From a virus: a stretch of 20,468 bases of DNA. This document shows, one piece after another, positions 1 to 20,468 of this stretch (positions are counted from its first letter, which is position 1; the number at the start of each line of letters is the position of its first letter). The notes beneath the pieces were generated by a model. It saw nothing but the letters and a program-made list of their open reading frames with translations, was not told the DNA's origin and ran no database searches. The stretch is taken from positions 1 to 20,468 of IMG/VR virus record IMGVR_UViG_3300012036_000035. One strand, 5' to 3'. The translations under genes and the position numbers were made by a program.

Positions 1-192
1 AATATTGTAATAAAAAGGACACTCAGTAATTGCACGAAATCAATTAATTAACTACTTTATCAGCACATACTGAAAGAGATAGATTCCCTGAGCGAGGATG
101 GAGCGCTAAGGGGGTTTATTTAAAAACCTGAAAGCCGGCTTTGTAAGTGTCCATCCCACTTGCGAGGTTCGGCTTTCTCTATTAAAAAAGGT
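1..192. other. Non-coding leader upstream of the replication initiator
   Basis: I see no supportable gene here. One frame is open from base 1 to a stop at 49-51, but its 16 codons show no recognisable protein end. Bases 37-60 are AT-rich. A weak -35/-10 pair (TTGCAC at 30-35, TACTTT at 53-58, 17 bases apart) is possible, but it matches consensus poorly. The main structure is the hairpin at 130-177, annotated separately. The next gene most likely starts at the ATG at 193. Confidence 0.5.
130..177 (-). terminator. Imperfect hairpin, possible minus-strand terminator or leader structure
   Basis: GAAAGCCG (130-137) pairs with CGGCTTTC (170-177) over 8 bp. Nested inside, AAGTG (145-149) pairs with CACTT (157-161) around a 7-base loop. 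The two stems are separated by an internal loop. AAAGCCGGCTTT at 131-142 is also a perfect 12-bp palindrome, so an alternative fold is possible. Read on the minus strand, the stem is followed within three bases by a run of five T (126-122), as in a rho-independent terminator for a leftward gene outside the window. No T run follows on the plus strand. It could instead be a leader structure regulating the gene at 193. Confidence 0.35.
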
Positions 193-1011
193 ATGGATAA
201 CGGATTTATAAAATTATACAGGCAGATTCAAGATTGGGAATGGTACTCTGATTCTGCGACTGTTCACTTCTTTATTCACTGCATACTTTCAGCTAATTGG
301 AAAGACAAAAAATGGCAAGGAGAGGATGTAAAAAGAGGGCAGTTTGTAACAAGTCTTGCTAATCTATCAGTGCAAACGGGGCTATCTGTAAAGCAGGTCA
401 GGAAAAGAATTGAGCGATTAGAGGATAGCGGAGAGATAGAGTCGGAGGGCACACAATGGACAAAGATAACAGTTTGTAAATACAATACTTATCAACCAAA
501 GCATGAAAATGAGGGCACACAAAGGGCACACAAAGGGCACACAAAGGGCACACAAAGGGCAACAACTAAAGAAGGTAAAGAATATAAAGAAGGTAAGAAT
601 AACATAGTCACTGCTCTCGCAGATGACGTACCGAATGCTTCTGATTCTGTTACATGGGAATCTGCTATTCGTATATCGGAGTATCTTTTTGAAGCCATTT
701 GTGAAAATGACCCGACCCACAAATATGTTGCCAATAAACCCTCGCTAAAAGGATGGGTAAAAGAGATTGATTTAGCGCTCAGGCGTGACGGGCGAACCGA
801 AGAACAATTCATGTTTCTGATTGATGCGGTTTTCAGGAACCGAAATCAGTTTTCTCAGCTATGGGATAAATGGAACATCAACATTCAATCGGGTAAAAAA
901 CTTCGTGAAAAATTTGACTCAATTAAAAACCAAATCAAAGCATCGAAAAATGGAAATACAGGAAAACCGACAAAAGGCGATCTCCACGTTGAACTCCTCC
1001 GAACCATGTGA
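193..1011 (+). CDS. Phage replication initiator / replisome organiser (DnaD-like, lambda O analogue)
   Basis: This 272-residue protein looks like a phage replisome organiser that binds the origin and recruits the helicase loader or helicase. Residues 1-100 contain the typical start (MDNGFIKLYRQIQDWEWY) and a winged-helix region around LSVQTGLSVKQVRKRIERLE. Residues 107-138 are a low-complexity linker encoded by an 11-bp tandem repeat and a Lys/Glu repeat. The C-terminal part, ending in WNINIQSGKKLREKFDSI, matches the pattern seen at the end of phage DnaD-type organisers. I chose the ATG at 193 because this family starts at this point; an in-frame TTG at 160 lies inside the upstream hairpin. 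AAAAGG directly precedes the ATG but is too close for an ideal SD. The end overlaps the next gene by about 60 bases. Family assignment is by motif recognition, not alignment. Confidence 0.75.
   Translation: MDNGFIKLYRQIQDWEWYSDSATVHFFIHCILSANWKDKKWQGEDVKRGQFVTSLANLSVQTGLSVKQVRKRIERLEDSGEIESEGTQWTKITVCKYNTYQPKHENEGTQRAHKGHTKGTQRATTKEGKEYKEGKNNIVTALADDVPNASDSVTWESAIRISEYLFEAICENDPTHKYVANKPSLKGWVKEIDLALRRDGRTEEQFMFLIDAVFRNRNQFSQLWDKWNINIQSGKKLREKFDSIKNQIKASKNGNTGKPTKGDLHVELLRTM
447..606 (+). other. Candidate replication origin with 11-bp iterons inside the initiator gene
   Basis: Four perfect head-to-tail copies of GGGCACACAAA occupy 513-523, 524-534, 535-545 and 546-556, and a fifth partial unit begins at 557. 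A separate near-copy (10 of 11 bases) lies at 447-457, starting exactly 66 bases (six units) before the first tandem copy. Just downstream, 561-606 has only 11 G/C in 46 bases. It is purine-rich on the plus strand and contains TAAAGAAGGTAA twice (567-578 and 585-596). Iterons next to an AT-rich segment, within the coding sequence between the DNA-binding and C-terminal domains of the initiator, is the arrangement of the lambda origin in gene O. The repeat is seen directly; origin function is inferred. Confidence 0.6.
513..556 (+). repeat. Tandem repeat, 4 x 11 bp (GGGCACACAAA)
   Basis: Four identical 11-bp units lie in direct tandem. Since 11 is not a multiple of 3, each unit is read in a different frame, so the encoded peptide (EGTQRAHKGHTKGTQRA) repeats only every three units (33 bases). 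Exact nucleotide identity despite changing reading frame indicates selection or recent duplication at the DNA level rather than for the peptide. This supports an iteron role. Confidence 0.95.
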
Positions 1012-1576
1012 AGTACCTACGGAGTATTCACGACAGAAAGCCATCAAGTATTCAAAAACAAAAAGTGGGAAGGACAGGGCTGTTCCTCAACAAGATGCAC
1101 GGAGGAAATTAGCTATGCTGTATATCAAAATCGGGGCAACATCCGAGATTCCGCAAAAAGAAGCAGAGAAAGTCGCTTACATGAACGACTTTTGGCGAAC
1201 GATCTATTTAAAAAACAATCTATGCCCTGGCGATATTCCGTTTTCGATCATCATTGATGAATTTGTTTTAGCGCTTGCTCATGGGGTTATTGATCGAAAA
1301 GGAAACAACCAGGTTGCTATCTGCAATGCGTTCAATGAATGGGTAACGAGGCAGGATGTTCGGCACAGGCTCTATCAGAAACGAGATGAGTTGTACCCCG
1401 AAGGAAAGCCAAAACAGATACCGAAAACAGCTACCGCAGAAACCGTTGCGGACTACTCGAATGAAGAACTACTGCAAAAATACAATGCGATTAAACCAAT
1501 GGCAGGGCTGAGAATGGTTGACGAAATGATAGAAAAGTTAAAACAGGAAATGAATGAACGGGGGATTGAGGGATGA
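950..1576 (+). CDS. Unknown protein in the position of a helicase loader (lambda P position)
   Basis: I do not recognise this 208-residue protein. The frame is open from further upstream, but the first ATG that gives a reasonable overlap with the initiator gene is at 950. A later ATG at 1115 is possible. The first 60 residues are polar and basic. The middle is a compact helical region with aromatic residues (around YMNDFWRTIYLKNN and FSIIIDEFVLALAHGVIDRKG), followed by a linker with PKQIPKTATAETVADYS. The last 40 residues are amphipathic helices rich in Lys and Glu. It overlaps the initiator by 62 bases, and its stop overlaps the next start (ATGA at 1573-1576). Position alone suggests a replication partner such as a helicase loader; no P-loop or zinc-binding motif is visible. 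Confidence 0.5.
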   Translation: MEIQENRQKAISTLNSSEPCEVPTEYSRQKAIKYSKTKSGKDRAVPQQDARRKLAMLYIKIGATSEIPQKEAEKVAYMNDFWRTIYLKNNLCPGDIPFSIIIDEFVLALAHGVIDRKGNNQVAICNAFNEWVTRQDVRHRLYQKRDELYPEGKPKQIPKTATAETVADYSNEELLQKYNAIKPMAGLRMVDEMIEKLKQEMNERGIEG

Positions 1577-1644
1577 TTAATCAATTTTTAGACAAAATAC
1601 TCTACGGTGATGCGCTTAAAATTCTAAAGACCATATTTAAATAA
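1573..1644 (+). pseudogene. Probable 5' remnant of a phage DNA methyltransferase gene
   Basis: The ATG at 1573 overlaps the previous stop as ATGA and opens a reading frame of only 23 codons, ending at the TAA at 1642-1644. The peptide begins MINQFLDKILYGDALKILK. This strongly resembles the N-terminus of phage amino-methyltransferases, which typically read like KIYxGDALEVLKxIPDNSVD just before the catalytic (D/N)PP(Y/W) motif. Here the frame stops immediately after that segment and no DPPY or NPPY motif follows. I infer that a methyltransferase gene was deleted, leaving its coupled start region. A genuine short peptide is the alternative. Confidence 0.45.
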
Positions 1645-1655
1645 ATAATAAAATT

Positions 1656-1847
1656 ATGAAAGCTGACGTAGTAACATTGGTAAAGGTTTACATGAAAGAC
1701 GGTTTCTATAGCCATCAAGACAGGGTTCACGAAGTCAAACTTGAAGACGGTGATGTCATTTTCAGTCGAAAGGACTTACGTTTATTGAAAGTGATGTACG
1801 ATGTAGAATCCCATGAAACGAAGCAGAGAAAAATAAATATTTCGTAA
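1656..1847 (+). CDS. Small hypothetical protein (63 aa)
   Basis: This 63-residue protein starts at an ATG 12 bases after the methyltransferase remnant, with no clear SD (AATAATAAAATT precedes it). It has alternating hydrophobic and charged residues (VVTLVKVYMKDGF, then VHEVKLEDGDVIFSRKDLRLLKVMYDV), consistent with a small alpha/beta fold. No signal peptide, membrane segment, zinc motif or obvious helix-turn-helix is visible. It sits where small terminase genes often lie, before holin and large terminase, but its length and composition do not look like a small terminase. Function unknown. Confidence 0.5.
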   Translation: MKADVVTLVKVYMKDGFYSHQDRVHEVKLEDGDVIFSRKDLRLLKVMYDVESHETKQRKINIS

Positions 1848-2009
1848 CATTCTGCTTATTGGTGCATCTGTACGGGTTAAAAGGCTTGTCTTTTGCTCAG
1901 GAATGTTCTCATAGGCGTTAAGTATTTGATTATTGAGTTACAATATCTATTTTTGAATATGTTAACACACAAAAAACATATCACGGGGATATACAATCAT
2001 GAGAAGCCT
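1848..2009 (+). other. Intergenic region between early and late modules
   Basis: No convincing gene is seen. A frame opened by a TTG at 1893 runs into the next gene but encodes an atypical N-terminus, and the candidate promoter lies inside that stretch. AACATTC (1846-1852) can pair with GAATGTT (1901-1907), enclosing a smaller AAAAG (1879-1883) / CTTTT (1890-1894) hairpin. This could be a weak terminator or leader structure, but the stems are short. Confidence 0.35.
1925..1955 (+). promoter_or_regulatory. Candidate FCB-type promoter for the late operon
   Basis: TTTG at 1925-1928 is followed after 19 bases by TATTTTTG at 1948-1955. This matches the Bacteroidota primary sigma factor consensus (TTTG, 19-21 bases, TAnnTTTG). 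The transcript would start near 1960 and the first good ATG is at 2010. The site would drive holin, terminase and structural genes. No comparable sigma-70 pair stands out nearby. The match is visible, but its use is inferred, and AT-rich phage DNA can give chance matches. Confidence 0.45.
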
Positions 2010-2366
2010 ATGTTTGATGTAATAGCCAACAAATTAGTTATGGCAGTTTTAACCGTAATCAGTTTTATTTTTTACATAAGCGCAAATCTTCTTCACTCGA
2101 CAAGCATATCTGTTGACCCGTTTCAGGAAGCTGCCAAGTACGGATTCGCTGTTCTTGTGTTGTTTATTGTCCTTTTCTTGCTTTACAAAGAATACAGGGA
2201 TGAACGGGAAGGATCTAAAAAAGAAATCAAACAACTCAATCAAACCATTCTCCAACTAAGCAAAGAAAATCTTCAAGCCCTTGAGCGCTCATCACGGGCG
2301 ATGGAACGCAACTCCGATACTAACCAAGCCATTATTGACCTAATCAGGGGAATCAAAAGAGACTAA
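2010..2366 (+). CDS. Holin-like membrane protein with coiled-coil tail
   Basis: With the ATG at 2010 (GAGAAG just upstream) the product has 118 residues. It has two membrane segments, about residues 7-28 (KLVMAVLTVISFIFYISANLL) and 44-60 (YGFAVLVLFIVLFLLYK). A charged C-terminal half follows, with a heptad-like pattern (IKQLNQTILQLSKENLQAL) and a repeated Asn/Ser-rich helix. Two membrane helices plus a charged coiled-coil tail is a common small phage holin layout (BhlA/UviB-like), and holins that permeabilise the inner membrane often sit beside packaging genes. The stop lies immediately before the terminase start. No endolysin is visible here, so holin is an inference from topology; another small phage membrane protein is possible. 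An upstream in-frame ATG (1959) and TTG (1893) are less likely starts. Confidence 0.5.
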   Translation: MFDVIANKLVMAVLTVISFIFYISANLLHSTSISVDPFQEAAKYGFAVLVLFIVLFLLYKEYRDEREGSKKEIKQLNQTILQLSKENLQALERSSRAMERNSDTNQAIIDLIRGIKRD

Positions 2367-2367
2367 T

Positions 2368-4512
2368 GTGGTAGAAGAAATCGAATTTACCCTTGCCCCC
2401 CCTCAAGATGAGTTTATAAATTCCGATAATAAACGGGTTGCCATTATCGCAGCAAAAGGATATGGGAAGGCGCAACCATTATGGGAGCCTGTACTGACCC
2501 CGGCAGGTTTTGTTTACATGCACGAAATAGAAGTTGGGGATTATGTCATTGGCTCAGATGGCAAGCCAACGAAAGTCAACGCTATTCACTGGCAGGGCAA
2601 AAAAGATGTTTATGAAGTCAGGCTATCAGACCGAACTTCCACAAGATGCACTCTTGACCATCTATGGGCTGTGCAAACAGGCTCAATGAAACACAGAGGG
2701 AAAGGATTTAAGGTAAAAAGAACAAAGGAATTACTTACTGATTTAAAAACATCACAAGGATATAACAAGTGGCATTTACCATTATGCGAACCTGTTGAAT
2801 ATTCATGGAAACCGAATTTAAAAATACCCCCTTATGCTTTAGGGGCATGGTTAGGCGATGGAGGAATGAGTAAAAAATCAGAGGTTGTATTCTCCACTGA
2901 TTTAATGCAAACTAAATCAAACACAAAGTTTATACCAAAGAAATACTTGTATTCATCTGTTGAAGATAGAATAAACCTTCTTCGTGGGCTTATGGACACA
3001 AAGGGTAACGTTACTCACGTAGGAACTGGTGAATTTTGCACGACATCGGCACAGTTAGCAAGTGATGTTGTTTTTTTATGTCAATCATTAGGCCTGACAA
3101 GTAAAGCGAATAAGTATAGCCAAAGGAATATAAACCATCTTGATTACTATTTGGTTCTTATAAACTCACCTTTTAACCCGTTTTCTTTACCAAGAAAGGC
3201 AGATAAGTTTAACATAAACGCCACTCAAGGAAGGGTTCGTGGGATTGATGCTATTGAAAAAGTAGGCAGAGAGTTATGTCAGTGTATAAGCGTTGATGCG
3301 GAAGATGGATTGTATGTAACTAAAGATTTTATTGTCACTCACAATACCTGGTCGGGAGCCAAGTTCATTGCAAAGCAAGCGATTGAACAACCTGACGTTC
3401 AACATCTTATCATGCTGAACACGCTTGGTCAGGCAAGAGATATTTTCTATCAGGATATTGAACCGCTTTTGCAGGATTTGGGATGGCCTTATCACTTCTC
3501 CCCACAGTACGGGAACCTGAAAATATTTGACACAACTTTCCATGTAAGATCAGCCGAAAAAGACTCTATCAAGCGTATTGAATCTATCTATTACGGGTCA
3601 GGGTGGGCTGATGAGGTGTCGTTTTTTGATTATGAATCATTCAAAATATTCTTTTCACGTATTCGGGTTGGCAAGAGTCTTGTTCGGGTAACATCCATGC
3701 CCGATGACCCTGAGCATTGGATGTATTCGATGTTGGACAAAGCAAATTTTACTATTCACGAAAAGAGCTTGTACGATAATCCTGATAAGGAATTTGTCAA
3801 GAACTACGAAGAAATTCTGAATGCGATCTATGAAGGCCCACAGCTAAAGCGCTATCTGTCAGGGGAGCGAGTCAGTCTTGCAGGGATGGGAATATTCAAT
3901 GTTCACCCCGACATGAAAGATCATATTCCGATTGACCCAGAAGAAGATATTGTGCTGTCTTGGGATTTCAACGTAGCCTATCGGGCCGTGTCCGCATGGC
4001 AAAAAACAGGGAGAGATGAACAGGGGCGACCCATCGTGGCGTGCGTAAAATCATGGCAGATGAAAGAGGACATCGTGTATCAGGATGCAGTTGTTTTGGC
4101 AAAAGAGTTTAAAGATCATGAAGGAATTATTTATCTTGGTGGAGATGCAAGCGAAAATAAACGTAGCTCTCAGACCACAGAAAGTATTTGGCAGACAGTC
4201 AGAAGGGCGTTTAAAGACGAAGAAGTAAGCAGTCGAAGCATTGTTCCGATCAAGAATCCGAATGTAAAAGACACGGTTCAGTGCTGTAATTGGTCGTTTA
4301 AATCAGGATTGGTTAATTTTGACCAAGCTGAAAAAAATGTATATTCTTCATTACAGGCAGCAAAGGCAGACAAATATGGTGAAATTGACAAATCAGGTGA
4401 TAACTCCCCAGGCGGTTCAAAATCTCACGAAGCCGACACAGCGAGATACGCTTTATGGTACTTTTTCAAAAATCTCTACCCTGGTGGAACCAAAAAAGCA
4501 TGGGTCGTATGA
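2368..4512 (+). CDS. terL: Terminase large subunit precursor containing an intein
   Basis: This is the packaging motor: an N-terminal ATPase that moves DNA into the prohead and a C-terminal RNase H-like nuclease that cuts genome units. The precursor has 714 residues. Residues 35-326 are an intein, leaving a 422-residue mature protein, a normal TerL length. The Walker A motif is split: AAKGYGK (28-34) joins TWSGAKF (327-333) after splicing. Walker B is GWADEVSFF with D415/E416. Nuclease acidic residues are D533 (LSWDFN), D593 (YLGGDASENKRSS) and D690 (SHEADTARYALWYF). The start is a GTG one base after the holin stop; an ATG at 2366 leads straight into a stop. The end overlaps the portal start as ATGA. 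No small terminase gene is recognised nearby. Confidence 0.92.
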   Translation: MVEEIEFTLAPPQDEFINSDNKRVAIIAAKGYGKAQPLWEPVLTPAGFVYMHEIEVGDYVIGSDGKPTKVNAIHWQGKKDVYEVRLSDRTSTRCTLDHLWAVQTGSMKHRGKGFKVKRTKELLTDLKTSQGYNKWHLPLCEPVEYSWKPNLKIPPYALGAWLGDGGMSKKSEVVFSTDLMQTKSNTKFIPKKYLYSSVEDRINLLRGLMDTKGNVTHVGTGEFCTTSAQLASDVVFLCQSLGLTSKANKYSQRNINHLDYYLVLINSPFNPFSLPRKADKFNINATQGRVRGIDAIEKVGRELCQCISVDAEDGLYVTKDFIVTHNTWSGAKFIAKQAIEQPDVQHLIMLNTLGQARDIFYQDIEPLLQDLGWPYHFSPQYGNLKIFDTTFHVRSAEKDSIKRIESIYYGSGWADEVSFFDYESFKIFFSRIRVGKSLVRVTSMPDDPEHWMYSMLDKANFTIHEKSLYDNPDKEFVKNYEEILNAIYEGPQLKRYLSGERVSLAGMGIFNVHPDMKDHIPIDPEEDIVLSWDFNVAYRAVSAWQKTGRDEQGRPIVACVKSWQMKEDIVYQDAVVLAKEFKDHEGIIYLGGDASENKRSSQTTESIWQTVRRAFKDEEVSSRSIVPIKNPNVKDTVQCCNWSFKSGLVNFDQAEKNVYSSLQAAKADKYGEIDKSGDNSPGGSKSHEADTARYALWYFFKNLYPGGTKKAWVV
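2470..3345 (+). other. Class 3 intein inserted in the TerL Walker A motif
   Basis: This 292-residue in-frame insertion separates Lys34 and Thr327 of the P-loop. Block A starts with Ala (AQPLWEPVLTPAGFVY) instead of Cys or Ser. Block B is CTLDHLWAV with T95, H98 and W100. Block F is CQCISVDAEDGLYV with C306. Block G is DFIVTHN followed by Thr. Thus Trp at B12, Cys at F4 (C306) and Thr at G5 (T324) form the WCT signature of class 3 inteins, which use the block F Cys as first nucleophile and need Ser or Thr at +1; here +1 is T327. A degenerate LAGLIDADG region lies between the splicing blocks. The splice junctions follow directly from P-loop reconstitution and the terminal His-Asn. Confidence 0.9.
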
Positions 4513-5759
4513 GTAATCTCAGGGAACTCCGGAACCGAACAGCACAGGCACGATTTCAGTCATCACAGCAAAAATACCTCCCTTCGCAAGTATGGAACGC
4601 ATTTGTATGGAAAAATTGGAGCGATTACAGCCGATGGGATAAAAAGAAAATTATTGAACAGGGATATGAGCGAAACGCAGCCTTTTATTCGGCAGCTAAT
4701 ATCTTAGCTCAAACCATTGCTTCCCTTCCGTTTTACGTTGAATATGAAAAACGTGGTCAGACGGATAACACGAATCATCATCCGATATTAACGGCTGTTG
4801 GTCGGAATGCGACCTTTACCGAAGTGCTTGAAATCATGTCACTGTACCTGATTGTCACAGGCGATTCAGTCAATCAGATTGTGTTTTCAAATGAGATGAA
4901 AAAACGGGTTCTTGGATTGATACCGTTGCCCTCTCAGTACGCCAAAGCAAAGCAGGGTGATGAGTTTCGACCTATTGACTATTGGGAGATTCGGCATCGT
5001 AAAACGGTGAAGCTACAACCCGAAGAAGTGATTCATATTTACAAGCCCGATCTTCAAAATCCGTTTACGGGCATGAGTCCTGGTCGACCTCTTGCTGAAC
5101 TGATTGACTTGAATAACGCAGGGATTGAATGGAATAAAAATATTGCACTGAATGGCGGTGTACCTCCGATTATAGCCACAGCCCCGCAAGGCATGGATGA
5201 GGAAAATGCCCGTGAAGTGAAAGATGCGTGGGGTCGGCAAAGTGGTTCTAAAAACTCCCATGAGCTTAAAATCATCGGCTCTGATCTTGATATTAAAGAA
5301 TTGAATACAACTCCGCATGATGCTGAGTGGGAACGAGCGATTTTGACTTCCATGCGGATGATATTTATGGCGTTTGGCGTGAGTAGTTCACTGATGAACG
5401 ATGCTGCCAACAAGACCTATAACAATGTTAAAGATAGCCGAAAGGCGCTGTATCTTGACGGGGCGATTCCGATTGCAGAACGTATCTTAGGTAAGATTAA
5501 CAAGTCGTTAAAGCCGTATTATGCTGATAATCCGCAGATAAAAATTGACAAGAGTTCCATTGATGCGCTACAAGAAGATGCGAAAGCACAGGCAGAACGC
5601 TTGTCAGAGTTGAAGTTAAGCGGCATCATTACGGCAAACGAAGCACGTAGCGTTCTCAAGTGGCCCAAGTCACAGGATGCCAATGCAGACCTTTTACAAA
5701 CCTCGAAACAGCCCTCACAGGCTCCCGAACCCGATGACCCCATAAACACAACCGAGTAA
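4509..5759 (+). CDS. Portal protein (HK97 family)
   Basis: This 416-residue protein fits the HK97-type portal, the ring at one capsid vertex through which DNA enters and to which the tail attaches. Recognisable features include the N-terminal helix region leading to NAAFYSAANILAQTIASLPF, the VIHIYKPDLQNPFTGMSPG segment (usual form: I.hi...d..n...G.SPl), GGVPPIIATAPQGM, the stem and crown region with FMAFGVSSSLMND followed by KTYNNVKDSRKAL, and the C-terminal GIITANEARSVLKWP (usual form: G..t.NE.R...g.p). The start at 4509 gives an ATGA overlap with the terminase stop, implying translational coupling; earlier in-frame ATGs at 4455 and 4500 would lengthen it without family support. It lies between terminase and protease, the canonical order. 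Confidence 0.9.
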   Translation: MSNLRELRNRTAQARFQSSQQKYLPSQVWNAFVWKNWSDYSRWDKKKIIEQGYERNAAFYSAANILAQTIASLPFYVEYEKRGQTDNTNHHPILTAVGRNATFTEVLEIMSLYLIVTGDSVNQIVFSNEMKKRVLGLIPLPSQYAKAKQGDEFRPIDYWEIRHRKTVKLQPEEVIHIYKPDLQNPFTGMSPGRPLAELIDLNNAGIEWNKNIALNGGVPPIIATAPQGMDEENAREVKDAWGRQSGSKNSHELKIIGSDLDIKELNTTPHDAEWERAILTSMRMIFMAFGVSSSLMNDAANKTYNNVKDSRKALYLDGAIPIAERILGKINKSLKPYYADNPQIKIDKSSIDALQEDAKAQAERLSELKLSGIITANEARSVLKWPKSQDANADLLQTSKQPSQAPEPDDPINTTE

Positions 5760-5763
5760 AATT

Positions 5764-7023
5764 ATGACACCCGAAGAAATCAGGCAGACAATCGAACAGC
5801 TTGAACAAATGGCTGAGGAAATGGAAAATGAAGGCTCAGGCTTTCAAAATGGCGATATGGTCAATTACACCTTTGACGGGGAAGAAGGCGTGGCTATGGT
5901 TGAATCGGTTCGTGACGAAGCGGTGACAATCAGAGTTATGGCGGTAGCAGGCGATTCGTATGAGCCGACTGATAACGTGCTGACCGTCACAGAGAATGAA
6001 ATTTCGATGATGGGCGGGGATGCCGACCCCGAAGAAACCGAGGAGTCCGAAAAAGAAGAAGAACCCGAAGAAACGGGTGAGGAAGAAGAAACCGATGATT
6101 CCGAGGATGAGGAGGAAGAAGATGACGATGAAAAAATGATTGAAAAAGGCGTGTTTGTCAAATGGCAAAGCAAAGCAGGTGAAGTTATTGGCGAAGTCAA
6201 GGATGTCGTTTCCGATGAAGCGGTTATCATTCCCGAAACAGGTGATGAATTTACGTTTAAAGGCAATGGTTTACTGATTGAAGTCTATCAGGACTCTAAA
6301 GGACTTGAGGACACGGGCGTTCATGTTGCTCTTGGCGTGAAGGATGTTGAGATTATTGATAAGCCCGAAACCAAGCCGAAACGGTTGTTGATAAAAGCAA
6401 AAGATTTTAATATGGATGAATCTGATGAGTCGCTTGGAGTCATCTCAGGGCTTGGCTCTGCGTACGGCAAAGTGGACTTGGGCGGTGATACGGTCAAGAA
6501 AGGAGCCTATACACAGACGATTGCTCACAACGATGGCAAAGTTCAACTCATGTTCGATCACGGGTGGAAAGTCAGTGACGTTGCGGGGATTGCTGAACTT
6601 GAGGACTCCGAAGAAGGATTGATGGTGAAAGCCAAGATGCCCCTCGATATACAGGCGGTCAATGATGGCTACAAAATGGTCAAGTTCATGCTTGATGAAG
6701 GCAAAGCGTTAGGATTCTCTATCGGGTACAGAACCATTAAATCCGAACCGTTGCCTAACGGGGTTCGTGAATTACAGGAGATTGCTCTTGAGGAAATGAC
6801 GATCACACCGTACCCAATGGACACGCACGCACGAATTAGGGATGCGAAATCAAGAAAAATTACTTATAATAGTAAACGTAAGGCATGGCAAACGCTCAGT
6901 GTTGAGCAAAAAGCCGTGAAATCTGATGCGCCCACTGGCAATCAGGCTCAGGAAGGCGATTACAAATCACTTACTGAGACATTAAGACAAATCACAACAA
7001 AAATTGAGGAAAAAAATGTTTGA
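5764..7023 (+). CDS. Prohead protease with long acidic N-terminal extension
   Basis: The C-terminal half (about residues 208-370) is an HK97-family prohead serine protease, which cleaves the delta domain of the capsid protein inside the procapsid. The catalytic His is in VQLMFDHGWKV (H266), the catalytic Ser in ALGFSIGYRTI (S319), and the family end motif is LEEMTITPYPMDTHARI. The first 200 residues are unusual: two small beta-rich modules (about 30-80, GDMVNYTFDGEEGVAMVESV; and 129-180, GVFVKWQSKAGEVIGEVKDVV) flank a strongly acidic stretch (86-123, mostly Glu and Asp). The modules look like tandem small barrels, possibly Tudor-like. A typical HK97-type protease is roughly 200 residues, so this 419-residue version probably has a scaffold or targeting role too. 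It overlaps the capsid gene by 8 bases. Confidence 0.85.
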   Translation: MTPEEIRQTIEQLEQMAEEMENEGSGFQNGDMVNYTFDGEEGVAMVESVRDEAVTIRVMAVAGDSYEPTDNVLTVTENEISMMGGDADPEETEESEKEEEPEETGEEEETDDSEDEEEEDDDEKMIEKGVFVKWQSKAGEVIGEVKDVVSDEAVIIPETGDEFTFKGNGLLIEVYQDSKGLEDTGVHVALGVKDVEIIDKPETKPKRLLIKAKDFNMDESDESLGVISGLGSAYGKVDLGGDTVKKGAYTQTIAHNDGKVQLMFDHGWKVSDVAGIAELEDSEEGLMVKAKMPLDIQAVNDGYKMVKFMLDEGKALGFSIGYRTIKSEPLPNGVRELQEIALEEMTITPYPMDTHARIRDAKSRKITYNSKRKAWQTLSVEQKAVKSDAPTGNQAQEGDYKSLTETLRQITTKIEEKNV

Positions 7024-8308
7024 AAAAGATTTAAACATTCGTTTTGATGCTCATGAAGATGGTGCTGGTGGCGGTGCTAAAGCCAAAAAGTCATCTGACA
7101 TGACACCGAAGGAAGAATTTCGACAAGTAGCCTCTGAGCTAAAGACCAAGTTTGAGGATTTCCAAAAAGGAATACTCACAAAGTCTGAGTTTGAGGATGC
7201 TTCTACAAAAATGAATGATCGACTTGACCAACTTGAGTTTGATCTAAAGTCTCAGAGTCGCAAAGCCGTTGATGGCGAGAAAAACAAAGAGCATAAAGAG
7301 GCGTTCCGGAAGGCGTTTTCCATGTTCGGAAAAGGAAGGCGAGAAGAACTCAACCAAAAATCCATTCAGGAAGAAATTGGCATGAAGTCTGCTTACCATC
7401 CCATGCTACAAACCAAGTCGAGCAACTTTGTTCGTTTTGACGTAGCAAGCGGTGGCGCATTACTGATGCCTGCTGAAATGTCAACACAGATTTTGTATAA
7501 CGCTGTTGAGCGCAATGCGGTCACAAGTCTTGTACGAAATACGACTACTGACCGTCAGAAGAAAATTGTGACGATTCGTACTTCTACCCCAGGTCTGAAT
7601 TGGGTTGAAGAAGAAGGAACCACACCCAAAGGCAAAACCACCTACCGCAAGGTCGAGCTTACTCCGAAGAAAGCTGCTGCCCGATATGGTATGTCCATTG
7701 AGGAAGAACAGGATTCAGGGTATGACATCGAAAACGAAATCATGCGAGCATACGAAGAAGATTTTGATGTGAGCGTGGGAACGGCTGTTACAAGTGGTAA
7801 CGGTGTTGGTAAACCCAAAGGTCTTATTGGAAATTGCAAAGCGTATGAATCATCTTCGCTTTCATTGACTACCGATATTCTTATCAAGATGCAGGAAAGC
7901 ATTCTTGAAGCGTATCAGGGAAATGCGAATTGGTTGTTTACTCGTAAAACACGGGCATACATCCGAACATTGGTTCTGTCAGCCACAAACGGCTTGCAGT
8001 ACACGTGGGAGCCTGATTTTACAAGGCGAACCCCAACCCTGCTTCTTGGCGCTCCTGTCAACGTAGCCCGTGAAGGCGATCTTGCAGGTGCATTTTCAGG
8101 CGACTTCTCCGCAGGTCAGGTTCCGATTCTGTATGGTGACTTCGATCAAGGGTACGAACTGACCATGCGTAGCGATATGTATGTGATTGACGACCCATAC
8201 ACTGAATCTGCTGACTGGATTCGTAACTATAACATCATGAGCCGAATTGACGGTCAGCCTACGAAGTCTGATGAAGCTCTTGTTGAACTTCAAATCACAG
8301 CCCCATAG
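7016..8308 (+). CDS. Major capsid protein (HK97 fold) with N-terminal delta domain
   Basis: This 430-residue protein fits the HK97-type major capsid protein. Residues about 30-95 are charged and helical (EEFRQVASELKTKFEDFQKG and following), as in the scaffolding delta domain that the protease removes. The mature part shows the family landmark SGGALLMPAEMSTQIL near residue 145, then VTSLVRNTTT, NWVEEEGTTPKGKTTYRKVE (E-loop region), AARYGMSIEEEQDSG, a GVGKPKGLIG segment, NWLFTRKTRAYIRTL and a C-terminal PILYGDFDQGYEL. The start is the ATG at 7016 with GAGGA six bases upstream; it overlaps the protease stop. It is followed at once by a gene with a very strong SD and then a terminator, a layout that favours high capsid expression. 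Confidence 0.92.
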   Translation: MFEKDLNIRFDAHEDGAGGGAKAKKSSDMTPKEEFRQVASELKTKFEDFQKGILTKSEFEDASTKMNDRLDQLEFDLKSQSRKAVDGEKNKEHKEAFRKAFSMFGKGRREELNQKSIQEEIGMKSAYHPMLQTKSSNFVRFDVASGGALLMPAEMSTQILYNAVERNAVTSLVRNTTTDRQKKIVTIRTSTPGLNWVEEEGTTPKGKTTYRKVELTPKKAAARYGMSIEEEQDSGYDIENEIMRAYEEDFDVSVGTAVTSGNGVGKPKGLIGNCKAYESSSLSLTTDILIKMQESILEAYQGNANWLFTRKTRAYIRTLVLSATNGLQYTWEPDFTRRTPTLLLGAPVNVAREGDLAGAFSGDFSAGQVPILYGDFDQGYELTMRSDMYVIDDPYTESADWIRNYNIMSRIDGQPTKSDEALVELQITAP

Positions 8309-8313
8309 GAGGT
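8306..8313 (+). promoter_or_regulatory. Strong Shine-Dalgarno built on the capsid stop codon
   Basis: TAGGAGGT contains the TAG stop of the capsid gene and a near-perfect SD, ending five bases before the ATG at 8319. The overlap of stop and SD suggests efficient re-initiation by ribosomes finishing the capsid gene. It also shows that the host ribosome uses SD pairing. Confidence 0.75.
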
Positions 8314-8318
8314 AACCA

Positions 8319-8717
8319 ATGGCACATTTTGACTTAGGACAAACACTGAGTACAGGTATCAACTACCTTGCAGCCGATCACGCTGCTTCGGCAAATGGCG
8401 TTGCTGTTGACACCGCAGGTTTTGAGGGCGTTGCCGTCAATACCATTGTTGGTGACGACACAACCGTTGACCTGACAAGCGATGCAATGACTCTCAAGTT
8501 TTTCGAGAGTGATGATGACACGTTTGGTAATGCTACCGAGGTTCCCGCAGGCAGGGTCATATCCAACCCTGCGATTAACGCACCTCAGACAGCGTTCATA
8601 GCGAGCGTTGTACCATCGAAGCGATACCTGTTCGTTCAGGTTCCCGCACCCGATTCAGGTGAAGTGGAAATTGCGGTAAGCACGTTGTTAGGCGACCCCG
8701 TAGATGTACCCACATAG
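8319..8717 (+). CDS. Small capsid-associated structural protein
   Basis: This is a 132-residue beta-rich protein immediately after the capsid gene. It matches a pattern common in siphophages at this position: an N-terminal segment with NGVAVDTAGFEGVAVNTIVG, a central LKFFESDDDTFGNATEVPAG, then KRYLFVQVPAP and a C-terminal LGDPVDVPT. Such proteins are usually annotated as structural or head-associated proteins of unknown role; decoration or head completion are possible. The ribosome-binding site is the best in the window: AGGAGGT at 8307-8313, partly formed by the capsid stop codon TAG. A rho-independent terminator follows 12 bases after the stop. Confidence 0.7.
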   Translation: MAHFDLGQTLSTGINYLAADHAASANGVAVDTAGFEGVAVNTIVGDDTTVDLTSDAMTLKFFESDDDTFGNATEVPAGRVISNPAINAPQTAFIASVVPSKRYLFVQVPAPDSGEVEIAVSTLLGDPVDVPT

Positions 8718-8728
8718 CCATAATTGAT

Positions 8729-8776
8729 AAAACATCGGTTCGGCTCCAAAAACTGAGCCGATGTTTATATTTTTCT
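8729..8776 (+). terminator. Rho-independent terminator after the capsid genes
   Basis: AAACATCGG (8730-8738) pairs with CCGATGTTT (8758-8766) over 9 bp. A competing inner stem, CGGCTC (8741-8746) with GAGCCG (8755-8760), shares the right arm. The right arm is followed by TATATTTTTCT, a U-rich tract. This is a good intrinsic terminator on the plus strand, within the late operon. The connector genes downstream would depend on read-through or another promoter. Confidence 0.85.
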
Positions 8777-8780
8777 CATT

Positions 8781-9059
8781 ATGCAGAACCATCCGAAATC
8801 ATCCTTTCAATTCCAAAACAAAGCGACCATGAAACCAATGAAAATCACGCTCAAAGAGGACACAAGTTTGTCTCTTGATGCGGTTACACGGGAAACAAAA
8901 TCCAAAGGCACGGTGTTGACTTCCGAGAATACACAGCAAAAGCGATTGTTTCAGCACCTTGTAGCTTCGGGAAAAGCCGTTGAAGGCGAAGTAAAAGTTG
9001 CCAAGAAAAGTTCAAGCAAAAAAAGCAGTAAAAAGAAATCTTCCACATCTAAAAAATAA
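8781..9059 (+). CDS. Small basic protein with Lys/Ser-rich tail, head-tail connector region
   Basis: This protein of up to 92 residues has a folded core (MKITLKEDTSLSLDAVTRETKSKGTV and following) and a C-terminal tail made almost only of Lys and Ser. Proteins with a short MKI-type beta core and a low-complexity charged tail are frequent between capsid and connector genes in phages, but I cannot name the family. The first ATG (8781) directly follows the terminator and has no SD. The ATGs at 8829 or 8838, just before MKITLKE, are plausible alternative starts giving 76 or 73 residues. The gene ends 9 bases before the next start. The basic tail could contact DNA or the acidic capsid interior, which is speculation. 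Confidence 0.6.
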   Translation: MQNHPKSSFQFQNKATMKPMKITLKEDTSLSLDAVTRETKSKGTVLTSENTQQKRLFQHLVASGKAVEGEVKVAKKSSSKKSSKKKSSTSKK

Positions 9060-9068
9060 GAGGGTTCG

Positions 9069-9686
9069 TTGTTAAGTAACTCCCAGTCATATAACAACCC
9101 ATTAACCCCTCCGAGGGAAACCCGTTACACGCCTGACCAAACAGAGATTGTCAGCGAGGTAGCCAATCAACCCGAAGTCGTCACAGTCGATCAGGTTAAG
9201 GACTTTCTACCCCTCCGACACGATCAGTATAACCTTACCATCACTGATCTTATTGATGCCGTTACAGCCCAAATTGAGGACTACATACGACTGGATGTGA
9301 TTCAGAAAAATATCAAATCGTATTGGTACAGAACGCCACAATTAGCGATTCTTAGTCGGGGGCCACACGTATCTATCACATCGGTAAAAGTTGAAGATCA
9401 AGATGGAAATGAGACAACGCTCACCGAGGGCACGCATTACAAAATAGAGGGCATGAAGTACAAACGGCTTTATGATTTTACGGTTACAGGCAAACTCACC
9501 GTTGAGTACGTTTCGGGATTTACCGAAGCCAAGCGACCCAAGCAGATTCGACCTGCTATTCTACAAGAAATTAATTTACAGTTTAAAAACCGACAAGACC
9601 CCGACACGCCCGCTATGACAAGTGTCGGCAATCTCTCTTTGGAAGCGAAGCATCTGTTAAACAGTATTGTTCGGAGGCATATATGA
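9069..9686 (+). CDS. Head-tail connector / adaptor protein (HK97 gp6-like)
   Basis: This 205-residue protein has a proline-rich N-terminal leader, then the features of the gp6-like adaptor that docks on the portal ring: VTVDQVKDFLPLRHDQYNLT, a helical LIDAVTAQIEDYIRLDV, the turn IKSYWYRTPQLAILSRGP, a beta region, LTVEYVSGFTE, and a C-terminal helix with RPAILQEINLQFKNRQDP. It starts with TTG at 9069, supported by AGAGGG at 9060-9064 and the absence of a nearby ATG in frame. The stop overlaps the next start as ATGA (9683-9686). Order after capsid genes and before neck and tail genes supports the role. Confidence 0.8.
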   Translation: MLSNSQSYNNPLTPPRETRYTPDQTEIVSEVANQPEVVTVDQVKDFLPLRHDQYNLTITDLIDAVTAQIEDYIRLDVIQKNIKSYWYRTPQLAILSRGPHVSITSVKVEDQDGNETTLTEGTHYKIEGMKYKRLYDFTVTGKLTVEYVSGFTEAKRPKQIRPAILQEINLQFKNRQDPDTPAMTSVGNLSLEAKHLLNSIVRRHI

Positions 9687-10135
9687 AAAGTATGGAAGCT
9701 CAATTCAAAGAGATTACAAAGCCCCGGATTAATAGCATTACTCAGAAAGCAGGCAAGGAAGTTGCGGGTCTATTTGAAGAACAGATGAAAGCCAACACTC
9801 AGGTCGGAACAGGTTTTGGCGCTGACCCGTACAATAATGATTATTCGCAATCCCATCGTAAAAGGCGCAAGAAATTAGGACTCCAAACGCAGAACGTGGA
9901 CTTACGGATGAAAAACTCCCGCATTGACCAAACGAAGGTTCAGACAACAGGTGGTAAGAAAGGCGTAACCGCAATCTCTTTTCAATCAGGCGGTGACATT
10001 TTTCAGCTTCATCATACAGGGAATGCAAAGGGGAATAAGATTCGCTCTATATGGCCGAAATCCCCTGAGTCTATTCCTAAGACCCTCACAAGCAAAGTAA
10101 GCGACATTGTTGCGGAGGTACTACGTGGGAAATAG
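9683..10135 (+). CDS. Neck / head-tail joining protein
   Basis: This is a 150-residue basic protein with an N-terminal helix (MKSMEAQFKEITKPRINSIT and following), a DPYNNDYSQSHRKRRKKLGLQ segment, VDLRMKNSRIDQTKV, a beta segment TAISFQSGGDIFQLHHTGNA, and a C-terminal SPESIPKTLTSKV helix. This order (Y-S-x-S-x-x-x-R-K-x-x-G, then a short leu-rich turn, then F..G...Y.xYHxxG, then a terminal P-containing helix) resembles phage minor tail or virion morphogenesis proteins that sit at the head-tail joint. A clear GGAGG precedes the ATG. Its end overlaps the following gene. The specific name (stopper or gp10-like) cannot be settled from sequence alone. Confidence 0.65.
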   Translation: MKSMEAQFKEITKPRINSITQKAGKEVAGLFEEQMKANTQVGTGFGADPYNNDYSQSHRKRRKKLGLQTQNVDLRMKNSRIDQTKVQTTGGKKGVTAISFQSGGDIFQLHHTGNAKGNKIRSIWPKSPESIPKTLTSKVSDIVAEVLRGK

Positions 10136-10592
10136 CCGAAAAATCATTGATACCCTTATTGCTGACCTTGAAACCTACATTGGCGATAGTGATGTGATGT
10201 ATGAGAAGTACAAGGAGCTTCCCGAAGATTTAGAAGCCCGACAGATTACCGTGAAAGCCCGAATTGCCATGTACCTTGATAATGAAGATGACATCATCAA
10301 GTACGGAGCCGAGAAGCCTGCCGATTCACGACAGCGCATTGGCATTGATATTAGCGTTGTTCGTGCCTACCGAAACGATAATGCGGACAATTCGGAACTT
10401 GTAGCTGCCGACCTGAAAGATGCTACGATTGACTGGATAAAGCAGTTGGATGCAGGGCTTGTTACAGGTAATGCGATAGATAGTTTCGGATATGATGGAG
10501 CAAGTGGATTTACACGAAAAAAACGATATATTACACTCACAATGAATTGTTCAGGGCAACGAAGCCTTTACGAGACTCAGGCAACATCTTAA
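10125..10592 (+). CDS. Candidate tail terminator / tail completion protein
   Basis: This 155-residue protein starts at the GTG at 10125, preceded by CGGAGGT at the right distance; an upstream TTG at 10107 would place the SD inside the gene. It has an N-terminal helix (IIDTLIADLETYIGD), a beta-rich centre with RIGIDISVVRAYRND, a helix (VAADLKDATIDWIKQLD) and an end with KKRYITLTMNC. Size, order just before the tail tube gene, and this alpha-beta-alpha-beta layout fit tail terminator proteins that cap the finished tail and join it to the head. The assignment is by position and shape; no diagnostic motif is visible. It overlaps the previous gene by 11 bases. Confidence 0.6.
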   Translation: MGNSRKIIDTLIADLETYIGDSDVMYEKYKELPEDLEARQITVKARIAMYLDNEDDIIKYGAEKPADSRQRIGIDISVVRAYRNDNADNSELVAADLKDATIDWIKQLDAGLVTGNAIDSFGYDGASGFTRKKRYITLTMNCSGQRSLYETQATS

Positions 10593-10616
10593 TACAACCA
10601 ATAAACGAGGAACACT

Positions 10617-11024
10617 ATGGCAATCGCTAAACCAATTATTTATACAGGAATTTCAATCGAAGATGCAGGTGGTGGAAACGCTTCTACATACGACCTTCAC
10701 TTGGTAGAATCGGCTGAGGTAACTCCTGAGCCTGTGACAAGCGAGGTGGATGACGGTCAGACTCTTACGGATTACTATGATATTACATTCGCTGTCAATC
10801 TTTATGAAATGGGTGTTCTTGACGATACCCGTGTTTACAGTGATGCTTCTGCCGAACCCACAAAAGCCGACATAAAATTTACAGGCGCAACGGGCGCTGA
10901 CGACCTTGAGCTTTCAGGCGTTATCATCAACGGTACAACGACCTATGATGGCAACCGCACTCAAGCCCGACTTCATGGCTCCAAGCGGTCAGTACAAATC
11001 TCTGATGCAATTACTCAATCATAA
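10617..11024 (+). CDS. Candidate major tail (tube) protein
   Basis: This is a 135-residue beta-rich protein without Cys or long helices. Landmarks are AIAKPIIYTGISIEDAGGGN, a segment that is typically early in tube proteins (VESAEVTPEPVTSEVDDGQT), YYDITFAVNLYEMGVLDD and a late LELSGVIINGTTTYDGNRTQ. It lies after the connector/terminator genes and before the chaperone pair and tape measure, where the tube gene is expected. It has a fair SD (GAGGAAC) and begins 24 bases after the previous stop. It is short for a siphovirus tube protein (usually 150-250 residues), so the next gene could share the role. Confidence 0.6.
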   Translation: MAIAKPIIYTGISIEDAGGGNASTYDLHLVESAEVTPEPVTSEVDDGQTLTDYYDITFAVNLYEMGVLDDTRVYSDASAEPTKADIKFTGATGADDLELSGVIINGTTTYDGNRTQARLHGSKRSVQISDAITQS

Positions 11025-11035
11025 CCCTCTGAACA

Positions 11036-11425
11036 ATGGCACTTACACTTCGTCAGTTAGCGATTAAAGACCCTGACAGTACCGATATGGTTCTCCTGAG
11101 TAATATAATGGATGGCGTTGACGGTTCGGCTGCTATGGGGTTTACCCAAGAAGGCGAAAGCGCCATGATTGAGGATAATCAGACCTATGAGCATACGCAT
11201 TTAGGTGAGCTTGATATTAAAGTGCTTCGACTTGGTAGTACCGACTTAGCCACGCTTCGTTCATTGGTTGGCAAGCGTGTTGAAGTATCGGGATGGACAA
11301 TCGAGGGTTTCTTCGTTTGGACAGAAAACCCGATACTCAATCAGAACGATGATTTCAATTCGGCTATCATGAATGACCGTATTCACTTAACCACAAAAGC
11401 CCCAAAAGGATATAGGAGCGCATAA
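11036..11425 (+). CDS. Beta-rich tail-region protein, unknown
   Basis: I do not recognise this 129-residue protein. It contains LRQLAIKDPDSTDMVLLSNIMDG near the start, an EGESAMIEDNQTYEHTHLGE segment, and a C-terminal EVSGWTIEGFFVW and DRIHLTTKAP. The pattern is mostly beta strand with few helices, without Cys. It follows the candidate tube gene by 11 bases without a clear SD and ends in a TAATG overlap with the next gene. It may be a second tube-like or tail decoration protein. No enzyme motif is visible. Confidence 0.55.
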   Translation: MALTLRQLAIKDPDSTDMVLLSNIMDGVDGSAAMGFTQEGESAMIEDNQTYEHTHLGELDIKVLRLGSTDLATLRSLVGKRVEVSGWTIEGFFVWTENPILNQNDDFNSAIMNDRIHLTTKAPKGYRSA

Positions 11426-11898
11426 TGGCAAATCTTTCAAGAGCCTGGTATTTAGGGCGTAACGCACTCAAACTTTACGATCTCTCTCAGGGCGCATCGA
11501 ATTTGCTTTCAGGACTGAGTAAAGATGCTTCGGTGACAGCGACCCTTTCTACCGGATCACAGACCGTTGCGACTGATACGGAAGATGATGGCGTTGAATT
11601 TGAAGCTATGCTGTTTCCCTTTGAAGGTGCTACGGTGATTGCCTCTGCGGACTTTTCGGGCGCTACGGTGCGTTTCAATATCGGTGTTCGGTTTTTGGAT
11701 GCGGACAAAGATGTAATCAGCGAATCGCTATCAGATTTCATTGCCACAGGCAGGCGCTCACATACGGCAACGGTTCCATCAACAGCCGTGTATATTCAAT
11801 GGATTTCAACCCGTAACGAAGCAAGCGCAGCCGATGATGGCGAATGGACATTTACACGACCTGCGCTACGAACAAACAGTGAATCTTATTCGGATTAA
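11425..11898 (+). CDS. Carbohydrate-binding-module-like beta-sandwich protein of the tail
   Basis: This 157-residue protein starts at an ATG overlapping the previous stop (TAATG), with TAGGAG upstream. The sequence, with VEFEAMLFPFEGATVIASADFSGATVRFNIGVRFLDADKDVI then TATVPSTAVYIQWISTRNE and a final EWTFTRPALRTN, looks like a jelly-roll or carbohydrate-binding-module sandwich: a long strand carrying acidic and aromatic residues, a central hydrophobic strand, then an edge strand with a Trp. Similar domains are often fused to tail tube or fibre proteins; here it is a separate gene between the tube and chaperone genes. Binding to sugars is inferred from fold impression only. Confidence 0.5.
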   Translation: MANLSRAWYLGRNALKLYDLSQGASNLLSGLSKDASVTATLSTGSQTVATDTEDDGVEFEAMLFPFEGATVIASADFSGATVRFNIGVRFLDADKDVISESLSDFIATGRRSHTATVPSTAVYIQWISTRNEASAADDGEWTFTRPALRTNSESYSD

Positions 11899-11900
11899 TT

Positions 11901-12272
11901 ATGCAGGATTTTAGGGAGTTAATAAAGGTGAACGGGACTCCTGTTCGCTTACAACCATACACAGAGCTTCGACACATACAGATTGCCAAAGTCGATGTTG
12001 AGATTAACGAGTTTATTGATAAGAACCCCGACTTGATATTCAGCGCTATGGAGCGTTCCAAAAAAGCCTATTTTTGGAAAAAGAAAGCACAGATTTTATG
12101 GGAACCACAACCCGAAATCGGTGTTGACGGGGAAGTCAAGAATTTGATTAAAGACCACTGGGATTCAAAAGAAAAGTTCTTCACACAATCCTTTTTTGAG
12201 GATTCTAACTTTGAATACCCATTATTGCAGAAAACGCAGGTTTTTTTTCTGAATCAAGAAGTGTTTCTTTAG
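11901..12272 (+). CDS. Tail assembly chaperone, G-like N-terminal product
   Basis: This 123-residue protein (MQDFRELIKVNGTPVRLQPY and following) sits two genes after the tube candidate and just before the tape measure, the position of the lambda G / GT chaperones that bind the tape measure during tail assembly. It has a beta start, a helical centre with HIQIAKVDVEINEFIDKN and a charged end. Near its 3' end the codons GTT TTT TTT fall on a run of eight T (12241-12248). Ribosomes that do not slip end at the TAG at 12270-12272; ribosomes that slip -1 make a longer protein of about 207 residues. No strong SD is visible; the start is 2 bases after the previous stop. Confidence 0.65.
   Translation: MQDFRELIKVNGTPVRLQPYTELRHIQIAKVDVEINEFIDKNPDLIFSAMERSKKAYFWKKKAQILWEPQPEIGVDGEVKNLIKDHWDSKEKFFTQSFFEDSNFEYPLLQKTQVFFLNQEVFL
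12239..12269 (+). promoter_or_regulatory. Programmed -1 ribosomal frameshift site of the tail chaperones
   Basis: In the chaperone frame the run reads GTT TTT TTT CTG. The last seven T (12242-12248) form the ideal heptamer T TTT TTT, and GGTTTTT (12239-12245) is a second slippery heptamer. After a -1 slip, the frame starting at 12248 (TCT GAA TCA AGA) is open without a stop to 12523. A weak hairpin, AAGAA (12256-12260) with TTCTT (12265-12269), begins 7 bases after the slip site, a typical distance, but it is AU-rich. Location directly upstream of the tape measure matches the conserved frameshift of long-tailed phages. Frameshifting itself is inferred. Confidence 0.7.
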
Positions 12273-12523
12273 ACAAGGCAGAGCATCATTTCGCTAAGTC
12301 AGTGTCATTTACCGATGATTTTGACAATAGCGAACCCCCTCAATCGAAACAGCAATGGATTGAAGATGTGGGTACTTATTGGTATTATAGCCTTATACTT
12401 GGAAACTTCAACCCCCGTGAGGCACAAAAGATCATGGACAACCCTGCTGATGTTATAGCCGAAGCGTTTGTATCAATGAAGTGCTACGAATGGGCTCCAA
12501 AAAGGAAAGCGCATGGAAGGTAA
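12248..12523 (+). CDS. Tail assembly chaperone, T-like extension read in the -1 frame
   Basis: This segment is open in the -1 frame from the slippery run to the TGA at 12521-12523. As a separate gene it would have to start at a GTG at 12302 (73 residues, no SD), so it is best read as the C-terminal extension of the upstream chaperone: about 116 residues from the first frame plus 91 from this one. It contains WIEDVGTYWYYSLILGNFNP, then AQKIMDNPADVIAEAFVSMKCYEW, helical segments of the type found in T domains that contact the tube protein. The stop overlaps the tape measure start by 11 bases. Confidence 0.65.
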   Translation, partial: SESRSVSLDKAEHHFAKSVSFTDDFDNSEPPQSKQQWIEDVGTYWYYSLILGNFNPREAQKIMDNPADVIAEAFVSMKCYEWAPKRKAHGR

Positions 12524-15050
12524 TGGCGAGCTAATTTATTACATCAAATTTCAGCCTGACGATCAGTCATACGAAAAGACTCTTTCCAAGATCAGGGAGC
12601 TTGAAGAAGCCAAAAAAGAAGGTGTTGGCGGTAGCGAAGAAACGACTCAGAAAACCATTGAGTTCAAGGAAGCTACTGAGGAAATGAATGAAAGCAATCA
12701 GGAAGCGATTGATAAGCTGATTGAGTTGCAGGAACAAATTGACGCTTACCGAAATACGCTTCAGGAAATACGAAACGCCAAGAAAGACAATAATGAGATT
12801 GGGCGTGAGGAACGGGAAACCGAAGCCCGCACTCAGGCAGCGCTGAAATCTACCCGCCAGGAATACCGAGACAATCAGAAGGAACTGATTGCAAGCACTA
12901 ACGCTACCGAAGGGCAGACAGCATCGTATAATCAGTTGCGAGCCGAAACAAAGCTCTTGGAATCTGCTATGCGAGATGTTCCCCTTGATGACAATACGGG
13001 AAAACTCGAAAAAATGAAAGAGACGGTCGCTGAGAATAAAAAGACCATGAAGGACTTCAATGCTGAGATTGGCGACCATAGCATGAATGTCGGTAACTAT
13101 TCGGGGTCGCTGTCCACACTTGCTTCTTCATTGGCGATTGTTCAAGGCCCACTTGGCCCACTCGCAGGTCGGTTGAACTCGCTAAATACGACTATGAAGG
13201 CTCTGCGTAGCAGTACGTTAGCGACTGCGGACTCATGGAAGTTGCTTAAAGTTGCAATGGCAGGAACTATTATTGGTGGGGTTGTTCTTGCTATCGGTGG
13301 ATTATCGTTTGCGCTATCCAAGATTCAGCCTGTTATTGACAGAGCCGAAAAAACAATGGCTCAATTAGGCTCTATATTTGATTTTGTAAAAGATAAGGCA
13401 GGCGCACTTGTTGGGGCAAACGAAGCTACGGTATTAAGTCTTGGAGAGGTTATCCATACAACAGGGCAATTAAAGGAGCAAGAGCAAGAGTTAAGAGATC
13501 AGCGTATTGCCGATATTCCTGTTATTGCACAGCTCGAAGCCTCTATTTCTGAGCTGCGTCAAAAGGCAGAAGATGAGATGTTTACAACCGAAGAACGCAT
13601 TAAGTTTATGGAGGAAGCCCGTAAGAAAAATAAGGAGTTGATGGACATAAAAACACAACGGGCAAGAGTTGAGGAATTTATCGCTGCTGAGGCGGGTCGG
13701 TTAATGCGGAATGAAAGAAAAGATAACGAAGCTATCAACGAAGCTAAAGCTAAACGTATCAGGCTGGAAGGCGAGAGGGCTATGCAGGATAGAACGCTCC
13801 TTCGCAGGCAGACAAGGATTATTGATGAACTTCGGGTCGAGCGTGAGCAACGGGAAAAGCATATTAAAACGATTCAGGAAGAATCACGGGCATTGGCACA
13901 GGCGCATAAAGAAGCGGTTGATCGGTTCATAAACGACCCACAACTATCTCTTTCAGAGCAACGCCATGAGCGTATGATAGCCCTATTAAAAGGCTCAGGT
14001 CAGCAAAGACTTGCTGTCGAAATGCAAATGAATCGTGATATACAACAGGCAAAACGTGAAAGCGCAGAAATGGAAGCCTCTCTGACTGAGAATAAGGAAG
14101 AAAAAATAGCGACTTTGACAGAGAAGTACATTATAGAGGGCGTTCAGAAAGAGGAGGCTAAAAAGATGGCGATATTAAAAATAAATGACCAAATAAAGGA
14201 TGAACAAATTGCCATCCGTAAAGGTCTTGCCACAGAGATTAAGCGTATTGAGGAAGATGCGCAAAATCAACTTGACGATGTGCTATCTGAGGAAATTCAG
14301 GTTCGTAATAATATTCGAGACCAAATCCAGCAACAACGTTCCGATGATGCGCTTATGCAACTCGCTCTTGAAAAAAGCCTTGCAAAAGGCAGGCATGAGC
14401 AATTAGCACAATTAGATGCTCAGGAAGCTGCACGAAGAAACAAATTATTTATTGAGAATTTAGAAGCTGGCATAGGTGAGGAGGAAGCCTTTTTGTTAGC
14501 TCAGGGGCAGGCTGAAAGAGATTTTTTTCAAAAGAAAGAGGACACCAAGAGCGCTATTCAGGAACAAGCGTTACAACACCGCTTATCCATGATGCAGGCA
14601 CACGCTGACCTTGCCGTAGGGGTAATGAACCTGATGTTTGGCGATAGCAAGGCGGTCAGGGTAGCCACAGCGCTTGTTGATACCTACGCTGCTGCCAACG
14701 CTTCGCTTGCTCAGGGCGGGAAACTTGGATTTGCTCAGGCTGCTGCTGCGGTAGCTCTTGGACTTGCCAATGTCCGTAAGATTATGCAAACCGAAGTAGG
14801 TGACAAGCCTTCGGGAAGTGGCGGTCAACAGGCAGGTGGTCTTTCTTCTCAGATGGGTTTTGAAGTAATCAGCAACGCTGATGAGGGATCAATGGCCCGA
14901 CAGGTTGCCATAGATACCGAAGCCATGCAAACCGAATCGACTACCAATATTTACCTGTCAGGCGACTTGGACAAAGAAGTGATGGCAATTAAAGCTCGTG
15001 AAGGCAACCGTCAGCTTAATACAAAGACTTTAACCACGAAATCACGCTAA
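12513..15050 (+). CDS. Tail tape measure protein
   Basis: This 845-residue protein is the longest gene of the tail module and directly follows the chaperone pair, as expected for the tape measure, which sets tail length and is delivered ahead of the DNA. Residues 1-200 are mostly coiled coil (many Glu, Lys, Gln), then GPLGPLAGRLNSLNTTMKAL, one strong hydrophobic segment around 245-272 (AMAGTIIGGVVLAIGGLSFA), and a long second coiled-coil region (340-700). The C-terminal part has the alanine-rich helix typical of the family (VRVATALVDTYAAANASLAQ and FAQAAAAVALGLANVRKIM). A Gly/Ser linker and a polar tail follow. At about 1.5 angstroms per residue it predicts a tail near 125 nm. No peptidase or lysozyme motif is seen. 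AAAGGAAA lies upstream of the ATG. Confidence 0.88.
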   Translation: MEGNGELIYYIKFQPDDQSYEKTLSKIRELEEAKKEGVGGSEETTQKTIEFKEATEEMNESNQEAIDKLIELQEQIDAYRNTLQEIRNAKKDNNEIGREERETEARTQAALKSTRQEYRDNQKELIASTNATEGQTASYNQLRAETKLLESAMRDVPLDDNTGKLEKMKETVAENKKTMKDFNAEIGDHSMNVGNYSGSLSTLASSLAIVQGPLGPLAGRLNSLNTTMKALRSSTLATADSWKLLKVAMAGTIIGGVVLAIGGLSFALSKIQPVIDRAEKTMAQLGSIFDFVKDKAGALVGANEATVLSLGEVIHTTGQLKEQEQELRDQRIADIPVIAQLEASISELRQKAEDEMFTTEERIKFMEEARKKNKELMDIKTQRARVEEFIAAEAGRLMRNERKDNEAINEAKAKRIRLEGERAMQDRTLLRRQTRIIDELRVEREQREKHIKTIQEESRALAQAHKEAVDRFINDPQLSLSEQRHERMIALLKGSGQQRLAVEMQMNRDIQQAKRESAEMEASLTENKEEKIATLTEKYIIEGVQKEEAKKMAILKINDQIKDEQIAIRKGLATEIKRIEEDAQNQLDDVLSEEIQVRNNIRDQIQQQRSDDALMQLALEKSLAKGRHEQLAQLDAQEAARRNKLFIENLEAGIGEEEAFLLAQGQAERDFFQKKEDTKSAIQEQALQHRLSMMQAHADLAVGVMNLMFGDSKAVRVATALVDTYAAANASLAQGGKLGFAQAAAAVALGLANVRKIMQTEVGDKPSGSGGQQAGGLSSQMGFEVISNADEGSMARQVAIDTEAMQTESTTNIYLSGDLDKEVMAIKAREGNRQLNTKTLTTKSR

Positions 15051-15532
15051 TGGCAACATCTAAACAGGTTAAACAGATTGCGATACAGCTTGGAACCTAT
15101 GACGGAACCACATTTACGGCTGATGCGGGATATACGCCTGAGGTTCTCTATGATGTATGGAATTTTGACGGTAGATGGCGCACAGACTGGCTTGGAGGCT
15201 CTGCGAATAAGCGTTCCTTATCAGGGTTCGACAGAGTAGGCGTAGGCGGTTTCAGGCTTGATTTACGCATATCCTTTCGCCATATGCTACCCTCACAGGC
15301 TCCCCCACTACGGAATTTACTGAATGACATTTTTGAAACCCCTGCATTCCCGAAAATACTGAAAATATCCCCTGATACCACTATTGCCAATGGGGTTTTG
15401 TGCAATATACGGTCAAGTGCCTTTGGAATCAGAAGGGAATTTACCATCGGCAGGCAAGCGGTTAATTTCCAATTTTCAGGACTGTTACGGGAAACAGAAA
15501 TTCCCGATACCTTTGAAATCGGTACATCATGA
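15050..15532 (+). CDS. Tail tip protein, distal-tail position
   Basis: This is a 160-residue protein starting in a TAATG overlap with the tape measure stop and ending in an ATGA overlap with the next tail gene. It is mostly beta, with YDVWNFDGRWRTDWLGGSAN, GVGGFRLDLRISFRHMLPSQ, LRNLLNDIFETPAFPKILKI and a last NFQFSGLLRETEIPDTF. The position immediately after the tape measure is that of the distal tail protein or a minor tail protein that starts baseplate assembly. I do not recognise a named family from the residues, so the role rests on gene order. Confidence 0.55.
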   Translation: MATSKQVKQIAIQLGTYDGTTFTADAGYTPEVLYDVWNFDGRWRTDWLGGSANKRSLSGFDRVGVGGFRLDLRISFRHMLPSQAPPLRNLLNDIFETPAFPKILKISPDTTIANGVLCNIRSSAFGIRREFTIGRQAVNFQFSGLLRETEIPDTFEIGTS

Positions 15533-17751
15533 GTATAACAGGTCAATTTACAAGTAAAACAGGGCTGATTAAGGTTGATATTCTTGATGACGGAACCGAT
15601 TTATCCGTTGAGCTTGATGATATTGGTAAAATCAAGTACAAATACGACCTGGTTCCTGATAAACCCGAAATTGATGCCGTTCAATCGCTTTATAACAAGG
15701 TGGACATATCCATTTTTCAGTATAGCTACGATGAAACCGATATTTACAACCGATTACGAACCTATTTGCTTCAAAACGGGGCTGTTGGCGTAAATTTAAC
15801 CGTTGATGGCGATATTTTCCGATTTTTAGTTCAACTCAACGATATTTCGCTAAAAGAAGCCGATAGAGTCATTAAAATGGATTGCAGAGTCCGTTATGAC
15901 CCGAATGCAACGGTTTTAGGCGTTTTTAATGCCATTGAAAGTGATGATGCGACCCTTTTAAAGACGTTTTTGCCCGACCCTGACAATGCAGATGAAACCC
16001 TTGAATGCACAGGCGTTGCGGATTGGATTGAATACGCCATGAAGAACGTGTTTTTGAATGATTATGATGCTCAAATCCTATCCTCAAAGTCGGGATTAAG
16101 CGAATTGTATAACGAAAAGAACTACGATTCGGTAGCTGATGGTATAAAATCCCGTGTTGGGTTCATTATGGCACGTATGATAAGCCCTCCATTCCAAAAT
16201 TACGAGGAAGGAGATCTTGAAGGGTCGACAATAGAGCCAAAAACCATCACGTACGTTGGTGATTTAACCTTTATAGGGCAAGGGTTCCTGAATACGCTGA
16301 ATGAGGACAACTCAATCGAGGTATTTAGCCTTTTAGGGAGTAACATCTTCTTCAAAATCAGTAGTGTCGTTTCTGATACCAAATTCACCATTCAAGCACC
16401 TCCCCCTGCCTTTGGGACGTATTTTTACCGAGTTAACGCCACGCTACGAAAAACGCAGGGTGAGCCCGCTATTCAGTCGCTAAAAGAGCTTGCAGCCATT
16501 GAAGGGGCGATTTTTGGAAGCGGATTCGGCAATAATTTCTACATCAACCGCCTTGAGGAACAGAAAATCGTTGAAATAGATTGGGATGATGTTACCGAAA
16601 TCGAAACAAAACCGTTTTACAACTCTCTTGGTAGCGGATTCGTTCAGCAAGTAGCCCGAACGTACTCTAATGTCCGTGAAGAAACGAAAAACATCGGCAC
16701 AGACAACTTCGGGATATGGCCTACCGATTCAGGAAATTGGGAATTACCCCTGATTACCGATGCAAAAGCGCAATTAGAGCGAATATCGGGCAATGATACC
16801 GAAATTAATTTAAGCCTTGCGCCCGGATACCCGTTTTTAAACAAAGCGCTTGGTCAGCCCACTCAAAATAGGTTCTTAGGCAAGTACGAAACGCCTTTGC
16901 AATGGTACTTTGATTTTGACCCGTCTTTATCACTGTGTCGTTCAGGGCTTAATGCCATGAAAAAGGCTCTTAGCTCTGATGGCAGTAGCGACAGCGTGAA
17001 ATTTCAGATTTTTAGCGCCAAAGCCATCATGCCCTGGAATCTCATTAAATTCACAGGCAGTAACGTTCCTGAGAACTACGCCTTCAAGCTGTTTCGCCCC
17101 ACAGAGATAAATTACGATGTAGTTCAGGATGTATGCGAGTGCGAAGCCTATGAAATTGCCATTACAGACCGACCCCCGAAGATTGTCAGCTTACAGGCAA
17201 CGCCAGGGGATGAGAAGGTTACCCTTTGTTGGGAGGTAGATGACTTTATCATTCCCAAAGAAATACCCGCAGAAGGCTCTGTGTTGGCATCGGGAACGGT
17301 TTCTACCCTTGTGGTGACCTCTCCTACCGAACAAAGCCTGACCGTTCAGGGTAGCGTGGTTGCTGATGGGTCTGTAACGATCTCTGTGCTAACATCGGAT
17401 GAAGTTAGTGTTACAGGGTCAGTCGTAGCCGATGGAAGCGTTACAACAAGCGTGGAGAGCGCAATCATCTACGGTGATGTTCCGACTGCCTGTAAAACGG
17501 GTACGGGGCTTCGTGTAGAATGGGATGCTGATGCGGGGGCTGACAATTACAACCTTCAACGAAGAAAAGATGGCGGTTCATGGGTTACAATAGCCACAGG
17601 ATTTATCGGAACGACCTTTAATGATGCCGGTCCCGCCTCATCCCCGACATCGACCTATGAGTACCGAATATCAGCGTGTACCGAATTTGGCTGTGGGGCT
17701 TACGGAGAGGCAAGTATAGCCACAACATACAATGGAGCGCTGTCTTGCTAA
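15529..17751 (+). CDS. Large tail tip / baseplate protein with FN3 domains and GSV repeats
   Basis: This 740-residue protein is coupled to the previous gene by ATGA. Residues 1-130 form a beta-rich domain (ILDDGTDLSVELDDIGKIKY and following). About 130-545 is a mixed region with FYNSLGSGFVQQVARTYSNV and a conserved-looking TEINYDVVQDVCECEAYEIA. From residue 546 it has fibronectin type III features: PPKIVSLQATPGDEKVTLCW, and later GLRVEWDADAGADNYNLQRR with YEYRISACTEFGCGAYGEAS. Between them are three repeats starting at residues 583, 608 and 630 (GSVLASGTVSTLV, GSVVADGSVTISV, GSVVADGSVTTSV). Length, position and FN3 domains suggest a central tail tip or hub protein carrying receptor-contact domains. 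No hydrolase motif is visible. Confidence 0.65.
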   Translation: MSITGQFTSKTGLIKVDILDDGTDLSVELDDIGKIKYKYDLVPDKPEIDAVQSLYNKVDISIFQYSYDETDIYNRLRTYLLQNGAVGVNLTVDGDIFRFLVQLNDISLKEADRVIKMDCRVRYDPNATVLGVFNAIESDDATLLKTFLPDPDNADETLECTGVADWIEYAMKNVFLNDYDAQILSSKSGLSELYNEKNYDSVADGIKSRVGFIMARMISPPFQNYEEGDLEGSTIEPKTITYVGDLTFIGQGFLNTLNEDNSIEVFSLLGSNIFFKISSVVSDTKFTIQAPPPAFGTYFYRVNATLRKTQGEPAIQSLKELAAIEGAIFGSGFGNNFYINRLEEQKIVEIDWDDVTEIETKPFYNSLGSGFVQQVARTYSNVREETKNIGTDNFGIWPTDSGNWELPLITDAKAQLERISGNDTEINLSLAPGYPFLNKALGQPTQNRFLGKYETPLQWYFDFDPSLSLCRSGLNAMKKALSSDGSSDSVKFQIFSAKAIMPWNLIKFTGSNVPENYAFKLFRPTEINYDVVQDVCECEAYEIAITDRPPKIVSLQATPGDEKVTLCWEVDDFIIPKEIPAEGSVLASGTVSTLVVTSPTEQSLTVQGSVVADGSVTISVLTSDEVSVTGSVVADGSVTTSVESAIIYGDVPTACKTGTGLRVEWDADAGADNYNLQRRKDGGSWVTIATGFIGTTFNDAGPASSPTSTYEYRISACTEFGCGAYGEASIATTYNGALSC
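17275..17460 (+). repeat. Three degenerate GSVxADGSVT protein repeats
   Basis: Within the tail tip gene, three segments starting at 17275, 17350 and 17416 encode GSVLASGTVSTLV, GSVVADGSVTISV and GSVVADGSVTTSV. Spacing is 25 and 22 residues. The second and third are nearly identical at the protein level but differ in codons (for example GTTGCTGATGGG versus GTAGCCGATGGA), so the duplication is not very recent or the peptide is under selection. Confidence 0.75.
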
Positions 17752-17779
17752 TTAATCGAAAAACGGTAAATTACTACCT

Positions 17780-19846
17780 ATGAGTTCACCACTGACAAAA
17801 CTGACATATACTATTGAAGGCGAAGAACCTGTTGAGTTGCCTTTAGACAAGATTAGCTGTGCCGAACTTACGGGATTGGTGAATGGTAGGCTGTATAAAA
17901 TTACCCTGAGTGCTACGAATGCCAACGGTACAACTACGCAGGACATTACGATTCGACCAACAAGCGTTCAGACACCAACAGCGAGTCTCATGCTCTATGT
18001 GGATGCGTTGGATGTAGAAACAACCGGAACTGTTGTCACCCGAATCAACGACCCTGTTCATGAAGATCATTTTACTCAGGGGCTTGGTGAAGCCGAGTTG
18101 ATTTCAAATGCCTTTGGAACGAACGATGCTATCCGATTTACAGGCAGTCAAACCTTTTTTAACACAGGGGTAAAAACATCCGAGTTTACCGATGAGATAA
18201 CGATGTACCTGATAAGCTCCACAGCTACGGCACAAAAATCATCTATCATCCACACGATCCCTTACAATAACAACAACGGGATTAATCTTCATCTTCCCTA
18301 CCGTCTTTCTTCGGGTTCTGATGTGATTGCTTTTGATTTTGGAGACAAAAACGATGGGGGAAGGCTCCTAACGGATTTCAACTCCGCTTTTGACAAGGTG
18401 TATCTATGGGAATTTAAGGTCAGAAATAACCTGATGGAAATTTGGCGCAATGACATTCTAATTACCTCTCAACAGGTATCGAGCTTTACCCTGTTTGATG
18501 ATGGGGAGATATTTACGTTGGGCGACAGGCTGATTACCTCAGAAGATCGCTTTGAAGGCGACTTGTATTTCCTGGCGGTCTATAACGAATTTCACACCGA
18601 GGACGGTACAAAACGAACGGATATTATTGAGTACCTCAGTGAGCGTTTTGAAGGCATTTTTAACCAAGTCCCGATTATCACTAACATAGAGCCAAAGAAT
18701 GCAAGTGCAGATGTATTTTACCAATACAAGCCGAGTAAACCGACATTTACGCTCAGTGGCGGTGATTCCAAGCTCACGGTGACAGTTACGGGTATTGATG
18801 ATGGGAATTTGACGATTACCGATTACGAATATTCCATTAATGCAGGAGATTGGATAAGCGCAGGAACCGCTGATTCACCGTTTGACATTACAGGGCTTGA
18901 TAATGATGAAACGTACTCTGTGAAAATCAGGGCAATCAACAGTTTTGACACGGGTATTGAAAGCGACAGTGAATCCGAAGCGCCTGTTGTGTTTGCTTCG
19001 GCAACAGGGGGTACAACATCCGACATTACCGTAGGTTCTGACAACTACCGAGTCCATAAATTTACTGGAAATGGCACCTTCGATATAACTGTTGGCGGTG
19101 AAATGGAAATGTTGGTCGTAGGCGGTGGCGGTGGCGGTGGTGCTTATCGAGCAGGTGGCGGTGGCGCAGGTGGGTATAAAGCATTAACCGAGTTATTGGA
19201 TGCAGGTGAATACGCTATAAGTGTAGGCGCAGGCGGTTCAGGCGGCTCCTCAAGCTCGACAACCGATGCTTCCAACGGGGCAAATGGTAATGGCTCATCT
19301 ATTGCAGGTATCTTGAGTGTAGATGGTGGCGGTCAGGGAGGCGCAAGAGCCGAAAATGACTCATGCTCAACAAACCAGCTGATTGTTGATGGTGGTGATG
19401 GTGGTTCAGGAGGGGGCGCAGGTGGCGCTTATTTCGGCCCCAGTGGATGCGGTATCGGAACGGGGGGAGATTCGACAGGGAACGGGAATAAAGGAGCGAA
19501 TGGAACACGGTCAAACAGTGCAGATGATGTTGGAACAGGTGGTGGCGGTGGCGCAGGCGCAGAAGGAAATTCCACAAATATAGATGGCAATTCAAATGGG
19601 GGTGCAGGAATTGCATCCTCTATTACAGGTAGTTCGGTAACGTATGCAGGTGGGGGTGGAGGTGCGAGTAGTCCATCAAGGGGAGGTAATGGCACAGGCG
19701 GTACAGGTGGTGGCGGTGATGCGGGGGCAAGTGGTTCTGACGGTAGCGCTAATACGGGGGGTGGCGGTGGCGGTGGCTACGATGAAACATCAACAGGTGG
19801 TGACGGTGGTAGCGGAATTGTAATTATCAGGTATAAAATAGCATAG
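17780..19846 (+). CDS. Modular tail fibre / receptor-binding protein with poly-glycine C-terminus
   Basis: This 688-residue protein has four visible parts. Residues 1-63 are FN3-like (LTGLVNGRLYKITLSATNAN). Residues 66-300 look like a concanavalin/LamG sandwich, with SLMLYVDALDV, AIRFTGSQTFFNTG, YLWEFKVRNNLMEIWRNDIL and LYFLAVYNEFHTEDGT. Residues 305-410 are a second FN3-like domain (YEYSINAGDWISAG, LDNDETYSVKIRAINSFD). From about 420 to the end is a glycine-rich domain that begins YRVHKFTGNGTFDITVGGEM and closes with the typical GGDGGSGIVIIRY. This domain, found at the ends of phage fibres and bacterial surface proteins, probably packs as poly-glycine helices with variable loops and is the likely receptor-contact part. 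It starts 28 bases after the previous stop with no good SD. Confidence 0.75.
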   Translation: MSSPLTKLTYTIEGEEPVELPLDKISCAELTGLVNGRLYKITLSATNANGTTTQDITIRPTSVQTPTASLMLYVDALDVETTGTVVTRINDPVHEDHFTQGLGEAELISNAFGTNDAIRFTGSQTFFNTGVKTSEFTDEITMYLISSTATAQKSSIIHTIPYNNNNGINLHLPYRLSSGSDVIAFDFGDKNDGGRLLTDFNSAFDKVYLWEFKVRNNLMEIWRNDILITSQQVSSFTLFDDGEIFTLGDRLITSEDRFEGDLYFLAVYNEFHTEDGTKRTDIIEYLSERFEGIFNQVPIITNIEPKNASADVFYQYKPSKPTFTLSGGDSKLTVTVTGIDDGNLTITDYEYSINAGDWISAGTADSPFDITGLDNDETYSVKIRAINSFDTGIESDSESEAPVVFASATGGTTSDITVGSDNYRVHKFTGNGTFDITVGGEMEMLVVGGGGGGGAYRAGGGGAGGYKALTELLDAGEYAISVGAGGSGGSSSSTTDASNGANGNGSSIAGILSVDGGGQGGARAENDSCSTNQLIVDGGDGGSGGGAGGAYFGPSGCGIGTGGDSTGNGNKGANGTRSNSADDVGTGGGGGAGAEGNSTNIDGNSNGGAGIASSITGSSVTYAGGGGGASSPSRGGNGTGGTGGGGDAGASGSDGSANTGGGGGGGYDETSTGGDGGSGIVIIRYKIA
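19117..19830 (+). repeat. GGN-rich low-complexity DNA encoding the poly-glycine domain
   Basis: Runs such as GGTGGCGGTGGCGGTGG recur at about 19120, 19155, 19545, 19650, 19700 and 19760. They are separated by short variable segments rich in Ser, Asn, Thr and Ala. The repeated near-identical GGN runs are potential sites for slippage or recombination between fibre genes. On the opposite strand they create a long proline-rich open frame, which is a shadow and not a gene. Confidence 0.8.
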
Positions 19847-19849
19847 AAT

Positions 19850-19891
19850 ATGGCACGAATTGGATTTACCACTAACAACACGAATACATAA
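19850..19891 (+). pseudogene. 13-codon open frame, possible remnant start of a replaced gene
   Basis: Four bases after the fibre stop, an ATG opens MARIGFTTNNTNT and stops at 19889-19891. Base use here still resembles the fibre gene upstream, while the DNA after about 19890 is clearly more AT-rich. It may be the leftover start of a tail gene cut by a recombination event, or a chance open frame. Confidence 0.2.
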
Positions 19892-19902
19892 AGGATTTTA
19901 AA

Positions 19903-20262
19903 ATGAGTGAACAAGCGACATTAAAGATACCACAAGCGTTTTGGACAACGCAATACAAGCCCGTAATTGTGCAAGGTGATACAATACCTAGGTTTCTGTT
20001 TAAAGATATTAATTTGGATTTAACTGGTGCAACAATTAGAATGCAATTGTACCAAGGTTCTAGCAAAATATTTGATGTTTCTAGTGGAGCAGGAATAACA
20101 ATTATAGATGCTACAAGTTTTGAGATTGATGAAGTGCCTTTTGCAGAAAATGATTTTCCCGTTGGAACGCTAACAGGAGACATAGAAATAACACTCGCAA
20201 ACGGACAAAGAACAACAGTTATAAAAGTTGAATTTACGACCTTAAAACACTACACAATATGA
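19903..20262 (+). CDS. Small beta-rich baseplate or tail protein
   Basis: This 119-residue protein has the pattern QGDTIPRFLFKDINLDLTGA, IRMQLYQGSSKIFDVSSGAG, FEIDEVPFAENDFPVGTLTG and DIEITLANGQRTTVIKVEFT. This resembles small phage tail-region proteins with a 'GD + strands + DLTGATxxMQ + Y-D-I-E + tdG....G.V' design, like the N-terminal domain of upper baseplate (BppU-like) proteins. AAGGA lies 10 bases before the ATG. Its DNA is notably more AT-rich than the genes before it (21 G/C in the 60 bases from 20041), and the stop overlaps the next start as ATGA. Attachment of fibres is a plausible role but is inferred. Confidence 0.65.
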   Translation: MSEQATLKIPQAFWTTQYKPVIVQGDTIPRFLFKDINLDLTGATIRMQLYQGSSKIFDVSSGAGITIIDATSFEIDEVPFAENDFPVGTLTGDIEITLANGQRTTVIKVEFTTLKHYTI

Positions 20263-20468
20263 ACGATATAACAATAGAATGGCAAGGTCAAGTTGTAGAG
20301 GTTACAGCGACATTGGTAATTGGCGGTGGTGGAGTTGTAAATAATACTTTTGAAAACTTAACAGCTACAGGCGCAATAAATATAGATGTATCTTTATATG
20401 ATAGCATTAAGCTTCATCTTACAGGCAATACTACATTAACTTTCATTAATACACCAACAGGCACTAAG
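20259..20468 (+). CDS. Partial tail/fibre protein, cut by the window end
   Basis: The ATG at 20259 overlaps the previous stop (ATGA) and the frame is open for 70 codons to the last base, so this is the 5' part of a longer gene. The peptide starts MNDITIEWQGQVVEVTAT, continues with a glycine-rich VIGGGGVVNN and then ATGAINIDVSLYDSIKLHLT plus TTLTFINTPTGTK. The last segment matches a beta-strand motif (x-V-x-L-x-x-Y-x-x-x-K-L-x-L-x-G-N-T-T-L-x-x-x-N-x-P-x-G) frequent in phage tail and fibre proteins. AT-rich like its neighbour (15 G/C in the 60 bases from 20221). Confidence 0.65.
   Translation, partial: MNDITIEWQGQVVEVTATLVIGGGGVVNNTFENLTATGAINIDVSLYDSIKLHLTGNTTLTFINTPTGTK

Follow-up and report, generated by a model that had tools for sequence, protein, structure and literature searches.

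The closest described counterpart of the locus analysed here is gene 18 of Salmonella phage L, which reportedly holds six imprecise repeats of an 11-bp sequence, taken by the authors as the likely origin (PMC8022706); the phage L record carries a rep_origin annotation at this array. In phage lambda the origin lies inside gene O, where four 19-bp inverted-repeat iterons are bound by O dimers (PMC5043065) and an adjoining 40-bp A+T-rich region opens (PMC5043065, PMC3985674). Rep of plasmid pSK41 uses an N-terminal winged helix-turn-helix (HTH) to bind four boxes located centrally in its gene. The linker encoded by this origin is not needed as protein, the C-terminal domain is separate, and plasmid pPR9 provides a natural joint swap of domain and origin (PMC5703833). 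The RepA_N domain and the origin of PLE RepA covary and swap as well (PMC8263062), and the iteron plasmids RK2, F and P1 have direct-repeat iterons that are in phase with the helix and bound by monomers (PMC5043065).

The initiator gene and its closest counterparts

The window, that is the whole stretch of DNA analysed, is a linear virus record of 20,468 bases and probably a fragment. Its gene at 193-1011 encodes a protein that matches the profile of a DnaD-like helicase loader over its whole length (phrog_2514, E 1.2e-39, residues 1-259) and that of O-like replication initiation proteins (phrog_391, E 9.3e-14). No Pfam family scored above the cut-off, and RepA_N was absent among the Pfam matches of the protein up to E 1. 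The features discussed below are, in window coordinates:

193..1011, + strand: gene of the replication initiator or replisome organiser, 272 aa, from PHROG profile matches
193..492, + strand: winged-helix DNA-binding domain, residues 1-100, from an AlphaFold2 model
355..357, + strand: codon of Leu55, where the first HTH helix begins and where an Arg pairs with CCA in the iteron, from covariation and the model
391..393, + strand: codon of Lys67, at the second position of the recognition helix, which pairs with iteron bases 1-3, from covariation and the model
447..457, + strand: outlying iteron GGGCACACAAT in wing-coding DNA, exactly 66 bp (6 x 11) before the array
513..556, + strand: four perfect tandem 11-bp iterons GGGCACACAAA, proposed initiator-binding sites, from TRF, match count and recoding
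557..561, + strand: partial fifth iteron, GGGCA, from the sequence and the TRF row 512-565
561..606, + strand: A+T-rich stretch, proposed DNA-unwinding element, 23.9% G+C, with TAAAGAAGGTAA twice
637..1008, + strand: C-terminal domain, proposed helicase- or replisome-recruiting part, exchanged independently of the iterons

As in phage L gene 18, tandem 11-bp direct repeats lie in the linker of a homologous initiator, and the two DNA-binding domains are related. Phage L differs in having another unit (TGTCCAACGGA), an Asn aligned with residue 67 and an Arg aligned with residue 55, the latter accompanied by CCA as the rule described below expects. A DnaB-like helicase gene follows its initiator gene, whereas the next ORF of the window has no family match. 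By this likeness the origin proposed for the window would be of the same kind as that of phage L, and in-gene arrays of 11-bp repeats are already in print.

The initial annotation had seen the logic of the lambda origin with a different iteron. That analogy stands for the iterons inside the initiator gene and for the A+T-rich region alongside them, but not for the iterons themselves, which in lambda are dimer-bound inverted repeats of 19 bp and in the window 11-bp non-palindromic direct repeats. In having direct repeats in phase with the helix the window resembles RK2, F and P1. The iterons of these plasmids lie outside the rep gene, and their initiators are of other families. The initiator of the window would be like pSK41 Rep in its N-terminal winged HTH, in the boxes within its own gene, in a linker encoded by the origin and in the separate C-terminal domain, while the PLE iterons, intergenic semi-palindromes of ~30 bp, are unlike those of the window.

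Several further observations concern the surroundings of the gene. The ORF at 821-1576 overlaps the end of the initiator gene and gave no Pfam or PHROG match of note; its position is held by a helicase or loader gene in several relatives. Directly upstream of the initiator gene, at 121-180, a candidate stem-loop (AAAGCCG ... CGGCTTT) was seen by eye. The gene for the terminase large subunit (2368-4512) contains an apparent in-frame intein (about residues 34-325) at the Walker A site, which matches LAGLIDADG_3 and Hom_end_hint and has a junction placed by eye between ...HN and T. Since a search with the portal protein returned only distant relatives, all below 60% identity, we propose no host for this phage. 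G+C skew, a check put forward in the initial annotation, is mostly positive over the 20 kb and does not switch, which is uninformative because all main genes lie on one strand.

The repeat as DNA and its recurrence among relatives

Exact copies of GGGCACACAAA start at 513, 524, 535 and 546, and TRF reports 512-565 as 5.0 copies of period 11 with 97% matches. When both strands of the 20,468-base window were searched with at most one mismatch, only these four copies and GGGCACACAAT at 447 were returned; 0.42 such matches are expected by chance, and five were reached in none of 100 shuffles. This confirms the four perfect tandem copies (513-556) and the near-copy six units upstream (447-457, 66 bp) of the initial annotation. 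Their placement in the linker-coding part of the initiator gene holds too, and recurs in relatives. The iterons run head-to-tail and lack dyad symmetry, matching their own reverse complement at 4 of 11 positions at best.

The four copies begin at codon positions 3, 2, 1 and 3; all three frames are in use, but copies 1 and 4 share one. We then compared the array with recodings that keep the same protein and the phage's codon usage. The lag-11 self-match score of the window is 39, against a mean of 6.5 and a maximum of 23 for synonymous recodings, none of which reached 39 in 5000 trials; codon shuffles scored 12.5 at most (0 of 5000 reaching 39). In an earlier set of 52 representatives from relatives, 44 had p<=0.05 under synonymous recoding, 37 of them p<=0.01, and the codon phase of the array end is variable (68, 49 and 16 arrays). 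The earlier claim that the DNA rather than the peptide is conserved is borne out by the failure of recoding to restore the repeat, and these comparisons confirm that the window repeat is constrained as DNA, beyond chance and beyond the peptide.

Because the exact tandem unit GGGCACACAAAGGGCACACAAA matched nothing in IMG/VR outside the window's own record, conservation was sought by period and by protein. Relatives of the N-terminal domain were found by tblastn in named phages of Vibrio, Cellulophaga, Pseudoalteromonas, Salmonella and others, with linkers of the same period and other units, such as GGGCAAGCAAA in Cellulophaga phi18:3 and TGTCCAACGGA in Salmonella phage L. The locus set was drawn from viral-contig scans, a bacterial-genome scan and named phage records; the scans gave the best 80 of 513, 556, 516 and 117 relatives, and the set is not a random sample. 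The domain was present in 335 loci of 336 examined, and merging 144 of the 335 at 80% identity left 191 representatives. Outside the 335 stand the window itself (L001-L003), two loci with the C-terminal domain only (L004 and L017) and one with no tblastn match at the settings used (L100). For lag counts, 5 of the 191 linkers and 30 of the 191 C-terminal segments were too short, leaving 186 and 161, respectively. Bacterial records include, by title, Bacteroidota, Firmicutes, Alphaproteobacteria and Gastranaerophilales.

The best lag was 11 in 112 of the 186 usable linkers and 22 in another 16. A lag-11 score of at least 13 was seen in 128 of 186 linkers, but in none of the 191 segments from the domain or the 161 from the C-terminal part. 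Conservation in related phages, which the initial annotation had proposed to check, is thus common but incomplete: the array is found in 128 of the 186 usable representatives, and at the threshold used none was called in 54 of 191. Units resemble each other more within arrays (0.786) than between arrays at the same ordinal (0.561). In five named relatives a helicase or replication-protein-P gene lies 3' of the initiator gene.

Two IMG/VR linkers (L083 and L049) hold further or interspersed copies, of the GACAAGC and GACAGGC types, beyond the usual four to five units. In Mammaliicoccus phage phi31 (L013) the stretch after the domain is periodic at 12 rather than 11 bp, a candidate in-gene origin of other spacing. 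Record PP511318.1 (L011) encodes a replisome organiser, an exonuclease and an endodeoxyribonuclease, and its taxonomy line reads Microviridae, a label that looks wrong because the record is 35.8 kb in size.

Two neighbours of the array recur as well. The array's own unit, with at most one mismatch, is found 41-120 nt upstream in 50 of 123 arrays; as controls, the units of other arrays gave a mean of 4.5 (maximum 9) and the reversed unit gave 8. From this excess over the mean of 4.5, the near-copy at 447 is likely a recurring part of the origin and not a chance match. Upstream copies begin mostly at residues 78, 82 or 85, and their distances tend to lie 1 to 3 nt above a multiple of 11; an exact multiple of 11 (remainder 0), as in the 66 bp of the window, occurs in only 2 cases.

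On the other side of the array, the 46-base stretch of 24% G+C with a repeated motif was recovered at 561-606 (23.9%), with TAAAGAAGGTAA at 567-578 and 585-596. Its low G+C is not special alone, because the gene also contains a 46-mer of 21.7%, which begins at 894. Among relatives, the 45 nt starting 10 nt past the array have a median G+C of 22% (124 arrays with enough sequence), while the medians elsewhere are 36% for the domain, 43% for the array and 36% for the C-terminal part; the flank lies below the C-terminal part in 112 of the 124. A disordered K/E/N-rich peptide could be a partial cause of this A+T-rich flank.

Iteron sequence and winged-helix residues

The AlphaFold2 model of residues 1-127, made with 79 sequences (mean pLDDT 85.3), has the fold of a winged helix, with mean pLDDT of 88-97 per ten-residue block over residues 11-100 and low pLDDT in the array-coded stretch. 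The first HTH helix (55-62) starts with residue 55, residue 67 comes second in the recognition helix (66-79), and the wing consists of strands 82-86 and 90-94. Foldseek gave weak structural matches (best E 8.8e-3), with CRP/CAP among the best. In a second structural comparison (VIA), 4pql, 4pt7, 5kbj and 4pta align over residues 1-99 with Z 7.9-9.1; their entry titles name an initiator, Rep or DNA-binding protein, and we take them to be RepA_N initiators. CRP/CAP domains score alike (Z about 8-9), over about residues 20-98, and a PDB sequence search found no match to RepA_N-type initiators, the best E of any chain being 0.077.

To relate protein to DNA, the arrays of the 137 representatives that have one were folded on 11 bp by DNA alone and then tabulated against the aligned domain. 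At unit positions 2-3, 62 of 63 representatives with Gln67 have AA, 31 of 34 with Lys67 have GG and 17 of 21 with Arg67 have GA; at positions 4-6, CCA is present in 30 of 34 with Arg55. Asp67 was accompanied by CCC in all four members of a small sample, Ser67 was mixed (7), and other residues at this position are rare. When all pairs of residue and unit position were ranked by mutual information above permutation, the top four were 67 with 2, 67 with 3, 67 with 1, and 55 with 5. The window, with Lys67, Leu55 and GGGCA in the iteron, fits this rule. As residues 55 and 67 are encoded ~120-160 bases upstream of the array, their association with the iterons is not a by-product of overlapping DNA. 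For wing residues 83-88, too, there is mutual information with the unit; it was not taken as a sign of protein-DNA contact, because the outlying iteron lies in the DNA that encodes them.

The rule had been formulated on loci up to L097, and 139 later representatives, less than 80% identical to those, served as a hold-out. Arrays were present in 92 of the 139, and 12 of the 92 bear a residue without a prediction. Agreement was 17/17 for Lys, 47/48 for Gln and 12/15 for Arg; at position 5, Arg55 had C in 27 of 30 (one A, two undecided) and other residues had A in 58 of 62. Among disjoint nearest pairs that differ in Gln versus Lys or Arg, the unit base shifts as predicted in 44 of 48; the corresponding counts are 16 of 17 for Lys versus Arg and 29 of 30 for a difference at Arg55, and in none of the three comparisons was the opposite shift seen. 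In control nearest pairs with the same residue the unit base differs in only 2/51, 1/23 and 4/60. This test ignores deeper relatedness, and its p values are optimistic. It was used in place of a tree test: the tree of ~100 domain columns is poorly supported, and a strict phylogenetic test was ruled out because supported branches leave only 2, 1 and 1 independent pairs, which nearly always go in the predicted direction.

As an additional check we counted motifs at 11-bp spacing without folding the arrays, and the outcome is in agreement. GGGC or GGGAC was found in 31 of 34 arrays with Lys67 and 0 of 103 others, and ACCA in 31 of the 34 arrays that have Arg55 against 4 of the remaining 103. [ACT]GAC occurred in 20/21 arrays with Arg67, 0/34 with Lys67, 2/63 with Gln67, 0/4 with Asp67 and 5/15 with rarer residues. 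[ACT]AAC occurred in 63/63 arrays with Gln67, and also in 15/34, 12/21, 2/4 and 10/15 of those with Lys67, Arg67, Asp67 and rarer residues; it is less telling, because AAC recurs later in many units. As to exceptions, a Lys67 subgroup (L025, L048, L066) has a unit that folds differently and breaks the folded-unit rule, and the Arg67 exception L129 appears by eye to be a folding error, yet was counted as a miss. Altogether, the comparison shows that iteron sequence varies in step with winged-helix residues 67 and 55.

The C-terminal domain behaves differently. L004 joins the same C-terminal domain, 80-82% identical, to a different N-terminal domain, and an array of 11-bp units was looked for in that locus and not found; a search with the C-terminal domain returned 2 loci only, one of them the L004 contig. 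When 303 C-terminal parts were sorted into 36 clusters, the larger clusters held several iteron types, mostly with the fitting residue 67. By comparison across loci, the iterons go with the DNA-binding domain, independent of the C-terminal domain.

The array as a proposed origin and other readings

We consider that the array is a phage replication origin inside the gene of its own initiator, bound by the winged-helix domain, and put the probability of this reading at roughly 0.84. It is the in-gene origin of the initial annotation, now supported by an anatomy that recurs, by repeats constrained as DNA and by iterons that vary with winged-helix residues. From these comparisons of sequence we infer the following course. 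The winged-helix domain (residues 1-100) would bind each 11-bp iteron, one protomer per iteron and hence per helical turn, with all protomers on the same side of the DNA. The GG of GGGCA would be read by Lys67, which lies where the recognition helix begins, and iteron base 5 by residue 55. The row of protomers may strain the DNA, and bending could draw in the outlying iteron at 447 as well; the stretch rich in A+T (561-606) would then open, and the C-terminal domain would bring the replicative helicase or its loader, giving the array its origin activity.

Binding of the array by its own protein might instead serve transcription control (in-gene autoregulation) or partition and not initiation. 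Covariation points to cognate recognition but says nothing of its purpose, winged-helix proteins are mostly regulators, and the best Foldseek and VIA matches include CRP/CAP. We nevertheless regard such a function as unlikely: the protein matches replication families, the A+T-rich flank recurs as a neighbour (112 of 124 arrays), helicase or protein-P genes come next in five named relatives, and among the precedents such sites act as origin in pSK41 and probably in phage L. It is conceivable that the array acts as an operator as well.

Selection for a peptide repeat, 11 residues per 33 bp, for example as a basic linker in contact with DNA or with partner proteins, would account for the ATTK and ATTN-like motifs that recur at the array end in many relatives. 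It is very improbable given that the DNA repeat was kept in 0 of 5000 recodings of the window, that recoding was significant at p<=0.05 in 44 of 52 representatives, and that the codon phase of the array end varies over 68, 49 and 16 arrays. Replication slippage in an unconstrained linker, with the by-product kept because the peptide is disordered, fits both the perfect identity of the four copies, if slippage was recent, and the low pLDDT of the array-coded residues. Yet the best lag of 112 of the 186 linkers is 11, a period not divisible by 3, units change from array to array together with residues whose codons lie some 120-160 nt upstream, and synonymous recoding destroys the signal; we give slippage the least credence of all.

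Returning to the in-gene origin, we think it likely that its specificity follows a joint scheme. In this scheme residue 67 would set iteron bases 1-3 (Lys with GG, Gln with AA, Arg with GA, Asp with CC) and residue 55 base 5 (Arg with C). Domain and iterons would form a portable, self-matching cassette that recombines with unrelated C-terminal domains in phages and prophages of several phyla, with an extra site in the wing-coding DNA. For the residue-to-base rule, for how widely the 11-bp class is spread and for an iteron within the DNA that encodes the wing, no earlier description was found among open-licence PMC papers, a scope outside which most subscription papers lie, and prior description is possible.

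If the scheme is true, the sequence and compatibility of an origin would be predictable from the protein alone. Most phage origins are unmapped, and the rule would predict origins and compatibility groups for many phages and prophages from sequence. It would also offer a clean system in which a DNA-binding protein and its site change together within one gene. Finally, what drives a fast turnover of specificity would become testable, be it incompatibility or origin-directed parasites and nucleases as reported for PLE and ICP1 (PMC8263062).

Follow-up and report, generated by a model that had tools for sequence, protein, structure and literature searches.

The large terminase (TerL) is the commonest intein-bearing protein of mycobacteriophages, and in its classic TerL1-a form the intein is inserted in the P-loop between Lys and Thr (K↓T, where the arrow marks the insertion point); several TerL inteins were shown to splice (Kelley et al. 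2016, PMC5050341). TerL inteins were reported also in crAss-like phages (PMC7886860) and in cyanophage Mic1 (PMC7156551). Class 3 inteins are defined by the absence of the A1 nucleophile and by a Trp-Cys-Thr (WCT) triplet at B:12, F:4 and G:5 (PMC5050341). As described in PMC5222942, the F:4 Cys is the first to attack the N-terminal junction, a branched intermediate is formed, and the +1 residue, which is Ser or Thr and rarely Cys, acts later. The Mycobacterium DnaB inteins of the solved structures 6bs8 (MsmDnaB1) and 6rix (MchDnaB1) were both named class 3 (PMC7664689). The intein studied here resembles them in splicing fold and WCT signature, and DnaB1 also lies in a P-loop; however, MsmDnaB1 and MchDnaB1 are mini-inteins without an endonuclease domain and are hosted by a cellular helicase, and in these respects our intein differs.

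The window, by which we mean the whole stretch of DNA analysed, is a 20,468-base virus record. Its TerL open reading frame occupies 2368-4512 on the plus strand, begins with GTG, encodes 714 residues and runs uninterrupted through both exteins and the insert, with 0 stops and 0 frameshifts. It is divided as follows.

2368-2469, plus strand: TerL N-extein, 34 residues, ending in Walker A GYGK (from the reading frame; equal in length to that of the intein-free relative L003 and 65% identical to it).
2470-3345, plus strand: intein assigned to class 3, 292 residues, precursor residues 35-326 (from the L003 empty site and intein homology).
3346-4512, plus strand: TerL C-extein from Walker A Thr+1, with the stop codon (Terminase_6N; 78% identity to L003).

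By sequence, precursor residues 1-34 and 327-714 are the large terminase; Pfam Terminase_6N matches residues 327-493 (E 2.9e-9, over the curated cut-off), and the portal, head protease and major capsid genes follow downstream in that order. Residues 35-326 lie outside the terminase and match the Pfam family LAGLIDADG_3. The G+C content of the intein is 38.7%, against a mean of 44.6% around it, and 2.8% of other windows of sequence are equally low, in keeping with a separate origin.

Searching with the C-extein, no relatives were found in genome contigs, and one viral contig (L003, IMGVR_UViG_3300028376_000024) was found to encode a close TerL relative without an intein. Its N-extein of 34 residues ends in GSGK and is directly followed by TWSG, and it has the same TAA-T-GTG start arrangement as TerL of the window. 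At this natural empty site the sequence reads ...NKRVAIIAAKGSGK then TWSGARF with nothing between, whereas the window reads ...NKRVAIIAAKGYGK, a 292-residue insert and TWSGAKF; the precursor as a whole is ...AAKGYGK↓AQPLWEPV...DGLYVTKDFIVTHN↓TWSGAKF.... The empty site thus places the insertion exactly between the Walker A Lys and Thr, independently of any motif, at the K↓T point of a large terminase (GYGK↓T) that characterizes the TerL1-a type. The preliminary description of this DNA had located an intein at 2470-3345, between GYGK and T of the P-loop, and the L003 junction (GSGK-TWSG) bears this out to the base. With the border fixed, position 1 is neither Cys nor Ser, and the Ala start, the His-Asn end, Thr at +1, the precursor positions W100, C306, T324 and T327 and the spliced length of 422 residues (714 minus 292) were all given correctly. 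The homology check proposed for residues 35-326 also came out in favor of an intein, with a tblastn E value of 6e-51 against the best annotated phage record and of 9.4e-8 for the window intein by itself against 6rix, a sequence similarity that is far above chance.

With tblastn, several hundred phage records were found to encode intein relatives (743 records cover at least 80% of the query), and an alignment query of viral contigs gave 550 relatives; searching the viral contigs with the intein alone gave 0 matches, its back-translated words being overly specific. Our sample of 102 relatives comprised 22 inteins of annotated phages and 80 of viral contigs, and no sampled relative was more than about 46% identical to the window intein. 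Junctions were read for 103 inteins, of which 97 follow Lys (usually within GK) and 101 are followed by Thr or Ser, and most of the sampled relatives lie, like the window intein, at the GK↓T point of a P-loop. Ends of annotated-phage inteins were left unadjusted, except for L008, where the end was set by THN/SHN.

The residues that assign the intein to a splicing class are listed below with their counts among the 102 relatives, some of which lean towards agreement because the His-Asn ends of the 80 contig inteins were placed by seeking xHN near the predicted end.

2470-2472, plus strand: intein residue 1, Ala, in place of an N-terminal nucleophile (Ala in 57/102, Ser or Cys in 7/102).
2659-2667, plus strand: block B His64-Leu-Trp66, that is, B:10 His and B:12 Trp (His in 102/102, Trp in 98/102).
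3283-3285, plus strand: block F Cys272 (F:4), predicted to be the first to attack (Cys in 102/102).
3337-3345, plus strand: block G Thr290-His291-Asn292, G:5 to G:7 (Thr in 101/102, His-Asn in 102/102).

These residues stand in the strings TLDHLW (block B), QCISVD (block F) and FIVTHN (block G). W66 is aligned with the Trp of 98/102 relatives and with that of 6rix, and the complete set H64, W66, C272, T290, H291 and N292 is found in 97/102. The +1 residue is Thr, as in 87 relatives, with Ser in 14. Judged from the aligned residues, the window intein is class 3 on every sequence feature of the definition. Several relatives depart from this pattern. Seven (L029, L043, L050, L054, L058, L066 and L102) have Ser or Cys at position 1 despite the block F Cys and THN, and are possibly dual-nucleophile or drifting class 3 inteins. 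In L017 and L023, two Vibrio phage TerL inteins, the block B Trp is replaced by Asn while the block F Cys and THN are kept, and their class 3 signature is, as aligned, incomplete. In the window intein the catalytic Cys forms part of a Cys-x-Cys pair (C270 and C272, window 3277-3285), present in 21/102 relatives, that could act as a redox lock.

To compare the intein with solved structures we used a profile built from 22 inteins (that of the window and 21 others). Its best matches were MchDnaB1 6rix (E 2.9e-29) and MsmDnaB1 6bs8 (E 1.4e-28), and in both the Trp, the Cys and THN were aligned. Modelled with AlphaFold (pLDDT 92.7, pTM 0.90), the window intein matched 6bs8 with Z 20.6 over 123 residues (rmsd 1.5 A), which is the best match to a structure made of a splicing domain only, and 6rix with Z 19.8. 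The predicted Hint fold is therefore nearest to known class 3 members. The match to PI-SceI (Z 22.8 over 273 residues; Z 22-23 over about 275 residues overall) reflects a common overall layout of Hint and endonuclease parts; unlike the window intein, PI-SceI is of the class 1 mechanism, with both half-domains complete and both acids present. The preliminary description had assigned the intein to class 3 and called this a minority mechanism. The full WCT signature and the class 3 identity of the nearest solved splicing domains support the assignment, but not rarity in this setting, as the 102 relatives suggest that class 3 chemistry is usual in this phage P-loop intein family.

We therefore consider it very likely that TerL carries, at K↓T of its Walker A motif, a class 3 intein that splices along the following path and whose endonuclease has decayed. 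Cys272, aided by His64, Trp66 and Thr290, would attack the Lys34-Ala35 bond to give a block F branched intermediate, and the N-extein would be passed to the hydroxyl of Thr+1. Asn292 would then cyclise, with His291 assisting, to release the intein, and an ester-to-amide shift would join ...GYGK-TWSG... into a TerL of 422 residues whose P-loop is complete, the predicted peptide being ...AAKGYGKTWSGAK. Before splicing, the ATP-binding loop would be split by 292 residues, so that the packaging ATPase should be off until splicing has occurred. This proposal is reasonable, as a P-loop intein in RadA was reported to disrupt ATPase function (cited in PMC6195587).

The class 3 account of the preliminary description was sound, but it overlooked the state of the LAGLIDADG endonuclease, whose two motifs are the following.

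2830-2862, plus strand: first LAGLIDADG motif (YALGAWLGDGG region), with the acid D130 retained (equivalent to PI-SceI D218).
2977-3006, plus strand: second LAGLIDADG motif (LLRGLMDTKG), with Lys178 replacing the catalytic Asp (equivalent to PI-SceI D326).

Both equivalences come from alignment through the intein profile, and D218 and D326 are the catalytic acids of PI-SceI, one at each motif. The second acid is Asp in 19 of the 22 annotated-phage relatives, the set in which it was counted; the 80 contigs were set aside for this count because the pattern used to search them required Asp or Lys there. The two acid positions are 48 residues apart in the window intein (the middle value is 92), with a loss of about 45 residues between the motifs. 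The intein has 292 residues, against a median of 349, and only two of the 103 inteins are shorter, SL2 (274 residues) and csAssE (241 residues), both of which have likewise lost the second Asp. The AlphaFold model is devoid of strands from residue 131 to residue 156 and has a pLDDT of about 51-66 over residues 131-150, and the first half-domain would accordingly consist of little beyond the LAGLIDADG helix. An active LAGLIDADG endonuclease has catalytic acids at both motifs and two complete half-domains, whereas here one acid is replaced and one half-domain is truncated; this apparent decay is the one unusual feature of the intein. With the second acid lost and the first half-domain truncated, we infer that homing was lost and splicing retained; by its residues, the intein probably still splices yet no longer homes. 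The element would then probably no longer be mobile and would persist by splicing well, as its inexact loss from this site would destroy an essential gene.

There is a small chance that the intein splices as proposed and that its endonuclease is nevertheless active, in which case the element would be fully mobile. D130 is retained, the AlphaFold model gives helix 2 and the second half-domain with high confidence, and the intein-free TerL of L003 is a possible target; moreover, Lys at the second acid position could be compensated, or DNA nicking could remain. However, PI-SceI uses acids at both motifs, the residues missing from the first half-domain include its strands, and the loss of the second Asp recurs in SL2 and csAssE. 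Slimmer is the chance that the intein has lost homing and is kept as a conditional switch, with slow or redox-dependent splicing at Cys272 delaying TerL activation. The M. smegmatis DnaB intein, which is also class 3, was reported to splice in this way (PMC6195587), and if such splicing applied here, the delay would time the onset of DNA packaging. It is highly unlikely that the intein is inactive in splicing and TerL a dead or split protein. Such a reading would fit the decay of the endonuclease part and the report of a pseudogene for a class 3-type intein of Arthrobacter FB24 (PMC3196547); but every catalytic splicing residue is intact, the frame is open across both exteins, Terminase_6N is recognized on the C-extein and the genes for portal, protease and capsid come next in order, and the decay is limited to the part dispensable for splicing. 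Least probable is a class 2 or other non-class-3 mechanism, where in class 2 Thr+1 would attack the N-terminal junction directly: class 2 inteins likewise lack Cys or Ser at position 1 (PMC5222942), and position 1 is Ala here, yet the block F Cys (102/102), Trp and Thr make up the full published class 3 triplet, and the best solved-structure matches are class 3.

The intein belongs to a known kind, as sequenced phages already include examples of class 3 inteins at the K↓T point of TerL. Among the loci read, the annotated TerL proteins of Murica, FishSpeaker, Synechococcus phage B23, SPLA3, DoctorFroggo, a Porphyromonas phage and MIZ5 carry class 3 signatures at K↓T or K↓S. The Murica intein (L019), which from its site we place in the TerL1-a group, has the same TerL K↓T site, Ala1, W, C, THN and Thr+1 as the window intein; it is only about 29% identical to it and has the second LAGLIDADG Asp. 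The finding is therefore ordinary in kind and leaves the known picture unchanged; its value is that it illustrates cleanly a class 3 phage intein that appears to be late in its homing cycle, with intact splicing residues, a broken endonuclease and an empty allele known from nature.

When the 103 inteins were placed in a FastTree tree, that of the window stood apart from the TerL inteins. Its nearest branch was L032, a phage intein in an SNF2 helicase (local support 0.82), followed by L029, another phage intein, in PhoH (0.91). Both share its GK↓T type of site, but they lie in other host genes, retain the second endonuclease acid and are 37-46% identical to it, depending on the alignment. As the nearest sampled relatives are in SNF2 helicase and PhoH genes, movement between P-loop genes is suggested. 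The simplest reading of the tree, whose deep branches have low support and whose sampling is limited, would be movement among unrelated ATPase genes with a common P-loop, and it suggests that these elements spread between genes sharing little beyond the GxGK(T/S) loop. One further relative, L040 (IMGVR_UViG_3300027964_000001), has its intein at 2501-3502 in a family A DNA polymerase (ERFVGK↓TLRHAY), at a point that looks like polymerase motif B and not a P-loop; this suggests that the GK↓T context, rather than the ATPase, decides the site.

The window and L003 are also related upstream of TerL. The C-terminal half of a DnaD-like replication gene (window 160-1011) is common to both (L003 about 1525-2416), with 74% DNA identity from window 607 onward, and in the N-terminal half DNA similarity to L003 was not detected. 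In each phage, the point at which similarity switches adjoins low-complexity repeats, as if the front domain had been swapped. Within this coding region, window 512-565 holds five near-perfect 11-base repeats (AGGGCACACAA), the period of which is not a multiple of three.

Follow-up and report, generated by a model that had tools for sequence, protein, structure and literature searches.

Probable -1 ribosomal frameshifting at a conserved T-run slip site in a putative tail assembly chaperone of uncultivated siphophages

The stretch of DNA analyzed here (20,468 bases, hereafter the window) carries a siphophage structural module including terminase, portal, HK97-type capsid, head-tail connector and tape measure. 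A pair of overlapping ORFs spanning 11901-12523 (Table 1) immediately precedes the tape measure ORF (12513-15050), as stated in a preliminary description made from the letters alone, and the order of chaperone pair followed by tape measure was common to relatives L017, L018 and L006. At the run of eight T the zero frame reads GTT TTT TTT CTG, which places the heptamer T_TTT_TTT (12242-12248) in phase, as originally proposed. The ORF analysis of the window also confirmed that the -1 frame is open from the slip site to 12523, and extended the open stretch back to 12227 or earlier. The predicted -1 product is 207 aa long (116 + 91), with a junction reading KTQVFF followed by SESRSVSLDKAE, in agreement with the junction QVFFSESR predicted before. 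Only one T8 run was found in the window on both strands (12241-12248), compared with 5.9 expected on average from dinucleotide shuffles; T8 runs are thus rarer than chance, and the sole copy is located at the chaperone slip site.

Table 1. Features at the chaperone locus of the window.
Feature	Position	Strand	Evidence
Putative G-like tail assembly chaperone, zero frame, 123 aa	11901..12272	+	ORF; 11 aligned relatives; weak phrog_1442 (two relatives); weak 2OB9 fold
T_TTT_TTT candidate slippery heptamer, zero-frame phase	12242..12248	+	T8 run 12241-12248; same codon in 9/10 frameshifting lineages (T_TTT_TTT or T_TTT_TTC)
Putative T-like domain, -1 frame, 91 aa post-slip	12248..12523	+	11 relatives aligned; pN/pS 0.03-0.38; fused with G-like domain in L006, L045
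Zero-frame TAG stop	12270..12272	+	21 nt past the end of the T run; 19-22 nt in all frameshifting relatives
Tape measure protein	12513..15050	+	phrog_20660 tail length tape measure, E 5e-4; start overlaps T-domain stop

Regarding the identity of the zero-frame product, weak matches to phrog_1442 (tail assembly chaperone) were obtained with two relatives (E 0.0024 for L027 and 0.035 for L017); the G protein of the window itself had no phrog_1442 match, and Pfam yielded no meaningful match for the chaperone proteins. An AlphaFold2 model of the G part (pLDDT 78) gave the HK97 chaperone 2OB9 as the first row of a VIA-align comparison, with weak scores (Z 3.5, 83 residues, rmsd 4.1), and tail assembly chaperones were among the top viral matches when the same model was searched against BFVD, all with E > 0.03. 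These sequence and fold matches are consistent with the tail assembly chaperone family, and are insufficient alone to establish membership. A model of the full GT protein of L006 was of low confidence (pLDDT 45) and was set aside. The G proteins of the window and L018 share an insert of about 21 residues (window positions about 12120-12190) that is lacking in the other relatives.

Queries with G, the fused GT of L006 and the tape measure against 50,697 phage records revealed no relative, and neither did queries of the GTDB species genomes with the chaperone and capsid alignments. Further contigs came from IMG/VR, which was scanned with the capsid and the alignments of both chaperone domains; these viral-contig searches yielded 17 more, clearly diverged contigs in which both frames overlap in the -1 relation seen in the window. 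After grouping of similar contigs, ten two-frame lineages were distinguished (19 contigs, window included), and a one-frame arrangement of both domains was present in two contigs (L006/L041 and L045). Conservation of the T run and of both frames had been proposed as a check: both frames are kept across the ten lineages, and the T run in all but one. Either T_TTT_TTT or T_TTT_TTC occurs at the same codon in 18 of the 19 contigs and nine of the ten lineages, L027 being the exception (Table 2).

Table 2. Zero-frame codons at the slip site in the two-frame lineages.
Lineage	Codons	Remark
Window	GTT TTT TTT CTG	
L018	ACT TTT TTT TTG	
L017	GAT TTT TTT TTA	
L022	GAT TTT TTT TTC	
L024	GAT TTT TTT ATC	T7
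L028	AAT TTT TTC GTG	T6C
L033	TCT TTT TTC GTG	T6C
L037-L040	GAT TTT TTT TTA/TTG	
L042-L044	GAT TTT TTT TTA	
L027	CAT TTT ATC ATG	T_TTT only

Five diverged lineages align without gaps, and the longest invariant block among them is that of the seven T. Phenylalanine is encoded by TTC in 27-42% of cases in these phages. With the codon usage of each phage as background, the synonymous choices that keep the slip site in six genes, the sixth being the G-only copy of L006, had a joint probability of about 1e-4. The two-frame layout of L027 (5729-6249) is retained with T_TTT at the junction in place of the heptamer, which would permit a single-tRNA slip. A second in-phase T_TTT_TTT was observed within the G gene of L018 (14190-14196), where the -1 frame stops at once.

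Conservation was found in both frames past the slip site. The zero-frame tail is conserved down to the stop (FFLNQEVFL, FFLTQEVYL, FFLASRVYL, FFVSQRLYL, etc.), with the C-terminal consensus FFxxx[RE/Q][VL][YF]L-stop among 11 aligned relatives, and since this tail and the position of the stop are both maintained, both products appear to matter. In the -1 frame, the alignment of 11 relatives showed conserved W, Y, F-x-P, A and VS positions, and pN/pS values were 0.03-0.08 for close pairs and 0.27-0.38 for distant pairs; this domain is coding and under purifying selection. Moreover, the G-like and T-like domains belong to one protein, because L006 and L045 encode both as a single ORF.

The contigs themselves show the slip site, both frames, the extent to which these are conserved and the order of the genes, and from this we infer that the locus very probably encodes a tail assembly chaperone of the lambda G/GT type, belonging to a long-tailed phage and made by -1 frameshifting of ribosomal nature. 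The G/GT-type reading of the preliminary description is thus well supported by the conserved frames, site and position in distant relatives, while the novelty it had attached to the all-T run is not. According to the proposed mechanism, most ribosomes would read 11901-12272 and produce the 123-aa G-type protein; a minority of them, carrying tRNA-Phe at each of the two TTT codons, would slip by -1 on T_TTT_TTT (12242-12248) and read the -1 frame to 12523, giving the 207-aa GT-type fusion. On the lambda model, the G part may coat the tape measure protein, the T part may recruit the tail tube protein, and the G:GT ratio would be fixed by the slip frequency, whose rate in the window, like the roles of the two proteins, is presumed from that model.

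The slip site of lambda is GGGAAAG and differs from that of the window, for which ratio and function are proposed by analogy. The likeness to lambda gpG/gpGT lies in gene position, in a -1 shift towards the end of G and in a long form with an added T domain (PMC5009743). All-T runs had been regarded as unusual for this family of genes, a view at odds with phage P2, whose E/E' frameshift site is TTTTTTG (PMC3091744), and with SPP1, where a putative -1 shift at UUUUUUC yields 17.5/17.5*, a functional analogue of lambda G/GT (PMC6316719). In tests in E. coli, U_UUU_UUU was a weaker slip site than A_AAA_AAG (PMC5009743), and given these three precedents the all-T site is not of a new kind. By layout and site, P2 E / E+E' resembles the window in that its tail genes overlap and lie between those for the tail tube and the tape measure, and in a -1 shift on a T-run heptamer with no recognised downstream structure (PMC3091744), but P2 is a myophage and its site, T_TTT_TTG, ends in G. 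The gp17.5/gp17.5* pair of SPP1 shares with the window the siphophage type and the putative -1 shift on a U-run heptamer (PMC6316719); its host, however, is Bacillus, and its site U_UUU_UUC is that of L028 and L033 rather than the T_TTT_TTT of the window.

The stem downstream of the slip site had been described as weak, and the fold of the window was indeed no better than that of shuffled sequences (z about -0.9). No conserved downstream stimulator was detected: the consensus fold of five sequences contained a marginal stem of -0.9 kcal/mol inside the slip site, and that of ten sequences contained no stem. When sequences were folded singly, L022, L024, L027, L028, L033, L037 and L042 each had a stem shortly after the site, at about -9 to -15 kcal/mol, and no such close stem appeared in the window, L018 or L017. 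As candidate stimulators these stems were set aside, given their overlap with coding constraint and the lack of a consensus structure. A Shine-Dalgarno-like stimulator was also discarded: AAGGA, noted by eye upstream of the site in several relatives, is absent in the window and L018, and the stretch codes for LKD.

Among the alternatives to ribosomal frameshifting, slippage of RNA polymerase on the T8 run, by which some transcripts would carry nine U and yield the long form by reading in one frame, retains a small probability. Runs of T8-T9 are present in the window, L018, L017, L022, L037 and L042, and runs of nine A or T are prone to slippage in many bacteria, shorter ones in some (PMC1088944). 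A homopolymer long enough for such slippage is nevertheless not conserved across the family, since the two-frame layout is kept despite the short runs of L024 (T7) and of L028 and L033 (T6 then C), and with these members, slippage by RNA polymerase is unlikely to be the mechanism throughout the family. The lineages share the phased heptamer T_TTT_TTN and not a run length, a pattern that favours tandem tRNA slippage; some minor contribution of transcriptional slippage is possible in the members with T8-T9. Mass spectrometry cannot separate the ribosomal from the transcriptional route, because the junction peptide is identical in both.

Production of T as a separate protein, by reinitiation in the -1 frame and with no fusion, is very unlikely. 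A GTG codon is available at 12302 in the -1 frame of the window, and ATG codons occur nearby in L018 and L017, but the -1 frame of L024 has no start codon in its first 45 codons and the sole candidate in that of L033 is a TTG at codon 46, beyond the conserved W; separate initiation can therefore not be how T is generally made. In addition, conservation begins upstream of GTG 12302 (VSLDKAE), and both domains are joined in one ORF in L006 and L045.

A separately assembled contig, IMGVR_UViG_3300028405_000035, is 99.9% identical to the window, with 10 substitutions and not one indel over 10,535 bases, and also shows eight T. This makes a sequencing error at the run unlikely and bears on the earlier concern that the true count might be seven or nine. 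Although the site is a homopolymer in which one extra T would join the frames, the idea that the gene is truly one continuous ORF broken by a sequencing or assembly error has a negligible probability, given this second contig without indels in 10.5 kb, the recurrence of the frame break across many metagenomes in ten lineages, of which several have T6C or T7, and the conservation of the zero-frame tail past the break down to its stop.

The two members with a one-frame arrangement, L006 and L045, came from different metagenomes, and in both of them G and T form one ORF of 180 aa that is followed by a separate G-only gene (10253-11099 in L006 and 5635-6481 in L045 for both genes together). In the fused ORF of L006 the slip codons are altered to AAC TTC TTT. 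The G-only gene of L006 retains T_TTT_TTA, with a -1 frame that ends after 9 codons, and that of L045 has AAT TTT ATC at the site (T4). In the tree, the two G-only copies paired (100/99) and were placed near the frameshifting L024 with a support of 84/88, below the star threshold, while the fused GT copies formed a long branch of their own. It is probable that programmed frameshifting was replaced in L006 and L045 by two genes, a continuous GT without slip site and a G-only gene. The simplest history suggested by these sequences would be a duplication, after which T was lost in one copy and the frame was fixed in the other; given the long branch, an origin of the fused copies by transfer from another phage is possible. 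No precedent for duplicated G and GT genes was found in the open-access literature. If this reading is true, L006 and L045 represent a natural separation of the two products, suggesting that G and GT have distinct required functions and that the G:GT ratio is settable by means other than frameshifting, and they make it possible to ask whether that ratio is all that the frameshift is needed for.

With ribosomal frameshifting as the preferred explanation, an uncultivated phage family without match in the phage-record or GTDB searches would be added to the G/GT frameshift rule, and this family provides a natural gradation of slip sites (T9, T8, T7, T6C and T4).

Elsewhere in the window, the terminase ORF (2368-4512) contains an intein-like insert of 292 aa (2470-3345) with a LAGLIDADG match, which begins with Ala, ends with His-Asn and is followed by Thr. 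The insert interrupts the Walker A motif of the large terminase, between GYGK and TWSG. In the terminase of L018 the parts that flank it are contiguous, and L015 matches part of the insert.
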